From contig WRII01000001.1 of NCBI GenBank assembly GCA_009782825.1, positions 1 to 64,000 of the forward strand: a stretch of 64,000 nt of DNA. Reading direction: 5' to 3'. The notes beneath the pieces were generated by a model, which worked only from the letters and a program-made list of their open reading frames with translations, did no database searches and was not told the DNA's origin. The first letter of the stretch is position 1. Every line of letters starts with the position of its first letter. The DNA comes from Peptococcaceae bacterium (GTDB taxonomy: Bacteria; Bacillota; Desulfitobacteriia; Desulfitobacteriales; Syntrophobotulaceae). This document shows positions 1-64,000 of this stretch, piece by piece. The position numbers were made by a program, and so were the translations under genes.

Positions 1-280
1 CGCAAGTGGCAGTTAGGACAGATTACTCTACAAGGCCACTCGGGCCGGCTTAGAAGCGCACAATCCCATAGAATCGAGCGCGTTAAATGTTCGCCCGCTC
101 TGTGTGGCCGGCTTCAAGGAACACCCCCGTGTTCTGGAATATTCTGCTACAACAATTAATTGGTACGCCTGTCGCGGAACACTGACAAAGGCCTGCATTA
201 AATGATGTTTATGGAGTCGCAGACAGGAAATGTGACGAGAAAATGCTCATGGACGATTGAGCGGTGCTGAAAAAACTACT

Positions 281-331
281 TTACTTGTCGTAGTAATCGC
301 GGTATACTATTACCAAAGATTATTACTACGA
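281..331 (+). promoter_or_regulatory. promoter with palindromic operator upstream of padR
   Basis: A perfect 10-bp inverted repeat, TCGTAGTAAT (288-297) and ATTACTACGA (322-331), brackets a good -10 hexamer TATACT (303-308). TTACTT at 281-286 lies 16 bp upstream and could serve as the -35. A symmetric site sitting over the promoter just ahead of a PadR gene is the usual autoregulatory arrangement for that family. The palindrome is seen directly; its binding by PadR is inferred. Confidence 0.6.
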
Positions 332-365
332 TAGTCGAGGTAGTTGATTTAAAACGCCTGTATTT

Positions 366-398
<33 letters not shown>

Positions 399-425
399 GA
401 GTGTGTTGTAAGGAGGTGGTTATGT

Positions 426-755
426 GTGATCAGCAGCGATATTATTCGCGGCTATAACGATACGATTATTCTCGGCCTGCTTTTAGAAAAGGACTCCTAC
501 GGATACGAGATATCCAAAAGTATTCGGGAAATCAGTGAGGAGAAGTACATTATCAAAGAGACGACGCTCTACTCCGCCTTCAACAGAATGGAACGAAACG
601 GATACCTCCTCTCCTATCAAGGCAAGGAAACCCGAGGGCGCCCCAGAACCTACTATCGTATCACCGGCCAAGGAAAAAGCTACTATAAAATGAAGTGCGA
701 AGAGTGGGCGGTGACCACTGAAGTGATCAATAAATTTGTAAAGGAAGTGACCTGA
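426..755 (+). CDS. PadR-family transcriptional regulator
   Basis: A 109-residue winged-helix repressor of the PadR family. After the start come DIIRGYNDTIILGLLLEKDS and GYEISKSI (helices of the DNA-binding domain), the recognition region KETTLYSAFNRMERNGYL, and the wing segment GRPRTYYRITGQGK. I chose the GTG at 426 because AAGGAGGTGG lies 7-9 bases upstream and the protein then begins as PadR proteins normally do; an ATG at 369 would only add translated TATGTG repeats. It overlaps the next gene by one base (TGATG), so the two are translationally coupled. PadR regulators typically control an adjacent membrane protein or transporter, and an operator-like palindrome precedes this one. The inducer is unknown. 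Confidence 0.88.
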   Translation: MISSDIIRGYNDTIILGLLLEKDSYGYEISKSIREISEEKYIIKETTLYSAFNRMERNGYLLSYQGKETRGRPRTYYRITGQGKSYYKMKCEEWAVTTEVINKFVKEVT

Positions 756-1534
756 TGGAAACCAACACCTCAAAAACGAATCCCCAAAATTCAGATCCCA
801 AAGTTCCTCAAAGAATCATCCATCACGATGAAGCTGCAAGCTTCCTGACAATTTCTCGAAAAGCTTCTCTCCTAATAGCAGTAGGCGTTGCGCTGATCTT
901 GTTTGGCGCCTCGATTGTGGTTGGTCTTGTATGTTTTGTAGATCTTTTTGGCGGAGACGATGATTTTGCGGCTTCCCTGTCGGTTATTCCCCTACTCCTT
1001 CTTGTCATTCCTGCTGTGGGATTCTTTATTTACGCTGGACTTGGCATGGAGAAGTATAAATACATTGAGTCAGGCGAATTTGAGACGGAAGCCAGTGTTC
1101 AACACGAACTCACAAAGGAGTATGAAGAACGCAGGCCAAAATATATCATGGGAATTGTGGCCGGTGTTGGGCTTATCTTGCTGTCGGCGGTGGTCTTCAT
1201 TGCGGTTGATATTTTTGTTCCAGCATATGAGTCCTTGTCTGTATCTCTGTTATTGTGGATGATCACAGCTGCCGTCTTCATTCTCATCAGAACAGGGATG
1301 GCGGACAGCGCATATAAAAAACTTCTCGGATTGGGGGACTATGCGCCAAGTGCCCGCAGCCAAGATAAAGTCATAGGTGCTGTGGCAGCATTCGTTTGGC
1401 CGTTGGTGACATGTATCTTTCTTGTTTGGGGACTGGTCTTTCAAGGATTTCATATCGCATGGATTGTCTTCCCGATAACGGGTATTCTCTTTGGCGGGTT
1501 TGCCGGTTTGTACAGCACATTAAAGGGGAAGTAG
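755..1534 (+). CDS. multi-pass membrane protein coupled to PadR
   Basis: A 259-residue protein with a polar N-terminus of about 30 residues, two hydrophobic segments near residues 38-65 and 75-95, a charged cytoplasmic-looking stretch (residues 96-125, rich in E, K and R), and four further hydrophobic segments to the C-terminus. The layout resembles the membrane proteins often encoded with PadR regulators (permease-prefix/DUF1700-like), but I do not recognise a specific family. The start codon overlaps the padR stop codon, so the pair form one operon. No catalytic motif is visible; a role in envelope stress or drug response would be a guess from context. Confidence 0.7.
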   Translation: METNTSKTNPQNSDPKVPQRIIHHDEAASFLTISRKASLLIAVGVALILFGASIVVGLVCFVDLFGGDDDFAASLSVIPLLLLVIPAVGFFIYAGLGMEKYKYIESGEFETEASVQHELTKEYEERRPKYIMGIVAGVGLILLSAVVFIAVDIFVPAYESLSVSLLLWMITAAVFILIRTGMADSAYKKLLGLGDYAPSARSQDKVIGAVAAFVWPLVTCIFLVWGLVFQGFHIAWIVFPITGILFGGFAGLYSTLKGK

Positions 1535-1622
1535 GAAATTCTTACATTTCTTCTTTTGCCCTGTTGTTCGCCTCGGGTATAGAGTCTTCAAATACGAGTG
1601 TAACATAAATGAGGATAGGCTG

Positions 1623-2303
1623 TTATCTGCTGTTTTTGGCCAGCAGGCGCCGGATATGCAATGTCAGCTCTTTAAAGGCACTACGGGGATCAATCTCATC
1701 CAAAGTTTCAATTAATGCCGTTGTTTCTTGATCGCTGAGGCTGTCTTTTTTCCCTGCCAGGTGTGCGGATCGGCTTTTGACGATGAAGATCAAAATATCT
1801 TCTAAAGAAGCTTTCTCTGCAACCCTATTTTCAACAACTTTGCTCCTGCTGGCAAATTGTATGAAGTCCTTGTTCATCAATGTATAATTGATTTTCCCTT
1901 TTTCATTTGTATATCGGTCAATCAAAGCTTTATACTCTTCACTGTTCACCATATCAACCTTTTCGGTCTCGGTTTCAGCTACATCCTCTTGGACAGCCTC
2001 TTGACCTTCCACCTGATCCGGGGCCTCTTCAAAAACGCTTATCTTGAATTTTCCCCGGGATGTGTAAGGAAGCCCTATTGTCAGCTCTAACGCTTCGTTC
2101 ACAGCTTCATCCGGGAACAGATCTGCGTCATATTTCCCATAAGGGATTCCTTCCCCGGTTCTTCTGTCAATCGTAAAAACAGTTGAAACATCCTGGTCAA
2201 GCCTATAGATCTTGATCCCGGCCCCGCCTGAGTATAATTTTTGCTTGTACGCAATGGCGGGAATGGCCGTTAATTCTACGGCTGTGGTTCTGATAATGTT
2301 CAT
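1623..2303 (-). CDS. hypothetical protein
   Basis: An unrecognised 226-residue soluble protein. The first 90 residues look like a compact beta-rich domain (AYKQKLYSGGAGIKIYRLD, then VFTIDRRTGEGIPYGKYDAD). An acidic, glutamate-rich linker follows around residues 95-120, then a mostly helical C-terminal half ending in RRLLAKNSR. I start at the second ATG: AGGAG lies 12 bases upstream of it, whereas it directly touches the first ATG (2315). There is no signal peptide or membrane segment. The gene stands alone, convergent with the membrane protein gene ending at 1534. No function can be assigned. Confidence 0.7.
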   Translation of the reverse strand: MNIIRTTAVELTAIPAIAYKQKLYSGGAGIKIYRLDQDVSTVFTIDRRTGEGIPYGKYDADLFPDEAVNEALELTIGLPYTSRGKFKISVFEEAPDQVEGQEAVQEDVAETETEKVDMVNSEEYKALIDRYTNEKGKINYTLMNKDFIQFASRSKVVENRVAEKASLEDILIFIVKSRSAHLAGKKDSLSDQETTALIETLDEIDPRSAFKELTLHIRRLLAKNSR

Positions 2304-2546
2304 GGTGCACAACATCTCCTGTTTGGTTTGATTTTGTGAAATGCCTCAAATATGGATGAATGGGGTTTTCAGACATGCCCTAATCAAAACTAAGGCACGC
2401 TCATTGAGTATGCTCTTTAGATTGTAAGGGACACCTGAACATATGTCAAATCTTTCAAGACCCTATCTTTCAAGCCTCTACTGCCCTTTTGCTAAATCAT
2501 TGAAAAATCATCATTGCTCCAAATGATTCGCTTTGCAACAGCCCGC

Positions 2547-3797
2547 TCACACGATATGACCGTCTCCATAAATCATATATTTGCTGGTTGTCAGTTCCGG
2601 CAGCCCCATGGGGCCCCGGGCATGGAGCTTCTGGGTGCTGATGCCGATCTCGGCGCCAAAGCCGAAGCGATTGCCGTCGGTGAAACGGGTTGAGGCGTTC
2701 ACGTAGACTGCGGCGGCGTCCACTTCCTTCAGGAAGCGTTGAGCTGCCGGGTAGCTTTCGGTCAGGATGGTTTCGGAATGTTTGGTGGAATATTGGTAAA
2801 TATGATCAAGGGCTTCGTCGATATCCGTGACAGTTCTCATATTCAGGATCATATCATTGTGTTCGGTCTGCCAGTCTTGATCTGTGGCAGGCCGGGCCGC
2901 CGGAATATGTTGACGGGTCTTGGCGCAGGCACGCATTTCCACACTGCCCGCACTCAGCATGTCAGCCAGGCGGGGCAGGAAGGCGGCGGCGATGGCGTCA
3001 TCGACGAGCAGGGTTTCCAGAGCATTGCAGACGCTGGGGTAGTTGGTTTTGGCGTTGTAGACCACGGCCAGAGCTTTATCCAGGTCGGCATCGCGATGGA
3101 CAAAAGCGTGGCAGATGCCGGCGCCGGTTTCGATGACAGGCACAGTGGCATTGGTAACGACACTTTGGATCAGGCCGGCGCCGCCACGGGGGATGATGAC
3201 GTCTACATAGCCGTTCAAGCGCATGAGCTGTTCGGCATAGACGCGATCTCCGGCAGGCACAAGCTGAACTGAGGCGGAAGGCAGTCCGGCGTCGGAAATG
3301 GCTTTGGCAATGAGACGGACGAGAACCTTGTTGCTTTCGGCGGCCTCGCTGCCGCCGCGGAGCAGGCAAGCGTTGCCGGACTTGAGGCACAAAGCGGCGG
3401 CGTCAACAGTGACATTGGGGCGGGCTTCATAGATAATACCGATAACACCGAGAGGGACACTGATTTTTTCAATGCGCAGGCCGTTGGGCCGGGTCCACAT
3501 CTCTCCCCTGCCTACGGGGTCAGGCAGTTGGATAACATCGCGCACACCGTCACATATGCCGTCGATTTGTTTGGGGGTCAGGGTGAGCCGGGAGAGGAGG
3601 CTCTTTTTCAGGCCTTTTTCTTCGGCCCGTTTCACGTCAACGGCATTGGCAGTGAGAATTTCCTGAGCGTATTCTTTTAGAGTTCCGGCGATGTTGTGCA
3701 GGGCGGCGTTTTTGCCTTCTGTCCCTGCAGACATGAGGGCGCGGGCCGCTTGTTTGGCGTGCTGGCCCAGGGTTATGAGTTCGGGTTTGAATTCCAT
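2547..3797 (-). CDS. proA: glutamate-5-semialdehyde dehydrogenase (gamma-glutamyl phosphate reductase)
   Basis: ProA reduces gamma-glutamyl 5-phosphate with NADPH to glutamate-5-semialdehyde, the second step of proline synthesis in the cytoplasm. The 416-residue length is normal. Visible family features include IYEARPNVTVDAAALCLKSG in the substrate/NADP domain, the catalytic cysteine in NYPSVCNALETLL, and the C-terminal segment RFTDGNRFGFGAEIGISTQK. It is the last gene of the proline set on this strand, but separated from proB by about 2.3 kb of accessory genes. Its first 16 codons are duplicated in diverged form at 5308-5355. The start ATG has the ribosome site AAAGGAG about 10 bases upstream. 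Confidence 0.96.
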   Translation of the reverse strand: MEFKPELITLGQHAKQAARALMSAGTEGKNAALHNIAGTLKEYAQEILTANAVDVKRAEEKGLKKSLLSRLTLTPKQIDGICDGVRDVIQLPDPVGRGEMWTRPNGLRIEKISVPLGVIGIIYEARPNVTVDAAALCLKSGNACLLRGGSEAAESNKVLVRLIAKAISDAGLPSASVQLVPAGDRVYAEQLMRLNGYVDVIIPRGGAGLIQSVVTNATVPVIETGAGICHAFVHRDADLDKALAVVYNAKTNYPSVCNALETLLVDDAIAAAFLPRLADMLSAGSVEMRACAKTRQHIPAARPATDQDWQTEHNDMILNMRTVTDIDEALDHIYQYSTKHSETILTESYPAAQRFLKEVDAAAVYVNASTRFTDGNRFGFGAEIGISTQKLHARGPMGLPELTTSKYMIYGDGHIV

Positions 3798-3881
3798 GGT
3801 GCATGTCTCCTTTGTCAGAATTCTTCATTTGAGTGTACCATTGTTGCAGAGGGATTTCAATGATATTGCGATATTACGATA

Positions 3882-4646
3882 TTACGCCTCGTCAGCCACA
3901 AGTCCGCATGTATCACACTTGTAATCAACAAAAGTCTTTGTGGTCAGCTTCCAGTCTGTGCCGCACACAGGGCAGAGGGCTGGGGTCTTTGTGTACTTTC
4001 TATAATGGTATACATAGTAGTAAAAAGGAATACCGGTGGCGGATTCAAAAGCCCGGCAGATTTCCAGGCCGTTTTTGGAAAGCTGGGAATCCAGGCTATT
4101 CATCTGTCGGTATGTAGAGCGGTCAGACACTCCGCTCATAAAGAGCCGGTTGATGTTTTGGTAATCTTGCTTCCACATGAGCGCGCTGTAATACTCTTCC
4201 TCATTGAGGATGCGGGGGAGGTTATAAAGCGGAACACTGTGTCCGCATGTGCCGCAGACAACAGGGCTTTCTTCATCTGTCCAATCTGAGTACAGCATAT
4301 ACCAGAGGGGTGTTTCCGGGCAGGTGCAGGAGGCGATGACATTTAAGTTTTCGCCAATGGGTGTTATACTGAGGGCAAAAAGGGTTTTGACCTCAGCAAG
4401 GCTCTTAGCCACATAAGCGTTGTTATGGCGGCTGTCCAGGGCGTCATTTTCCGGCAAGGTTACAAAAGCTAAGTAGTTTTCGGAGGTTTTGATGAGCTTG
4501 AAGCTTCGTAAAACTTGGCCGTTCTTATACAGACAGGCTAAATAATCCCAGAGGATATTGATGGCTTCGTGTTCAATGAGGGTGTCATGTTTAGTTTTGC
4601 TTTCGAGAGGGTGAAGACGTGTGAAGGCCATCTGGAAAACGTTCAT
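3882..4646 (-). CDS. DUF2310 family zinc-ribbon protein
   Basis: A 254-residue protein that I recognise as a DUF2310-type protein (Zn-ribbon, possibly nucleic-acid binding). Two cysteine pairs, CTCPETPL and CGTCGHS, form a central metal site near residues 110-137. A second pair at the C-terminus, CPVCGTDWKL and CDTCGLVADEA, makes another zinc ribbon. Between them lies a helical region with aromatic-rich FYYYVYHYRKYTK. The function of the family is not established. It lies between the acetyltransferase gene and proA on the same strand and is not part of proline synthesis. A diverged copy of its last 12 codons survives at 6095-6135, evidence of an earlier second copy. Confidence 0.8.
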   Translation of the reverse strand: MNVFQMAFTRLHPLESKTKHDTLIEHEAINILWDYLACLYKNGQVLRSFKLIKTSENYLAFVTLPENDALDSRHNNAYVAKSLAEVKTLFALSITPIGENLNVIASCTCPETPLWYMLYSDWTDEESPVVCGTCGHSVPLYNLPRILNEEEYYSALMWKQDYQNINRLFMSGVSDRSTYRQMNSLDSQLSKNGLEICRAFESATGIPFYYYVYHYRKYTKTPALCPVCGTDWKLTTKTFVDYKCDTCGLVADEA

Positions 4647-4743
4647 TGTGCCGGGAACTCCTTTACCCTATTTGAGTTTTTGGCAGAACCTGCATGGGAA
4701 TATCTCTAATATGTCCTGAATATGTCCTGGAAAACCGGATGTT

Positions 4744-5280
4744 TTACATGGAAAATTTCGTCTTCGGATATACTTCCAGTCTACGGCTGTATCGCATTCC
4801 AATCAACGGTGTATCAATATTGATTTCTTTTTTTGTACCGTCAAAAAGGAATCCCCTCTTCTCATAAAAACGCCTTGCCCGGCTATTGGCTTCAAGCACC
4901 CAAAGAAACACTTCCTCGTGTCCCATACGTTTGAGTTCTGCAAGAGAGAATTCCATCATTTCACGGCCATACCCCTTACCCCAGAATTCGCCAAGCAGGT
5001 ACATCGCGGCAATCTCGCCTGCATTAGCTTTATCTTCATCACGGCACTTGCCCATAACGAGCCGACCAATCATCTTGCCGCTATGTTCCACATAGTAACA
5101 CGAATATTGGCCGGGTTCGCTTAAAATTCGTTGGGTGTTTTCAGCCATTTCATCAACATTCATGTTATTTAGGTATTCGTCCGAAATGATATCTTTATAT
5201 GCGGCCTGCCAACAGGCGATATGATTTTTAGCGTATTCGAGTGCGTCTTTTGGTGAGGCGCGCCGAATATGTATATCCAC
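4744..5280 (-). CDS. GNAT family N-acetyltransferase
   Basis: A GNAT acetyltransferase transferring an acetyl group from acetyl-CoA to an unknown substrate. IHIRRASPKDALEYAKNHIA is the typical beta1-alpha1 opening, followed by GEIAAMYLLGEFWGKGYGRE, which carries the acetyl-CoA pyrophosphate loop (Q/RxxGxG/A equivalent), and WVLEANSRARRFYEKRGF, the conserved strand 5-helix 4 region. I start at GTG 5280 because GGGAGG precedes it by about 9 bases and the domain starts there. An in-frame ATG at 5355 would fuse 25 extra residues, the first 16 copied from ProA (see 5308-5355). The gene is an insertion between vapC and the DUF2310 gene. Confidence 0.85.
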   Translation of the reverse strand: MDIHIRRASPKDALEYAKNHIACWQAAYKDIISDEYLNNMNVDEMAENTQRILSEPGQYSCYYVEHSGKMIGRLVMGKCRDEDKANAGEIAAMYLLGEFWGKGYGREMMEFSLAELKRMGHEEVFLWVLEANSRARRFYEKRGFLFDGTKKEINIDTPLIGMRYSRRLEVYPKTKFSM

Positions 5281-5307
5281 CGGCCTATCCCTCCCTGCCG
5301 CAGCCCG

Positions 5308-5355
5308 TTGTTTGGCCTGTTGGCCCAAGGTGATAAGCTCGGGCTTGAATTCCAT
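5308..5355 (-). repeat. duplicated 5' end of proA fused ahead of the acetyltransferase
   Basis: The first 16 codons read MEFKPELITLGQQAKQ, matching the real ProA start MEFKPELITLGQHAKQ at 3797-3750 apart from one residue, with several silent differences. Similarity stops after codon 16. The acetyltransferase/DUF2310 pair is therefore bracketed by direct repeats of the proA 5' end, as expected if the cassette arrived by duplication or recombination at the proA start. The divergence indicates that the event is not recent or that the copy came from a relative. Confidence 0.85.
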
Positions 5356-5386
5356 GGGTGTTGTCCTCCCTGTAGGGCTTAGAATT

Positions 5387-5800
5387 TTAAATGGGTAAGG
5401 ATGTAAAGACCCTTAAGTCTTTAACTTTTGCAGCCATCATATCAAAATCATGGTCGTTGTGCAAAAGCAGCAAATGATTTTCGATGGCTGTAAGCGCAAT
5501 AAGAATATCAATTGTGCTGCGCGGCGTTACCCCTTGGCGGCGCAGGTCAAAATACAACCGCGCAGCCTGCTCATATGTTGAGGCTTTTTCCGGTAAATAG
5601 TAAATTGCCTGTGTGGAAAGATAGCTCCACAACAGTTCATACTCATTTTCGTTGCGTGCGCCTTGCAAAACTTCCTGATAGGTGTAAGCTGAAATGCCAA
5701 AAGGGATTTCATGAGTGAGGATTTCCTCAAAAAGCTTAGTTTTATTATCAGTCTGACCTTTGAAAAATCCAATTATGACTGATGTATCTACTAATATCAT
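5387..5800 (-). CDS. vapC: VapC-type PIN-domain ribonuclease toxin
   Basis: A 137-residue PIN-domain protein, predicted toxin of a type II toxin-antitoxin pair that cleaves RNA. The first acidic residue is in MILVDTSVIIGFFKG (Asp5). A conserved Glu sits in YTYQEVLQGA, a central Asp in STIDILIALTAIEN, and a terminal Asp pair in LLLHNDHDFDMMA, together giving the four-acid Mg-binding site. It starts 4 bases after the end of the antitoxin gene, so the two are co-translated. The catalytic residues all appear intact, so it is probably functional. The pair sits in the proB-proA gap and may stabilise the inserted block. Confidence 0.9.
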   Translation of the reverse strand: MILVDTSVIIGFFKGQTDNKTKLFEEILTHEIPFGISAYTYQEVLQGARNENEYELLWSYLSTQAIYYLPEKASTYEQAARLYFDLRRQGVTPRSTIDILIALTAIENHLLLLHNDHDFDMMAAKVKDLRVFTSLPI

Positions 5801-5804
5801 CAGA

Positions 5805-6005
5805 TCAGCGGTCCTTTCGCAATGCTAAATAATCATAATTCTCAGCAAACTCAATTTTACCGCGTAATCCCCTTAAGTCTTTACGTGTGTGCCGTTCAAT
5901 AAATTCTTTTAGGGCCTTGGCAACAACCTCTTTTTTTGTTTTTAGGCCGGATATCTCCATTGCTTTTTGCATCATCAAGTCATCAATCATGATATTGGTT
6001 CGCAA
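5805..6005 (-). CDS. vapB: VapB-type antitoxin
   Basis: A 66-residue antitoxin: RTNIMIDDLMMQKAMEISG is a ribbon-helix-helix DNA-binding segment and KTKKEVVAKALKEFIERHTR its dimerisation helix; the tail DLRGLRGKIEFAENYDY would wrap the PIN toxin. I choose the TTG at 6005 because AAGGAGG lies just upstream at ideal spacing. Longer in-frame reading to 6074 would cross the promoter. It should bind and neutralise the downstream VapC and repress its own promoter at 6027-6055. Confidence 0.88.
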   Translation of the reverse strand: MRTNIMIDDLMMQKAMEISGLKTKKEVVAKALKEFIERHTRKDLRGLRGKIEFAENYDYLALRKDR

Positions 6006-6026
6006 TGCGCACACCTCCTTATACAC

Positions 6027-6055
6027 ATTATGATACACATGGGTGTTGGTGTCAA
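6027..6055 (-). promoter_or_regulatory. vapBC promoter
   Basis: On the minus strand there is a perfect -35 TTGACA (6055-6050), exactly 17 bases, then CATAAT (6032-6027) as the -10. Two direct copies of ATGTGTAT overlap the -10 and could be antitoxin-binding half sites. The vapB TTG start lies about 20 bases downstream. Confidence 0.75.
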
Positions 6056-6094
6056 CCTTAACACCCCTTAACACCGCAATGTTTTTTTAAAACT

Positions 6095-6150
6095 CTATGT
6101 TTCATCAGCGACAAGCCTACATGTATCACACTTATTCGGATATACTTCCA
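6095..6150 (-). pseudogene. scar of a second acetyltransferase/DUF2310 cassette
   Basis: Directly after proB (minus strand) comes TGGAAGTATATCCGAA, a 16-base exact match to codons near the end of the acetyltransferase gene (4763-4778). It joins a roughly 40-base segment encoding KCDTCRLVADE and a stop, which matches the DUF2310 C-terminus KCDTCGLVADEA. The order (acetyltransferase end, then DUF2310 end) is the same as in the intact cassette, so this looks like a copy collapsed by internal deletion. Confidence 0.75.
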
Positions 6151-6152
6151 TT

Positions 6153-7256
6153 TTAAAAAACAGTCATATTATCGCAATGAACAACTTCCCCGCTGGTGAG
6201 GTCGGAGAACCTTTGCAGAACCTCGTTGGTATGTAAGCCGATGACGTCGTTGATTTCCTGGCTGCTGAGTTCGGCCAGGCCCCGGGCCACTTCTTCTCCT
6301 TCTGGGCCGACAATGCGGACGGGTTCTTTGCGTTCCCAGGATCCTTCAATTCCTATGATCCCTGAAGCCAGGAGGCTGGCGCCTCTTTGTTTGAGGGCGC
6401 GTTTGGCTCCGGCGTCTATGGCAATGTGGCCGTAGGTCAAGGCGCCGTAAGTCAGCCAGCCTTTGCGTCCGGTGAGTTTGCGGGGTGGGCTGACAAAATA
6501 GGTGCCCCGGGGCCACTGCTCCTGAAGGATGCTGGTCAGGTTTTCAATGTGTTCGAAGGAGGTGACAAAGGAGGGGACGCCCAGGTTGGCTGCTATTTCA
6601 GCGGCTTTGATTTTGGTGATCATGCCTCCGGTGCCAATGGCGGAGCCTTGACCGTCCGCCAGTTTTTTAACGCCGGCGATGTCTTCGACCCGGTCGAGAT
6701 GTTGGGCGTCTTTGTGTTTTTTGGGGTTGGCGGTGTAGAGACCGTCTACGTCTGTGAGCATGATCAGAAGATCGGCTTGGAGCATACCGGCTACGAGGGC
6801 TGAAAGGCGGTCGTTGTCGCCGAAGCAGAGTTCGTCGATGACGACAGTGTCGTTTTCGTTGATGATGGGGATGACGCCCATTTTGAGAAGTTTGTTGATG
6901 GTGTTTTGGGCGTTGCGATAGTGGGCGGCTTCGCCAATGTCCATGGGAGAAAGCAGGATTTGGGCGCCTGTTTGCTCGTATTTGGAAAAGAAGTACGAGT
7001 ATTTTTCGATGAGGATGCCCTGCCCGACGGCGGCCAGGGCTTGACGCCCGATGAGGTCGTGAGGGCGCTGGGTCATTTTGAGGGCGCCCATGCCGGCAGC
7101 CACGGCGCCTGAGGAGACGAGGATGCATTCGGCGCCGCCTTCCCGGAAGGCGCTGAGGGTATAGGCGAGGCGGTCGAGAATGACGCCGCTGAGGCCTCCT
7201 GTTGGGGAGGCGAGGCTGTTGCTGCCGATTTTGAGGACGATGCGTTTGAGGGGCAT
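6153..7256 (-). CDS. proB: glutamate 5-kinase
   Basis: ProB phosphorylates glutamate with ATP to gamma-glutamyl phosphate, the committed and feedback-inhibited step of proline synthesis. The 367-residue protein has the amino-acid-kinase domain (RIVLKIGSNSLASP at the start, then LVSSGAVAAGM, IINENDTVV, and FGDNDRLSALVA for nucleotide and substrate binding). A C-terminal PUA domain from about residue 280 (AIDAGAKRALKQRGASLLAS) is typical of proline-regulated enzymes. It lies downstream of proC on the same strand, with a small membrane-protein gene between. In most relatives proA follows directly; here vapBC and two other genes intervene. Confidence 0.96.
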   Translation of the reverse strand: MPLKRIVLKIGSNSLASPTGGLSGVILDRLAYTLSAFREGGAECILVSSGAVAAGMGALKMTQRPHDLIGRQALAAVGQGILIEKYSYFFSKYEQTGAQILLSPMDIGEAAHYRNAQNTINKLLKMGVIPIINENDTVVIDELCFGDNDRLSALVAGMLQADLLIMLTDVDGLYTANPKKHKDAQHLDRVEDIAGVKKLADGQGSAIGTGGMITKIKAAEIAANLGVPSFVTSFEHIENLTSILQEQWPRGTYFVSPPRKLTGRKGWLTYGALTYGHIAIDAGAKRALKQRGASLLASGIIGIEGSWERKEPVRIVGPEGEEVARGLAELSSQEINDVIGLHTNEVLQRFSDLTSGEVVHCDNMTVF

Positions 7257-7301
7257 GGGGTGGTCTCCTTGAGTGTGAGATTTATGGTGTATACGAAATA
7301 C

Positions 7302-7481
7302 TCAAAAGCCGTATGTGAGGATATAATAGATAATGTAAATCCAACCCAGGAAACCATGAAAAAGCATCCAGGGAATTGAATGCCATGATGTGAATGAGAT
7401 GATCATAGCGATAACGCTGCCGATCCCAAAGGTTCCAATGCCACAGCCGCAACCCTTGCTTCGATTGTTTTCATGAGTCAT
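7302..7481 (-). CDS. small membrane protein between proC and proB
   Basis: A 59-residue reading frame. It begins MTHENNRSKGCGCGIGTFGI, a short polar Cys/Gly segment, and continues as one or two hydrophobic, aromatic helices (SVIAMIISF, then MLFHGFLGWIYIIYYILTYG). A purine-rich GGGAGGG lies about 10 bases before the ATG. It fills an otherwise unexplained gap in the proline gene set. The composition is strongly protein-like (Trp/Tyr/Phe membrane helix). I do not recognise a family, so no function is proposed. Confidence 0.6.
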   Translation of the reverse strand: MTHENNRSKGCGCGIGTFGIGSVIAMIISFTSWHSIPWMLFHGFLGWIYIIYYILTYGF

Positions 7482-7571
7482 AGGTGTTCATCCCTCCCCT
7501 TTCTCTATCATACACTGCTCTGTAATCTACTGTGTCTGTTGAGACTATTCTACCATAAATTATGTGTTTTC

Positions 7572-8411
7572 TTATGGTTTTCCCAGTTCTTTCTCCATCT
7601 CATCTGCCCGATCCCGGCAAGATGTCATAGCGCGCTGAATTAATTCGGGGAATCCACTGTGCTTCATAGATTCAATGGCGGCATGGGTGGTGCCGTTGGG
7701 GGATGTGACTTTGGCCCGCAGATCGGCGGGGGTTTCCTTTGTTTCCTCAAGCATGCGGCCGGCTCCGATCAGGGTCTGAGCGGCTAAAAAGGAGGCTTCC
7801 TCCTGGGTCAGGCCGAGGCTTTGTCCGGCTTGGGTCATGGTTTCCGCCAGATAGTAGAAATAGGCGGGGCCGCTGCCGCTGACGGCAGTGAGGGCATTCA
7901 TTTTTGTGTCTTCCAGCCAGAGGGTTTTGCCCAGGGCCTGGAATATTTCTTCGGCCAGGGAGGTGTGGAGGTCACTGGTGCAGCGGCCGCGAACCAGTCC
8001 GGTCATGGATTGGCCTGCCAGAGCTGAGGTGTTGGGAAGAGCCCGGATGATGGCTCTTTCCGGCAGATGGGTTTCATAATAGTGGAGGCTTAATCCGGCG
8101 GCGACGGTGATGAGAAGTTGATCAGAGGGGTCTTCCCCGGGAGGGAGACAGGCGAGCTGCCGGATCAGGCTTGGCATATTGTTGGGTTTTACGGCCAGAA
8201 TGATGACAGAGGAGTGTTGGACAAGGTCAGGCAAAGAGACGGCAGAGGCATTGTGTTCGGAGGCCAGGCGGGCGGCCTTTGCCGTGTCAATATCGGTGAG
8301 GCAGAGAGTCCAAGGGTCGTGGTTTTGGCTTTTTTGGGTTAGACCGCGTACTAAGGATGATGTCAGGTTGCCGGCGCCGACGATTCCCAGGATTCTCTTA
8401 TGCTTGGTCAT
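7572..8411 (-). CDS. proC: pyrroline-5-carboxylate reductase
   Basis: ProC uses NAD(P)H to reduce pyrroline-5-carboxylate to proline, the final step of the pathway. The 279-residue protein shows the N-terminal dinucleotide fold (ILGIVGAGNLTSSLVRGL), the ILAVKPNNM strand, and the family signature near the C-terminus (ALTAVSGSGPAYFYYLAETM through LRAKVTSPNGTTHAAIESM). Its ATG overlaps the stop codon of a short upstream reading frame (ATGA), which suggests proC was once translationally coupled to a gene whose 5' part is now missing. Confidence 0.96.
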   Translation of the reverse strand: MTKHKRILGIVGAGNLTSSLVRGLTQKSQNHDPWTLCLTDIDTAKAARLASEHNASAVSLPDLVQHSSVIILAVKPNNMPSLIRQLACLPPGEDPSDQLLITVAAGLSLHYYETHLPERAIIRALPNTSALAGQSMTGLVRGRCTSDLHTSLAEEIFQALGKTLWLEDTKMNALTAVSGSGPAYFYYLAETMTQAGQSLGLTQEEASFLAAQTLIGAGRMLEETKETPADLRAKVTSPNGTTHAAIESMKHSGFPELIQRAMTSCRDRADEMEKELGKP

Positions 8412-8542
8412 TGAGGTATTGCCTCCTCGTGTTTATTTTTTACAGATCTATAGCCGCCAACTCGCAAATGGAGTTCATCTTCCTCAGCCGGATCAAGAAA
8501 AAGCTCCGATTCCTGTTCCTGCCAACCTTTTGGGAAGCGTAT
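8408..8542 (-). pseudogene. C-terminal gene remnant overlapping the proC start
   Basis: A 44-codon open segment without a start codon, preceded by an in-frame TGA at 8543-8545. It encodes an acidic, protein-like stretch (GWQEQESELFLDPAEEDELH, then LRVGGYRSVKNKHEE) whose TGA overlaps the proC ATG. Such ATGA overlap is typical of real coupled genes, so this is probably the tail of a gene lost upstream. Family not recognised; composition differs from the adjacent frames. Confidence 0.4.
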
Positions 8543-8641
8543 TCAATTACAACAATAATACCATATCTGTTCTTTAAGCAAAAGTTAGCCATCTCAGCGC
8601 AGGCGATGCCCGCCGAGGTCATGGTGGCGCACACGCTGTAG

Positions 8642-8794
8642 TCATGCCTTGGGAATGGGACGGCAAGGAGCCGTCGGAGTTGTCAGGGGTTTGCAGGCCG
8701 GGGCGTTGTAGCCGACGGCGCAGCAGATACCGGAGGTGACGACCCGGAGGGCGAATTTCTGGTTCAGTATCCATTCGCCGGTGAAGGAGATCAT
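8642..8794 (-). other. short open reading frame after the beta-propeller gene, probable remnant
   Basis: A 50-codon frame starting 9 bases after the propeller stop (MISFTGEWILNQKFALRVV at its start), cysteine- and proline-rich. Immediately downstream another frame (to about 8440) continues with Cys-rich sequence (CATMTSAGIACAEMANFC). The two together look like one gene broken by a frameshift near 8640. I recognise no family. The interval 8412-8800 otherwise holds nothing I can assign. Confidence 0.3.
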
Positions 8795-8802
8795 GGGGAG
8801 GT

Positions 8803-9681
8803 TCAGCGGCCTTTTTCCGCTGCAAGAAGTTCTTCCATTTCTTTAAAGAGCAGAATTTTGTGCCACTCACCGTTTTCGCGGAAAACTGCGCCGCTGATGC
8901 CGGAAAGCAGCAGTACCCCGTCGCCGACTGACAGGTCTCCCGCGCATTCCTCCACCCAGCCGGGAACGTCCGCCTCCTTGATGATGTTGTTCTCGATTAC
9001 CCACAGGCCGTAATCGTTGGTCGCCCACACCTTGTCCTCATACCACACCAAGTCTTGCAAGCGCAGGGTTGAGGGGTCTTTATCCGGTTCCTCGTTTTCG
9101 ACCCTTTCCCAGCGGTCGCCGCGGCCACGAAAGATTTTTCCTCTCCCTCCTGAAAGGTACACCTCGCCGTCGCCACCGCAACAGACGGCTGTGAAGTCGA
9201 TGTTTGTAGGGATCGGAATCTGGTGAGCTTTCTTGCCGTCGAAGTGCCACACGTCGCCCTTGCCTCCCGTGAGGTAGATGTCCTGCTCATTAAAGGCGTC
9301 AAAGTCGTTGAACCCGCAGTTGTCAGCTATCGGAAAGTGTTCGCTGAAGCTCTGCCACTCGCCTTTGCCCAGCCGTTTGCCAAAGCCACGGTTCCCGGTA
9401 CAGGTGTACAGCCAGCCGTCGATCATTTTCATGTGGCCGATAGCGCCACGGACGAAGCCGCCTTCTAGGGGTTTGTCATCATAGGCTGGGCCGCTACCAG
9501 ATACATTGCACTTGTGAGCCATTGAGGGGAATGTGGCAACTCTTTCCGCACAGACAATATGCCCCGCTGGTTTCTGAGACGCGCCTATCACCGTCCCCTG
9601 CCAACCACTCTTCCTTTCACCACACCATTGTTCCCCGAGGGTTTCATCCCTAAAATAGATTAGTTGGGCCTTCGGTCTCAG
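8803..9681 (-). CDS. beta-propeller-like protein, possible immunity protein
   Basis: The product is built of repeating beta-blade units of the form GxxYxxG/GxGxIxxxxxxxW (for example IYLTGGKGDVWHFDGKKAHQ, VYLSGGRGKIFRGRGDRWER, DLVWYEDKVWATNDYGLWVI, and AVFRENGEWHKI). Such small propellers often accompany polymorphic toxins as immunity proteins. Similarity to a blade begins before the first standard start (GTG 9591). The frame stays open to a CTG at 9679-9681 that overlaps the TGA of the preceding gene, where an ATG would be normal. Either CTG is used, translation starts at 9591, or the start has decayed. No signal peptide. Function inferred from context only. Confidence 0.55.
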   Translation of the reverse strand: MRPKAQLIYFRDETLGEQWCGERKSGWQGTVIGASQKPAGHIVCAERVATFPSMAHKCNVSGSGPAYDDKPLEGGFVRGAIGHMKMIDGWLYTCTGNRGFGKRLGKGEWQSFSEHFPIADNCGFNDFDAFNEQDIYLTGGKGDVWHFDGKKAHQIPIPTNIDFTAVCCGGDGEVYLSGGRGKIFRGRGDRWERVENEEPDKDPSTLRLQDLVWYEDKVWATNDYGLWVIENNIIKEADVPGWVEECAGDLSVGDGVLLLSGISGAVFRENGEWHKILLFKEMEELLAAEKGR

Positions 9682-10142
9682 CCCGGAGTCCCAGCCATTC
9701 TCTTCCTCTTCCTGAATTGCTTCCTCTGAGTAAAGAGGTTCGTCCCCGGCTTAGGTTTTATAACTTTCTCAGCTTCCAATTCCGACCACGGCTTGAAGTT
9801 CCCTGTCCCATCAGCAGGCATGAGGTCTTTGCCTTCGCAGTTCTTATATGCTTCACGCAACTGTGCTTCCAGGCATCCCTTATCACAATGCGAGGCGGGG
9901 CCATCCTTGATTGCCTGGGTGGATTCCATAATCATATCTTCTATGGAGATCGTGTTCGGCTTGGCTGAGTTTTTCCGCCAGTCATCCATCCGATTTTTTA
10001 TCAGATCGTGAGCCTTGCCGTGAGAACCATAGGCTTCCCAGTTCGAGGTGCCTTCCAGACAGATCACCGGCGCTGCATTGATGTCATAGCCGACGACTAC
10101 AGAGATATCCTGACATTTGAAAGCGAGCGATACTCTCCCCTT
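9678..10142 (-). pseudogene. C-terminal fragment of a possible toxin gene
   Basis: An open frame begins right after the ilvC stop codon without a start and runs to a TGA at 9678. It encodes ISVVVGYDINAAPVICLEG, NWEAYGSHGKAHDLIKNRMD, a cysteine pair in HCDKGCLEAQLREAYKNC, and a basic tail (RKQFRKRKRM). The domain continues upstream of any credible start, so the 5' part was lost at the ilvC boundary. Its coupling to a propeller protein is typical of toxin-immunity pairs, and a C-terminal toxin domain is the best guess, but I do not recognise the catalytic family. Confidence 0.45.
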
Positions 10143-11141
10143 TTACTTCTTCTTAGGCAACCAACTCATCATCCCCCGCAGTTCTTTGCCGACACCTTCG
10201 ATAGGATGGTTTTCGTCCCGTTTGGCCATAGCATTGAAGGAGGGCCGGTTGACTTGGTTTTCCAGGAGCCATTCTTTAGCGAAGTGACCGTTTTGGATTT
10301 CTGCCAGCACTTTTTTCATCTCTTGGCGAGTGTCTTCGGTAATGATGCGGGATCCGACAGCCATATCACCGTATTGGGCTGTGTCGGAAATGGAGTAGCG
10401 CATCCAGGAGATGCCGCCTTCGTACATGAGATCAACAATGAGTTTGAGCTCGTGCAGGCATTCGAAGTAAGCGCTTTCCGGCTGGTACCCGGCTTCAACC
10501 AATGTGTCGAATCCGGCGCGTACCAATTCGGTCATGCCGCCGCAGAGCACAACTTGTTCGCCAAATAAATCGGTCTCGGTTTCTTCTTTAAAGGTGGTAT
10601 CAAGAACACCGGCCCGGGTGCAGCCGATCCCTCTGGCGTAGGCCAGGCCTATTTGGTAGGCGTTGCCGGAGAAGTCCTGGTGGACGGCAATGAGGCCGGG
10701 GACCCCCGCTCCTTCTTCGTAGGTGCGGCGTACCAGGTGGCCGGGGCTTTTGGGCGCGATCATGATGACATCGACATCGGCAGGGGGTACAATCTGGCCA
10801 AAATGGATATTGAAACCGTGAGAGAAGCAGAGGATTTTGCCGGGGGTGAGATGAGGCGCGATCTCTTCACGGTAGACTTTGGCTTGCTGTTCGTCGGGAA
10901 GAAGAATTTGGATCAGATCGGCTTGGGCCGCGGCTTCAGCTACGGTCATGACAGTTAGGCCGGCTTGTTCGGCGAGCTGCCGGCGCGGGCTGGCCTGGCG
11001 CAGGCCCACGATGACATTGAGGCCGGACTCTTTGAGGTTCTGGGACTGGGCGTGGCCTTGGCTCCCCCACCCCATGACGGCGATGGTTTTGTTCTGCAGA
11101 AGGCTGAGGTTGGCGTCGGAATCATAGTACATTTTTGCCAT
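10143..11141 (-). CDS. ilvC: ketol-acid reductoisomerase (NADP+), class I
   Basis: IlvC converts acetolactate (or aceto-hydroxybutyrate) to the dihydroxy acid by Mg-dependent alkyl migration and NADPH reduction, in valine, leucine and isoleucine synthesis. The 332-residue length fits the short class I form. Visible: the NADPH loop [40 protein letters not shown], and the metal-binding helices [19 protein letters not shown] and [20 protein letters not shown]. It has an AGGAGAAAAACC ribosome site before the ATG. The 235-base gap upstream shows no T-box or other leader that I can recognise. No other ilv or leu genes are nearby. Confidence 0.97.
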
Positions 11142-11375
11142 TGGTTTTTCTCCTCATAACATAAAAATTTGAAGGGGACTTGCTTCCTCTCAGGGATCTC
11201 AGGATGATGTTTCCCCGGGGAATTGTTGTCCCATATTCATAATTGTTTCCTCTATGTTACACTGTTCCAGGGGGAATCGCAAGATCCGTTAATCCTATCC
11301 GTTAATCCTATCCTATCATTTCATGATTGCTCATTTTATGATCAATCATGATCAATCATTATTAATTAATCATCA

Positions 11376-12710
11376 TCAATCATGTTTCTGATGCCAGATC
11401 TCAATCTTCTCCATACGTTCCTTCACCCGAGCTTCCTGCCCTTGGGATGTAGGATGATAATACCGACGCCCGGCCAGGGAGTCTGGGAGACAGCGCATGG
11501 AGGTGAGCTTGTCCTGGGTATCGTGGGCATACACATAGCCTTTGCCGTAGCCAAGGTCTTTCATCAGCTGAGTTGGAGCATTGCGAATATGCAGGGGAAC
11601 GGGTTCAGCCATCATCTGCTGAGCGTCTCCTTTTGCCTGTTCGTAGGCCAGATACAATGCGTTGGACTTGGGGGCGAGAGACATGTAGGTGACAGCGTGG
11701 GTCAAATGGACAGTGCATTCCGGCATGCCGATAAAATGACAGGCCTGATAGGCTGCGACAGCAACTTCCAGGGCCCGGCTGTCCGCCATGCCGATATCTT
11801 CGCTGGCAAAGCGGGTGACCCGCCGGGCGACATACAACGGATCCTCCCCAGCTTCCAGCATACGGGCAAGCCAATAGACAGCGGCGTGAACGTCGCTGTT
11901 GCGCATGGACTTATGTAGGGCGGAGATGATATTGTAGTGCTCTTCGCCATTTTTGTCGTAGAGCAGGGATTTTTGATTGATGCATTGCTCAATGATTTCT
12001 GGGGTTACGGTAGTTCCTGCTTCCCCGCTGGAGTTCTCACTGTTCAGAACGACCATTTCCAGAGTACTCAGGGCGACCCGGGCATCCCCATTGGCGAAAC
12101 CGGCGATGGCGCCAAGCATTTCCGGCGTGATATGAATCTGCTGACTGCCAAAGCCTTTGGGGGCTGTCAGCGCCTGCTGTAAAAGCTGCATCAGTTCCTC
12201 TGGGGATAACGCCTGCAGCACAAATACTTTGCAGCGGGAGAGCAGAGCGGAGTTGACCTCGAAGGAAGGGTTTTCGGTGGTGGCGCCGATCAGGGTGATA
12301 CTGCCCTGTTCCACAAAAGGCAGAAACGCGTCTTGCTGGGCTTTGTTGAAGCGATGGATCTCGTCCACAAAAAGGATGGTTTTGTCCCCGATGCGCCGGC
12401 TGTGTTCCGCTCGGGTCATCACGTCTTTGATCTCTTTGATGCCGCTGGTGACGGCGCTGAAATTGATGAATTCAGCTTCAGTTGTTCCGGCAATGATGCG
12501 GGCGAGGGTCGTTTTGCCCACGCCGGGAGGCCCCCAAAATATCATGGAGGAGACTTGATCGCTCTCGATGAGACGCCGGAGTACCTTGCCCTCGCCGAGC
12601 AGGTGAGTCTGACCGAAGAATTCTGACAGCTCCCGCGGACGCAGACGGCTGGCCAAAGGGCCGGAGGAATCTCTGTTGTCAAAAAGCGAGGGTTGCCGTG
12701 GATCGTACAT
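11376..12710 (-). CDS. rarA: replication-associated recombination protein RarA (MgsA), AAA+ ATPase
   Basis: A clamp-loader-like AAA+ ATPase that acts at stalled replication forks. The protein opens with MYDPRQPSLFDNRDSS and then LASRLRPRELSEFFGQTHLL. Walker A is WGPPGVGKTT, Walker B is ILFVDEIHRF, and sensor 1 is LIGATTENPSF. The C-terminal helical tetramerisation domain includes MRNSDVHAAVYWLARMLEAG and LPDSLAGRRYYHPTSQG. I start at 12710, 9 bases after GGAGG, rather than at the ATG 24 bases further up (12734) that precedes this ribosome site. Length about 444 residues is normal. The small gene at 12734 is immediately upstream on the same strand. Confidence 0.93.
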   Translation of the reverse strand: MYDPRQPSLFDNRDSSGPLASRLRPRELSEFFGQTHLLGEGKVLRRLIESDQVSSMIFWGPPGVGKTTLARIIAGTTEAEFINFSAVTSGIKEIKDVMTRAEHSRRIGDKTILFVDEIHRFNKAQQDAFLPFVEQGSITLIGATTENPSFEVNSALLSRCKVFVLQALSPEELMQLLQQALTAPKGFGSQQIHITPEMLGAIAGFANGDARVALSTLEMVVLNSENSSGEAGTTVTPEIIEQCINQKSLLYDKNGEEHYNIISALHKSMRNSDVHAAVYWLARMLEAGEDPLYVARRVTRFASEDIGMADSRALEVAVAAYQACHFIGMPECTVHLTHAVTYMSLAPKSNALYLAYEQAKGDAQQMMAEPVPLHIRNAPTQLMKDLGYGKGYVYAHDTQDKLTSMRCLPDSLAGRRYYHPTSQGQEARVKERMEKIEIWHQKHD

Positions 12711-12733
12711 AGGTGTTCCGCCTCCGAGCCGCA

Positions 12734-12925
12734 TTAATCTTTGGCTTCCTTTTCAGATTCAGGTTTCGGAATAACTACGCCTTCAGCATTGGCGATGTTT
12801 ACAACACGTTCAAAGGCTTCTTCCACACTTTTTGAAGTTCGAACAAGTTCTGCAACAGCTTTGAGTATAACTTTTGTTTCGTACCCCATATCTACCCCTC
12901 CTCTTTCCAGTGTTGTTGTAGTCAT
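12734..12925 (-). CDS. small helical protein upstream of rarA
   Basis: A 63-residue protein with an excellent GGAGGTGA ribosome site before the ATG at 12925 and a second good GGAGG site before an internal ATG at 12889. The central part (ETKVILKAVAELVRTSKSVE, then EAFERVVNIANAEG) is amphipathic helix; the tail is Lys/Glu-rich. Its stop lies about 20 bases before the rarA start, so the two are probably cotranscribed. Small proteins like this are common in Clostridia, but I know no function. Confidence 0.65.
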   Translation of the reverse strand: MTTTTLERGGVDMGYETKVILKAVAELVRTSKSVEEAFERVVNIANAEGVVIPKPESEKEAKD

Positions 12926-13021
12926 ATAAGGTCACCTCCCTTCATCCGGCATTATATATGCACTATTATAACAGATTTTCATAATCACGACAGGCATAAG
13001 GGACTCTGGCGAATTTAAAAT

Positions 13022-13044
13022 GATGAGGCTGTTGCAGCCCCATC
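13022..13044 (-). terminator. hairpin downstream of the DUF4854-like gene
   Basis: On the minus strand GATGGGGCTG and CAGCCTCATC form a 10-bp stem (one G-U pair) with a CAA loop, followed by ATTTTAAATT. It lies 40 bases past the stop of the lipoprotein gene. The U tract is weak, so termination efficiency is uncertain. Confidence 0.55.
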
Positions 13045-13085
13045 AAGATCGTTCTTTGGCATTTTTTCTATATGAATGAATCCCT

Positions 13086-13499
13086 CTATTCCTTGAATTC
13101 TTTGGAAATAATGATGTTTCCCTGTGTATCTGAGAACTCAACAATAATGGAGGGATGTTGTACGCCTCCCTTTTTGAGTTCTGTGATGACACCTTTATAA
13201 ACTGACGATTGGCTTTCGAGCAGATTGTCCAACTCATCTTTGGAAAGCGTATTCTGATCTTCATTCTTGTATTTGTATGAATACACAACAGAACTTCCTC
13301 TCGCCAGGATTTCCCATTCAAACACGTCCTCAACACCGGAATCTTTCATTTCCGAAGCAGCCGTTGCTTGTGCGCTCTCTACATAGACTTTCACAAGAAT
13401 TTCATCAGTTTGTTTACATCCGATGAGTGAGAGGGCCACCAAGAGAATAAGGGCACAAAGCAGAAAGAATTTTGTTTGTTTCACAGGAATCCTCCTCAT
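13086..13499 (-). CDS. lipoprotein of DUF4854-like type
   Basis: A 137-residue exported lipoprotein. The N-terminus has basic residues, a hydrophobic helix (FFLLCALILLVALSLI) and a lipobox ending in SLIGCK, so Cys28 should be lipid-modified and the protein held on the outer face of the membrane. The mature part resembles the DUF4854 fold (LESQSSVYKGVITELKKGGV, then SIIVEFSDTQGNII). Its role is unknown. It ends before a hairpin at 13022-13044, has its own AGGAGGA ribosome site, and appears monocistronic. Confidence 0.75.
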   Translation of the reverse strand: MRRIPVKQTKFFLLCALILLVALSLIGCKQTDEILVKVYVESAQATAASEMKDSGVEDVFEWEILARGSSVVYSYKYKNEDQNTLSKDELDNLLESQSSVYKGVITELKKGGVQHPSIIVEFSDTQGNIIISKEFKE

Positions 13500-13689
13500 A
13501 AAATTATTTTTTGAATAAGGGCACAGAGCTATTATATCATTTTAGAGGTAGGAAAGACAATGGGAAATAACCACATAACACCACATAACCCTATGGGCCC
13601 TATGGGAAATGGGAAATGACCTGGCTTTGATCATTAAGCTGGAGCATGCTATACTGACACCATGACTCACAAGCCAGCCGTTACATGAG

Positions 13690-14655
13690 GTGAAAAGAGA
13701 AAAAATGCCCATCAACAGATATATGCATACCGCGTTAAAAACCCTATCCAATATCCCTGTTGATGTCAAGACCGATTATCAGCTGATACGCCGGATCCAG
13801 CGCATCGCCAAAAAACCGCGCCTCAGACTGACCTATCAGACCTGGAACTCGCATATAAAAAACGGCAGCTGCACTATTCCCATAAGACTCTTTTCTCCGG
13901 TCGGCCGCAAAATTACAAGCCTGGCCAATGCCGGGTATCCCCTCATTATTTTTCTGCATGGAGGCGGATGGGTCACAGAAGATCTGGAAACTTATGAAAA
14001 AACCTGCCGGATCATAGCCCGGCAGACCCGTCATATCCTGATTGCCGTTGACTACCGTCTCGCCCCGGAGTATCCCTTTCCTGCCGCCCTGGAGGATTGT
14101 TATAAAGCCGTCCGGACCATTATGCGCTGGCACAGGATATCAGGCTCTTCTCACAAAATCGCTTTGATGGGAGACAGCGCCGGAGGCAATCTTGCCGCGG
14201 CAGTTTCCCTGTATATGCGTGACAGAGGTGAAAAAACAGTGGACAGGCAGGTTCTGATTTATCCGGCTACCTACAACGATCACACAGAAACCTCTCCCTT
14301 CCCGTCTGTGGCTGAGAATGGGACAGATTACATCCTGACATCCAAACACCTTCGCGATTACATGGATTTATACTGCCGGGGAGCGGATCGCGACAGTCCC
14401 TATTGTGCGCCGCTGCTAGCCAATGACTTCTCTAACCAGCCGGACACACTGATTCTGACAGCCCAGTACGATCCCCTGCGGGATGAGGGCGAAGAATATG
14501 GCCGCAAACTCCAAGCGGCAGGCAACTCTGTGTGGATGCACAGGATAGACGCGTTGCACGGCTATTTCTCCCTGCCGCTCACCTTTGCGGCAGTCAAAGA
14601 AAGCTATACTCTGATCAATCAATTTTTGTGGGAGGATGAGGGCCCGCATGAATGA
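13690..14655 (+). CDS. alpha/beta-hydrolase, HSL-type esterase
   Basis: A carboxylesterase/lipase of the hormone-sensitive-lipase type. The oxyanion loop is FLHGGGWVTEDLE; YRLAPEYPFPAALEDCYKAV is the family signature; the nucleophile serine is in GDSAGGNLAAAV; the catalytic Asp lies in TAQYDPLRDEGEEY and the His in DALHGYFSLP. About 321 residues, no signal peptide, so cytoplasmic. The start is either GTG 13690 or ATG 13705; neither has an ideally spaced ribosome site. It overlaps the next gene, and with the DUF6320 gene forms a three-gene unit probably acting on acyl or acetyl esters; the substrate is not evident. Confidence 0.88.
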   Translation: MKREKMPINRYMHTALKTLSNIPVDVKTDYQLIRRIQRIAKKPRLRLTYQTWNSHIKNGSCTIPIRLFSPVGRKITSLANAGYPLIIFLHGGGWVTEDLETYEKTCRIIARQTRHILIAVDYRLAPEYPFPAALEDCYKAVRTIMRWHRISGSSHKIALMGDSAGGNLAAAVSLYMRDRGEKTVDRQVLIYPATYNDHTETSPFPSVAENGTDYILTSKHLRDYMDLYCRGADRDSPYCAPLLANDFSNQPDTLILTAQYDPLRDEGEEYGRKLQAAGNSVWMHRIDALHGYFSLPLTFAAVKESYTLINQFLWEDEGPHE

Positions 14656-15928
14656 TATGTCTGAAAAATCATGGTACAAACTGGATAATGCCGCAAAAAT
14701 TTTTCCGCCCACCAGCAGCAAGTCAGACACGAAAGTTTTTCGCTTCAGTTGTGAACTGCGGGAGGCTGTGGATGAAAAACTGCTTCAGTCAGCTCTGGAT
14801 CGCACCATGGACGATTTTCCCAGCTTTCGCTGCATCCTGAAAAATGGCATGTTCTGGTATTATCTGGAGCAGAGTCCTCTGCGCCCCTTGGTGCGCCAGG
14901 AGAATATCCCGCCCTGCAACACCTTGTATCTTGGCCGCAAGACCCTTCTCTTTGACGTGACATGGTATGGCAGACGCATCAATCTCGAAGTCTATCACGC
15001 CCTGACTGACGGAACAGGCGCTTTGCAGTTTCTCAAAACGCTGATATTCTTCTATCTTAAACGGGCGCATCCCGAGACCATGGACAAAGCTGCTGGTATC
15101 GACTATGATGCCTCTGAGACTCAGAAAATGGCTGACAGCTTTGATAAATACTATGACCGGCAGAAGAAATCCGCCAGCAAGTTCAAAAGTCCTGTTGCCT
15201 GGCAGCTTAAGGGCCCCAAAGAAGCTGAATGGCGCCTGAATATCATAGAAGGAAGCGTTTCCGCTCAGGCGGTATTGAACAAGGCCCGGGAATATGATAC
15301 GTCGGCAACCATCCTGATAACCGCGCTGCTGATGCGCGCGATTTATGGCGAGATGAGCGTGCGTGACAGGAGAAAGCCTGTTGTCATCACCGTTCCTGTC
15401 AATCTGCGCAATTATTTCGACTCAAAATCCACGCGGAATTTTTTCAGTGTCATCAATATAAAATATGATTTCAAGACGAATAAGGACGATATAGGAGAGA
15501 TTATAAAATACGCCAAAGAATATTGTGCCGGGCATCTCAACGAAGAATACTTGCAAACCCGTCTGAATAAGCTGCTGCGTTTTGAACGCAACTTTCTCAT
15601 ACGCCCGATACCTTTAGTGGTGAAAGATTTTTGTATGAGCATAGCCTATTCTTTCGCGGCGCGGGAATTTACCGCCGCAGTGTCCAATTTAGGCCAGGTG
15701 CGTATGCCGCCGGAGGCGGCGCCCTATATCAGGCTGTTTGATGTTTTTTCCAGCACAAAAACCCTTCAGGTTTGCCTGTGCTCCTATGAAAATACGATGA
15801 ATATCAGTTTTACGTCTCCCCTGGTCAGCACGGATATCCAGCGCAGTTTTTTCCGGCAGTTAAGCCAGATGGGAATAGCTGTGGAAATAACCGCTAATCA
15901 TTTTAAAAAAGAGCCCACCGGCCCCTAA
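14648..15928 (+). CDS. alcohol acetyltransferase/condensation-like acyltransferase
   Basis: A protein of about 426 residues with the condensation/alcohol-acetyltransferase fold. The catalytic motif HxxxDG is present as YHALTDGTGALQFL, preceded by the fold's first strand-helix (NAAKIFPPTSS, then DFPSFRCILKNG). The C-terminal half (ITVPVNLRNYFDSKSTRNFF and SNLGQVRMP) matches the second lobe of this superfamily. It would transfer an acyl group from a CoA or carrier donor to an alcohol or amine. Its start overlaps the esterase stop by 8 bases, indicating tight coupling. Synthesis and hydrolysis of the same ester pool is plausible but inferred. Confidence 0.75.
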   Translation: MNDMSEKSWYKLDNAAKIFPPTSSKSDTKVFRFSCELREAVDEKLLQSALDRTMDDFPSFRCILKNGMFWYYLEQSPLRPLVRQENIPPCNTLYLGRKTLLFDVTWYGRRINLEVYHALTDGTGALQFLKTLIFFYLKRAHPETMDKAAGIDYDASETQKMADSFDKYYDRQKKSASKFKSPVAWQLKGPKEAEWRLNIIEGSVSAQAVLNKAREYDTSATILITALLMRAIYGEMSVRDRRKPVVITVPVNLRNYFDSKSTRNFFSVINIKYDFKTNKDDIGEIIKYAKEYCAGHLNEEYLQTRLNKLLRFERNFLIRPIPLVVKDFCMSIAYSFAAREFTAAVSNLGQVRMPPEAAPYIRLFDVFSSTKTLQVCLCSYENTMNISFTSPLVSTDIQRSFFRQLSQMGIAVEITANHFKKEPTGP

Positions 15929-16005
15929 GGGGATGGCTTGGGGATGGCTTTATCCCTCGCCGGCCCCTAAATATTGGCCTCATACATGAGAGGTATATGG
16001 TATAC

Positions 16006-16040
16006 GGGATATGGGATATGGGATATGGGATATGGGATAT
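16006..16040 (+). repeat. (GGGATAT)5 heptamer repeat ahead of the DUF6320 gene
   Basis: Five exact tandem copies of GGGATAT run directly into the GGGGGGTG ribosome site of the following gene. The unit is not a multiple of three, so slippage would alter both the leader and any upstream-initiated frame. This is the second five-copy repeat in front of a ribosome site in this window (compare 366-395). Confidence 0.85.
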
Positions 16041-16052
16041 GGGGGGTGCACC

Positions 16053-16718
16053 ATGAAAGTTTGCGAAAAATGTGCGGTATCAGTATCGGGCAACCCGGAA
16101 AAATGTCCGCTATGTCAGAGTCCGCTCACAGGGGAAAATCAGAACTCATATGAAACCTTTCCGTTTATTCCACTGGCCAGACACAAGCACAGCCTGCTTT
16201 TCCGCCTATTGCAGTTAGCCTCGGCGGCTGTCGTGATTGCTGCTCTGACTGTCAATGGAATGCTGCCTCAAGGGGGGTTCTGGTCGCTGTTTGTGCTGGC
16301 GGGGGTAGCCTGTGCCTGGCTCAGCCTGACCATTGCCATCCGTAAGCGGCATAATATTCTGAAAAACTTGGCCTATCAGGTGACGGTTATCGGCATTCTG
16401 TCCATTTTATGGGATGTTTTTACGGGTTGGCACGGCTGGTCAGTTGATTTTGTCATTCCGATTGTCTTTGTGTCCGCCATGATTGTCACAGCTATCCTGG
16501 CCCGCATCCTGACAATGCCCGTGGGAGCTTATATGATTTACAATTTCCTGCTTATGCTCTATGGAATCATTCCGGCTTTCTTTGTGCTGAGCGGGTTGAG
16601 CACCATCATTCTCCCGTCGCTGCTGTGTGTGGCGTGCAGCCTTTTTTCTCTCGCCGCACTGCTGATCTTTGAAGGCAGAAATATGGCGGAGGAGTTAAAA
16701 CGCCGTTTGCATTTGTAG
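16053..16718 (+). CDS. DUF6320 domain membrane protein with N-terminal zinc ribbon
   Basis: A 221-residue protein. Residues 1-30 carry two cysteine pairs (KVCEKCAVSVSGNPEKCPLC), a rubredoxin-like zinc ribbon, followed by six hydrophobic segments from about residue 45 to 210 (for example LASAAVVIAALTVNGML and IPIVFVSAMIVTAILARIL). I recognise this arrangement as DUF6320, commonly encoded next to alcohol-acetyltransferase-like and esterase genes in Clostridia. I start at ATG 16053 because GGGGGGTG lies 4-5 bases upstream; the longer frame from 16011 would translate the heptamer repeats. The family function is unknown; a membrane partner for the acyltransferase is a reasonable inference. Confidence 0.8.
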   Translation: MKVCEKCAVSVSGNPEKCPLCQSPLTGENQNSYETFPFIPLARHKHSLLFRLLQLASAAVVIAALTVNGMLPQGGFWSLFVLAGVACAWLSLTIAIRKRHNILKNLAYQVTVIGILSILWDVFTGWHGWSVDFVIPIVFVSAMIVTAILARILTMPVGAYMIYNFLLMLYGIIPAFFVLSGLSTIILPSLLCVACSLFSLAALLIFEGRNMAEELKRRLHL

Positions 16719-16720
16719 AT

Positions 16721-16792
16721 AGGTTCCTCAAGTCCTATGAAACAAAGGGGGGCAGCATCGACGAGTATATCGAGAAACACATGCAAAGCTAA
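16721..16792 (+). other. short C-terminal gene remnant
   Basis: A start-less open segment right after the DUF6320 stop encodes RFLKSYETKGGSIDEYIEKH, a compact helical C-terminal peptide, then a stop. It looks like the tail of a gene removed by rearrangement and marks the edge of the debris region at 16.7-17.9 kb. Family not recognised. Confidence 0.25.
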
Positions 16793-16895
16793 TAAATTAA
16801 AAGAATCTGTGAATACACGGCTACAAGATCAAGATGGTGAAATATTTTAAAAAATCCGTTAATGGGAGTATAATAGAAAATGGAGGGAACACCAT

Positions 16896-17182
16896 ATGCG
16901 GAAACTAAAAATCTATTTGGAAACTACATTGTTCAATTTCTATTATGACGTTGAGCAGATATTTATGTTGCGGAAGGGATTATTCCGCTAAGATATCGAA
17001 CCGATGGTTTGCATATCGCCATTTCAGCCGTCAATGGTTTGGATATGGTCGTCAGCATGAATTTTCAGCATATCGTTAAACGAAAAACCAAAATCGCAAC
17101 CGCGAATATAAACGTCTTGAACGGTTATCGTGTCGTTGAAATTCTGAACCCCATGGAGGTGATTGAAGATGAAGAATCTTAA
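16896..17182 (+). pseudogene. broken PIN-domain toxin gene
   Basis: ATG 16896 has GGAGGGAACACC upstream and a TATAAT at about 16870. It opens with MRKLKIYLETTLFNFYYD, the beginning of a PIN-like nuclease, but reaches a stop after about 32 codons. In another frame the C-terminal half continues from about 16966 (GIIPLRYRTDGLHIAISAVN, then VVSMNFQHIVKRKTKIATAN) to the stop at 17182. Roughly 50 residues in the middle, including an active-site acid, are missing. The gene has therefore been inactivated by an internal deletion with frame loss, while its start, ribosome site and partner gene remain. Confidence 0.7.
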
Positions 17183-17336
17183 TACGATTGAGAAAGACAT
17201 AAATAAAATCCGCCTTGCTATTTATGAGGAAACCAAGGACATGACAGCCCAACAACGTAAAGAGCGTTTGGAAAAAGTCACAAATCCGGCTATTCAAAAG
17301 TACGGATTAAAAGTGATACCAAACGCCAAGAGTTAA
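17169..17336 (+). CDS. small protein, probable antitoxin partner of the broken PIN gene
   Basis: A 55-residue, highly charged helical protein (IEKDINKIRLAIYEETKDMT, then AQQRKERLEKVTNPAIQKYG). Its ATG lies within the last codons of the PIN gene with GGAGGTGATTGAAG upstream, a 14-base overlap typical of toxin-antitoxin operons with the antitoxin second. If the toxin is dead, this gene has no partner here. Function is inferred from position. Confidence 0.6.
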   Translation: MKNLNTIEKDINKIRLAIYEETKDMTAQQRKERLEKVTNPAIQKYGLKVIPNAKS

Positions 17337-17438
17337 AATAATAAAAATGGTTATTGACTTCGTGTTTAAAGCGTTCGTGTACGCATGGGCCATGATATCC
17401 TGAGTCTTAGTGTCCAAAGCGGATCAATTTCTTGATGA

Positions 17439-17701
17439 TCACAATCTCGGGTCAACGGGCTCGCTCTCCAAAGCCAGCACTCCAAACACACACTCATGCA
17501 CCCGATACAAAGGCTCATTCCGCGCAAAGCGTTCCAACGACTCCATACCGAGGGCAAACTCATTCAGCGCCAGATTGCGTTTCTTTGATAACGAACGCTT
17601 TTTCAGCCGGGTCAAATTATCCTTCAGCATATACTCAGGTCCGTAGATGATGCGGAGATATTCGCGTTCACGGCACTTGACAGCAGGCTGTAATGGATCA
17701 T
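17439..17701 (-). pseudogene. C-terminal fragment of polynucleotide kinase-phosphatase (Pnkp)
   Basis: About 87 codons without a start, encoding LQPAVKCREREYLRIIYGPE, KKRSLSKKRNLALNEFALGM, and ending RVHECVFGVLALESEPVDPR followed by L and a stop. This is the conserved C-terminus of bacterial Pnkp, the three-domain RNA end-healing and sealing enzyme of the Pnkp/Hen1 RNA-repair system. The kinase, phosphatase and most of the ligase-like domain are absent; upstream of 17701 similarity ends abruptly. It is a relic, and no hen1 gene is present in the window. Confidence 0.75.
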
Positions 17702-17927
17702 ATGGAACAGACTTGACAAAAAAATATTCTTGATGTAAAATATTGAATATCTAGTGGAAAAAGCACTGATATTGACATATCTAAACATATTGAGCAATTC
17801 ACATTTAACGATATAGCATCACGCATGTGGAAATTTTCGTTAATCAAGTTTAGTCCAATAAAAGACATGATTGCACCAGCATCAAATTCAATCAAGAATG
17901 AAAATATTTTCAAGGAGGGACGAGCGA

Positions 17928-17999
17928 ATGAGTATGGAGAACATCCAAACCAAAATCATTGTGACTGACGCCAACAACGGGAGAGGAGGTTGCCGCTGA
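17928..17999 (+). CDS. short leader-type reading frame ahead of the cell-wall hydrolase
   Basis: A 23-codon frame with a strong AAGGAGGGA ribosome site, beginning MSMENIQTKIIVTDA and ending GRGGCR. Its TGA overlaps the ATG of the hydrolase (TGATG). It could be a genuine leader peptide giving coupled translation, or the start of a gene replaced by the hydrolase. The stretch 17702-17927 otherwise holds only AT-rich sequence with no gene I can support. Confidence 0.4.
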   Translation: MSMENIQTKIIVTDANNGRGGCR

Positions 18000-20461
18000 T
18001 GATCAAATTAGCCAGCAGAATATTTAGACGCACAAATTGGTATGTCACCAGCGGCTTCGGGTATCGCAAAGTCAATAACGTACTCGAATTCCACAACGGA
18101 ACCGACTATGGAACTCACAAACAAAATTGGGAGCTCTATGCCATAGAACCGGGAACCGTCATCAGCTGCGGTACCGCCGGCGACGGCGCTAAATACATTT
18201 GGGTCAACTATCCGCGGCTTGGCAAGAAGCTATTGCATTATCATTTGGATCATATAGAAGTTGAAGCGGGAGACGAAGTCCAAGAAGGTACATTGCTCGG
18301 CAACGCCGGAGAAACAGGCAGCGCCAATGGGATACATTTGCACCTGGGTATGCAGCCAAGCGCCGCCAATATCTATGAAGATCCCCATGCATACGACTAC
18401 TACTATGCGAATGCCACGATGAATACAGATGCAACCGTTTATGGAGGACCCAGTACAACCCTGTATGCCCCCATCGGATCTGTTTTCAAAAAAGGACAAA
18501 TACAAGTTATCAACAAAGAAAATAACTTCTTCTTCATTCGTTACTGGACAGACAAAATAAAACTCAAGCGGGGATATGTTGATATTTCTCAAGTCACTAT
18601 CGATCCCCTCATCTCAATAGTGGATGTGACAAAGACCTTCAAGGGAAACAACAACCTTGTCTATCCGCAATCCACCCTTTATGCTGATACGAATATAGCG
18701 ACAGCCGCGACAATCGGAACTATATTGGAATTAGAGGGCGTCACTGAATTCACCCCGTCGGAAAACAATATGCACTTTATAGAAAATGGTACCCCCGAAG
18801 GGATCAAAAGAGGATACATTCAAGGCAGCGAACTGATCCGAAAAGAAGGAGGTTTAGCCATAGCGATAGCCTCCAGCGGAACCAACGTCTATTACACCCC
18901 CAGCCTCGAACATAAATCCGGCACAGTCGGCGCCAATGAGTATATAGCACTCCACCACACCGGCAGTACAGTCTCCTATATTGAATGCAACACCAAAAAC
19001 GGCAGAGCAAGAGGGTATGTGTCCAACAGCTCTCTGCAGCTCCTGGATACCGACAATGTTCCCGCACTGCCCGATTATACAGAAGAGTCCTGCACTCCCG
19101 CGGGTTTCTTGACAGTCTATTTCGGCCCCACAGAGAAGTACGCTGTGGTGGGATCGGTTAACCAAGGGGCAGTAGTGACACGGCTAAGTTCGCCAATACT
19201 CAATACAGGAGATTATTCGTTTATTCAATATTCAACAATGGAGGGGACCAAAAGAGGATATGTCTTTGCCTCAGGCTTAGTTCCAGTTGATCCGGTAAAA
19301 AAAGTTATTGGGATGCACTTTGAAAGATACTCTAAATCTTTAGAAGTTTTAGAGATGCAAGATATGTCTGATATTATAGCCAATACTCCAGAAATGGAGC
19401 TAATTAAAACTATCACAGATATAAGAGTCTATGGATACTCATTAGTTGGTTTAAAACGGCTAAACAATAAAACATCAACCAATTACCACAGTATTGAAAT
19501 GAAGGATGATAGGGCTATTGTCTCATTTGACACGATAAGTGAATTTAATTATTCTACTAATCTTGAGGGCGCATCTAGAATTCAAAACTCATTCAAAACA
19601 TCTCTAGTAAATAATGGGGGTTGGAAAATAGAAAAAATGGAGGTCGACGGAGATGATCTCTATGATGGGCTTGTTTTCAGGTTGGAACAAGGCGAAAAAT
19701 TTGGAATAGAACAAATCAAAGCAATAGGTGAACAATGGAAGCAAAATGTGAAAGATGGTCATAATCAAAGTCTTAGTCTTAGAAACGCTTCAAACATTAT
19801 GACCCCTGACAATGGAACAGAAGGTAGTATGAATATAAGATCAATAACTGTCGATTATGAACCTTCCAATGCTGTTAAATATGCAAAAGAGTATGCTATG
19901 AAAAGACATCCAGACTTTTATAAGGTTACTAAAGATGATGGTCAGTATGGTAATAATTGTACAAACTTTGTATCTCAATGCCTATGGGCAGGATATGGCG
20001 GTTGGGTGCCAGACAATGCGGCTCAAACAAGAACGAACATTACTAGAATGTTTAGAATGGTTTATGAAAATGGTACAGGATGGTTTGCAGGTTCGGGAGG
20101 AGGATCTGCATCGTGGGAAAATGCAGAACATTTATGGGATTATCTTTATAAGCACAATAAGGCATATGGACCCAAAGGTACAGCATATAATAATAATTAC
20201 CCATACTTTGGCCTAGTCCCAGGCAATCTGACTACAGGAAATATTATTCAACTTAGAACTGATCCAGACAAACCAGAAACATATACTCATTCTGCAATTA
20301 TTGTAGAAAAAAAGGGAAATGATGATTTTAGCCAAATATACTTGGCCCAAAATACAAATGATGACCCTAGCAGAAATATGTGGGAGCTTATAGTTGATTA
20401 TGGCGGCAACGAGTGCTTTGTGAGATATGTTACGCCTATCCCGTCGACCTTTGATAGTTAA
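17999..20461 (+). CDS. chimeric cell-wall hydrolase: M23 peptidase, SH3-like repeats, C-terminal amidase_6-type domain
   Basis: An 820-residue enzyme predicted to cut peptidoglycan. Residues 15-120 form an M23 (LytM-type) metallopeptidase: SGFGYRKVNN, zinc ligands His32 and Asp36 in FHNGTDYG, LHYHLDH, and His113/His115 in GIHLHLGM. Residues 135-435 contain about four SH3-like repeats, each with a YxxPS/GPTxxYxxxG core and an RGYV/RGYI end. A linker with no recognised fold follows. Residues 625-819 resemble the putative amidase (PF12671) domain, with Cys654 in NNCTNFVSQCLW and His764 in THSAIIV. ATG 17999 has GGAGG 9 bases upstream. No signal peptide is visible. From about 19270 the sequence becomes clearly AT-richer than the 5' part, suggesting a fusion of two sources. 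Confidence 0.82.
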   Translation: MIKLASRIFRRTNWYVTSGFGYRKVNNVLEFHNGTDYGTHKQNWELYAIEPGTVISCGTAGDGAKYIWVNYPRLGKKLLHYHLDHIEVEAGDEVQEGTLLGNAGETGSANGIHLHLGMQPSAANIYEDPHAYDYYYANATMNTDATVYGGPSTTLYAPIGSVFKKGQIQVINKENNFFFIRYWTDKIKLKRGYVDISQVTIDPLISIVDVTKTFKGNNNLVYPQSTLYADTNIATAATIGTILELEGVTEFTPSENNMHFIENGTPEGIKRGYIQGSELIRKEGGLAIAIASSGTNVYYTPSLEHKSGTVGANEYIALHHTGSTVSYIECNTKNGRARGYVSNSSLQLLDTDNVPALPDYTEESCTPAGFLTVYFGPTEKYAVVGSVNQGAVVTRLSSPILNTGDYSFIQYSTMEGTKRGYVFASGLVPVDPVKKVIGMHFERYSKSLEVLEMQDMSDIIANTPEMELIKTITDIRVYGYSLVGLKRLNNKTSTNYHSIEMKDDRAIVSFDTISEFNYSTNLEGASRIQNSFKTSLVNNGGWKIEKMEVDGDDLYDGLVFRLEQGEKFGIEQIKAIGEQWKQNVKDGHNQSLSLRNASNIMTPDNGTEGSMNIRSITVDYEPSNAVKYAKEYAMKRHPDFYKVTKDDGQYGNNCTNFVSQCLWAGYGGWVPDNAAQTRTNITRMFRMVYENGTGWFAGSGGGSASWENAEHLWDYLYKHNKAYGPKGTAYNNNYPYFGLVPGNLTTGNIIQLRTDPDKPETYTHSAIIVEKKGNDDFSQIYLAQNTNDDPSRNMWELIVDYGGNECFVRYVTPIPSTFDS

Positions 20462-20573
20462 CTACCAAGAGAATTAGCATAATTATTTGCACATAATTAC
20501 ACGTATGATTAAGGCGGTTGTAATTAAAAAATAATGTTACAATTGCCTTACTAAAACATAATTGGAAGAAGTA

Positions 20574-21260
20574 ATGTTAGTGAAAAAAAGTATTCGTATT
20601 TTATTTATTAGTATCATTTTATTTTTAATAGGTAGTAATAATGCAAATGCATCAGAAGATATTTTGTTTAGATTTATGCATAATGACCATGACGCTCTTA
20701 TTATTGGGACAGTCACCTCTATCGAAGATAACATTATGACAATCAAATCTATTGATAGGATTGTAAGCGCTTCCTCTATTAATAATAAAGAACAATTATG
20801 GTTTGATGAAGCATCATTTCCGCTTACTATTTATGCTCCTGAAAGATTTAATGTAGGTGATCATGTTATTGTATCATTACACAAAAAGGAGAAGGGGCTT
20901 TTTATTAGAAATGGATTGTATAAGGTATCTGGCACTGACTTCAGAACGCTTAAAGTAGAGCACCCCATATGTCCGGCAACAGGGACTATGCTTACTGATT
21001 TTGTGAATAGTGGCGGATTATATACACAATATTCAATAGGAGGAGGCGAAATCGTTACAAGATATTATCTTGGAGAAGAAACTGTTATTTATAATCATGC
21101 CGAGGCAATGGCATTAATTGATTCACAAAACGAGGAACCACAAAGCGAGAACCTGCAAAATGAAAACTCTAACCATATTATTAATATTATTGGAGGCAGT
21201 GCCTGTCTAGTAAGCCTTGTCATAGTGACTATCTTCATAATTAAAAAAAAGAACGTCTAA
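20574..21260 (+). CDS. exported, membrane-anchored protein (tandem paralogue 1)
   Basis: A protein of about 228 residues: N-terminal signal peptide (KKSIRILFISIILFLIGSNN, cleavage likely after NANA), an extracellular beta-rich domain (HDALIIGTVTSIEDNIMTIK, then FNVGDHVIVSLHKKEKGLFI), an acidic linker, and a C-terminal transmembrane helix (IGGSACLVSLVIVTIFI) with a KKKNV tail. It should sit outside the cell, anchored by its C-terminus. It follows the cell-wall hydrolase and is repeated in part at 21346. No family recognised; protection against or control of the hydrolase is conjecture from position. Confidence 0.75.
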   Translation: MLVKKSIRILFISIILFLIGSNNANASEDILFRFMHNDHDALIIGTVTSIEDNIMTIKSIDRIVSASSINNKEQLWFDEASFPLTIYAPERFNVGDHVIVSLHKKEKGLFIRNGLYKVSGTDFRTLKVEHPICPATGTMLTDFVNSGGLYTQYSIGGGEIVTRYYLGEETVIYNHAEAMALIDSQNEEPQSENLQNENSNHIINIIGGSACLVSLVIVTIFIIKKKNV

Positions 21261-21345
21261 CAAGCCTCGTTAGTATGATTAAGGTGGTTGTAATAACAAG
21301 AAATAATGTTACAATTGTCCTGCTGGGAAATAACTGAAGGAAGTA

Positions 21346-21603
21346 ATGTTTATGGGAAAAATTATTCGCATTTTATTTATTAGTATCATATTGATTTTAA
21401 TATGTAGTAATAATATAAATGCAGCAGATACTTTATTTAGATTTATGCATAATAACCATGACGCTCTTATTATTGGAACAGTCATCTCTATTGAAAATAA
21501 TATTATGACAATCAAGTCTGTAGATCGCATTGTAAGTAGTGCATCTATGGATAAAAGAGAGCAGTTGTGGTTTGATGAAGCATCATTCCCACTCGATGTA
21601 TAA
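21346..21603 (+). pseudogene. truncated tandem paralogue of the exported protein
   Basis: The first 85 residues closely match the gene at 20574, with signal peptide IIRILFISIILILICSNNIN and shared block HDALIIGTV; both copies also share upstream sequence including GTTACAATTG. After WFDEASFPL the match stops and a TAA follows 2 codons later, 3 bases before the end of the IS3 element. The remainder of the gene is not found on the far side of the IS, so the insertion was accompanied by a deletion, or the tail was lost separately. The product would lack the outer domain and membrane anchor. Confidence 0.8.
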
Positions 21604-22010
21604 AGTGGCCACCTTTGTCAAGACAATTTTTTAGGGTTATAAAAGATAGTGGTCACTCCTTTCAATGTGGTGTTATGGTAATGTGGAAATCCAGAGCCGG
21701 CTTGCCGGCGGCTTGCAAGCCCAAAGGTACATGAACATAGTTTAGTTCTAAATGGGGAGATTGTTATCAACAACAAGGTCATCCCGCCGTCGTCGCTGTC
21801 CTGTGGGTATGTGGGTAACATTGCACGGTATTCCTTCGTTGTCGCGGTTGCTGTAGCGCAATGTTATCCACATATCCACAGCCGCGCTTGCTTTGGAATC
21901 CGAGTACCCGACTTTGACTAAACTGTTTGTACCTTTCCCATCACCTCCCATCCATTCTTTCTTCATCATCCTGTGACACAGACTTCGTTTTAGGATCAGA
22001 GGCCGTTCTC

Positions 22011-22865
22011 TCAAGCTTCAAGTTGGTTGGCCGTGTTGCAGTATACCTCAAATGGTATCTGGTAACCGAGGGACTGATGGAGCCTCTTGGTGTTGTATTT
22101 GATAAAATATTCGTTAAGACCCCTGCGAAGTGCTTTTGGTGTATCGTAGTCCTTAATGTAGATGTCTTCGTATTTGACTGTTCTCCATAGCCGCTCCGTA
22201 AAGATATTATCCATACAACGGCCCCGGCCGTCCATGCTGATTCTCACCCCCTTGTTGAGCAAAGTGTTTATATAATTGTTCCCTGTGTACTGGCTGCCTT
22301 GGTCGCTATTCACGATGTGAGGCGTGGCTGTAGCTAATGCTTTCTCCAAAGCATATACCACAAAATCATCCTCAAGGGTGTCCGATAACTCCCATGACAC
22401 CACATACCTTGAATACCAGTCCATGTATGCCACAAGGTACATGAATCCTCTCTGCATACGGATATAGGTTATGTCCGTGCCCCAGATATGGTTGGGGTAG
22501 GAGGCTGTCACATTCCTCAACAAGTATGGATATATCTTGTGCTCGGGGTGTGGGGCGGAGGTTTTGGGCTTCGGGTAAATCGCCTCAATACAGAGTATTC
22601 GCATATATCTGGCTACCGTAGGGCGGCTTATCTTATAACCTTGTCTCAACAACTCCTCTCTGATCCTTCTTGCACCATATACGGGGTTTTCCGTATAGAT
22701 TTCATCCATGGCGTTCAGAATTGCCAGTTTTTTGGCCGATACAGGCCGTTTCTTGTAGTACAGACTGCTCCGGTTCAGCGAGAGCATATCGCATTGGGAC
22801 AATATGCTGTATTCGCTGTCCAGAGGATCTATCATCACCATCCTTTGTTCCCGACTATACGTCAA
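22011..22865 (-). CDS. IS3-family transposase OrfB (DDE integrase domain)
   Basis: A 284-residue catalytic part of the transposase. The HTH_21-like region NPVYGARRIREELLRQGYKI precedes the DDE core: first Asp in HIWGTDITYIRMQRGF, second Asp in HIVNSDQGSQYTG, and Glu in DNIFTERLWRTVKYE, ending with the typical YFIKYNTKRLHQSLGYQIP. It overlaps orfA by 11 bases in the -1 frame at a run of nine A residues, the usual site for programmed frameshifting to give OrfAB. All catalytic residues are present, so the element may still be active. Confidence 0.93.
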   Translation of the reverse strand: MTYSREQRMVMIDPLDSEYSILSQCDMLSLNRSSLYYKKRPVSAKKLAILNAMDEIYTENPVYGARRIREELLRQGYKISRPTVARYMRILCIEAIYPKPKTSAPHPEHKIYPYLLRNVTASYPNHIWGTDITYIRMQRGFMYLVAYMDWYSRYVVSWELSDTLEDDFVVYALEKALATATPHIVNSDQGSQYTGNNYINTLLNKGVRISMDGRGRCMDNIFTERLWRTVKYEDIYIKDYDTPKALRRGLNEYFIKYNTKRLHQSLGYQIPFEVYCNTANQLEA

Positions 22866-23142
22866 TTCCAGATTTTTTTTTCAGCCAGTTAAACTTTGCG
22901 GTCAGTTCGCCTATTTGAGCATATAATTCCTTGACTACCTCTTCATGCTCTTTTATGAGAATATCCCTTCTTCTCTTGTCCCCAAGCAGTTCGGGCATCC
23001 CTTCAATTGCGGCTTTTCTCCACTGTCTTAGCTGGGTTGGATGTACGTCGTTTCTGCTGGCCACTTCATTGATCGTAGCTTCTTCCCTGAGAAGTTCGAG
23101 TACAACTCTTGCTTTGTATTCTGGTGTGTATTTTTTCTTCAT
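22855..23142 (-). CDS. IS3-family transposase OrfA (helix-turn-helix)
   Basis: A 95-residue protein beginning KKKYTPEYKARVVLELLREE, then the recognition helix region EVASRNDVHPTQLRQWRKAA, and a C-terminal leucine-zipper segment (EVVKELYAQIGELTAKFNWL). It binds the IS ends and, by -1 frameshifting on the A9 tract near its end, is extended into OrfB. ATG 23142 is near the right terminal repeat. Confidence 0.93.
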   Translation of the reverse strand: MKKKYTPEYKARVVLELLREEATINEVASRNDVHPTQLRQWRKAAIEGMPELLGDKRRRDILIKEHEEVVKELYAQIGELTAKFNWLKKKSGIDV

Positions 23143-23419
23143 GGGTTCAGTTTACCACATATCTTTTATGGGGCGGTTTTGCTGTCTAGATTCCTTTGAC
23201 CATTATAGTTCGCACAAGCAAAACATACCAGAAATTTTCATATTCTGTGCCATGCATATAATTTTTGCACTCCCCTTTCTCTAAATATCTACTAAATATC
23301 TACTAAATATCTACTGAGAATTCATATAACTTCCTTCTGTTTTCTATTTTCACACAGCCCACTTTAAAAAACATCATTAAAACTTCAAGAAAATCTCAAA
23401 ATTTTGTTAATGGGGAAAC

Positions 23420-23448
23420 TTGACAAACAAAAATCACACTTATATAAT
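23420..23448 (+). promoter_or_regulatory. consensus sigma-A promoter for the blaI-like/icd operon
   Basis: Perfect TTGACA (23420-23425), exactly 17 bases, then perfect TATAAT (23443-23448). The BlaI-like gene starts about 57 bases downstream. Such a consensus promoter is usually held in check by a repressor; no obvious TACA-TGTA BlaI operator is visible. Confidence 0.85.
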
Positions 23449-23504
23449 CTCATTATACAGAAACAATAATATTATCCATTGCCAATCCGGAGGTGATTTT
23501 AACC

Positions 23505-23888
23505 ATGCCAACCCAAGGAAAAAAGAAAGAGCCAAAGCTGAGCGAGGCTGAGATGGAAATCATGGCGATTATTTGGGAGGGAGGAGGACCCCTGACCTCC
23601 AACTTCATTCTGGATCACCTCACAGGCCGCGCCTGGGCTCTTTCCACTGTGATGACAGCCTTGGCCCGGCTCTGCGAAAAGGGGTTTGTCTACTGCGACC
23701 GCTCCACACGTACTAATTATTATACAACGACTCTCACGCGGGATGAATACCTGGAGCGGGAGAGCCGCGATTTTTTGGAGAAAATGCATGGCAATTCCAT
23801 TGCCAGCATGGTCACAGCATTAAATAACAGCGGAGCCATCAACGAGGAAGACCTTAACGAGCTGCGCAAGATTCTAGATAAAAAGTAG
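23505..23888 (+). CDS. BlaI/MecI-type transcriptional repressor
   Basis: A 127-residue winged-helix repressor of the BlaI/MecI/CopY family: LSEAEMEIMAIIWEGGGPLT, then the recognition region LSTVMTALARLCEKGFVYCD, and a C-terminal dimerisation helix (NNSGAINEEDLNELRKILDK). I start at ATG 23505; GGAGGTGA lies about 8-11 bases upstream. No BlaR-type membrane sensor is beside it; the next gene, 9 bases downstream, is isocitrate dehydrogenase. The partner and signal are unknown. Autoregulation through the promoter at 23420 is likely. Confidence 0.85.
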   Translation: MPTQGKKKEPKLSEAEMEIMAIIWEGGGPLTSNFILDHLTGRAWALSTVMTALARLCEKGFVYCDRSTRTNYYTTTLTRDEYLERESRDFLEKMHGNSIASMVTALNNSGAINEEDLNELRKILDKK

Positions 23889-23897
23889 GAGGAACCT

Positions 23898-25205
23898 ATG
23901 CAAAGAATTCCCATGACGACGCCCCTTGTAGAAATGGATGGCGACGAGATGACGCGGATCCTGTGGCAGATGATCAAAGATAAATTGATCTTGCCTCATG
24001 TTGACCTGAAGGTTGAGTATTATGACTTGGGGCTTCTGAGCCGCAACGCTACGGATGATCAAATAACCGTTGACGCGGCCAACGCCACAAAAAAGTACGG
24101 TGTGGCTGTCAAGTGCGCCACCATCACCCCCAACGCTCAGCGTATGGAGGAATATCCTCAGCTGAAGAAGATGTGGGCGAGTCCTAACGGAACTATTCGC
24201 TCGATTTTGGACGGGACTGTTTTCCGTGTTCCGATCACAATTGACAAAATCAAACCTGTAGTAAAAAACTGGGAGGCTCCCATCACCATTGCCCGCCATG
24301 CATATGGCGATGTGTATAAGGGTGTGGAAATGGTGGTGAACGGTTCCGGGACGGCCTGCCTTGTTTTTGAGGGCAAAGACGGAGAGACACAGCGGCATGT
24401 GATTTGTGAGACATCTGAGAGCACGGCCGATATGGCGGATATGACGGATATGACTGATATGGCGGATATGACTGATATGACGGGTATGGCTGATATGACG
24501 GGTCTGGGATCAGTTATTCTGCAAGGGGTTCACAATACGGAACGTTCTATTCGCTCCTTTGCCAAATCCTGTTTCCAATATGCCTTGGATACGAAACAAG
24601 ATCTGTGGTTCAGCACCAAGGATACCATTTCTAAAGTCTATGACGGCTTTTTTAAAGAAGTATTTGAGAATGAGTACAATGCCCATTACAAGGAACAGAT
24701 GGACGCTTTGGGACTGGAGTATTTTTACACGCTCATTGACGACGCGGTGGCCCGGGTCATGAGATCCAAAGGCGGATTTGTCTGGGCTTGCAAAAACTAT
24801 GATGGTGATGTGATGAGCGATATGATTTCTACAGCCTTTGGCTCTTTGGCTATGATGACTTCGGTTTTGGTTTCCCCTGACGGCCCGGTGGAGTACGAAG
24901 CGGCCCATGGAACCGTGACGAGACACTACTATCGCCACCTTAAAGGAGAGAAGACCTCGACCAATCCCATTGCCACCATTTTTGCCTGGAGTGGGGCTCT
25001 GCGCAAAAGAGGGGAATTGGACGGTATCGGGGATTTGACAGTTTATGGGGACGCGCTGGAAGCTGCGTCTTTGGAGACGTTGAATGCCGGGATTATGACC
25101 CAGGACTTGGTGGGGCTGGTGGAGGATGGCAGTTCCCCGCGGTCTGTGACGTCGGAAGAGTTTCTCGATGAGATTGCCCGCCGTTTGGCGGAGAAATTGC
25201 GCTGA
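23898..25205 (+). CDS. icd: NADP-dependent isocitrate dehydrogenase, homodimeric eukaryotic-like type, with repeat insertion
   Basis: Oxidatively decarboxylates isocitrate to 2-oxoglutarate, producing NADPH. The 435-residue protein belongs to the type II (eukaryote-like) group: TPLVEMDGDEMTRILWQMIK at the start, ATITPNAQRMEEYPQLKKMW, SPNGTIRSILDGTVFR (isocitrate-binding), ACKNYDGDVMSDMISTAFGS (metal ligands), and EYEAAHGTVTRHYYRHLKGE (NADP site). Residues 176-203, in the clasp region, contain a low-complexity insertion of repeated DMT/DMA triplets not found in relatives, encoded by a 9-bp tandem repeat. Active-site motifs on both sides are intact. It shares a transcript with the BlaI-like gene. 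Confidence 0.93.
   Translation: MQRIPMTTPLVEMDGDEMTRILWQMIKDKLILPHVDLKVEYYDLGLLSRNATDDQITVDAANATKKYGVAVKCATITPNAQRMEEYPQLKKMWASPNGTIRSILDGTVFRVPITIDKIKPVVKNWEAPITIARHAYGDVYKGVEMVVNGSGTACLVFEGKDGETQRHVICETSESTADMADMTDMTDMADMTDMTGMADMTGLGSVILQGVHNTERSIRSFAKSCFQYALDTKQDLWFSTKDTISKVYDGFFKEVFENEYNAHYKEQMDALGLEYFYTLIDDAVARVMRSKGGFVWACKNYDGDVMSDMISTAFGSLAMMTSVLVSPDGPVEYEAAHGTVTRHYYRHLKGEKTSTNPIATIFAWSGALRKRGELDGIGDLTVYGDALEAASLETLNAGIMTQDLVGLVEDGSSPRSVTSEEFLDEIARRLAEKLR
24429..24500 (+). repeat. in-frame 9-bp tandem repeat within icd
   Basis: Eight units of consensus GATATGRCK (for example GATATGGCG, GATATGACG, GATATGACT), encoding DMA/DMT, with one GGTATGGCT variant. Because the unit is three codons, copy-number change keeps the reading frame. 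The location corresponds to the clasp segment of the dehydrogenase. Confidence 0.9.
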
Positions 25206-25265
25206 TGAAATGATGTTATAGCGTTATGGCTTCCTAAAACGCCTATATCCTCTTCGGCTATTACT

Positions 25266-26396
25266 TTATCCGTTTATGATATCCTCCAGAGAGAAAAGTT
25301 TGAGGGTATTCTTTTTTGTTGTCTCTTCCCACAGGCTCTGCGAAAATCCCGATTTCGAAAACAATACATAACAGGATGGCTTGGCCTTGGGAATCGCAAA
25401 TTTCTCAGTAAGTTTAATAAAATCCCCATAGGAAAATTCGGAATTTCGAAATTTGCATTCGCCAAGCAAAAAGTTTTTCGCATTCCTGTCAACAGCCATA
25501 ATGTCAATTTCCGTTTCTATTCCGGATGTTTTGCCCCACCAGCGTCCAATTTTGGTCGCTCGGAACGGCAGTTTTCCCTCCCGGTTTTGTTTTCGGAGAA
25601 AATCCCGGCATATACATTCAAACACAGGCGACGCAAATTCATTTAAGGCAGGTTCTACAAAATGCTCATAAACGCCTTGGGCATCTCCCGCTTCCAAATC
25701 CGACAGACAAACAAAGACAAACGCAAACCAAAAACGAAAAAAGTTATCCGTAATACGGTATAGCCCCCGTGACGCCGCTACCTTTTCCTTTTCACCTGAC
25801 AGTACGGAGAATTCACGTTCGATGATTTCTAACTCAATGAGGTTCTTTAGGTAGACGCTAATTTTATTTTTATCAATTTGCGTTTTGGTATAGATAGTAT
25901 TCAACTGTGTATTGCCAAGGGCAATCGCTTTAATAATTGTGTTATAAAGAGCGACCTCCCGCAGCTCCTGCCGCAGCAAAAACTCCACCTCGCTGTAGAG
26001 AACGCAGCCTTTTGTCAAGATGTTTTTGACAATATTTTCGCCTAGAGGAAGGTGCCTGTCAAACTGCAGAAGATAATGTGGAATCCCTCCCAAAATAGAA
26101 AAAGCAAGAATTTTATCTTCATCAGAATAATTTGGGAAGAATTGTATGGCATCATAAAACGGCATCTCATTCATTTTATAAATCCCAGTAGCACGGCCAT
26201 AGAGAGGTTTCTTTTCGGACAGGAGTTCTTTTTCGATAAAACGCATGGCACTGCCGCAAAGGATCACCATAACATTTTGATCTTTAAGTGCTTCGTCCCA
26301 AAGATTCTGCAGCAGCGACGGAATAGATGGATTGCCTTTACACATATAAGGGAATTCGTCAATCACAAGAAGCTTTTTTTCTCCGTTTGTTTTCTG
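25266..26396 (-). pseudogene. ATPase (DUF234-type AAA protein) lacking its 5' end
   Basis: The frame encodes the C-terminal three quarters of an ATPase of the archaeal-type AAA/DUF234 family: Walker B EKKLLVIDEFPYM, sensor-like VMVILCGSAMRFIEKEL, a winged-helix region (YLKNLIELEIIEREFSVLSG), and the DUF234 nuclease-like end (IDIMAVDRNAKNFLLGECKF). The P-loop and everything before Walker B is missing, and an in-frame stop occurs at about 26400, exactly where the truncated plus-strand gene begins. A GTG at 26366 could start a product without ATP binding. I treat it as a 5'-truncated gene. Confidence 0.8.
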
Positions 26397-27016
26397 TCAA
26401 AGTGGGAAATCTGGACGTTTCGTATCATAACAGCAATACTGTTATTGTAAAAGTTGAATATAGAGCAGCTGCGGCCACAAAGAGCGATTTAGATAAAATA
26501 GTTGAGGAAACGAAATTATCAATAAAAACCAATGAAGAAGTTCTGGAGTTGCGTATCAATAAAAAGGACAGTGAGGAAAGCATATGGGAATGGTTGAATA
26601 AAAACATTTCAAAATATAATATATCAGCGGATGTCCAAATTAGCATCCCAAAGCAAATCCAAAATTTTGATATGGAAATGGATGTGGGTTATATCAAAGC
26701 TGATGGACTGCAGGGGAGGTTCAAACTGAAAACTAATACGGGCGGAATCACAGCTAACAATATTCGTTTCACGGGAAATTCAACAATAGTAACAGATATG
26801 GGAAATGTCAATCTCTTATTAAGCAAAGAGGAACCAGATACGTCAGAAACCGAGATACATACTCGTAATGGGGATATTGAAATTGATGTTGGAAATTTGC
26901 TATATGAAGAAGAAGTCTCAGGTTCATTTTCTGCATCTAAAAATAAAACCATCATTATATCAAATAAATGCAGAATCAGATCATCAACGGATTATGGAAA
27001 AATCATGGTAAGATAG
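26396..27016 (+). pseudogene. DUF4097-like adhesin-fold protein, 5'-truncated
   Basis: About 206 codons of beta-repeat sequence typical of the putative adhesin DUF4097 (parallel beta solenoid): VGNLDVSYHNSNTVIVKVEY, DVQISIPKQIQNFDMEMDVG, and IHTRNGDIEIDVGNLLYEEE. Homology starts at about 26396, in the middle of a domain; the 23 codons that extend the frame upstream are antisense of the ATPase gene. The N-terminus, possibly with a membrane anchor, has been lost at the same breakpoint that truncated the ATPase. It is followed 36 bases later by the M28 peptidase. Confidence 0.65.
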
Positions 27017-27052
27017 TAAAATAAGAACCAAAACCGAGGGAGATAACAACAC

Positions 27053-28498
27053 ATGAAGATAAACAAAACCCAAAAAACGATTCTTAATCTTTCGCTCATT
27101 GTGATTACTTTAGCAATCGGCATAATTCTAGGGATCTGGCAAATGAAGCCTCCGCGTGTGGATGAGGCGTCGCTCCAATATCCAGCATACCAGCGGATGA
27201 TGGAAAACATACAAAGAATGGCGCAAAACCCACACCGTAGCGGATCAGACGAAATTAGAATTGTCCGAGCGCAGCTTCTCGCTGAGATTGAAGCTATGGG
27301 GTTGACCCCAATTGTTGAAGACGCGCCATACACGGCGTCGGAGATCGCTGATGCAGAAATGCGTTTTCATAATACAACAAGGGATGAATGGTGGGAGCAG
27401 AATCGAGGATGGATTGAGACATACTGTGATATATATAGCTTGGACGATTGGTTCGCCAGGAAGGCTGGAGAAGACGGAATTCTAGAGCTGCAAAATATTC
27501 TGGTCAAGCTGGACGCATCGGAAACAGAACGAGGCGTAATGTTTGTATCTCATTATGATAGTGTAGACACCGGCCCTGGCGCGGCGGACGATATGCTGGG
27601 TGTTTGCGTTATGCTGGAGGCCATGAGGGCGCAAGGGCAAAACAATGGCTTGAAAAACGACATTTATTTTCTCTTTACCGACGGGGAGGAAATGGCAATG
27701 TTGGGAGCGTGGAAATTTGTCAAGGCACATCCGGAGCTCAAAGACAAAATTGATATGGTGATTAACATTGAGGCCGGCGGAACAAGAGGAGGTCTTGTGC
27801 TATTTGAAACGTCACTCAAAGCATATCCATTGCTTGAAACTGTAAAAAAGTCCGGCGCAAAACCGATAGGATTTTCTTGGGCGGCGGCTGTTTATGGAAT
27901 GATGCCCAACAAAGATTCGGATTTAACTCCTTTTATTGGCGAAGGATATAAGGGTATTAATCTCGCGGCGGCTGAAGGTATGGAGCATTATCATATGCCG
28001 ACAGACTCATATGAAAATCTGAATTCCTCCACCGCATGGCACTATATACAGACAATTCTCGCTCTTGCGGACTATGCTGCCCATAATTCTTTGGACGAGC
28101 TGCGCGAATCTCCATCAGAAGCTGTATATTTTCCGTTTTTGCCAGGTGTCATGGTGTTGATGAACGCTTTGATGTCACATATCCTTTGCATTGCAGCTTG
28201 TGTCTTGGCATTGGTTTTTGGGGCGGTGCAGGAAAAACGGGGGCAGCTGAAAGTTACTCTCTCAGTTGTTCTCATGGGGGTGCTTGTCCTGCTTACAGCA
28301 GGAAGCCTGATGCTCTTTCCAGCAGGGAGTTATTTGTTCAGCATACCACTGTTCCTCATAGTGATCACAAAGTTCCTGAAAAAATGGACAATTGTCCATT
28401 ATGTTGTATGGATGATATCTGGTGTTATGGTGCTGTTGTTATGGGTTCCCGCACTGTTCCTGTTGTGGGGATCTATGGTGCAGCCGATGATGATGTGA
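27053..28498 (+). CDS. membrane-anchored M28-family zinc peptidase
   Basis: A 481-residue protein. An N-terminal membrane helix (TILNLSLIVITLAIGIILGI) places the peptidase outside. The M28 metal site is clear: VSHYDSVDTGPGAADDMLG (first His and bridging Asp), FLFTDGEEMAML (catalytic Glu and ligand), NIEAGGTRGG, and EHYHMPTDSYENLN (last His). The C-terminal 110 residues form three or four membrane helices. Probably removes N-terminal amino acids from peptides at the cell surface. The gene has its own GAGGGAG ribosome site. Confidence 0.9.
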   Translation: MKINKTQKTILNLSLIVITLAIGIILGIWQMKPPRVDEASLQYPAYQRMMENIQRMAQNPHRSGSDEIRIVRAQLLAEIEAMGLTPIVEDAPYTASEIADAEMRFHNTTRDEWWEQNRGWIETYCDIYSLDDWFARKAGEDGILELQNILVKLDASETERGVMFVSHYDSVDTGPGAADDMLGVCVMLEAMRAQGQNNGLKNDIYFLFTDGEEMAMLGAWKFVKAHPELKDKIDMVINIEAGGTRGGLVLFETSLKAYPLLETVKKSGAKPIGFSWAAAVYGMMPNKDSDLTPFIGEGYKGINLAAAEGMEHYHMPTDSYENLNSSTAWHYIQTILALADYAAHNSLDELRESPSEAVYFPFLPGVMVLMNALMSHILCIAACVLALVFGAVQEKRGQLKVTLSVVLMGVLVLLTAGSLMLFPAGSYLFSIPLFLIVITKFLKKWTIVHYVVWMISGVMVLLLWVPALFLLWGSMVQPMMM

Positions 28499-28530
28499 GG
28501 ATTGCAGTATTCCAAGTTTATTACTCTTAG

Positions 28531-28630
28531 AACTAACGCGGGCTACGCCCGCAAGTGGTCAGTGATCAGTGGTCAGTGGTCAGTATTGGATTTTCTTGCT
28601 TTTTGTTGACGCTTCGCGTCTGTAAGTTAC
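28531..28630 (+). repeat. dispersed hairpin-heptamer repeat, copy A
   Basis: Contains the hairpin GCGGGCTACGCCCGC (6-bp stem), then four GTGGTCA-type heptamers, then TATTGGATTTTCTTG, and a second small hairpin GACGCTTCGCGTC followed by AGTTACT. Copies B (42543-42622, inverted) and C (49987-50090) share the same order. It could terminate transcription after the M28 peptidase gene. Confidence 0.85.
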
Positions 28631-28645
28631 TATAGGAGAGGAGGG

Positions 28646-28849
28646 ATGGAGATGGAACAAGATAAGGTGAGTGAAAAGAAAAAAGATCATAATAAGAATA
28701 ATAATGGAATGTATATGTGTGTGGGTATGGTGCTGGGAGCGGGCGTTGGAGCGGCCGTTGGGGATGGGGCTTCTATAAGTATAGGACTGTGTGTGGGAAT
28801 GGCTCTGGGGACAATAGCAGATATGGTTGCAGTGAGAAATAAAAGATAA
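28646..28849 (+). CDS. small glycine-zipper membrane protein
   Basis: A 67-residue protein: a Lys/Asn-rich N-terminus of about 20 residues followed by two Gly/Ala-rich hydrophobic stretches with regular small-residue spacing (VGMVLGAGVGAAVGDGAS, then LCVGMALGTIADMVAV), a glycine-zipper pattern. A GAGAGGAGGG ribosome site is next to the start; the ATG two codons later (28652) is an alternative. It stands alone between a repeat and the RelB-like gene. Function unknown. Confidence 0.7.
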   Translation: MEMEQDKVSEKKKDHNKNNNGMYMCVGMVLGAGVGAAVGDGASISIGLCVGMALGTIADMVAVRNKR

Positions 28850-28873
28850 ATTGGGCTGCGAGCGCAGCCCGCC

Positions 28874-29182
28874 TTAGAAGGGATGGAGATGGAACCTGCT
28901 CTCAAAACATTCAGATCTCAGTTCCTCAAAAAGTTCCTTTGAAGTAAGATATACCTTTGTATTCGGATCGCGGCTAATAGAATCAGCCTCTTCCATTGCC
29001 GCTATTGTTTCAGCATTTGGTGTATTACCGGAAATCTCGAATGGTATTTTGCCAAGTTTTACAGCAGCTTTAATAAAAATAGTCATGGCAGTGGTCATGT
29101 TCATTCCCATGTCATCAAAGAGTATTTCCGCTTGTTTTTTTAGCATTTCGTCTATGCGGATTGTCACACTTGTTGTTCTCAT
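28874..29182 (-). CDS. RelB/DinJ-family antitoxin without an adjacent toxin
   Basis: A 102-residue protein with the ribbon-helix-helix opening RTTSVTIRIDEMLKKQAEIL and the conserved MGMNMTTAMTIFIKAAVK. The C-terminal region (MEEADSISRDPNTKVYLTSK) is where the family contacts a RelE/YafQ toxin. I start at the ATG at 29182, with AAGGGGTG 7 bases upstream. No toxin gene follows on this strand: the next 25 bases reach the end of the convergent glycine-zipper gene. It may be an orphan or an immunity-type remnant. Confidence 0.85.
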   Translation of the reverse strand: MRTTSVTIRIDEMLKKQAEILFDDMGMNMTTAMTIFIKAAVKLGKIPFEISGNTPNAETIAAMEEADSISRDPNTKVYLTSKELFEELRSECFESRFHLHPF

Positions 29183-29252
29183 TAGCATCACCCCTTACAC
29201 AAAATTGTACTAATAATGTATTGCGTTGTCAATAACATTGTTCTAAGGGGCT

Positions 29253-30473
29253 CTAAGGGGCGAGCAATTCCAGTATCTTCTGCTTGAGGTCGTTTTCGAT
29301 CCGGGACAATTCCGCTTCCGCTTCTCTGCGCTTCTGACGTCCTTCCTTCTGAATATGGACGACTTCACTCAAAGAATCAATAAGATTCTGGTTGGTGTGT
29401 TTAAGGGTTTCTATATCGACGATTCCGCGCTCGGCTTCCCGCGCGGTCTCAATCGTGCTGGTCTTAAGGGCTTCGGAGTTTTTCAGAAGAAGCGCGTTGG
29501 TCATGTCTGTGACCTCGCGTTGGGCTTTCGCGGCCTGTTGGGAATGGGCCAGACCGAGAGCGAGGATCATCTGGCTTTTCCAGAGCGGAATGGTGTTCAT
29601 GAGGGTGGACTGTATTTTTTCACTCATTAAAACATCGTTGTTTTGAATTAAGCGGATCTGCGGCGCCATTTGAATGGAGATGGCGCGGGTTAATTCCAGA
29701 TCGTGCAGTTTCTTGGAGAAACGATCACAGAGGTTGGCAAAGTCGTTGGCGGCCTGGACGTCTTCCGGCAGTCCGCTGGCGGCGGCCCGCTCTTTTAGGG
29801 CGGGGAGTTCAGTGGTTTCCGCTTCGGTAAGTTTTTGTTTCCCGGCAAGGATATACATCGTCAGTTCTTTGAAATAGACGACGTTCTGATCATAGAGTTT
29901 ATCCAGCATGGCAATATCTTTGATCAGCGTGATCTGGTGATTTTCTAATGTGGTCGTGATTTGGCCTACGTTGTTTTCCACGGAGGCATACCGAGCTTTC
30001 ATGGCCGTTATTTTATTGGAGGTCTTTTTGAAAAGGCCAAACAGGCCGGATTTTTCCTCGGCGGAGACGTCGAAACTTTTAAGCTGGACGACCAACCCGG
30101 AAAGCATGTCGCCCACTTCTCCCAGATCCCGGGAGCGCACACTGGCAAGGGTGTTTTCGGAAAAAACGGTCATTTTTCTCTGGGCGGTTGCTCCGTATTG
30201 CAAAATAATGCCTGAATCCCTGAGGTCTATTTTATGGGCAAAGTCGTCCACTTGTTTCTGTTCCCCCGGCGTAAGGCGGGCCCGCTCTGCCAGTGTATTG
30301 GAGTCGGGATCGAGGGAAACGGCGATGGGGACGGCTTGGTTGGCTGGGGTGGCTTGGGTGGCTGGGGTGGCTTGGGTGGACGGGTTGGCTGGGACGGAAC
30401 AGGGTGGGTCGGAGCTGAGAACCAGTGTGGGTGTCTGATCAAGGATGAGCTCTAGATGATTGTGTTCACTCAT
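29253..30473 (-). CDS. telA: TelA-like toxic anion resistance protein
   Basis: A 406-residue, largely coiled-coil cytoplasmic protein of the TelA (PF05816) family, named for tellurite resistance and more generally linked to envelope stress. Recognisable blocks: GLFGLFKKTSNKITAMKARY, TLIKDIAMLDKLYDQNVVYF, LTRAISIQMAPQIRLIQNND, and TLMNTIPLWKSQMILALGLA. The N-terminal 50 residues carry a low-complexity TQATPATQATPANQ segment from an 18-bp tandem repeat. It overlaps the end of the XpaC-like gene by 4 bases (ATGA), the normal pairing for these two families. Confidence 0.92.
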   Translation of the reverse strand: MSEHNHLELILDQTPTLVLSSDPPCSVPANPSTQATPATQATPANQAVPIAVSLDPDSNTLAERARLTPGEQKQVDDFAHKIDLRDSGIILQYGATAQRKMTVFSENTLASVRSRDLGEVGDMLSGLVVQLKSFDVSAEEKSGLFGLFKKTSNKITAMKARYASVENNVGQITTTLENHQITLIKDIAMLDKLYDQNVVYFKELTMYILAGKQKLTEAETTELPALKERAAASGLPEDVQAANDFANLCDRFSKKLHDLELTRAISIQMAPQIRLIQNNDVLMSEKIQSTLMNTIPLWKSQMILALGLAHSQQAAKAQREVTDMTNALLLKNSEALKTSTIETAREAERGIVDIETLKHTNQNLIDSLSEVVHIQKEGRQKRREAEAELSRIENDLKQKILELLAP

Positions 30474-31648
30474 GATATTCCGGCTCCTTTTCCAATATCA
30501 AATTTTTGTCCTGTGAGGCCTTCTTGGGCCAGCATGGTCTCCAATACTTTTATATCGGTGCTGACGTCAAGAACGTCTTCCTCTGTGAGGTGCTCCAGCA
30601 GGGTGCAAAAAGCACTGTAAACGGTGTCCAGGGCATTTTCAATGTCCTTTTTTGTATTTCTGGCGCTTTCTGCATCCATTCTGTCAAATTGTTGGTATTT
30701 GTCCACGAGTTTTAGGGTAAGGGGAAGATAATAGCTGGTAAACTTGCGTGTTAACGGCAGCTTTTTGGGGTGGGTTTCCACATAGATAAAGATTTTCTCG
30801 ATAATAGTCTGAAGTTTACTCAGCTTCTCACTCATATCGGAATCGGGAAAGGCGTCGTGACAGGCTCGGATCTTCCGCAGAACTTCTATTTTCTGGGTTT
30901 TAAAGCTTTCTAAATTGGCTAGTTCCGGGGTGTTCATGCGCTGCAACCGCTCCTTCTCGGCAGCCTCGTGTTCTTGTCGGTTCTGTTCACTCTCCCGGTA
31001 CAACCGGTACGCTTCTTCGCCGTAGATAAGGCAGGTTTCCTGATCATCCATGCGAACACCCGACAGCATATGCTTTTTTGTGGCTCGGCGTATGTCTTTT
31101 TTAACGGTTTTGGAAGTCTCCCTTGTAATGCTTGTAATCTCATCTAGCGTGCGCACGCTTTTTTCTTTCATAAGAGAAATGATTTGCCGTGTGCGTAAGG
31201 CGAGTCTTCTCTTGCTGACTCCATTAACGGTTAAAAACACAAACAGCAGTACGGGGAGGGTAGAAACAGCACACAGAACCCCAAATAGATTTCCAAAGGC
31301 AGGGATAGCGACGGACAATATCCCCAGCGTGATCGCCGCCAGGCCGAAGATGATAAGGCCCAATATGCTGAGCACAAGGGTGGGAAGCCCCATCCACCAT
31401 TTTGGCTCACGGCTGATTTTCGCGGCTGTAGCTGTGGGCGCATACGCATGCGCCGGCGCGGTGTGGCTGTCTTGCTGCGGTTCATGGAATGTGTCTGGGG
31501 GCGGCTCATTCTTTTTATGGGTAATGTTTTTTATAACGGCATCGCGTATATCACGTCCGATAGCTTTTAGCTGAGAGGGGTCTTTATGATGAATAATTTC
31601 TTGCGTAATATCTCCAATCCATTCGCTGAGGTCTTTTTTATGGCCCAT
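30470..31648 (-). CDS. XpaC-like 5-bromo-4-chloroindolyl phosphate hydrolysis family protein
   Basis: A 392-residue membrane protein of the XpaC family (PF10112). A polar N-terminal region of about 85 residues precedes two hydrophobic helices (LPTLVLSILGLIIFGLAAIT and FGVLCAVSTLPVLLFVFLTV). A cytoplasmic helical domain follows, with a winged-helix-like segment (VRTLDEITSITRETSKTVKK) and coiled coil (KERLQRMNTPELANLESFKT). It is translationally coupled to telA; the two probably act together at the membrane. The biochemical role is not established despite the name. Divergent from the phosphatase gene at 31874. Confidence 0.85.
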   Translation of the reverse strand: MGHKKDLSEWIGDITQEIIHHKDPSQLKAIGRDIRDAVIKNITHKKNEPPPDTFHEPQQDSHTAPAHAYAPTATAAKISREPKWWMGLPTLVLSILGLIIFGLAAITLGILSVAIPAFGNLFGVLCAVSTLPVLLFVFLTVNGVSKRRLALRTRQIISLMKEKSVRTLDEITSITRETSKTVKKDIRRATKKHMLSGVRMDDQETCLIYGEEAYRLYRESEQNRQEHEAAEKERLQRMNTPELANLESFKTQKIEVLRKIRACHDAFPDSDMSEKLSKLQTIIEKIFIYVETHPKKLPLTRKFTSYYLPLTLKLVDKYQQFDRMDAESARNTKKDIENALDTVYSAFCTLLEHLTEEDVLDVSTDIKVLETMLAQEGLTGQKFDIGKGAGIS

Positions 31649-31873
31649 ATATTTTCTCCTGTATTCGACACTCTTTTTCCAACTTAGTTCATGCAGCTCT
31701 GGTTCACATAGCCAATGTCACAAATGAATTTGTATTATATAGTGTCATAATAACACAACACCCAAGGAGCCGCAACGTAATTGGTACGCCCTGATATGCA
31801 GCGCGATTTGCATTCTGCCCCATAATAAAATATCATTATCTTTAGTCTCATTATGTATAGTGAGGATACACCT

Positions 31874-32344
31874 ATGAAACTCCTTTTTGTATGCACGGGG
31901 AACACATGTCGGAGTCCAATGGCCGCAGCATTGGCGAGCCATATATTTGCTTCGGACATTGTGGTTGAGTCAGCGGGAATTGATGCTTTTGAGGGGGAGT
32001 CGGCGAGCCCCCCGGCTATAGCTGTTATGGAAAGGCGCGGCATTGATTTGAGCGGGCACTGTGCCAAACGTTTGACGATGGAGATGGTGGGAGACGCTGA
32101 TATGATTGTGACTATGACCACGGCCCAACAGGCTTTAGTATGGCGGCTGGGGCCGGAGTTTGCGGATAAGGTTTATTTGTTGAGCGAGATTGCTGTGCTG
32201 GAGGATATGGCGGCCAATATTTCTGATCCTTGGGGCGGCGGCATGGATCGATATGAGGAATGTGCGGCGCTGTTGGAGAAATGCCTGCGGAGTATGGCCC
32301 CAAACTTTGAAGAAGCCTGTGAGGAGGATCTTGAGGAAGGATGA
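31874..32344 (+). CDS. low-molecular-weight protein-tyrosine/arginine phosphatase
   Basis: A 156-residue phosphatase with the P-loop VCTGNTCRSPMAAALA near the N-terminus (Cys7, Arg13) and the general-acid Asp in NISDPWGGGMDRYEEC. The threonine in CTGNTCRS at the position typical of YwlE-like enzymes suggests arginine phosphatase activity. I start at ATG 31874 with GTGAGGA 7 bases upstream. It is followed 10 bases later by rpiB, the normal gene order in Clostridia, heading the rpiB-glyA-comEB-atp run. Confidence 0.9.
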   Translation: MKLLFVCTGNTCRSPMAAALASHIFASDIVVESAGIDAFEGESASPPAIAVMERRGIDLSGHCAKRLTMEMVGDADMIVTMTTAQQALVWRLGPEFADKVYLLSEIAVLEDMAANISDPWGGGMDRYEECAALLEKCLRSMAPNFEEACEEDLEEG

Positions 32345-32354
32345 GGGGAGGGAT

Positions 32355-32831
32355 ATGCCCATGCGTGTGGTGCTGGGTGCGGATCATGGCGGGTTTCGCC
32401 TGAAGGAGATTGTTAAGGGGTACATACGCCTGAGGGATATTGAGGTGGAGGACTGCGGAACTCATGGCTTGGAGTCTGTGGATTATCCGGATTTTGCCTA
32501 TCCCGTGGCTGGGGCTGTGGCGGATGGCCGCGCGGATTTTGGTATTCTGGTGTGCACGACGGGGAATGGTATGGCCATGGCGGCTAATAAGGTTCCGGGA
32601 ATTCGGGCGGCGTTGTGTATGAATGTTTATATGGCCCGCATGTCACGATTGCATAATGACGCGAATATTTTAGCTCTGGGAGAAGGGGTGACGGATGACG
32701 AACTGGCTTTAGAGATGGTCGATATTTTTTTGTCGACGGAGTTTGAGCAGGGGCGCCATGTGGCGCGGGTGAAGAAGATAGATAAGATGGAGAAAATAGA
32801 GAAAACAGAGAAAACAGAGAAAACAGAATGA
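32355..32831 (+). CDS. rpiB: ribose-5-phosphate isomerase B
   Basis: Interconverts ribose-5-phosphate and ribulose-5-phosphate in the pentose phosphate pathway. VVLGADHGGFRLKEIVKGYI is the characteristic opening; the active-site Cys is in ILVCTTGNGMAMAANKVPGI; HNDANILALGEG closes the site. At 158 residues it is slightly longer than usual because of a C-terminal tail KIDKMEKIEKTEKTEKTE, encoded by a GAGAAAACA tandem repeat (about 32780-32829) that is not part of the fold. Start ATG 32355 has GGGGAGGG 4 bases upstream. Confidence 0.94.
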   Translation: MPMRVVLGADHGGFRLKEIVKGYIRLRDIEVEDCGTHGLESVDYPDFAYPVAGAVADGRADFGILVCTTGNGMAMAANKVPGIRAALCMNVYMARMSRLHNDANILALGEGVTDDELALEMVDIFLSTEFEQGRHVARVKKIDKMEKIEKTEKTEKTE

Positions 32832-32934
32832 AAACATATGCTTTGATATACCAGACCCTTTCTTGCACCGGATACCCTGAAAGGATACTTGTGGTCGGAG
32901 AGTCTATTTTGCAGATGAGAGGAGGGGTAGAAGT

Positions 32935-33150
32935 TTGAAACGATCACTAAGATCCTTGGTTTTGAATGGGATCTCTTTCAGTGTCGGCATAGGGGTCATT
33001 TTTTCACTGATGTGGGGTCTGTTAGCTGGCGTCATATCCGGTGTTTTTGCCGGAATAGCATGGGCAGCTGTTATAGGTATATTTTTTAATACTCAATCCA
33101 GAAAAGAACAGGGCGCTCGCTCAGAGAATGATAGAAGGGAGATCGAATAA
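32935..33150 (+). CDS. small two-helix membrane protein
   Basis: A 71-residue protein initiated at TTG 32935 with AGGAGGGG 7 bases upstream. Two hydrophobic segments ([20 protein letters not shown] and [16 protein letters not shown]) are separated by a short glycine turn and followed by a charged tail. The stop TAA ends one base before the glyA start, so it lies in the same transcript. No family recognised. Confidence 0.65.
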
Positions 33151-33151
33151 T

Positions 33152-34405
33152 ATGGATACGATTTTACAATACTTAAGCGCTGAGGATCCTGAGGTCGCAC
33201 AAGCTATTGAGCAGGAGGAGAAGCGCCAGCGCAATAAGATTGAGCTTATTGCGTCGGAGAATTTTGTCAGCCGCGGGGTGTTGGCGGCTCAGGGGTCGGT
33301 GCTGACCAATAAGTATGCCGAGGGGTATCCGGGCAAACGCTATTATGGAGGGTGCGAATGGGCGGATGTGGTGGAGGACTTGGCCAGGGACCGGCTGAAA
33401 AAGCTTTTTGGCGCCGAGCATGTCAATGTTCAGCCTCATTCGGGGGCTCAAGCGAATATGGCGGTTTACTTCGCTATGCTGAAGCCGGGGGATACGGTGT
33501 TGGGCATGAATTTATCCCATGGCGGACATCTGACTCATGGCAGTCCGGTGAATATTTCGGGGGTTTATTTTAATTTTGTGGCTTATGAAGTGGAGCGTGA
33601 GTCGGAGAGGCTGGACTATGAGGCGCTGCGCCGCACGGCTGTGGAGCGCACCCCGAAAATGATTGTGGCGGGGGCCAGCGCCTATCCGCGGTTTATTGAT
33701 TTTGAGAGGCTGCGTGGGATTGCGGATGAGGTGGGAGCGTATTTGTTTGTGGATATGGCTCATATCGCCGGGTTGGTGGCGGCGGGGGTGCATCCGAGTC
33801 CTGTGCCTCACGCCCAGTTTGTTACGACGACAACGCATAAGACTTTGAGGGGGCCCCGGGGTGGGGTGATCCTGTGCCGGGAGGAATTTGCCAAGCAGAT
33901 TGACAAGGCTGTTTTTCCGGGAACCCAGGGGGGGCCGTTGATGCATATTATTGCGGCGAAGGCGGTGGCTTTTGGGGAGGCACTAAGGCCTGAGTTTAAG
34001 ACTTATCAGCAGCAGGTGGTGAAAAATGCTAAGGCGCTGGCGCGGGCTTTTGCGGAAAAAGGGTTCCGCGTGGTGTCGGGGGGGACGGATAATCATTTGA
34101 TGCTTTTGGATATGCGCAGCAAGGGGATGACGGGCAAGCGGGCTGAGACCATGCTGGATGCTGTTGGAATTACGGTAAATAAGAATACAATTCCTTTTGA
34201 CCCCCAAGGGCCTATGGTGACGAGTGGGATCCGTGTGGGAACCGCTGCTGTGACAACCCGGGGCATGAGGGAGGAGGCGATGGGGCGTATTGCTGAAGTG
34301 GTGGCGACGTCTCTGGACAGCCCGGAGGATGCGGGCCGGCAGGAGAAGGCGAAGGGTATGGTGGCGGAGCTGAGCAGCGGATATCCGTTGTACAGTGACG
34401 AGTGA
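33152..34405 (+). CDS. glyA: serine hydroxymethyltransferase
   Basis: A PLP enzyme that interconverts serine and glycine with transfer of a one-carbon unit to tetrahydrofolate. [20 protein letters not shown] at the N-terminus, [20 protein letters not shown], the PLP-lysine in [19 protein letters not shown], and the C-terminal [17 protein letters not shown] are all present. About 417 residues, the usual bacterial length. I start at ATG 33152, with AGAAGGGAG 10 bases upstream; an in-frame ATG at 33128 lies inside the previous gene and lacks a site. Transcribed with rpiB and comEB. Confidence 0.96.
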
Positions 34406-34437
34406 ATGGGTGATGATGATGCTTGGAGGCTAAAGAG

Positions 34438-34977
34438 ATGTCTATAGATAAGACTCAATCTGCGAAGATCCAATCTGCGCGTGCACAACTGTCCAACCCC
34501 AAGGGGCCTTCTCCTGCGGATCCTGTCAACAAACGGCGCCCGGGGTGGGATGAGTATTTTTTAGACTTGGCCGCTGTTATCGCGCGGCGGTCTACCTGCA
34601 GGCGGCGCAATTATGGAGCTGTTATTGTTAAAGACAATATCATTATCAGTACGGGGTATAATGGGGCGGCCCGGGGGGAGCCTAACTGTGTGGATACAGG
34701 GGTCTGTGTGCGGCAGCAGCTCAATATTCCGGCGGGAGAGCGTTATGAACTGTGTGTGGCGGTTCACGCGGAGCAGAATGCGATTATTGCCGGGGATCCT
34801 GTGAAGATGCAGGATGCGACGATCTATATTGCCGGAAATGAGGCGGATGGATCGATGGCGGCCAGTGAACCGTGTTTGCTCTGCGGGCGCATGATTAAGA
34901 ACGCGATGATTAGGCGGGCGGTTTTCCGGGATGAGAAGGGGTGCAAGCGCAATGTTCGGTTTGGGAGTGTGGAGTGA
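34438..34977 (+). CDS. comEB: ComEB-like dCMP deaminase
   Basis: A zinc-dependent deaminase of the dCMP deaminase family, converting dCMP to dUMP for thymidylate synthesis. PGWDEYFLDLAAVIARRSTC and NYGAVIVKDNIIISTGYNG form the N-terminal half; the zinc site comprises AVHAEQNAIIAG and SEPCLLCGRMIKNAMIRR. Residues 1-30 are a low-complexity Gln/Ser/Pro extension (with a CAATCTGCG direct repeat) absent from typical members. I start at ATG 34438, 8 bases after GGAGG. Ends just before the atp promoter. Confidence 0.92.
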   Translation: MSIDKTQSAKIQSARAQLSNPKGPSPADPVNKRRPGWDEYFLDLAAVIARRSTCRRRNYGAVIVKDNIIISTGYNGAARGEPNCVDTGVCVRQQLNIPAGERYELCVAVHAEQNAIIAGDPVKMQDATIYIAGNEADGSMAASEPCLLCGRMIKNAMIRRAVFRDEKGCKRNVRFGSVE

Positions 34978-34983
34978 GGTGGT

Positions 34984-35011
34984 TTGCATATCACCCTCAA
35001 ACGGGTATAAT
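34984..35011 (+). promoter_or_regulatory. atp operon promoter
   Basis: TTGCAT (34984-34989), 16 bases, then perfect TATAAT (35006-35011) right after the comEB stop and about 50 bases before atpZ. The upstream genes could also read through, since no terminator is visible between. Confidence 0.7.
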
Positions 35012-35061
35012 AGAGATAATATGTCTGAATGAGCAGGACCATTTTCATTCGAGGGCGGCTG

Positions 35062-35310
35062 ATGGAGAAGAAGACACTGTCTTGGATACACTATGCGGCA
35101 ATAGGAACAGGCATAAGCGCGGCACTGGCAGGTTTGGTGGTGGGGGGATATTTCTTGGGGAGCTGGATGGATCATAGCTTTGACAGCTATCCTCTATGGA
35201 CCCTTGTTGCTATTTTTGTCGGGGTGGCTCTTGGTATTGCCTATATGGTTTTCTGGATCTGGAAATTCATGAAGTCCAACGACTCATCTGAGTCCGGCGA
35301 TAAGATGTGA
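35062..35310 (+). CDS. atpZ: AtpZ/AtpI family protein
   Basis: An 82-residue membrane protein with two helices (AAIGTGISAALAGLVVGGYF and WTLVAIFVGVALGIAYMVFW), the size and layout of AtpZ (gene-1-like) proteins that precede ATP synthase genes and are thought to help assembly or Mg2+ supply. I prefer ATG 35062, with GAGGGCGG upstream, over 35029. It is the first gene of the atp operon here. Confidence 0.8.
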   Translation: MEKKTLSWIHYAAIGTGISAALAGLVVGGYFLGSWMDHSFDSYPLWTLVAIFVGVALGIAYMVFWIWKFMKSNDSSESGDKM

Positions 35311-35314
35311 GCTG

Positions 35315-35725
35315 ATGAAGAAGAATTTTTGGCGGAATATGAATTGCCGGAATCTCACAGGGTTATGTATGGCAGGGGTGCTGGTGGTGACAGCGGCAAC
35401 AGCGCTGCTGACTGGACAGGACGGTGTATGGGGAGGACTCATCGGGTTTTTGACAGGGATCAGCCAGCTTCAATGGCTATTTCGTGATCTGAGCCGGGCT
35501 TTTGAGGAAGATATGTCTCGTATGATGGCGCGGTACACAAGGAGTTTGGTAATTCGGTGGAGTCTGGTAGCTGTTTTTGTTTATTTCATAATACGTTATT
35601 TTGCGCAAGGACTGGTTTATCTCGTCATTGGGCTTGCCCTCGGTATTTTGGGGGCGATCCTAATTGAGATTTTACGGATAACTCAGGAGGAAACGAAACA
35701 AAAAGAGGAAGGGGGTGAGAAGTGA
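35315..35725 (+). CDS. atpI: ATP synthase subunit I (AtpI-like)
   Basis: A 136-residue protein with four hydrophobic helices (LCMAGVLVVTAATALLTG, GVWGGLIGFLTGISQLQWLF, WSLVAVFVYFIIRYFAQGL, and YLVIGLALGILGAILIEILR). This is the arrangement of ATP synthase subunit I, which assists c-ring assembly. It is the second small membrane protein before atpB, and its stop is directly followed by the atpB ATG. Confidence 0.75.
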   Translation: MKKNFWRNMNCRNLTGLCMAGVLVVTAATALLTGQDGVWGGLIGFLTGISQLQWLFRDLSRAFEEDMSRMMARYTRSLVIRWSLVAVFVYFIIRYFAQGLVYLVIGLALGILGAILIEILRITQEETKQKEEGGEK

Positions 35726-36502
35726 ATGGAGGAAATTGTGAAGTGGACGTTCTCTGAAGACATTCCTTTTTTGTCGGTGCATATCAAACCTTTGATTATG
35801 ACTTGGGTTGTCTTGCTGATTCTGGTGGCTTTTTTTCTCTTAGGGACACGGAAGCTGACCAGCGGGAAGCCAGGAAAATTCCAGAATTTGTTGGAATGGA
35901 TTGTTGATTTTGTTAAGGGTCTTGTGGCGGAGAACATGGATTATAAGAAAGCAGCCGGACTGCTCTCGTATCTTGTGACTCTGATTGTATTTGTTTTCTT
36001 TTCCAATTTAATTGGATTGGTTCCTAATTTTGTTGCACCACTTTTAAAGAACGTTACGGCGGGTGGGCTCAATCAGGCTTTTGGTCACGCAACGTTACAG
36101 TCACCCACAGCTGATGTGAATGTCACATTAGGGCTGGCTTTGCTGACGATTATTCTTGTTTTTGCCATGGGCATTAAAACGAAGAAAGGGAAGTTTTTCA
36201 AGCATTTTCTGGAACCTTTTCCGTTTTTCCTGCCTATCCACATTATTGACTACATTGCCAAGCCGATGACGCTGGCTTTCCGTCTCTTTGGCAATATCTT
36301 TGCGGGAGAAACGCTGGTTGTCCTGCTGCTGATGCTGGCCCACCAAGCGAACCTCTGGCTCGCTGTGGGGGGGACCGTGGGTGCGATACCGTTTTTGGCT
36401 GTTTGGATAGCCTTTAGTATTTTTATTGGCGCAATCCAGTCTTTTGTTTTCACAGTATTGACCATTGCTTATGTGGGACAGGCTGTTGCGGAGGATCATT
36501 AA
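35726..36502 (+). CDS. atpB: ATP synthase Fo subunit a
   Basis: The 258-residue proton half-channel subunit. The catalytic Arg lies in AKPMTLAFRLFGNIFAGETL; conserved C-terminal residues are in FVFTVLTIAYVGQAV. Six hydrophobic segments are visible. Works with the c-ring to couple ion flow to rotation. It begins immediately after atpI; a GGGGGTGAGAAGTGA purine stretch provides the ribosome site. Confidence 0.95.
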   Translation: MEEIVKWTFSEDIPFLSVHIKPLIMTWVVLLILVAFFLLGTRKLTSGKPGKFQNLLEWIVDFVKGLVAENMDYKKAAGLLSYLVTLIVFVFFSNLIGLVPNFVAPLLKNVTAGGLNQAFGHATLQSPTADVNVTLGLALLTIILVFAMGIKTKKGKFFKHFLEPFPFFLPIHIIDYIAKPMTLAFRLFGNIFAGETLVVLLLMLAHQANLWLAVGGTVGAIPFLAVWIAFSIFIGAIQSFVFTVLTIAYVGQAVAEDH

Positions 36503-36565
36503 AAATATGGATGCTTTGGTTCTTTCCCGCGTGAGCGGAAGAAATATTTTTACTTACTATTTTAA

Positions 36566-36820
<255 letters not shown>

Positions 36821-36881
36821 TTTTTGTTGATAAAGGATCTGAGGGTCCGAAGATCTATCAGCAAAGAGAGGAGGGACCAGA

Positions 36882-37426
36882 TTGCACCATGTTATAAGCG
36901 CTATGGCGCTTGCATTTGAGGTTACAACTACCGAAAATCCTTTGGATTTTGACTTAACGTTGGTTCTGATGATTGCGTCGTTTCTTGTTGTTGTCTGGAT
37001 TGTAGCGAAATTTGCCTTTAGGCCCTTGGCAAATATGATGGAAAAACGCCGTCAAAATATTGAGGACATGCTGACTAAGGCGGAAAATGACCGGGCCGAG
37101 GCTGAGCGTATCCTGCTGGAGCACCAGGAACAGATGCGTAAATCCCACCAGGAGGCTCAGGCTCTGATTGAGAAAGCGACAAAGGCAGGAGAACAGAGAG
37201 CGACTGAAATTATGGAGCAGGCCCGCGACGAGGCGGAAAAGGTTAAGAAGGCGGCTTTGACCCAGATCGAAGCTGAACGGGCCAAGGCTGTGGCGGAGAT
37301 TCAGGCTCAGGTAGCCGATATTTCCGTGGCTGTGGCGGAGAAGATTTTGCGTTACAACCTGGACACAGCTGGTCAGAAAGCCATGATTGATCAATTTATT
37401 CAAGAGGTAGAGGTAGGGGATAGAGT

Positions 37427-37433
<7 letters not shown>
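36882..37433 (+). CDS. atpF: ATP synthase Fo subunit b
   Basis: A 183-residue stator subunit. One N-terminal membrane helix (LTLVLMIASFLVVVWIVAKF) is followed by a long charged coiled coil (from KRRQNIEDMLTKAENDRAEA to the end). I take TTG 36882 as start, since GAGAGGAGGGACC lies about 8 bases upstream. Overlaps atpH by 7 bases. Confidence 0.93.
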
Positions 37434-39506
<2,073 letters not shown>

Positions 39507-39523
39507 TGAAAGAGGTGATGTAA

Positions 39524-40486
39524 GTGGAAGGGGTACGCGATATCAAAAGAAGGATCCGCAGCGTTACCAGCATGCAGCAGATTACCCGGGCCATGAAAAT
39601 GGTAGCGGCGTCCCGGCTGCGTCAGGCTCAGGAAAAAGCCGTGGAGTCCCGTCCTTATACCCAACAGATTAAGGCGGTTATGGAACGGCTGCTCCAGGCC
39701 CAACCCGAGGATGCCGAAAATGCCCTGATTGTCAAGCGCCCGGTAGAAAAAATCCTCTATGTGCTGATCACAGCCGACCGGGGCTTGTGCGGCGGTTACA
39801 ACGCTAACCTGCAGCGCACCATGCAGACGATTTTGAAAAAAGAGACGCACACCTGCTCCCTGATTACAGTGGGACGCCGGGGCCGGGATTTTTTTCGGCG
39901 GCAAGGCGCGGACATTGTGGCGGAGTTCATGAATTTGGGAGACAGCCCGTCCTATGATCATGCAGCTGTTGTAGCTGAGCAGATTGTGCACCTGTATACC
40001 AGCGGTGTTGTGGACAAAGTGTGTCTTGTCTATTCTCGTTTTGTCTCTGTTCTGAGTCAGGTGCCCACAATGTTGTGCCTGCTGCCCATTGAACCCGATG
40101 ACGACTCTTTGACAGGTTATGCGGACGATCACTGGACTCAGGCGAGCATTCACCGGGAAGGTTTTCGGGAGACCCCAAGGGGTCAGGCGGCAGATGCCCA
40201 AGAAGGCCAGAAAGTGAGCCATCCCATAGACAACTATATTTTTGAACCGTCTGCTCATGCCATTCTGGAAACCCTGCTGCCCCTTTATTTGAATAAACTG
40301 GTGTACAGCGCGCTTCTGGAAAGTAAGGCCAGCGAGCAAGGGGCGAAAATGACGGCAATGGACGCGGCTACGGAAAACGCCAAAGGCATGATTGATAAGT
40401 ATACTCTGGCCATGAACCGGGCGCGCCAGGCAGCCATTACCAAGGAGATTTCCGAAATTGTCGGCGGGGCGGCGGCGCTGGAGTAG
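39524..40486 (+). CDS. atpG: ATP synthase F1 subunit gamma with an internal insertion
   Basis: The central rotor shaft. [20 protein letters not shown] and [20 protein letters not shown] form the N-terminal helix; [20 protein letters not shown] is the conserved core; the C-terminal helix is [20 protein letters not shown]. At 320 residues it is about 30 longer than usual because of a polar stretch around residues 205-232 ([20 protein letters not shown] and following) before [23 protein letters not shown] start 39524 has GAGGTGATG upstream. Confidence 0.95.
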
Positions 40487-40554
40487 AAGTATGTGGAAGG
40501 GACAGGATGTGAACCCAAGAAGGAAGAAAAAGAGCTTACAGGGTATTCTAATGA

Positions 40555-42096
<1,542 letters not shown>

Positions 42097-42098
42097 AC

Positions 42099-42530
42099 AT
42101 GGCGGGAACATTTTTTTTCCAAGTGGTTTCGCCGGTGGGAGCCGTCCTGACTGAGGATGTCCAGTTTGTTGTCTTGCCCGGAACCGAAGGGGAGCTGGGC
42201 ATATTACCGAACCATACTCCGCTCATGTCTTCGGTAGCTTGCGGTGTGGTACGCTACACTCTTCATGATGAAGTCAAGAAAATGGCGGTTTCCGGCGGTT
42301 TTGTCGAGGTGTCTCACAATCAAGTTACGCTTCTGGCAGAAACAGCGGAATTGGCTGAACACATCGATTGCTTTCGGGCCGAGGACGCGAAAGCCCGGGC
42401 TGAGGAACGGTTGAAGGTCGCTATGAGCATGAAAGATGCCAACGATATCGACTTGATCCGGGCTGAAGCGGCTCTCAAGCGGGCGATAAGCAGGATAGGG
42501 GCAAGCGATCAGGGGAATAAATTTTCTTGA
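42099..42530 (+). CDS. atpC: ATP synthase F1 subunit epsilon
   Basis: A 143-residue rotor subunit that can inhibit ATP hydrolysis. FFQVVSPVGAVLTEDVQFVV and GTEGELGILPNHTPLMSSVA form the N-terminal beta sandwich; the C-terminal helices are AEDAKARAEERLKVAMSMKD and LIRAEAALKRAISRIGASDQ. The start is 2 bases after the atpD stop. Last gene of the operon, followed by repeat copy B and a terminator. Confidence 0.95.
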   Translation: MAGTFFFQVVSPVGAVLTEDVQFVVLPGTEGELGILPNHTPLMSSVACGVVRYTLHDEVKKMAVSGGFVEVSHNQVTLLAETAELAEHIDCFRAEDAKARAEERLKVAMSMKDANDIDLIRAEAALKRAISRIGASDQGNKFS

Positions 42531-42542
42531 GGCCAAAGAGGT

Positions 42543-42622
42543 CGCCCGCAAGTGGTCAGTGGTTAGTAAACAGTGGTCAGAATAAGAAAATCCAATACTG
42601 ACCACTTGCGGGCGTAGCCCGC
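42543..42622 (-). repeat. dispersed hairpin-heptamer repeat, copy B
   Basis: Reading on the minus strand: TAACGCGGGCTACGCCCGC, AAGTGGTCAGTATTGGATTT, then heptamer remnants. CGCCCGCAAGTGGTCAGT (42543-42560) is repeated as its exact reverse complement at 42597-42614, so this copy forms an 18-bp stem of its own. It lies between the convergent atpC and MFS genes. Confidence 0.85.
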
Positions 42623-42630
42623 GTTAGAAG

Positions 42631-42662
42631 GGTTCCCGTCGGAATGGCGGGAACCTTTGTTT
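42631..42662 (+). terminator. intrinsic terminator of the atp operon
   Basis: GGTTCCCG (42631-42638) and CGGGAACC (42648-42655) form a perfect 8-bp stem with a 9-base loop, followed by TTTGTTTG. Located about 100 bases past atpC and just before the end of the convergent MFS gene. Confidence 0.85.
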
Positions 42663-42687
42663 GAAATGAAGCTGCCGGGAACGAGGT

Positions 42688-43896
42688 TCAACCTCTGCGC
42701 CTTTCGCTCACTCCATATAGAAAGCCCACAATCGCCAGCAGCACACTGCTTATCAGAAGGAGGGTCTCCACTCGTATAACGTCCGCCAGCGGACCAAAGA
42801 AAAGAATGGCTATTGGCACAGCCCCCATCATAATGATTTGTATCACTGAAAACACCCGCCCCAGCATATCCAAAGAGACTGTTTCCTGAACAAAAACGCT
42901 TTGGACTGTTGACAGTACCGGCCAAAAGAAGCCGGCTGTTCCCATAAATACAAGAAAGGACGCGAAGTTCCACGATACGCCCAGCAACCCGAACGTTATG
43001 CCAAAACCCACAATGCAGACCGCAATTGATCGCGGCTTATTATGGAACTTACCTTTTACGGATACGAATATTCCGCTGATTATCAACGAGACCGACCACA
43101 CGAGTTCATTGACTGTAAGCCGCCATACTTCATTGCCGAATGTGCGCTCGATCATCAAAGGCGTCAATACAAACGCCGGTGTAATGAACAGAAAAGAAAA
43201 CAGGACGCAAATGATAAGCCTGCAAAGCCGCTTGTGCCTCCAAATGTATGAAACACCCACGCCGATATCTTTCCATACTGATTTTTTAGTGTTGACCGCA
43301 GGCGGATGCTCCACATGAATGCGGCTCATCACCAGAATGGCGAGTGCCGCGGTTGCCACATCAACAAAGAACGCGCCCACAATGCCGACTGTCCCCAGCA
43401 ATAGGCCGCCTATTGCCGGAGATAACAGGGTTAAGGCCGAGCCTAATGTCTGATTGATGCCCTGCACCTTGGTAAGATGTTTTTTGGGTACCAGCTGCGG
43501 GTAAATCGCGCTGACAGCGGGGGTTTGAACGCCTGCTCCGAGAGAGCGTACCCCTGAGGCGATGAGCAGAAGCTCCATTCTGCGAAATCCGAACAGAAAG
43601 GAAACTGCCAGAGCGAGAGTCGCCAGAGCGATGAACCCGTCGGCCAGCATAATAAGATGTTTCCGGTTATGACGGTCGGCCCAAACGCCGCCAAACAACG
43701 AAATAAGCACCTGCGGCAACAAGGAGCAGAGCGTAAAAATCATCAACCATAAACCGGAGGAGGTTTCCAGCGTAATATGCCATAGGATAGCAAATCCGAC
43801 TACCGATGAGCCAAACAGAGAAAGGTTCTGGCTGATTAGGAACACAAGGATTCGTATTTTCCATATTTTCCAGCCAGAGCGTGACGCTAATATCAT
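42688..43896 (-). CDS. MFS efflux transporter (macrolide-efflux-like)
   Basis: A 402-residue transporter with about 12 membrane helices, resembling the MFS_3/MefA-type exporters. The helix 2-3 loop carries FGGVWADRHNRKHLIMLADG, the usual MFS motif A form; GINQTLGSALTLLSPAIGGL and VDVATAALAILVMSRIHVEH mark the first half. Likely drug/proton antiport across the plasma membrane. Translation starts at ATG 43896, directly after a terminator hairpin and preceded by leader frames (43956-44055) and a strong promoter, an arrangement used for antibiotic-inducible genes. Substrate is not known from sequence. Confidence 0.88.
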   Translation of the reverse strand: MILASRSGWKIWKIRILVFLISQNLSLFGSSVVGFAILWHITLETSSGLWLMIFTLCSLLPQVLISLFGGVWADRHNRKHLIMLADGFIALATLALAVSFLFGFRRMELLLIASGVRSLGAGVQTPAVSAIYPQLVPKKHLTKVQGINQTLGSALTLLSPAIGGLLLGTVGIVGAFFVDVATAALAILVMSRIHVEHPPAVNTKKSVWKDIGVGVSYIWRHKRLCRLIICVLFSFLFITPAFVLTPLMIERTFGNEVWRLTVNELVWSVSLIISGIFVSVKGKFHNKPRSIAVCIVGFGITFGLLGVSWNFASFLVFMGTAGFFWPVLSTVQSVFVQETVSLDMLGRVFSVIQIIMMGAVPIAILFFGPLADVIRVETLLLISSVLLAIVGFLYGVSERRRG

Positions 43897-43899
43897 AAT

Positions 43900-43925
43900 A
43901 AAAAACCCTTTCCTTGTCGGAAAGG
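43900..43925 (-). terminator. attenuator-type terminator immediately before the MFS start
   Basis: On the minus strand CCTTTCC-GACAA-GGAAAGG forms a 7-bp stem with a 5-base loop, followed by GTTTTTT, then ATTATG where the MFS ATG lies. A full terminator between promoter and gene implies regulated readthrough. No second hairpin that would compete was worked out. Confidence 0.75.
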
Positions 43926-43955
43926 ACTATAAACGCATATAAAAGCACAAGTAAA

Positions 43956-44030
43956 CTATCCGAACGTGCCCTCTGACTGCGCCAGCCCAATTCCAACATA
44001 AACAAACCCTGTCAGGTCATGTTTAAACAT
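43956..44030 (-). CDS. MFS leader peptide (24 codons)
   Basis: Reads MFKHDLTGFVYVGIGLAQ and ends SEGTFG, stop 31 bases before the terminator stem. Its own ribosome site is weak; its start overlaps a shorter frame that has one (44023-44055), so coupled translation is possible. Ribosome stalling in the leader could free the MFS message from termination. Confidence 0.5.
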   Translation of the reverse strand: MFKHDLTGFVYVGIGLAQSEGTFG

Positions 44031-44055
44031 GTCGGCAATTAGACTCACGAATCAT
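44023..44055 (-). CDS. first short leader frame of the MFS transcript
   Basis: Ten codons, MIRESNCRHV, with GGGGTG 6 bases before its ATG. Its TAA overlaps the beginning of the 24-codon leader. Supports a translated leader region in the MFS mRNA. Confidence 0.4.
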   Translation of the reverse strand: MIRESNCRHV

Positions 44056-44086
44056 TAAGACACCCCGCTTTTTTTAGGATAATAAT

Positions 44087-44115
44087 ATCATAGCCGATTG
44101 GAGTGAAGAATACAA
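44087..44115 (-). promoter_or_regulatory. promoter of the MFS leader transcript
   Basis: Minus strand: -35 TTGTAT (44115-44110), exactly 17 bases, -10 TATGAT (44092-44087). The predicted start of transcription is about 25-30 bases before the first leader frame. Confidence 0.7.
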
Positions 44116-44130
44116 GACGACAAGATGCCA

Positions 44131-44170
44131 TTTAATGCCATTTAGGGCCATTTAGGGCCATTTGGGTTTT
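44131..44170 (+). repeat. 10-bp tandem repeat (GCCATTTAGG)
   Basis: About four tandem units: GCCATTTAAT, GCCATTTAGG, GCCATTTAGG, GCCATTTGGG. Intergenic, just upstream of the MFS promoter on one side and the acetyltransferase gene on the other. One of several short tandem arrays in this window. Confidence 0.75.
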
Positions 44171-44291
44171 TCTTCTTTCAAATTCGAGTCATTCATGGTA
44201 AAATTAAATTAAGCTTATGAGGTGTTTGTTTGTGGTACCTGCTGTTGAGTACACTATTTTGGGCAATATATTTATGGCAAGGTGATAAAGT

Positions 44292-44369
44292 ATGAATGAC
44301 AAGAACACAAAAAAACGGGACGCGGCCAGCCACTTGTTCAAAATAATTATGCAATGGGTTATTGGGTAA
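44292..44369 (+). CDS. possible very short peptide gene
   Basis: A 25-codon frame with AAGGTGATAAAGT before its ATG, beginning MNDKNTKKRDAASHLFKIIM. It lies just upstream of the acetyltransferase gene. Basic then hydrophobic composition; could be a leader peptide or chance. The stretch 44170-44387 has no other candidate. Confidence 0.25.
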   Translation: MNDKNTKKRDAASHLFKIIMQWVIG

Positions 44370-44387
44370 TTAAAGTGGAGGAATAAG

Positions 44388-44930
44388 ATGACACCTATAA
44401 TTGAAACCGAAAGACTTATTCTCAAACCCCTTACCCTGGCCAACGCTGAAACAGCCTATCATGGATGGACCGGTGACTTGGAAGTCGCGAAATATGTCAG
44501 CTGGCTTCCGCATCATTCCATTCATGATACGATTGAGTGGCTGAAAGAAATTGAATGGAAGTGGGACGACGCAGGCGGTCTTATCCCGAACGACAGCTAC
44601 ATATGGGGATTTGTGATGAAAGAAACAGGTGCGCTTTTCGGATCGGGCGGGCTGATTTGGGAAGAGAAGTGGGGGCTGTTTCAAGTCGGATACAACATTA
44701 TGAAAACACACTGGAACCAAGGATATACCACCGAAGCCATGAGAGGCGTTCTCACATTCGCCACCGAAAACCTTGGTATCAAGAAAGTGGCGGGCGGTCA
44801 CGCCAAAGACAATCTTGCCTCCGCCAAAGTGATTGAGAAACTGGGATTTGTTTATGACAGAGACGAAATGATACCTCATGTTGACGGGATCCGATTCTTT
44901 GACAGCCGTGAATATTTTCTGGAACTTTAA
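44388..44930 (+). CDS. GNAT acetyltransferase, RimJ/RimL-like
   Basis: A 180-residue acetyltransferase. IIETERLILKPLTLANAETA is the characteristic RimJ/RimL-type opening; FQVGYNIMKTHWNQGYTTEA holds the acetyl-CoA loop; GHAKDNLASAKVIEKLGFVY is the C-terminal motif. Such enzymes acetylate ribosomal protein N-termini or small molecules; the substrate here is not known. GTGGAGGAATAAG precedes the ATG. Followed by a DUF3795 gene 33 bases later. Confidence 0.9.
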   Translation: MTPIIETERLILKPLTLANAETAYHGWTGDLEVAKYVSWLPHHSIHDTIEWLKEIEWKWDDAGGLIPNDSYIWGFVMKETGALFGSGGLIWEEKWGLFQVGYNIMKTHWNQGYTTEAMRGVLTFATENLGIKKVAGGHAKDNLASAKVIEKLGFVYDRDEMIPHVDGIRFFDSREYFLEL

Positions 44931-44963
44931 TCGAGGATCAGGATAAAGAAAGGGGTTTTGGTT

Positions 44964-45416
44964 ATGGATAAAAAATACACCTGTTATTGCGGCCTCTATT
45001 GCAAGAATTGCGCGGTCATGGTCAAGGTGGAGCCGGCGGCCAAGCTCTTGTATGGAGAGATGACAAAAGCGGGGTTTGAGGAAGTCGTCCACATGATTCC
45101 TGGAGGCAGCGGCTTCTGGCCGTTTCTGAAAGGTATGGCTGAGGACGGTGTCTGCGTTTCATGCAGGGACGGCAGCGGGAATCCGGGCTGTGTCGTCAGA
45201 GCATGCGCAGAGGAAAAAGGCGTTGAGATGTGTGCCTTGTGCCGTGATTATCCCTGTGATAAATTCGCTGATTTTTTCAAAGGGCTTCCGATGCTGGACC
45301 GTGACAACGCCCTGCTGCGTGACAGAGGATGGGATGCGTGGGCGGAGCTTCAGGATAAACGCCGCGCGAGAGGGTATACATACGCGGAGGGAAAAGAGGA
45401 GGAGGGAAGCAAGTGA
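44964..45416 (+). CDS. DUF3795 cysteine-rich protein
   Basis: A 150-residue protein with the DUF3795 cysteine pattern: YTCYCGLYCKNCAVMVK at the N-terminus, DGVCVSCRDGSGNPGCVVRA in the middle, and EMCALCRDYPCDKFADFF further on, ten or more cysteines suggesting zinc or iron-sulfur binding. I start at ATG 44964; AGAAAGGGG lies about 9 bases upstream. Its stop overlaps the start of the broken glyoxalase gene. The family function is unknown. Confidence 0.85.
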   Translation: MDKKYTCYCGLYCKNCAVMVKVEPAAKLLYGEMTKAGFEEVVHMIPGGSGFWPFLKGMAEDGVCVSCRDGSGNPGCVVRACAEEKGVEMCALCRDYPCDKFADFFKGLPMLDRDNALLRDRGWDAWAELQDKRRARGYTYAEGKEEEGSK

Positions 45417-45801
45417 ATTTTCAAGGGACGTTAATCGCGGTTACGGATTTGGAACCTCGAAAGCGTTTTATAAAAAATATCTTGGTCTGGAGGTTGATTT
45501 CGACAATTATATTAAAACCCTTGACGGATTGGAACTTGTCCATCCGCCGCTTGAACACGCATGGGGGCAGAGGGCTGTGCGTTTTTATGATCCTGATGGC
45601 CATATCATTGAGGTTGGCGAAAATATAGGCGCAGCCGTGCAACGTTTCCGTGGGCGCGGGATGACAATTTCGGAAATCGCTGTCCAAATGGATGTGGACG
45701 AAAAATACGTACGAGAGTGGTTGGAGTGCACTGCCAGAGATTACATTATACAATTACCAGTAGAGGAGGGAGCGCTCTGTTTAGTTATAAGAACAAATTA
45801 A
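45413..45801 (+). pseudogene. glyoxalase/bleomycin-resistance-family gene, frameshifted and internally deleted
   Basis: GTG 45413 overlaps the DUF3795 stop (GTGA) and encodes NFQGTLIAVTDLE, the usual start of this family. The frame is then lost near 45455; TSKAFYKKYLGLEVDFDNYI continues in another frame, followed by ELVHPPLEHAWGQRAVRFYD and PDGHIIEVGENIGAAVQRF, both typical C-terminal family sequence. About 45 residues that normally lie between GLEVDFD and the second DFDNY-like motif are missing, as if two similar short stretches had recombined. Not expected to be functional. Confidence 0.75.
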
Positions 45802-45803
45802 TT

Positions 45804-46172
45804 ATGGCCTCCATCTTGAATACCTTTTTAGGAATTATGATAATTGGGAAAACAGGGGAAATTATGTCCAGAGACTCTGTCTTTGCAGATCCTGGGTTAG
45901 CAATGGTCACACTGGGTCTATTCCCGGTTATTGGCCTGATGATAATGTTCATAGTATATATAATAGCTATATTTGAGCTAGTAACAACATGGATTTCATT
46001 TATAACAAATAAACAGGCATGGGTAATAACGCATATTATAGTGTTGACTATAACAAGTATTATCGGTATGCTTCTCTACTTTTCATTACTTTTTAGTGTG
46101 TTTGTAATTATCCAAATCGTTTTAAGAATAGTTATAGTTTTCGACAAGAAAAAGCCTGACCACATCATATAA
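45804..46172 (+). CDS. multi-pass membrane protein of unknown function
   Basis: A protein of about 122 residues with three or four hydrophobic helices (SILNTFLGIMIIGKTGEIM, GLAMVTLGLFPVIGLMIMFI, VITHIIVLTITSIIGMLLYF, and FSVFVIIQIVLRIVIVF) and a basic tail DKKKPDH. AT-rich compared with its neighbours. The best ribosome site (GAGGAGGGAG) is placed for a CTG at 45777 rather than for ATG 45804, so the real start may be 9 codons upstream with a non-standard or mutated start codon. No family recognised. Confidence 0.6.
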   Translation: MASILNTFLGIMIIGKTGEIMSRDSVFADPGLAMVTLGLFPVIGLMIMFIVYIIAIFELVTTWISFITNKQAWVITHIIVLTITSIIGMLLYFSLLFSVFVIIQIVLRIVIVFDKKKPDHII

Positions 46173-46257
46173 GGTCTAACCGCTTATGTGCATCAGTCAC
46201 TCAAAGTAGAACCAACATATCAATAAATCATTTAATTAAAACAGGGAGGAAGAAAAC

Positions 46258-49200
46258 ATGAAGAAGACAGGTCAGTTTTATTTCGCAACAGACAACATGG
46301 ACACAGAGGGAAACATCATTGAAGAGGACTATCCTGCAATCTATCACTATGACGACAATTATTTTACCGGATCCGCATCTGATTACAATCCGAGCTTAGC
46401 AACAATGTCCCTGTGCTTGGAATTGTCAGCATGGGGAAGCAATATTGGAGGATTATCAAACGACGACTTAAACTATGCGGAGAAATACAAAAATGCAGAA
46501 AAGTTGTTTTCTAAAGATGGTATCGAATTTGAGGGCTTTGACAAAAATCATGATTTTACTGTGAAGCCCAAGAAAGATACCATGGGGGTTGTGATTGCTC
46601 ATAGAAATATTGATGTGGATGGTGAAAAATTCACACTCATAGCCCTGGCCACCCGTGGCGGTGGGTATGAGGCGGAATGGGCCGGTAATTTTACTATCGG
46701 CAAAGATGGGCAGCATGAGGGGTTTTCTACAGCGGCTAATAATGCATATACATTTCTTGCCGAATATATGGATCACCATAAATTCCAGGGAGCTGTAAAA
46801 TTCTGGATTACAGGGTTCAGCCGTGCCGCAGCCGCAGTGAATCTGCTGGCGGGAAGGCTCAACAACGATGGGCAAATCGCGGGGAAAGCATTCAGCAAGG
46901 AAGATGTGTACGTCTATTGTTTTGAACCTCCCATGGGCGTGTTGTTGAGCCAGGTTGTGCCAAAAGAGAATTACGCTAATATACACAATATTGTCAATCC
47001 CAGCGATCCCGTGCCGAAGGTTGCTCCAAGAGATTGGGGTTTTGGCAGGTACGGTCTTCCAGATGAGAAGGTTATTCCAACAGAATTAACATCATCAAAT
47101 TCTGAACATTATGATAAAATGCTTAAATATTTTGATGACCTGAAAACCCAATACGTTGAAGAATCCTTTGAAAAAGATGAGATAACCGGCGAACGAAAAC
47201 AACCCCTAAAACATATCATCAACACATTTCAAGCCAAAAAATTCAATTTCCCTATCGCTGTAAAGATAGAGGGCTGGCATTGGGAAATGAAAACGGCGTG
47301 GCATGGAGTTCCCTACCTTATTTATGTTCCAAATTTCAAGATTGATCTTCAACCAATAATTGGAGATGATACGGCAACAGCAGATGCAGTCTTGGACAAA
47401 CTGATTACATCACTAGCGTCAGGCATAGGCGATCGCGTCTTTTACACTTCTAACCTGCAATCCTTCTTCGAGCTGGTCATCGGGGAAACCCTAGGCAAGG
47501 GATATGAATCCTATAAGTGGGATAAGGTGAAAAAAATCTTCAGACAGAAACTCAAAGCCCATCTATTTGATATTGCCGTTGGTCTCATTGGTTCTGTTAA
47601 TTCTCTGAATCTCCTGATTGCAGACTACATGTTTGAGAGCATTGCTGATGCAGGTATTGACCTCAACACCTATACTGGTGCCCCTGTTGCTTTCAAGGAT
47701 GCACTGGCTTCTATAATCAGCACTATCGTTTCTTCAATCATCCTACATGGAGCCAGCGACTTGCTGACCCTCATTTACAACTTGGACAAAATTTTCCCCG
47801 CCCATTATCCGGAATTATGCTTGGCTTGGCTGCAATCTCAGGATAAGAATTATGAAGAAGAGCTAAAAACCTATATCAATGCCTATAGAATTATCCGTAT
47901 CAATGGTTCCGCAGATGTCAGTGTTGCCGATTCCAAGGGCACGCAGGTTGCACAGATTGTAAATGATGTCCCACAAAAGATTGATGATAGTATGATTCAT
48001 GTTGGAATCAACGCCAACAGTGAAAAGGTTATTTATCTTCCCGCCGACGAAGACTACACCATAAAGATCACCATAACAGAGAACGGTACACTCGACTATT
48101 CAGTGAATGAATTCAGCTTTGATACCAACGCTTATGCCAAAATCGTTGCTTACTATGATATTCCCGTCACAGTGGGAGATATCCTCGAAGGCAAAGCCCC
48201 AAAATTCACTCCCCAGGACATCGCCAATACCGGTGAAGGATCCGGCGCTCACTATTCTTTGTCCAATAGCACAGGAGAATTAACCTCTACCACAACAAAG
48301 GTGGGAGAATCCGCTCGGAATGCCACTTACAGCGTTAAAATCGGAAACAGAAACTCTGAGGGAGGCTATGTTATGGGCGGCGGCATATTCCCTGAAGGCG
48401 CCTTCGCACAAGCCGCGGCTGTCCCTTATGAAACATGTAAGTTTCTGGGCTGGTATAAGAGCGATACTCTTATCTCAACAGATCAAATCTATGGTTTCAG
48501 AGTCGAAGAGAATGTGGATTTAGCGGGCAATTTTGAGGGAAACCGCCCCACCATCTCATCGGGGGCCTATGAATTGACTGTCAAAGCCGGAGAAGGCGGC
48601 AAAATTGTAACAGGGGCAAGCGGCTACTATGCCGAAAGGTCGCGTACCCCTCTGGAAGCAGCAGCTGATTCAGGCTATCAGTTTATCAACTGGACATCAA
48701 CAGACGGCGGCACATTTGACAATGCAGCCAGTACTGAAACCATATTTACAATGCCACAAAATGCCACGACAGTGACAGCCAACTTTACGCCAGGCGATCC
48801 GGATGATGATCCTACCAAGTCTTCCTTGCCATACATGGTGAGAATTACTACTAAGTCATTGAATATCCGGAAGGATCCAGGAACAGAGTACGAAATAATT
48901 GGGAGAATTAAGGATAAGGGGATTTATGTTATTATTGAGGAATCCAGCGGCACAGGCGCAAACCTATGGGGTAAATTGAGAAGAGGCGGTTGGATAACCC
49001 TTGATTATACAGAACCATATAGGGTAAGAATTATTGCTAACTCATTGAATATCAGAAGTGGCGCAGGGACGAATTATATAATGACTGGGGCAATTGAAGA
49101 TAAGGGGATTTACACCATTGTTGAGGAGTCTCGTGGTGAAGGGGCACGCCTATGGGGAAAACTGAAAAGCGGTGCAGGTTGGATATCCCTTGATCATACT

Positions 49201-49437
49201 GTTGTATTTCCAGTGTGCCCATACCCTGAACCCATGGTAAAGCTACAAAAAGGCAGCAAGGGTGAAGGCGTGTTCTGGGTTCAATGGTACTTCAATCAAA
49301 TGGGAATTACCCTTGCTGTGGATGGGATTTTTGGTTCGTTGATGCATCAGGAGGTATGTACTTTCCAGCGAAATAACAGCCTTGCTGCCGACGGAATTGT
49401 TGGGTTTTGGACTCGGTCGAAACTCAAGGGATGGTAA
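46258..49437 (+). CDS. multidomain lipase-like hydrolase with InlB-type repeat, SH3 domains and peptidoglycan-binding domain
   Basis: A 1059-residue protein. Residues 1-300: an alpha/beta-hydrolase of the Mbeg1/DUF2974 lipase-like type with nucleophile Ser188 in WITGFSRAAAAVNLLAGRL and a probable acid in HNIVNPSDPVPKV (Asp250). Residues 300-640: helical and beta regions without a recognised fold. Residues about 775-855: a divergent InlB-type repeat (YELTVKAGEGGKIVTGASGY, then YQFINWTSTDGGTFDN). Residues 860-985: two bacterial SH3 domains (KSLNIRKDPGTEYEIIGRI and NSLNIRSGAGTNYIMTGAIE). Residues 990-1059: a PG_binding_1 domain (LQKGSKGEGVFWVQWYFNQM). Wall-binding domains imply action at the envelope, but no signal peptide is present. 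GGGAGGAAG precedes the ATG. Confidence 0.85.
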   Translation: MKKTGQFYFATDNMDTEGNIIEEDYPAIYHYDDNYFTGSASDYNPSLATMSLCLELSAWGSNIGGLSNDDLNYAEKYKNAEKLFSKDGIEFEGFDKNHDFTVKPKKDTMGVVIAHRNIDVDGEKFTLIALATRGGGYEAEWAGNFTIGKDGQHEGFSTAANNAYTFLAEYMDHHKFQGAVKFWITGFSRAAAAVNLLAGRLNNDGQIAGKAFSKEDVYVYCFEPPMGVLLSQVVPKENYANIHNIVNPSDPVPKVAPRDWGFGRYGLPDEKVIPTELTSSNSEHYDKMLKYFDDLKTQYVEESFEKDEITGERKQPLKHIINTFQAKKFNFPIAVKIEGWHWEMKTAWHGVPYLIYVPNFKIDLQPIIGDDTATADAVLDKLITSLASGIGDRVFYTSNLQSFFELVIGETLGKGYESYKWDKVKKIFRQKLKAHLFDIAVGLIGSVNSLNLLIADYMFESIADAGIDLNTYTGAPVAFKDALASIISTIVSSIILHGASDLLTLIYNLDKIFPAHYPELCLAWLQSQDKNYEEELKTYINAYRIIRINGSADVSVADSKGTQVAQIVNDVPQKIDDSMIHVGINANSEKVIYLPADEDYTIKITITENGTLDYSVNEFSFDTNAYAKIVAYYDIPVTVGDILEGKAPKFTPQDIANTGEGSGAHYSLSNSTGELTSTTTKVGESARNATYSVKIGNRNSEGGYVMGGGIFPEGAFAQAAAVPYETCKFLGWYKSDTLISTDQIYGFRVEENVDLAGNFEGNRPTISSGAYELTVKAGEGGKIVTGASGYYAERSRTPLEAAADSGYQFINWTSTDGGTFDNAASTETIFTMPQNATTVTANFTPGDPDDDPTKSSLPYMVRITTKSLNIRKDPGTEYEIIGRIKDKGIYVIIEESSGTGANLWGKLRRGGWITLDYTEPYRVRIIANSLNIRSGAGTNYIMTGAIEDKGIYTIVEESRGEGARLWGKLKSGAGWISLDHTVVFPVCPYPEPMVKLQKGSKGEGVFWVQWYFNQMGITLAVDGIFGSLMHQEVCTFQRNNSLAADGIVGFWTRSKLKGW

Positions 49438-49497
49438 TAAACAAAAAACGAGACTGTGTCTATTAAGAAAAAACTGCGAATAAGTGGAGGATGCGCT

Positions 49498-49986
49498 GTG
49501 GAAAATCGACTTGAGAGTTTACGCAATGAAATTGATAGGCTGATTTACAAAAACCAGCCCAAAGAGAGCCGTTATTTCGTTTCCCATTTGTATGGGGTTT
49601 CACAATTTTGCGTTTTGCTCGCGGTCAGACGCAGTTTGAATGCCGAGCTGGCCGCGACCTGTGGGATGTTGCATGATATATACCAAATCACTGCCGGAGA
49701 AAGGGAAAAACACGCGAAAAGAGGAGCAAAACAAGCTGGAATAATGCTGGAAAGAATGAAGATGTATACGGATCGGGAAATATCAATCATAACCACGGCA
49801 ATAGCAAGGCATAGCAAAAAGCACGCTGTCCATGAACCCTACGATGAAGTCTTGAAGGACGCGGATGTTATGGATCACTGCTTATATAATCCTCATTTCC
49901 CGGTAAGTGAAAAAGAAACGGCCCGATACAATAATTTGCTTAGAGAATTGAACTGCAGTGCTGTCGGGTTGATCGCTGCACTCTAA
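49498..49986 (+). CDS. HD-domain phosphohydrolase
   Basis: A 162-residue HD-superfamily protein: first His in FVSHLYGVSQFCVLLAVRRS, the HD pair in ATCGMLHDIYQITAGEREKH, then TAIARHSKKHAVHEPYDEVL and LKDADVMDHCLYNP, giving the metal ligands. GTG start 49498 has GGAGG 7 bases upstream. It lies before the CHAD-CYTH-Ppx-Ppk group, separated by repeat copy C. It may act on a nucleotide or polyphosphate-type substrate, but nothing fixes this. Confidence 0.82.
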   Translation: MENRLESLRNEIDRLIYKNQPKESRYFVSHLYGVSQFCVLLAVRRSLNAELAATCGMLHDIYQITAGEREKHAKRGAKQAGIMLERMKMYTDREISIITTAIARHSKKHAVHEPYDEVLKDADVMDHCLYNPHFPVSEKETARYNNLLRELNCSAVGLIAAL

Positions 49987-50090
49987 CGCGGGTTACACCC
50001 GCAAGTGGTCAGTGGTCAGTGATCAGTGGTTAGTGGTCAGGGATTTTCTTGTTTTTATTGACACTTCGCGCCCATGAGTTACTAAAATCT
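49987..50090 (+). repeat. dispersed hairpin-heptamer repeat, copy C
   Basis: TAACGCGGGTTACACCCGC hairpin, five GTGGTCA-type heptamers (one GTGATCA, one GTGGTTA), GGGATTTTCTTG, then GACACTTCGCGCCCATGAGT, the same order as copy A but with one more heptamer. Lies between the HD and CHAD genes. Confidence 0.85.
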
Positions 50091-50120
50091 TATCCCCCAA
50101 AGAAAGGCAGGAAAGAACAG

Positions 50121-51887
50121 ATGGAAGAATTACGTGAATCAGGAGCTTTGCTCGGCAACATCGCAGAAAGAGTGATCCGCAATAACGACAAGAACATAAA
50201 AATGTATGGGCTTAGGCAATTTTGCAGACAGTTTGGCATTGACTATGAGCGGCAAGCCAAAGATACCTGGTTGTTAGAGTTTCTTTTTTCCGGATTGTCC
50301 GATATTCATGAGCTTAAGCCTGAACTCTTTAAGGTTGTTGAGGCGGCCTTCATATTACGGGATGCACATCAAGGCGCCTGGGATGACTCCGGCAATTGCT
50401 TTTTATGGGATCTGGTTATCACGCATCCCCTCAAACGGCTGTCATTCGAGGACAATGCGATCTTAGCCGAAGTCCTTTTCAAACAGGGCACAGCAAGAAA
50501 ACAGGCCGAGCTCACAGAACCGCCGACCAAATTATCAAGTTCTGTTCAAGATCCCGAGCAACACCATGTCATTACCACGATAGCAGCGTTCTTGCAATTG
50601 GCTTGCTATATCCTGGAACTTGCGCCCAAAAGCGTGAAAATAGTCAAATTAAAAGCCCTGCAGCTGTTTTTGCAGGTGAAAAAACCGTTAGACCGCAACA
50701 ATCCCTGCAGGACAAACACACCTTTATGGCAAAAACAATTTGGTAGAGTCACAATAGAGTGGGAGTATGCCGCATCCGAGCCGGAAAGCGGTGTAAAGCC
50801 GGAAAGCAATGTAAGGCTGCAAAGCAATGTAAAGGCGGAAAAAATTGCTGTCAAGAGATCTGAAAGTTCTGCTGCCCCAGCCCCGCCGCCGTTCTTTAGG
50901 AATTATTTTCGCGAACACGTTAACAAGCAGATGATCAAGCTCCTCGATATATCTGGCCGCCTTGATGCAATGGGCGAAGAATGCATCCATGATACCAGGG
51001 TGGTTTTTCGGGGGCTACTCTCTCGTATGGACAGCTTTGAAGGGTATTTAGACAGCAAATGGAAAGCCTCCATGAGCAAGAGAATCAAGTCTGCTTTCAA
51101 GCTGCTGGGCGATGTTCGGGATGCCGACGTCATTTTACTGCATCTGAAAGAATACGCGGAGACCAATCAAGTTCCAGCGCAAGACATCGCCGTTTTTACT
51201 GGATTTATCACCGGCATGAGAGAAACCGCCCTTTCAGACGCTCTGGGATACATTCAATCGCCAGCGTATCAGTCAATTCTGGAAGAGTTGTCCGGCGACA
51301 TCCGCGCCACAGCGTGTCTGCCGGTACTTGATAAAAAACGGAACGCCCTGCCTTTCAGGCTGGATGAGATCATGCCCGTTACTGTTGGTGCGGCATCGCT
51401 ATCCCTTTTTGCGTACGATGAATGGCTGGGTGGCTGTTATGTTTCTGAAGATTTGCTGCACAGAATGCGCGTCTCGTTCAAGAGGCTGCGTTACCTTCTG
51501 GATTTCTTCAGCGGTCCTTTCGAAAAAGATGTCAAGAAAGCCATCCAAATCTGCAAGCAGTGCCAAGAGTTTTTAGGCGTCATGCAGGACAATTGTAAGG
51601 CCGTTGAATGGGCAGCGCGGTTCTTGGAGACTCTGTCACAAGAGGAGCAGGATACGGAACAGGATACGGGCACAAAGCAGGATACAAACACGGAGCCGAA
51701 CACGGAGCCGGACACGGAGCCGGACACAGAGAAAGATACGAAGCCGGACACAGCCACGAGTGAAGGCGTCAAAAAATACATTGCCTGGTGTAATCATAAA
51801 GTCATTGAGTGTGCCGGCCGGTTCTTGGAATACTGGTCAGATACAGGCAGACGGGAACTGAGCTCTCAGATCCGCGGAATATCATAG
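50121..51887 (+). CDS. CHAD-domain protein with N-terminal Ppx-like HD-type domain
   Basis: A protein of about 588 residues. Residues 10-125 (MYGLRQFCRQFGIDYERQAK, then LFKVVEAAFILRDAHQGAWD) resemble the C-terminal HD-like domain of exopolyphosphatases, but the metal-binding His-Asp residues appear replaced. Residues 280-585 are a CHAD domain, a helical polyphosphate-binding module with conserved His/Arg/Lys (ECIHDTRVVFRGLLSRMD and LHRMRVSFKRLRYLLDFF). Two low-complexity insertions interrupt it: PESGVKPESNVRLQSNV near residue 240 and a TEPDTEPDTEKDTKPDT-type stretch near residue 525. I start at ATG 50121 with AGGAAAG upstream. Clustered with CYTH, Ppx and Ppk1, supporting polyphosphate binding. 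Confidence 0.85.
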   Translation: MEELRESGALLGNIAERVIRNNDKNIKMYGLRQFCRQFGIDYERQAKDTWLLEFLFSGLSDIHELKPELFKVVEAAFILRDAHQGAWDDSGNCFLWDLVITHPLKRLSFEDNAILAEVLFKQGTARKQAELTEPPTKLSSSVQDPEQHHVITTIAAFLQLACYILELAPKSVKIVKLKALQLFLQVKKPLDRNNPCRTNTPLWQKQFGRVTIEWEYAASEPESGVKPESNVRLQSNVKAEKIAVKRSESSAAPAPPPFFRNYFREHVNKQMIKLLDISGRLDAMGEECIHDTRVVFRGLLSRMDSFEGYLDSKWKASMSKRIKSAFKLLGDVRDADVILLHLKEYAETNQVPAQDIAVFTGFITGMRETALSDALGYIQSPAYQSILEELSGDIRATACLPVLDKKRNALPFRLDEIMPVTVGAASLSLFAYDEWLGGCYVSEDLLHRMRVSFKRLRYLLDFFSGPFEKDVKKAIQICKQCQEFLGVMQDNCKAVEWAARFLETLSQEEQDTEQDTGTKQDTNTEPNTEPDTEPDTEKDTKPDTATSEGVKKYIAWCNHKVIECAGRFLEYWSDTGRRELSSQIRGIS

Positions 51888-51898
51888 GGTGGACGCAA

Positions 51899-51920
51899 GG
51901 AGTCAGGAGTCAGGAGTCAG
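51899..51920 (+). repeat. (GGAGTCA)3 heptamer repeat
   Basis: Three exact tandem GGAGTCA units just upstream of the CYTH gene. Similar in length to, but different in sequence from, the GTGGTCA heptamers of the dispersed repeat family. Confidence 0.75.
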
Positions 51921-51959
51921 AATATGGAACAGGAATCAGAAGTGTGAGGGAGCGCGACA

Positions 51960-52667
51960 ATGAGCAACGACATTGAAATTGAAGCCAAATACCTGGTGAA
52001 TTCAGATCTTGTGAACTCGAATCTCAATGAATTGAAGGAACAAGTCTTGCGGTTTTTCCATGAAAACGCATTCACTGCCGAAAACGATACGACGCACGGC
52101 ATCTCATATTTCCTGACTGACACCTATTATGATACGGCTGATCAGCAGGTGTTGAAAAGCGGTATGAGTCTGCGCATTCGCCAAAAAGGCGGAAAACAGT
52201 ATATCACATTCAAAAAATCCTTGACGCCTGGGGCTGCTCAGAGCAGCCAATGGGAAAGGTTTGAGCGGGAACGGGAAACGGCTGAGTTTGAGATAGATAG
52301 TGAGGGTAATAAAGATTTCATTGAACAGTGCTTTTTTGACGTTGCCGAAGACAGGCGTTTTAGCGTTGCCGACCTAAAAAAGACGGTGACAATACGGAAT
52401 AAGCGGCAGCAGTATATATTTATAAACGCAACGGCAGCATATGAAGTCGCGTTTGATGATGTGACATATTTTGACGAAGAGACACAAAAGGAATTCAGCG
52501 AAAGGCAGCTTGAAATCGAAAAGTGTACAGATGAAACGCCTGTCGAGCACATGCGTGTTTTGATCAACAAACTGGAAGCCAGACTGGGAGACAGCATTGA
52601 GCCCTGTTGGGAATCTAAATTTGAGAGGGCATGCCATTCTTTAAATTTACATACCCTTTACAAATAA
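51960..52667 (+). CDS. CYTH-domain triphosphatase-like protein
   Basis: A 235-residue triphosphate-tunnel enzyme. The defining ExExK motif is EIEAKYL at the N-terminus; further tunnel residues lie in DTYYDTADQQVLKSGMSLRI, KQYITFKKSL, and YEVAFDDVTYFD. Members hydrolyse triphosphates such as thiamine triphosphate or inorganic tripolyphosphate, or act as adenylate cyclases. Position between a CHAD protein and Ppx/Ppk1 favours tripolyphosphate or polyphosphate metabolism. GTGAGGGAGCGCGACA precedes the ATG. Confidence 0.88.
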   Translation: MSNDIEIEAKYLVNSDLVNSNLNELKEQVLRFFHENAFTAENDTTHGISYFLTDTYYDTADQQVLKSGMSLRIRQKGGKQYITFKKSLTPGAAQSSQWERFERERETAEFEIDSEGNKDFIEQCFFDVAEDRRFSVADLKKTVTIRNKRQQYIFINATAAYEVAFDDVTYFDEETQKEFSERQLEIEKCTDETPVEHMRVLINKLEARLGDSIEPCWESKFERACHSLNLHTLYK

Positions 52668-52774
52668 TTTACCCAAAATCTCTTTTCGTTTTGCAGTGTT
52701 ATGCTACGATTAAACTGCCAGAATAAAAAGGCTGGCTTCTCAAAAGAATAACCATGATGGGGAGAAAAAAATTT

Positions 52775-53713
52775 GTGAATTATGCAGTTATTGATTTGGG
52801 CTCCAACTCAGTCCGTCTTTCTATCTATCGATGTGAAAAAAACAAAATAAAGAGAACTTTCAGTGAAAAAAATGTTGCCGGTCTGGCTGGATATATTGCC
52901 AAGGGTGTTATGCAGGCGGAGGGTATTCAGAAGGCGTGTGATGTTTTAAATACTCTCAATGACATCGCCTCCAAGTTTGTCGAGCCGTCCAATCTTTATG
53001 TTTTCGCAACCGCTGTGCTCAGAAACATCCGCAACAAAGATGAGGCTGTACAAATTATTGCTGAGAGAACTTCTCTGCTTCCAGATGTTCTGGAAGGGGA
53101 TGAAGAAGCGGCTTTGGGATTTGCCGGAGTTACCGGTTTTATGAATTATGACAGCGGCATCATGATCGATATAGGGGGAGCAAGTACTGAATTTGTGCAT
53201 TTTAAGAAAGGGAAAGTGATAGATACCGTCAGCCTGCCTTTGGGATGTCTGAATTTATCCGTCGAATATATTGACAAGATCATCGCCACAGAATATGAAA
53301 GAAAGCAGATAAAAACAGCCATCAGGGCTCAGTTGGCCCGAATTGACTGGGGCGGCGATGGCGATACCAGCGAGAAAAAATATCCGCTTCTGGTGGGTAC
53401 CGGGGGGACACTGAGAGCTGTCCTGAAGCTGTCCCAAGTTCTGTTTGGGCTTCCGGTTCAGGAGAATAGTGTTAATACCTGGCATGTGCAAGAAATCAAT
53501 AAACTTTTGAAGTACAACAAAAATAACATTTATCACACAATGCACAGAACTTTTCCGGAACGGCTGATGACCTTTCCCACAGGACTTACGATCCTGCACC
53601 AGGCCATTAAAAAGTTTGGCAGTGAAACGATCTCAGTCAGCCAATATGGGATACGTGAGGGGTACCTGCTGGAGAGGGTGTTAAAACAGAATGGCAGTTA
53701 TGACATCAGCTAG
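52775..53713 (+). CDS. ppx: exopolyphosphatase/Ppx-GppA family phosphatase, short form
   Basis: Removes terminal phosphates from polyphosphate (or converts pppGpp). YAVIDLGSNSVRLSIYRCEK is the first phosphate loop; EGDEEAALGFAGVTGFMNYD and IMIDIGGASTEFVHFKKGKV form the second domain; YPLLVGTGGTLRAVLKLSQV is also conserved. About 312 residues, so it has only the ASKHA-fold core and no C-terminal HD domain. The start is most likely GTG 52775, with GGGGAG 10 bases upstream; ATG 52754 is possible. Overlaps ppk by 23 bases. Confidence 0.92.
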   Translation: MNYAVIDLGSNSVRLSIYRCEKNKIKRTFSEKNVAGLAGYIAKGVMQAEGIQKACDVLNTLNDIASKFVEPSNLYVFATAVLRNIRNKDEAVQIIAERTSLLPDVLEGDEEAALGFAGVTGFMNYDSGIMIDIGGASTEFVHFKKGKVIDTVSLPLGCLNLSVEYIDKIIATEYERKQIKTAIRAQLARIDWGGDGDTSEKKYPLLVGTGGTLRAVLKLSQVLFGLPVQENSVNTWHVQEINKLLKYNKNNIYHTMHRTFPERLMTFPTGLTILHQAIKKFGSETISVSQYGIREGYLLERVLKQNGSYDIS

Positions 53714-55955
53714 AGAAGCCGAGAAAACCAACACCAGCAAATGTATGCAAAACCGTGAACTCTCCTGGCTGAAGTTCAACGAGAGAGTTTTAGAGGAAGC
53801 CAATTTCAGCGCCAATCCCCCCCTTGAACGCTTAAAATTCATTTCAATTTTTTGCAGTAATCTGGATGAATTTTATATGATCAGAGTCGGCAGTCTGACC
53901 GATTATCTGCTGTTCGCCCCTGACTATTTTGACAATAAAACAGGAATGACAGCCGAAGAGCAATTGGAGGCGATCTACAATCAGACCTCTTCGTTGTTTG
54001 CGCTTAAAGACCGCTATTTTTCCGTGGTCACACAAGATCTGGATCACCAAGGACTCCGCTATATAAAAATGAATGATCTGCCAGACAGTGAGTGCAAAAA
54101 AGTGGAAACCCATTTTGTCAGAAATATATTGCCGCTCCTTTCCCCGCATATTATTGACAGCCGTCATCCCTTCCCTCATATGGACAATAAACGGCTGTAT
54201 ATCGCCGTAACCCTTGGTCATAAGAACAGATCCGTATTTGGATTGATTGCCATACATCATACGTTAGAAAGAATTTTCTGTCCGGAAGGCAGCCAAGGCT
54301 ACGTTTTGATGGAGGATATTATTTATCATTTTGTTCATCTTGCTTTCAGCCCGTATAAAGTTAACGAAAAAACCATTCTGGCTGTCACCAGGAACGCTGA
54401 TATCAATACAGAAGAAGACAGTGTGATGGATGAAGATATGGATTACCGGCAATTCATGAAAAAAACCATTAAAAAACGTCAGCGTCTTGCTCCTGTCCGT
54501 TTGGAACTGCAGCATAATATCAGCAGACCTTTCCGGGAGTTTCTCTATGACAAATTAAGTTTAAATGAGAAACAGACATTCCTATCTTCAACGCCTCTGG
54601 ATCTTTCTTATTCTTTTCGTCTGGAAGATATAGCCGGGGAGAAACTCAGCAAAAAATTGGACAGGCCCCTGCACACCCCTGCCAGTGTCAGCTTTTCAGA
54701 GAAAAGAATGACTCTCATGAAACAGGTTCAGAAAAAGGATGTTCTCTTTTCCTATCCCTTTGAGAACATGACGCCGTTTCTGGAGATGCTCAGACAGGCT
54801 GCGGAAGATCCGCTGGTATTATCGATCAAAATAACCCTTTACAGGATTGATGTTCAGTCTAAACTGGCTGAGGCGCTGATTCGCGCCGCGGAAAACGGCA
54901 AAGAAGTTATTGTACTGATGGAATTGCGCGCCAGGTTTGATGAGGCGAATAACATCGAATGGTCTCATCGCCTCGATGAAGCAGGGTGCCAAGTGATCTA
55001 CGGCCCTCCGGGGTATAAAGTGCATTCGAAAATATGCCTGATCACAAGGAAGGATTTCGGAAAAATACAATATATCACCCAAGTGGGAACCGGGAACTAT
55101 AACGAAAAGACTGTCAAGCTTTATACCGACCTCTCCCTTGTTACCTCAAATCAGGAGATAGGACAAGATGCCAGCCTGTTTTTTCATAAGCTTTTATTAG
55201 GGAATATGGATGGGGATTATAGTCACTTATGGGTGGCGCCCCATAGTTTGAAGAAGCATATTATTCAGAGCATAGAGAAGGAACGCCGTAAAGCTGAAGA
55301 AGGGGAAACAGGGCAAATTATTATTAAATGTAATTCGCTCACAGACCGGGAAATTATGCTTAAGCTCATTGAGGCTTCTCAGTCTGGAGTCAAAGTTGCG
55401 ATGATTATACGGGGTATTTGCTGTCTGGTTCCTCTCATTCCCGGGTTCACCGAAAATATCACGGTGATCAGCGTTGTTGGCAGATTCCTTGAGCATTCAA
55501 GAATTTTCTGTTTTGGTGTTGGTGACGAGAGAAAACTTTATATCTCATCCGCTGATCTGATGACGCGCAATACGGAGCATCGTGTCGAAATTGCCTGCCC
55601 TGTTCTGGAAGAGGACTTGAAACAACGGGTTTATGATATGCTGGAAACGCTGCTGATGGACAATACAAAAGCCTGGGAACAGTTTTCAGACGGCAGATAT
55701 GTTTTGCGCCATCCTTTTACGGATATGATTATCAATTCACAGGAGATGTTTATAGATGAAGCCCGTGTCCGCTCGTTGCAGGTGCTGTCGGAAAGCGAAA
55801 AAATCTCCAACGATGCCGAATTTTCCTCTGCGGTCAAACATATGGTTCAAAACATTATTAAGAGTATGCAGTCCGCTGCCAGGTTTCTGGTTAAGCATTT
55901 CTGGAACCTGGTCGGAAAGGGTCAAGCCCTGTTTTCAAAACTTAGAAATAAATGA
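53691..55955 (+). CDS. ppk: polyphosphate kinase 1
   Basis: Ppk1 polymerises the gamma-phosphate of ATP into polyphosphate, reversibly. The 754-residue protein has the N-terminal domain (NRELSWLKFNERVLEEANFS), the head domain, and two phospholipase-D-like catalytic domains. The autophosphorylated His445 is in YKVHSKICLITRKDFGKIQY, followed by TGNYNEKTVKLYTDLSL. The second catalytic His602 is in FLEHSRIFCFGVGDERKLYI. It begins inside ppx. A synthesising enzyme and a degrading enzyme are thus co-translated, as in many bacteria. Confidence 0.96.
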   Translation: MAVMTSAREAEKTNTSKCMQNRELSWLKFNERVLEEANFSANPPLERLKFISIFCSNLDEFYMIRVGSLTDYLLFAPDYFDNKTGMTAEEQLEAIYNQTSSLFALKDRYFSVVTQDLDHQGLRYIKMNDLPDSECKKVETHFVRNILPLLSPHIIDSRHPFPHMDNKRLYIAVTLGHKNRSVFGLIAIHHTLERIFCPEGSQGYVLMEDIIYHFVHLAFSPYKVNEKTILAVTRNADINTEEDSVMDEDMDYRQFMKKTIKKRQRLAPVRLELQHNISRPFREFLYDKLSLNEKQTFLSSTPLDLSYSFRLEDIAGEKLSKKLDRPLHTPASVSFSEKRMTLMKQVQKKDVLFSYPFENMTPFLEMLRQAAEDPLVLSIKITLYRIDVQSKLAEALIRAAENGKEVIVLMELRARFDEANNIEWSHRLDEAGCQVIYGPPGYKVHSKICLITRKDFGKIQYITQVGTGNYNEKTVKLYTDLSLVTSNQEIGQDASLFFHKLLLGNMDGDYSHLWVAPHSLKKHIIQSIEKERRKAEEGETGQIIIKCNSLTDREIMLKLIEASQSGVKVAMIIRGICCLVPLIPGFTENITVISVVGRFLEHSRIFCFGVGDERKLYISSADLMTRNTEHRVEIACPVLEEDLKQRVYDMLETLLMDNTKAWEQFSDGRYVLRHPFTDMIINSQEMFIDEARVRSLQVLSESEKISNDAEFSSAVKHMVQNIIKSMQSAARFLVKHFWNLVGKGQALFSKLRNK

Positions 55956-55978
55956 TGGGTGAGCGAGAACATAACAGG

Positions 55979-56012
55979 GCAGTGTGGCCGCTGTTTATTT
56001 TACACTGCTTTT
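55979..56012 (+). terminator. probable terminator after ppk
   Basis: GCAGTGT (55979-55985) and ACACTGC (56002-56008) form a 7-bp stem with a 16-base loop, followed by TTTTAT. Twenty-four bases past the ppk stop. The long loop makes it a moderate candidate. Confidence 0.5.
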
Positions 56013-56150
56013 ATAAAACTTTTACGCATCGCTGGTTTTGATTTTACATAAAAAATTTATAATTGAGTGTAGCAGCTACCCAAAAAGCAGCTACATAATG
56101 GCTGCACAATAAAGATAGCTACAGAAATAAAAAAGGATAAGGTGAAGAAC

Positions 56151-57752
56151 ATGCAAATGCACATGGGTTCAAGGGTCATTACAGCGAGAATTACAGCGCT
56201 CCTGCTCGTGATTTTTATGGTGACAGGTATGGCTGGATGTAATTCCCAAGGGAGTAGTCCAAGCAATACTGGCAACAATGCCGAACATTTTCGGATTGCC
56301 GTACAGGCAATGCCCAACACATTGGACGCCAACGCGGCATCCTCCAATGCCGGGATTCAAATCTACCACAATATTTATGACACATTGGTGATGCGGGACA
56401 CCCACGCTAATGAAGTAAAATTCGTTCCCGGCCTCGCCGAAAGTTGGCAGATGATCGACGACCTCACTTGGGAGATCAAGCTCCGGCCTAATGTAAAATT
56501 TCACAATGGCTCCACGATGACTGCCGAGGATGTGGCCTATTCCATGAACAGAGTCATCAAGCAGGAGGATCCCGCTTACCTGATTGTCCATTCTTACCTG
56601 CTCGCCAACTTTGATAACTTTGAGGTCAAAGATGATCTCACCCTGCACGCGCATACAATAAAGCCAGAACCCCTCTTTGAGCATTTGATGTCTGATTCCA
56701 ATGTCGGAATCTCTTGCAAAGCCTATGTGGAATCCGTCGGTCTCGATGCCGCGGCTCAAGCCCCGGTAACAACAGCGCCCTATAAAGTTACCTCCTTCGA
56801 CTCCGGCCAAAAGCTGGAATTGGAGCGTTTTGATGAGTATTGGGGAGAGAAAGCCCCGTTCCAAAAGGTCACCTATACTTTGGTACCGGAAATCATCTCC
56901 CGCATCACAGCCCTGCAGAATAAGGAAGCGGATTTTGTCACCAACATTCCCCCCGATCAGGAAGGGACGCTGGCGGGCAATCCTGACATCAAACTGGTGG
57001 GTGACGTCCTGCAAATGTATCACATTTATCGCATCAATATGAACAACCCGATTACTAACAACGCCGATTTACGGGCGGCTTTGAGCTGCGCCATTGACCG
57101 CCAAGCTCTTGCAGACTCCCTCTGGGACGGCAAAGCGGAAGCCGCTGACAGCCCTCAGTTCAGCGTTTATGGGGAGCCCCTCTTTATCGCGGATAATCAT
57201 GATATGCAATACGATGTGGAGAAAGCCAAGGAATTGCTGGCGCAATCCGGGTACAACGGAGAACTCATTCACATCTACAACAAAGCCCATTATTACACCT
57301 ATGCTGATTTAGCCGCCCTGGCCGTCATAGACATGTGGAAAGCTATCGGCATCAACGCGGAGTTTGTGGAGCTGGAAAACGTGTCCCCCAGCGAGGATAT
57401 AGAAATTCAAACGTGGTCAAACCCCCTCTATTACATGGATCCCATGGGCTACATTGAACGGGCATGGGCGCCGGAAGGCGAGGTGGCCACACCGCCGATT
57501 AACCAATTTGTTCCGTCCGAGGAATACATCAAGCAGTTTGAAATTGCCAGATACAATACAGATATTGATCAGCGTGTAGCTGCGCTGAAAGCGATCTACA
57601 AATTCTTCCATGAAGAAACCCCCTTTATTTATCTGTATAAGCCCTACGAATCCTTTGGAATGAATGCCAATGTACACTACGAAATCCCGCGCAATGTGCG
57701 CACTTATGTTATCGGACTGCGGGCTGGCGAAATCAGCTTTAGCGCCCCATAA
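56151..57752 (+). CDS. ABC transporter substrate-binding lipoprotein, peptide/nickel type (SBP_bac_5)
   Basis: A solute-binding protein of about 533 residues. Signal segment ITALLLVIFMVTGMAGCNSQ has the lipobox MAGC, so it is anchored on the outer face of the membrane. The SBP_bac_5 signature LAESWQMIDDLTWEIKLRPN, then KFHNGSTMTAEDVAYSMNRV, and DLRAALSCAIDRQALADSLW are clear. It supplies the permease and ATPase genes downstream. The ligand (dipeptide, oligopeptide or other) is not determined by sequence. ATG 56151 preceded by AAGGTG; GTG 56142 is an alternative start. The gap 55956-56150 carries three AGCTAC motifs of unknown meaning. Confidence 0.92.
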   Translation: MQMHMGSRVITARITALLLVIFMVTGMAGCNSQGSSPSNTGNNAEHFRIAVQAMPNTLDANAASSNAGIQIYHNIYDTLVMRDTHANEVKFVPGLAESWQMIDDLTWEIKLRPNVKFHNGSTMTAEDVAYSMNRVIKQEDPAYLIVHSYLLANFDNFEVKDDLTLHAHTIKPEPLFEHLMSDSNVGISCKAYVESVGLDAAAQAPVTTAPYKVTSFDSGQKLELERFDEYWGEKAPFQKVTYTLVPEIISRITALQNKEADFVTNIPPDQEGTLAGNPDIKLVGDVLQMYHIYRINMNNPITNNADLRAALSCAIDRQALADSLWDGKAEAADSPQFSVYGEPLFIADNHDMQYDVEKAKELLAQSGYNGELIHIYNKAHYYTYADLAALAVIDMWKAIGINAEFVELENVSPSEDIEIQTWSNPLYYMDPMGYIERAWAPEGEVATPPINQFVPSEEYIKQFEIARYNTDIDQRVAALKAIYKFFHEETPFIYLYKPYESFGMNANVHYEIPRNVRTYVIGLRAGEISFSAP

Positions 57753-57767
57753 AGCAGGTATACGGGC

Positions 57768-58703
57768 ATGATAAAGTATATGGTCAAAAAAGCTGGAATC
57801 GCTGTGATCACTTTGTTTTGTGTGTTGGTGTTTATCTTTGTTTTTGCCAGGCTCACCGGCAATCCTTTCGAAATTATGTATCCGGATGGCATGGCGCCGG
57901 GGCAGCTGGAGGAATACAACGCCAAATATGGGCTGGATCAATCTTATGGGCGCCAATTTGTACTCTATCTGACGAACGCGTTCCATGGAGATTTTGGCGA
58001 CAGTCTGACCGAAAGACGGCCCGTGACGGATATTTTCTTTTCCCGAGCCGGCGAGACTCTGAAGCTTGGCTCGTGGGCCTTACTCATCAGCGTGACCCTT
58101 GGGGTCACGCTGGGCATTTTGATGGCCCTTTATCAGGGAAACATCCTGGTGAAAATAGCCGACCATACCATGTCAGTGCTCTATGCGGTACCCGGCTTTA
58201 TCCTGGCGATTTTTCTGCTGCTCATCTTTTCTTACAGCTTGCGGATACTTCCCAGCCAGGGAGGAGGCAGTCTGGCTCACTATGTGATGCCGGTGGCTTG
58301 TCTTTGTATTGGCACAACCGGGGCGATTCCCATTATCCGCCATGTTCGCAACAGCATCCTGGAGACCTTGTCTCAAGATTACATCCGAACAGCAGTAGCC
58401 AAGGGAATCGGGAAGAAAAAAACCATTTTGCGGCATGCGTTCCGAAATTCTCTTATTCCGATTCTGACTCAGATCAGTATTGTCATGGTTGACATCCTCA
58501 TCGGCTCCCTGATTATTGAACGGACCTTCTCATGGCCGGGAATTGGAACGACATTGGTAAGTTCCGTCATGAACCGGGATTTTACACTGGTTCAGTTCAG
58601 CGTGTTGATGCTGGCGGCTGTTGTGATTCTCATCAATTACCTGCTGGATATTCTCTATATGGTTGTTGACCCCAGAATTGAAGTGGAAGGATCCAAGACA
58701 TGA
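57768..58703 (+). CDS. ABC transporter permease, DppB-type
   Basis: A 311-residue inner-membrane permease with about six helices. The N-terminus MVKKAGIAVITLFCVLVFIF is typical, the EAA-loop sequence is YIRTAVAKGIGKKKTILRHA, and the end VDPRIEVEGS is characteristic of DppB proteins. It pairs with the DppC-type permease, whose start overlaps its stop by 4 bases. Located 15 bases after the binding-protein gene. Confidence 0.93.
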   Translation: MIKYMVKKAGIAVITLFCVLVFIFVFARLTGNPFEIMYPDGMAPGQLEEYNAKYGLDQSYGRQFVLYLTNAFHGDFGDSLTERRPVTDIFFSRAGETLKLGSWALLISVTLGVTLGILMALYQGNILVKIADHTMSVLYAVPGFILAIFLLLIFSYSLRILPSQGGGSLAHYVMPVACLCIGTTGAIPIIRHVRNSILETLSQDYIRTAVAKGIGKKKTILRHAFRNSLIPILTQISIVMVDILIGSLIIERTFSWPGIGTTLVSSVMNRDFTLVQFSVLMLAAVVILINYLLDILYMVVDPRIEVEGSKT

Positions 58704-59542
58704 TAAAGACATGGAACGAGTTGCCGTTGCGGATCAAGGTGTGCGTGGTTCTGCTATGCGTTGTGCTGTTTACAGTGCTTTTCGCTGATTTCCTCATGCC
58801 TTATGATCCGGACAAGACGGATTTACTGCACAAAACCTTGTCGCCCGCCTTTATGGGCGGAAACGCCGAGCACATTTTGGGAACCGACGAACTGGGACGG
58901 GACGTCCTCAGCCGGGTGATGTATGGCGCCCGAATCAGCATTGGGATAGCCTTGTTTGGGTTGTTGATTGGCTGTGGTTTCGGCCTGATATTGGGGTTGA
59001 CTGCCGGATATTTTGGCGGATGGTGGGATCGGGTGGCCTTGATGCTCATCAACTTCCAGCAGTCCATTCCCTTCATCCTTTTTGTCTTGGTGGGGCTGGT
59101 GATCTTCGGCCGCAGCATTCCTGTATTGATTGTCTTGATGGGCATCGCTCGGTGGGAGACTTATGCCAAAATAACCCGTGGATTGGTTTTGAGCCTCAAG
59201 AAAAAGCAATATGTGGAGGCGGCAAAATGCTATAACGCCTCCCCTCTGCGGATCTTAGCGCGTTATATTTTTCCCGGGGTCAGAACCTATCTGATCGTGC
59301 TGATCACCTTGAATTTTCCCTTGATTCTGCTGGTAGAAACGTCTCTCTCTTTTGTTGGAATCGGTGTTCAGCCGCCCACAGCGACGTTAGGGCAAATGGT
59401 AGGGACCGGAAAGAATTATCTTGTCATGGCGCCCTGGATTTCTATCGCCCCGGCGATCATGATTGTTGTTGTGGCTTATTGTATTCAGCATATTGGCGAG
59501 CACATGAGAGAACGGTTTGATGTACGTCTTTTGGAGAAATAG
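58700..59542 (+). CDS. ABC transporter permease, DppC-type
   Basis: A 280-residue second permease. ADFLMPYDPDKTDLLHKTLS and ILGTDELGRDVLSRVMYGAR are the DppC signature; the EAA loop is KKQYVEAAKCYNASPLRILA; the C-terminus ends GEHMRERFDVRLLEK. Forms the membrane channel with the DppB-type protein. Start ATG overlaps the previous stop. Confidence 0.93.
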   Translation: MIKTWNELPLRIKVCVVLLCVVLFTVLFADFLMPYDPDKTDLLHKTLSPAFMGGNAEHILGTDELGRDVLSRVMYGARISIGIALFGLLIGCGFGLILGLTAGYFGGWWDRVALMLINFQQSIPFILFVLVGLVIFGRSIPVLIVLMGIARWETYAKITRGLVLSLKKKQYVEAAKCYNASPLRILARYIFPGVRTYLIVLITLNFPLILLVETSLSFVGIGVQPPTATLGQMVGTGKNYLVMAPWISIAPAIMIVVVAYCIQHIGEHMRERFDVRLLEK

Positions 59543-59599
59543 AGAGGCGGTTATGCAGGTATTAGCCTATTACGGTATTAATCACAGAGGAGGGCCGCT

Positions 59600-60580
59600 A
59601 TGTCTACGGTATTGAAGGTGAAAAATTTGAGGGTCAGCTTAAAAAGCAGAAACGGGGTATCCTATCCGGTGGAAAACGTCACTCTTGCAATTCAAAGAGG
59701 CGAAACCCTGGCCCTGGTGGGGGAATCAGGCAGCGGAAAATCCATGACAGCCCTTTCTGTTATGGGGCTGCTGCAGTCTTGGAACAGTTACTTGCGCCCT
59801 CACATTGAAGGGGAAATTGAGTTCACTCCAAAAGGCGGCAAAACGATTCGCCTTGACAAGCTCACGGAGAAAGAATTTGATAAAATCCGCGGCAAGGATC
59901 TGACCATGATTTTTCAAGAACCCCTGTCTGTTCTGAACCCGGTTGTCTCCGTAGGGAAACAGATTGCGGAGGTTATTCTGGCCCATGAGAAGGTACGGCC
60001 GGCTGATGCAATCCGACGCGCGGTTGATCTTCTGGAGGCGGTGGGCATCCCCGATGCGGCCAGCCGGTATAACGCTTTTCCCCATCAGTTCTCCGGGGGT
60101 CAGCTGCAACGCATTACCATTGCCATGGCCATTGCCTGCGATACCAGCTGCCTGATCGCAGATGAGCCTACCACGGCGTTGGATGTGACCATTCAGGCCC
60201 AAATTCTCGATCTGCTGAAAAAGCTTCAACAGGAGCGAAAGATGGGGATCCTTTTGATTACCCACGATTTTGGGGTCGTATCGGAATTCGCAGATTATGT
60301 GGCGGTGATGTATGCCGGTCACATTGTCGAGTATGCGGCAGTTACCCAGATTTTTGCCAATCCGCATCACCCCTACACGCGCCTGCTGATCTCCTCTATT
60401 CCTACCCTGGAAACGATTCCGGGCAAGAGGTTTCCGACAAAAGAGGATTTCTTGTCTGAAAAAGGCAAAGCCGCCGGAACCCCCATATTTGATCCAAAAC
60501 ATAAGCGGGCCGCGAAATTGGATCAAGTGGCAGCCGGGCACTATGTGTCTCCCGCTTTCATGAGAGAGGCTTACGCGTGA
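59600..60580 (+). CDS. ABC transporter ATP-binding protein, DppD-type
   Basis: A 326-residue ATPase. Walker A is LVGESGSGKSMTALSVMGLL, the signature is FSGGQLQRITIAMAIACDTS, Walker B is LIADEPTTALDVTIQAQILD. The C-terminal oligopeptide-transporter extension (NPHHPYTRLLISSIPTLETI) is present, but the usual iron-sulfur-type cysteines are absent. Powers transport together with the DppF-type ATPase. An AGAGGAGGG ribosome site precedes the ATG. Confidence 0.94.
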   Translation: MSTVLKVKNLRVSLKSRNGVSYPVENVTLAIQRGETLALVGESGSGKSMTALSVMGLLQSWNSYLRPHIEGEIEFTPKGGKTIRLDKLTEKEFDKIRGKDLTMIFQEPLSVLNPVVSVGKQIAEVILAHEKVRPADAIRRAVDLLEAVGIPDAASRYNAFPHQFSGGQLQRITIAMAIACDTSCLIADEPTTALDVTIQAQILDLLKKLQQERKMGILLITHDFGVVSEFADYVAVMYAGHIVEYAAVTQIFANPHHPYTRLLISSIPTLETIPGKRFPTKEDFLSEKGKAAGTPIFDPKHKRAAKLDQVAAGHYVSPAFMREAYA

Positions 60581-60609
60581 GCATGTCCGCCGAGGAAAGA
60601 GGTCTATCT

Positions 60610-61521
60610 ATGAGTGATGTTCTGCTGCAAATAGAAAATGCCAAGATATACTTTCAGGCCAAATCCAACCTCTTTAGCAAAGGGGACTCCAAAATCATCA
60701 AAGCAGTGGATGGCGTCAGCCTGTCCATCGGGAAAAATGAGATTCATGGCCTCGTCGGCGAATCCGGATCCGGCAAAAGCACCCTTGGCCGGGCGATTAT
60801 GGGGCTGAATGTGATCACAGGGGGAAAAATCTTATTTGACGGCAGGAGCATCTCCTCCCTTTCCCAAGGGCAGAAGAAAAAAGAGCGCCTAAAGATCCAA
60901 ATGGTTTTTCAGGATCCGAACAACTCTCTTCCCCCACACATGAAAACCGAGAGCATTCTGGGGGAACCGATTTTGCTGAACCGCCTGCTGCCCAAGAATG
61001 AAATTGGCGGCCGGGTTCGGGAGCTTCTCAAGTTGGTCGATCTGCCGCCTGATTTTGTCTCCCGCTATCCCCATCAGCTGTCGGGAGGGCAGAAACAGCG
61101 TGTGGCGGTGGCCCGCGCCATGGCCTTGAAGCCTCAGCTGATCGTGGCGGACGAGCCGACCTCCGCGCTGGATGTCTCGGTTCAGACACAGATTTTGAAC
61201 CTGCTGCTGGAGCTCAAGGAGACCCAGGGCCTTTCCGTTCTTTTCATATCCCATAACTTATCTGTCGTGCGTCATATGTCAGACTCAATTTCGGTGATGA
61301 GCCAGGGGAAAATTGTGGAACAAGGGAACACAAAAAAGATATTTGAAACTCCTGAAAACGCCTACACGAAAAAATTGCTGGCAGCGATCCCACAGATGAA
61401 GGCGCCGGAAGCGGAGTGCGAAAGAAAGGATAAAGAAGGGGAGAATGCCGCGCGGGAGAAGGATGTATGGGAGAATGCCGCACAAGAGAATACCGAAAGG
61501 AAGGATGCAGTATGTCTGTAA
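60610..61521 (+). CDS. ABC transporter ATP-binding protein, DppF-type
   Basis: The second ATPase, about 303 residues. Walker A LVGESGSGKSTLGRAIMGLN, signature LSGGQKQRVAVARAMALKPQ, Walker B IVADEPTSALDVSVQTQIL. I choose ATG 60610 (AAAGAGG 7 bases upstream) over the GTG at 60577 that overlaps the DppD stop. The last 35 residues are a Glu/Asn/Lys-rich tail with a repeated ENAAREKD/ENAAQENT element, not part of the ATPase fold. Overlaps the next gene by 10 bases. Confidence 0.93.
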   Translation: MSDVLLQIENAKIYFQAKSNLFSKGDSKIIKAVDGVSLSIGKNEIHGLVGESGSGKSTLGRAIMGLNVITGGKILFDGRSISSLSQGQKKKERLKIQMVFQDPNNSLPPHMKTESILGEPILLNRLLPKNEIGGRVRELLKLVDLPPDFVSRYPHQLSGGQKQRVAVARAMALKPQLIVADEPTSALDVSVQTQILNLLLELKETQGLSVLFISHNLSVVRHMSDSISVMSQGKIVEQGNTKKIFETPENAYTKKLLAAIPQMKAPEAECERKDKEGENAAREKDVWENAAQENTERKDAVCL

Positions 61522-62888
61522 GCGATAGCACCTGTAGATTAGAGGTTCGGCTGGACAGGGAAGATTTTATGGATCAGATTGGGAGAGAACAGAGGTTTCT
61601 TCTGAAAATACGAAATTGTTCAGAGCAGGAGGTTTCAGGTGTTTTTTGTTTTCAACCCCCTTTGACAGCGGAGCCGTGCCGCAAAAAGGGTATTTGGCTG
61701 GATAGCTTGGCAAGTGGACAGGCCCTGGAAATTCCCCTGACCTACACCTTCAACCATGGCGGCCGGCATCAGTTCTGCGGATGGATAGAGGGACAACAGG
61801 TGTCTACCCTGTGGAAAGACACAGTATTTTTATCAGGCGCCGGTTTTTATTCGGGGGATACTCATACCCATTCCTGTTACAGCGACGGGATGGGAACACT
61901 GGCAGAAAACAGGGATTCCATGTTGGAGAAAGGGCACAGCTTTCTCTACAGCACAGACCACGACACAATGGAACATCAAGAGGGTATTCTCGATTTTCAC
62001 AAACAGGATGAATCGAAATCTTTCCTTCATATTGCGGGCTGGGAATTTACCTCGCAGTATGGACATGCCTTGGCTTATGGCACTGCCAGTCCCGCTGATC
62101 CTAAGCGCATCAGCCAGCACGGGGATCTTGCGGGATGGCAGGATTTTGTTCATGAGATGAAAAATAGGAACGGAATCGTGTTTTTTGCCCACCCTTATGA
62201 GGCGCCTGAGTTTGAATTCGGAGATACCGTTGTGTATAATATTCGTGGAATAACAGGGATTGAGGTTTGGAATGGGTATAATTATCACGCCATTAACAAT
62301 CCCAACCGACAGGCTTTCCATCTGTGGGATAAGTTGAACATGGCTGGTAAAGGACACTATATCGGAAATGCTGTCTCCGACGCGCACACGGCTCCCAAAC
62401 AAGGGACCCCTTTTATTAAAGGGTATTTGGCGGAGCTGAGTACGCAAGCAGTCCATCATATGCTGAAAAGAGGCGGTTTCTTTGGAAGCAATGGTCCGGA
62501 AATTGTGTTTTTCATGAACGGACAAGGGATGGGGGACACATGTAAACTCACCCAGGGCAAGATGGTTCATGCCCAACTTAGGGTGTTCGATCCCTTGGGC
62601 AGGTTGGAGAGAATTACTCTGCTTCGCGGAAAAATTCACGGTGAAAAGATGCAGGAGGTTCTGCATGCAACCCCCCAAGGTGAAACGGAGGGCACTTTGT
62701 GGGAAAAGGATTGGCATTTTGACGTTGCGCCGGGAGAATTTTATCGGGTGGAAGTCCTGAGTGAGATGGGGACTGCCTCTTACAACAGAGATCTGAAAAA
62801 ACAAGAAAAAGGATTTGCGTTCAGCAATCCCATTTGGGTGGAAGACGAGTGCAGCAATCCGTTAGGGACTCATTGGGGTCATGATTAA
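61512..62888 (+). CDS. CehA/McbA-family metallohydrolase (PHP domain)
   Basis: A protein of about 458 residues. The first 105 residues form a beta-sandwich-like domain. The PHP-type metal site follows: FYSGDTHTHSCYSDGMGTLA, FLYSTDHDTMEHQEG, AGWEFTSQYGHALAYG, VFFAHPYEAPEFEF, and IGNAVSDAHTAPKQGTPFIK, giving the expected His/Asp/Glu ligands. Family members hydrolyse phosphoesters or carbamates. It is coupled to the transporter genes (10-base overlap with the DppF-type gene), so it probably processes the imported substrate or a related compound inside the cell; no signal peptide is visible. Confidence 0.88.
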   Translation: MSVSDSTCRLEVRLDREDFMDQIGREQRFLLKIRNCSEQEVSGVFCFQPPLTAEPCRKKGIWLDSLASGQALEIPLTYTFNHGGRHQFCGWIEGQQVSTLWKDTVFLSGAGFYSGDTHTHSCYSDGMGTLAENRDSMLEKGHSFLYSTDHDTMEHQEGILDFHKQDESKSFLHIAGWEFTSQYGHALAYGTASPADPKRISQHGDLAGWQDFVHEMKNRNGIVFFAHPYEAPEFEFGDTVVYNIRGITGIEVWNGYNYHAINNPNRQAFHLWDKLNMAGKGHYIGNAVSDAHTAPKQGTPFIKGYLAELSTQAVHHMLKRGGFFGSNGPEIVFFMNGQGMGDTCKLTQGKMVHAQLRVFDPLGRLERITLLRGKIHGEKMQEVLHATPQGETEGTLWEKDWHFDVAPGEFYRVEVLSEMGTASYNRDLKKQEKGFAFSNPIWVEDECSNPLGTHWGHD

Positions 62889-62899
62889 CGGGTTGCTGC
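62851..62899 (+). terminator. hairpin overlapping the end of the metallohydrolase gene
   Basis: GCAGCAATCCGTTA (62851-62864) and TAACGGGTTGCTGC (62886-62899) pair over 14 bp with one G-U and a 21-base loop that contains the end of the coding sequence. No U tract follows, so it could be an mRNA-stabilising structure rather than an intrinsic terminator. Confidence 0.5.
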
Positions 62900-63046
62900 G
62901 CCAGAAGAGTCCTTTCATTACTTACAAAGGCTTTACTCTCCTATTACCAATATACGGTTACAGATTTTACATAAAGGCATTATACTTAAACTATCTTGAC
63001 TAAGTTTTGTTTTGATTTTCCTGGTTATGCACCTGGACTTTACACC

Positions 63047-63079
63047 TAATTGTTAAAATTATAACGATCTTAACAATTA
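63047..63079 (+). promoter_or_regulatory. palindromic operator-like site upstream of the glycosyltransferase
   Basis: TAATTGTTAA (63047-63056) and TTAACAATTA (63070-63079) are perfect 10-bp inverted repeats separated by 13 bases, 26 bases before the start codon. TTGACT at about 62996 could be a -35. Likely a repressor-binding site; the regulator is unknown. Confidence 0.55.
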
Positions 63080-63105
63080 GTATCCTTCGACAACTGGAGG
63101 TCAAA

Positions 63106-64000
63106 ATGAAAATTGCCTATTTCACTGACACCTATGCACCCGAGGTAAACGGTGTAACAAACACACTGGCAAAACTAAGCGGTTACCTTGAGAGACAAGG
63201 AATCAAACACACATTTTTTGCTCCCGATTATGACGGAAGTTTCCGGACAGATGATGCCAAGGCCAACAAAACGTGCATGTTTCCTGAAACGAAAAAGGTA
63301 TACCGGTTTTCGGGTATCAGGGTGGGGATCTCCCCCAATAGCTGCCTGGCGTTTCCCAAAGCTAAGCGGATCTTTGAGCTTTGCGACAAGTTCGCCCCCG
63401 ACTTGGTACATGTTACAACCGAGTTTGGGATCGGACATAAAGGGGTGAAATACGCAGTATCCCGCAAGTTGCCGCTGGTTATGAGCTACCACACCGATTT
63501 CTGCAAATACCTCGGATATTTCGGTCTCAGTTCGCTGGAACCCTTCGCCGAAAGATACCTGAAGCGCTTCTACAGGCACTCAGACAGGACGCTGGCTCCC
63601 TCCAGATATACGATGGAACAGTTGAGGCAAAAAGGATATAACAATCCGGGCGTCTGGTCAAGGGGCATTGATACCAGTAAATTTAACGCAGGATTCAGGA
63701 GTGAACAGGCAAGAAACAAGCTTGGAATAGGCGATAATTTTGCCTTTTTGTATGTCGGCAGGCTTTCCCCTGAAAAAGGGCTGCACATGCTGTTGCACGC
63801 AATCGGAAAAATCAACAGCGCATTTCCCGGAAAAGCGGTATTTGTCTTTACCGGCGATGGTTCGTATGCGGAAACAATCCGCCAGGCAGGTTATGATAAT
63901 GTCATTATGACAGGTTTTAAACTCGGCAACGAGCTTGCCGAAATATATGCTTCCTGCGATGCCTTCGCTTTCCCTTCCGGTACCGAGACTTTTGGCAACA
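63106..64000 (+). CDS. glycosyltransferase family 4-type protein (partial, runs off the window)
   Basis: The first 298 codons of a GT-B glycosyltransferase. KIAYFTDTYAPEVNGVTNTL is the N-terminal acceptor-domain opening, then DLVHVTTEFGIGHKGVKYAV and VMSYHTDFCKYLGYFG. The donor-domain start is FAFLYVGRLSPEKGLHMLLH, and DAFAFPSGTETFGN near the window edge is the nucleotide-sugar binding region (SxTETFG). It resembles GDP-mannose-dependent or diacylglycerol glycosyltransferases. CTGGAGG lies 5-7 bases before the ATG. The C-terminus is outside the window. Confidence 0.9.
   Translation, partial: MKIAYFTDTYAPEVNGVTNTLAKLSGYLERQGIKHTFFAPDYDGSFRTDDAKANKTCMFPETKKVYRFSGIRVGISPNSCLAFPKAKRIFELCDKFAPDLVHVTTEFGIGHKGVKYAVSRKLPLVMSYHTDFCKYLGYFGLSSLEPFAERYLKRFYRHSDRTLAPSRYTMEQLRQKGYNNPGVWSRGIDTSKFNAGFRSEQARNKLGIGDNFAFLYVGRLSPEKGLHMLLHAIGKINSAFPGKAVFVFTGDGSYAETIRQAGYDNVIMTGFKLGNELAEIYASCDAFAFPSGTETFGN

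Follow-up and report, generated by a model that had tools for sequence, protein, structure and literature searches.

Tandem duplication of a gene followed by loss of one copy is a known process. In Vibrio cholerae, arrays of immunity genes at T6SS loci are built by successive additive insertion, with older genes and gene ends persisting downstream, and homology-facilitated illegitimate recombination has been proposed for the orphan genes and gene ends found there (PMC5361080). That form of recombination has been demonstrated in experiments with Acinetobacter, Pseudomonas stutzeri, Streptococcus pneumoniae, and E. coli (cited in PMC5361080; PMC3240628): of its two junctions, one is expected to be homologous and the other non-homologous, and additive cases are expected to duplicate part of the anchor.

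We analyzed a 64,000-nucleotide stretch of DNA from a Peptococcaceae bacterium (the window), in which the list of open reading frames (ORFs) and profile matches gave the minus-strand gene order proC, proB, vapB, vapC, GNAT, DUF2310, proA. As a preliminary description of the sequence had claimed, proB and proA are separated by vapBC, a toxin-antitoxin pair, and by two accessory genes, GNAT and DUF2310. The proA gene gave the single proA match in its own genome and is the only full copy there. The features of the locus are:

7572-8411, minus strand: proC
6153-7256, minus strand: proB, glutamate 5-kinase (TIGR01027, 403.4 bits)
6095-6155, minus strand: scar, GNAT tail and DUF2310 tail joined in frame (repeat alignment, shuffles, codon reading)
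6027-6055, minus strand: promoter-like site TTGACA-17-CATAAT upstream of vapB (11 of 12 matches; a consensus match only)
5805 to about 6009, minus strand: vapB, antitoxin (PF09957); the listed ORF reaches 6074
5387-5800, minus strand: vapC, PIN-domain toxin (NF047959, 126.1 bits; PF01850)
5303-5357, minus strand: truncated proA 5' fragment of 16 codons, upstream of and in frame with GNAT
4744-5280, minus strand: GNAT acetyltransferase (PF00583, 63.3 bits), frame open to 5355
4763-4783, minus strand: GNAT tail, parent of the first half of the scar (repeat alignment)
3882-4646, minus strand: DUF2310 Zn-ribbon protein gene, intact (PF10071, 168.7 bits)
3882-3920, minus strand: DUF2310 tail, parent of the second half of the scar (repeat alignment)
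3750-3797, minus strand: proA codons 1-16, direct-repeat copy (repeat alignment)
2547-3797, minus strand: proA, glutamate-5-semialdehyde dehydrogenase, intact (NF001221, 595.6 bits)

As in VapBC type II toxin-antitoxin systems, a PIN-domain toxin (NF047959 above cut-off; PF01850) adjoins a VapB antitoxin (PF09957). The start of vapB, placed by inspection of an AAGGAGG site, is probably the TTG at about 6009. Gene order confirmed the earlier statement that vapBC lies between the remnants described below, where this predicted toxin-antitoxin would be a separate module. The ORF list and profile search revealed no integrase or transposase in the proB-proA interval, no RNA families were found in 2000-9000, and a terminator scan returned nothing at the scar. 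An exact 14-base repeat, CCCTTAAGTCTTTA, occurs at 5410-5423 and 5870-5883, close to where vapC and vapB end, and may be a chance match.

Three short repeats connect the ends of the accessory genes and the start of proA to second copies within the locus. Codons 1-16 of proA (3750-3797) recur at 5308-5355 with 41 of 48 nucleotides and 15 of 16 amino acids identical (seven base differences, one amino-acid change), and the extended repeat (3745-3799 versus 5303-5357) matches at 84%. The end of DUF2310 (3889-3920) recurs at 6102-6133 (84%) and the end of GNAT (4763-4783) at 6135-6155 (90%). Significance was assessed with dinucleotide shuffles, 60 for each repeat, searched over both strands of the full 64 kb: the proA start scored 65 versus a best shuffle of 33, the DUF2310 part of the scar 39 versus 29, and the GNAT part 32 versus 26. 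When the search was confined to the cassette, 0 of 2000 shuffles attained either scar score. Just ten repeat pairs reach E≤0.01 in the window, and the proA-start repeat is one of them. The repeats, which the preliminary description had placed at these positions, are therefore real and beyond chance. The leaders preceding the two proA starts showed no significant similarity (p=0.12).

The scar lies directly after the proB stop codon (TTTTTTAAAATGGAAG), which the repeat match overlaps by 3 bases. It reads ATG GAA GTA TAT CCG AAT AAG TGT GAT ACA TGT AGG CTT GTC GCT GAT GAA ACA TAG (MEVYPNKCDTCRLVADET), keeps the frame of both parents, and stops where DUF2310 ends: the last codons of GNAT, with zero differences in 16 bases, are joined to the last 13 codons of DUF2310. 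The scar thus has the composition and cassette order first proposed for it, and it is in frame. Read from proB, the order is GNAT tail, DUF2310 tail, (vapBC), proA start, and then the intact GNAT, DUF2310, and proA. This shared order, in which three separate remnants match the intact block, is the best evidence that a GNAT-DUF2310-proA segment once existed as two tandem copies, one of them now reduced to remnants, and it supports that reading of the sequence. The cassette occurs once in the window's own genome; the proA-start pattern occurs twice there and once in each of two sister species.

The acetyltransferase had been described as starting with proA codons, and its frame is indeed open through the 16-codon match to a proA-type ATG at 5355. 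Codon 26 of this frame is a GTG (5280) behind GGCAGGGAGGGATAGGCCG, with a Shine-Dalgarno sequence, GGGAGG, preceding it downstream of the proA piece. Relatives of GNAT align only from about residue 20-37, most of them from 20-28, and their own starts, where placeable, fall near the onset of the alignment. The native GNAT start is probably GTG 5280 with its own Shine-Dalgarno. Because GNAT has these signals and its relatives align from there, the proA piece is most likely a fragment upstream of the native gene, in frame with it and not necessarily part of the product.

Across the proA-start and DUF2310-tail repeats, 12 of 15 differences fall at third codon positions (p=3e-4 against a null of one third). 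Taken separately, the proA pair has six such differences out of seven (p=0.007) and the scar six out of eight (p=0.02). At codons 4, 6, 7, and 8, the window's proA and the sister species share a third base from which the GNAT-side proA start has changed synonymously, with no replacement. The two starts differ at 6/16 third positions, at least as many as separate the window's proA from the sister species (3/16 and 4/16); F3 and Q12 are common to both starts and absent from both sister species. Overall, the surviving repeats differ by about 15-20% at the DNA level.

Because these differences cluster at third codon positions, the copies appear to have diverged while coding, and most of the divergence would predate truncation, since such a pattern of change is not expected in a 16-codon stub or a 55-bp scar. 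Both copies were probably still functional genes when most of it arose; they would then be either diverged alleles joined by recombination or long-lived full duplicates. The codon patterning is suggestive, comprising only 15 differing sites, and treating the proA fragment as non-coding depends on the GNAT start proposed above. The preliminary description favored a tandem duplication with one copy collapsed: the two copies and their collinear remnants stand, whereas a recent event in situ does not fit the codon-patterned differences. Decay soon after duplication would have left divergence of a non-functional type, which was not what we found; a long-kept duplicate is unaffected by this result. 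Given gene ends only, a codon-position test could help distinguish recent duplications from copies whose divergence took place while they were functional.

Comparison with relatives placed the interval in context. In 24 relatives that carry proB and proA on the same contig, the two genes lie next to each other without comparable cargo; the gaps, computed from listed coordinates, are 33-250 bp, except for one of 862 bp (G032) that holds only one short ORF. Three other genomes (G006, G015, and G036) have the two genes on different contigs. In both sister species proA lies behind trp genes (G001 C5:37938-39194; G002 C5:46726-47982), and DUF2310 was not found in either. In G002, genes other than proA come after proC-proB, and proA is about 25 kb distant. 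All three species of the genus have a broken proBA operon, the break in the window being unlike the other two. No relocated proA remnant was found in the window genome's own trp locus. On the simplest account, the ancestral proB-proA neighborhood would have been kept in the window and opened by cargo. A degenerate pattern scanned against 41 genomes found no second proA start in any other genome, a result that informs on the genus only, because outside it the pattern rarely finds the true proA start. No relative shows two proA genes. In G001, a proB-like kinase (C36:22582-23346) with 40% identity, matching only residues 4-254, is present instead of a family-type proB, possibly reflecting replacement of proB by a distant homologue.

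Among the 61 genomes of the relatives set, only the window's own contained DUF2310, which occurred elsewhere in one further genome of the class and three further genomes of the phylum sample (33-36% identity). Beside DUF2310 in the four other phylum genomes and in two plasmids, there was no link to GNAT or proA. Neither a second GNAT-DUF2310 pair nor a donor was found in 60 relatives, the class, the phylum sample of 398 genomes, the genome-contig collection, plasmids, or phages, and viral contigs searched with GNAT contained no second pair. A literature search found no mention of DUF2310. VapC relatives are present at other sites in a few family members. GC content is 45-48% in GNAT and DUF2310 and about 40% in vapBC, compared with 57-58% in proA, proB, and proC; the values for GNAT, DUF2310, and vapBC are consistent with acquired genes.

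The explanation we prefer, with a probability of about 0.45, is that two diverged GNAT-DUF2310-proA copies, the second from outside, recombined into the patchwork now seen between proB and proA. From the repeats, their order, and their codon-patterned divergence, we infer this outside origin as well as the following order of events and recombination route. A resident GNAT-DUF2310-proA copy would have adjoined proB when a second copy arrived, most likely from a related strain or species. The proA end of the incoming DNA would have paired with the resident proA by homology, while its other end was attached illegitimately after codon 16 of the resident gene, as in homology-facilitated illegitimate recombination. 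This one step could yield a 16-codon stub of the resident proA before the incoming GNAT leader, an intact downstream proA, and a second cassette; a later deletion would have shrunk the redundant resident GNAT-DUF2310 to the 55-60 bp in-frame scar. A non-homologous junction beside a duplicated anchor is visible at the locus: proA codons 1-16 are duplicated, and the sequence switches abruptly at about 5306 into the GNAT leader. Weighing against the patchwork are the failure to find a donor in the collections searched, the small number of differing sites, the unchanged 16 bases in the GNAT part of the scar, and the dissimilar leaders of the two proA starts.

As in the V. cholerae T6SS arrays, the proposed route combines a homology anchor at one end with an illegitimate join at the other, and old gene ends are orphaned beside a new copy. 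Unlike those arrays, this locus has no recognized effector-immunity genes, its anchor would be the housekeeping gene proA, and it represents only one event, without a strain series containing intermediates. Whereas homology-facilitated illegitimate recombination has been observed in experiments, here it is deduced from one genome only. If the patchwork reading is right, the interval would be a small, readable fossil of accessory genes entering a conserved operon, recording that two diverged copies met at one locus. We consider this ordinary genome remodelling as far as the sequence indicates, with no new element and no new function. A broader version, in which the site has been repeatedly overwritten, with cassettes exchanged via the proA homologous anchor, each round leaving datable gene-end scars without any integrase, is unlikely.

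The main rival to the patchwork is tandem duplication of GNAT-DUF2310-proA in situ, followed by long coexistence as working genes and then truncation and collapse, with vapBC inserted between. We regard it as a tentative possibility. Collinearity and codon-patterned divergence are equally expected from a long-kept full-length pair, the presence of F3 and Q12 in both proA starts and not in the sister species points to a close common source, and the window contains another diverged tandem pair in which one copy is truncated (20503-21593). As in other cases of duplication and loss, collinear remnants of one copy lie beside an intact one; here, however, the divergence is already large and codon-patterned, which would place it ahead of truncation, and an accessory block was copied together with part of a housekeeping gene. 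Such a history requires two full proA genes to have been kept until ~15% diverged, an arrangement seen in no relative, and a smaller duplication with just 16 proA codons would not yield synonymous-biased change there. Diverged alleles of one locus could also look like this if they had been joined end to end by an assembler, creating a chimera of two strains of one population within a metagenome bin. The genome is in 119 contigs and 94.96% complete, and its nearest relatives are metagenome bins. Nevertheless, a strain chimera is very unlikely because the two decisive junctions have no long word in common, which an assembler would need; moreover, the locus sits on a 177 kb contig with all of its reading frames intact.

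The remaining two alternatives give the short pieces a role. A selected fusion, in which GNAT took over the translation start of proA and the scar is expressed as a peptide of 18 residues, would account for two frames that are open and in register and for 16 codons conserved at the protein level; it is improbable given that a GTG and Shine-Dalgarno belonging to GNAT itself follow the fragment, at the point where GNAT relatives, which lack the extension, begin. The preliminary description had further suggested that the proA start is an insertion hotspot, or an attachment site for a mobile cassette, and both the cargo at the proA start and the broken proBA operons of all three genus species are in keeping with this. 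Nonetheless, the 24 relatives with adjacent proB and proA, the lack of a second proA start in the other genomes scanned (informative within the genus), the interval free of integrases and transposases, and the sister-species proA genes beside trp genes, with no DUF2310 found there, weigh against it, leaving a hotspot, for which nothing outside this one genome gives support, the least probable of these explanations.

Other repeats were noted in the window and the genome. A dispersed repeat of ~100 bp with AGTGGTC heptads occurs in the window at 28533-28632, 42543-42628, and 49983-50084, as well as in L117 (3341-3454 and 6476-6581) and L065 (10567-10667). It flanks a flavodiiron-type gene on both sides elsewhere in the genome, lies directly upstream of proA in sister species G002, and looks like a genus-wide small repeat or MITE. 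A separate 324-bp tandem repeat (82%) occupies 20503-20824 and 21273-21593: the leader and first part of an ORF at 20562-21260 are repeated immediately after it in a truncated copy, which breaks off before an IS3-type transposase ORF (22011-22865).

Follow-up and report, generated by a model that had tools for sequence, protein, structure and literature searches.

The 820-residue hydrolase encoded in the window (i.e. the whole stretch of 64,000 nucleotides analysed here) belongs to a family in which a constant N-terminal module is joined to unrelated C-termini at one junction, as is characteristic of polymorphic toxins. The domain content of the protein, the exchange of C-termini at a fixed position, the continuity of base composition from the exchanged segment into the gene behind it, and the recurrence of an exported or anchored product downstream can all be read directly from the genomes compared. 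From these sequence features we somewhat favour the interpretation that the locus represents an endolysin-derived, genus-specific polymorphic effector family with anchored candidate immunity proteins. The locus comprises the following features (positions within the window):

17443..17694, minus strand: 3' end left over from a gene whose intact form lies on contig C36 (across 252 bp, 96% identical at the DNA level to L017:10423-10674)
17928..17999, plus strand: truncated remnant (23 aa) of a conserved small ORF of ~80 aa, where L015 has ~130 nt more between 17976 and 17981
17999..20461, plus strand: effector-like chimeric hydrolase of 820 aa, lacking a signal peptide
17999..19283, plus strand: conserved N-terminal module common to the family, ~428 residues
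18089..18358, plus strand: Peptidase_M23 domain (PF01551), aa 31-120, E 2.1e-12, zinc ligands present
18419..19282, plus strand: SH3-like repeats (PF08239, SH3_3), marginal in this member
19284..20461, plus strand: exchangeable AT-rich C-terminal module, a preceding domain as in exported relatives and then Amidase_6
19856-20398, plus strand: Amidase_6 domain (PF12671), aa 620-800, E 1e-25
20503..20573, plus strand: sequence ahead of the exported gene that is duplicated along with it (direct repeats D2/D5, matching 21273-21345) and contains a TTGTAAT...TTACAAT motif
20574..21260, plus strand: candidate immunity protein of 228 aa, exported and anchored in the membrane by its C-terminus, of a family absent from Pfam
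21346..21603, plus strand: second, truncated copy of this gene, 75% amino acid identity over ~84 aa
~21601..23207, minus strand: IS element truncating the second copy, IS3-like two-ORF transposase by eye, ORFs 22011-22865 and 22855-23142

The initial annotation, made from the window sequence, had described an M23 peptidase with SH3-like repeats, of composition like the surroundings, fused to an AT-rich Amidase_6-type domain in a protein devoid of a signal peptide, and this description is borne out. The M23 ligands H32/D36/H113/H115 are retained on residue inspection, and the Amidase_6 match scores 91 bits against a curated cut-off of 23.2, with C654 and H764 in place. The SH3_3 assignment is borderline in the window member, where the best stretch (aa 371-427, E 5e-6) reaches 26.9 against the Pfam cut-off of 27 bits; the cut-off is exceeded in the siblings L054, L056, L061 and L062. 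No hydrophobic N-terminal stretch or Sec signal was found in the hydrolase. The N-terminal module (aa 1-430) has a GC content of 0.47 and a GC3 of 0.505, close to the window mean GC of 0.477, and beyond residue 430 these values drop to 0.36 and 0.27, respectively; the exported gene (GC 0.33, GC3 0.27) has the same composition as the hydrolase C-terminus.

The two tandem copies of an exported protein reported directly after the hydrolase, the second truncated, are likewise confirmed. The 228-residue product starts with a signal-like segment and has at its C-terminus a hydrophobic helix that ends in KKK; gene and copy form a tandem unit of ~770 bp (82-84% DNA identity) that includes ~70 bp of common upstream sequence. 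We attribute the truncation of the second copy to damage by the IS element, because this element is multicopy in the genome and the copy stops at it. The IS sequence occurs at ten other places in the same genome, many of them contig ends, from which the element boundaries were drawn; the remainder of the second copy is absent beyond its far side. Structure prediction for the exported protein (pLDDT 48) was too poor for a fold search, a profile search of its family against PDB sequences gave chance-level matches only, and a TIMP/OB-fold reading is unproven.

The first ~430 residues of the hydrolase recur in the window's own genome on contigs C4 (84% identity) and C18 (78%), the latter of which also encodes an M23-only relative, and, with partial copies counted, the module is found seven and five more times in two congeneric genomes. 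Among named records, matches come from Peptococcaceae metagenome-assembled genomes, isolates Nt197P3bin107 and bin79, whose termite-gut origin we take from how the isolates are named and from a termite survey of such assemblies. DNA similarity between the window gene and seven full-length or near full-length siblings (L015, L016, L054, L055, L056, L061, L062) always ends at 19264-19293, and pairwise profiles of the family genes show 70-99% identity up to nt ~1300 and background levels thereafter; in the genome G002, N-modules that are 86% identical lie on two genes with unrelated C-termini. Across three congeneric genomes the C-termini comprise the Amidase_6 type (by Pfam, the window gene), a sortase type (L016; PF04203, E 2e-12), a DUF4434 type (L056; PF14488, E 4e-20), a helical type of ~420 residues (L054, L055 and L062, with fragments in L059) and a fifth, unassigned type (L060, L061) that looks lysozyme-like only on visual inspection, the L061 C-terminus having had no match in Pfam or PDB searches. 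For the helical domain the predicted structure (pLDDT 40) was too poor for a fold search, and its profile gave chance-level matches only against PDB sequences.

The front M23 domain is closest (~50% identical) to that of a prophage endolysin of the genus (L065/L077), an M23 enzyme with PG_binding_1 repeats whose gene adjoins a Phage_holin_5_2 gene, and we assign the module to the prophage-endolysin type because its relatives adjoin holins, both in this prophage and in an uncultured Bacilli genome, where the only M23-level relative found outside the genus in a scan of named genomes lies beside a holin-like ORF. The genus prophage was the only relative in the viral collection, and phage records yielded only endolysin/M23-type matches of 29-36% identity. 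The window protein differs from the prophage enzyme in its SH3 repeats and in the variable C-termini of its family, and no phage genes or holin were seen around 14.6-25.2 kb. The alternative label of an endolysin-like enzyme is correct as to where the M23 module comes from, but the locus lacks a holin. By eye, the prophage endolysin may also have a short upstream ORF homologous to the small ORF of ~80 aa.

A hydrophobic or lipoprotein N-terminus was found in the product of the next gene at eight of ten readable family loci, compared with 21% of ORFs (29 of 139) in the rest of the window's genome. Since five of these eight downstream genes encode homologous helical-type partners, the count is also given by C-terminal type, of which four in five are followed by an exported or anchored product; the exception is the sortase-type gene, whose neighbour encodes an Amidase_2 protein without a hydrophobic N-terminus. 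The helical-type partner family, A3, is confined to the genus and adjoins the helical domain in G001 (contigs C87, C8, C38) and G002 (C13, C43), it is kept on C7 of G001, where the effector gene is broken, and on C13 of G002 a truncated second partner copy comes next, as in the window. The C-terminus of this partner is homologous to that of the effector, with 49% identity over 78 aa (E 7e-19); no such kinship was detectable between the exported protein of the window and the C-terminus of its hydrolase. Other long N-termini carry the helical domain too, in L122 (G002) and in L123 and L124 (window's genome), with membrane-anchored relatives following in each case. Linkage of a partner to one C-terminal type is strongest for the helical domain (for example L066:8001-10634 with 10663-11229), which A3 adjoins; for Amidase_6 and the exported family it is not supported. 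The DUF4434 gene (L056) is followed by a lipoprotein gene and then by the remnant of an LRR-protein gene, which is 62% identical over 77 aa to the LRR protein found after the L060/L061 type in another species. Together with orphan or remnant partners in L057 and at the end of C36, such leftovers fit sequential effector replacement with immunity genes retained, as described for Vibrio type VI secretion (PMC5361080); LRR and NTF2-fold immunity proteins are known from polymorphic toxin systems, as are secreted or transmembrane immunity proteins for toxins that act at the surface (PMC3482391).

We infer toxicity, target, immunity role and export route for the family along the following lines. The M23 domain and SH3 repeats would form a constant module for delivery or wall engagement, and the variable C-terminal domain would arrive, along with the gene downstream of it, on a recombined cassette. 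In the window the C-terminal domain is predicted to be a peptidoglycan amidase or peptidase of the Amidase_6 family, a class of amidase effectors that includes Tae3 (PMC10318531). Because it has no signal peptide, lysis or some non-Sec route is the probable way out of the cell for the protein; that no secretion system was identified for the family's proteins counts against this reading. Outside, the SH3 repeats might grip the wall of a competitor for M23 and Amidase_6 to cut, and the anchored exported protein, outside the producer's membrane, would block the C-terminal activity and so spare carriers. A more specific version, to which we give not quite even weight, has a prophage endolysin turned into the delivery module of a polymorphic toxin family: the enzyme would open or grip the rival's wall, the exchangeable C-terminus would kill, and each type would have its own anchored immunity protein, that of the helical type being partly toxin-derived.

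We consider it unlikely that these are instead housekeeping autolysins or enzymes of wall remodelling, perhaps lysins made by the sporulating mother cell, whose family shuffles catalytic C-termini and whose exported neighbours are regulators, or passengers brought along with donor DNA. Mother-cell lysins of sporulation can do without signal peptides, and the recognisable C-termini in the family are all wall or surface enzymes, i.e. sortase, Amidase_6 and the glycosidase-like DUF4434 domain. Neither sortase nor DUF4434 is a classical toxin, and as toxins they would be unusual, which speaks against an effector role; the exported family stands alone in relatives, and the Bacillus subtilis Amidase_6 protein YhbB is given as sigE-regulated (PMC10653849). 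However, C-termini turn over rapidly among close copies, which is unexpected of housekeeping enzymes, the helical domain is carried by other N-termini as well, and type-specific anchored downstream genes recur, with orphan remnants. Domesticated or decaying prophage lysis genes, in which an endolysin remnant captured secreted-protein genes by accident and no antagonism is involved, would account for the close relationship to a holin-adjacent prophage endolysin and for the damage seen in L055, L057, L059 and L063 and in the window's upstream ORF and second exported copy. This we regard as improbable, given that long ORFs with five C-terminal types remain intact with their catalytic residues preserved, that the SH3 repeats are absent from the prophage enzyme, and that the junction is fixed across three species.

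Within the effector reading that we favour, the partnership in the window is a separate matter. The initial annotation had joined a wall-acting effector to an anchored protector, and whilst the general idea is upheld by the swapped C-termini and anchored neighbours of the family, the specific pair shows no linkage at family level. The circumstance that the initial annotation had named as refuting its reading largely applies: the exported family occurs apart from such hydrolases, being found as single copies at nine loci in nine relatives with a hydrolase nearby at 0/9 within the available flanks, and none of its members was seen near up to 38 Amidase_6 loci (some of them duplicates). Amidase_6 also stands alone in relatives, untied to the N-module, and its closest relatives are exported proteins with the same preceding domain, behind which lies a small exported protein of another kind (DUF4829 in G023, similar in G054, G032 and G021). 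With the exported family elsewhere lacking hydrolases and Amidase_6 loci lacking the exported family, we treat cognate immunity here as possible but somewhat doubtful; in its favour are the foreign composition common to the C-terminus and the exported gene, the position, which is that of sibling partners, and the duplication of the exported gene. A substantial possibility, though short of even, is that the hydrolase is an effector but the exported protein is unrelated to it and came as a passenger with the AT-rich insert, as its independent occurrence in the nine relatives would suggest. The gap of 112 nt and the separately duplicated upstream segment point the same way, several siblings having ≤30 nt or overlaps at this position. 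Nevertheless, composition and position match those of cognate-looking genes at sibling loci, and the duplication, together with a separate, 99.5% identical 3' piece on C36, resembles the behaviour of orphan immunity genes.

Set against known systems, the organisation suggests a polymorphic-toxin-like family whose endolysin carrier seems new, within the open-access literature. It has in common with polymorphic toxin systems (Zhang et al. 2012, PMC3482391) a constant N-terminus, C-terminal swaps at a sharp junction, a usual partner gene and remnant partners, and its lineage-specific N-terminus recalls Neisseria MafB; in contrast, a leaderless M23+SH3 endolysin carrier is not among the delivery modules of that account, in which M23 is unmentioned. 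In the MuF toxins of temperate phages (Jamet et al. 2017, PMC5576092) a conserved phage-derived domain likewise carries variable C-termini in Firmicutes, but there the carrier is a capsid/packaging protein rather than an endolysin, and most copies of the present family lie outside recognisable prophages. LXG effectors of type VII secretion in Bacillota also combine polymorphic C-termini with adjacent partner genes, and the long N-termini that bear the helical domain elsewhere in the genus are a further likeness; the M23 family, however, has no LXG/WXG domain. The type VII ATPase EssC, present in G001 and G002, is matched only below cut-off in the window's genome (G000), and delivery by this system is not supported there. 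Lysostaphin and zoocin A pair M23 with an SH3-type wall-binding domain, so that a bacteriocin-like use is possible, but unlike these bacteriolysins the family has no Sec signal and adds a C-terminal enzyme, variability of the C-termini and an anchored partner. If the favoured reading is correct, the modules known to deliver polymorphic toxins would gain an endolysin-based carrier, a route from prophage lysis gene to bacterial weapon would be indicated, and an uncultured termite-gut genus would offer testable effector/partner pairs, i.e. modular wall-targeting proteins with natural antidotes.

Searches of the cassette and exported protein against plasmids gave no match, PADLOC reported no system, and promoter and terminator scans gave nothing above background. 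The ATG of the hydrolase gene overlaps the stop codon of the truncated upstream ORF (TGATG); the intact small ORF, found in L015, L016, L054, L055, L057, L059 and L064, similarly overlaps the effector start codon, and its loss from the window copy weighs against an effector role for this member. The piece of the exported gene on C36 lies at the contig end, beside the intact version of the gene left as a remnant at 17443-17694. A full-length version of the latter is a 432-aa ORF in L003, which by eye looks like a Pnkp-type end-healing/ligase protein.

In the helical C-terminal type, the membrane-anchored partner, a candidate immunity protein, shows homology to the final ~78 residues of the effector that it accompanies (L054-L062 of the M23-SH3 family versus L122 of the congener G002). 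This homology suggests either that the partner protects by means of a domain decoy, or that effector and partner both carry a shared docking domain. The helical domain of one family member (L126/L055, G001:C38) is itself interrupted by a recombinase- and relaxase-like element.

Helical-type proteins with other N-termini are encoded at two loci of the window's own genome, G000:

G000:C49:688-7501 (L123), a 589-aa protein, then four tandem membrane-anchored paralogues
G000:C26 (L124), a 598-aa helical-type protein clustered with a pair of membrane-anchored partners, plus several small helical proteins

The 589-aa protein of L123 contains no TM segment, and shares a domain with the four paralogues (415-422 aa) and with the helical C-terminal type; the row of paralogues is a possible immunity (or receptor) array. 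The L124 cluster, in which one small helical protein gives a weak match to DUF5344, is similar in make-up to T7SS effector loci, yet no T7SS EssC was found over the cut-off in G000; the congeners G001 and G002 each contain several EssC genes.

In relatives of the same order (L023, L024, L026), leaderless SH3-repeat proteins terminate in an M14 carboxypeptidase domain, i.e. are alike in design to the M23-SH3 family but different in enzyme. A lipoprotein gene follows in two of these genomes, and a holin-like gene lies near one such protein.

Within the window, an isocitrate dehydrogenase-like ORF (23898-25205) contains a low-complexity insertion, TADMADMTDMTDMADMTDMTGMADMTG, originating from short tandem repeats. 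Another short tandem repeat, GYGIWDMGYGIW, occupies positions 15974-16100 where a membrane protein ORF begins, and is probably intergenic sequence read into that frame.
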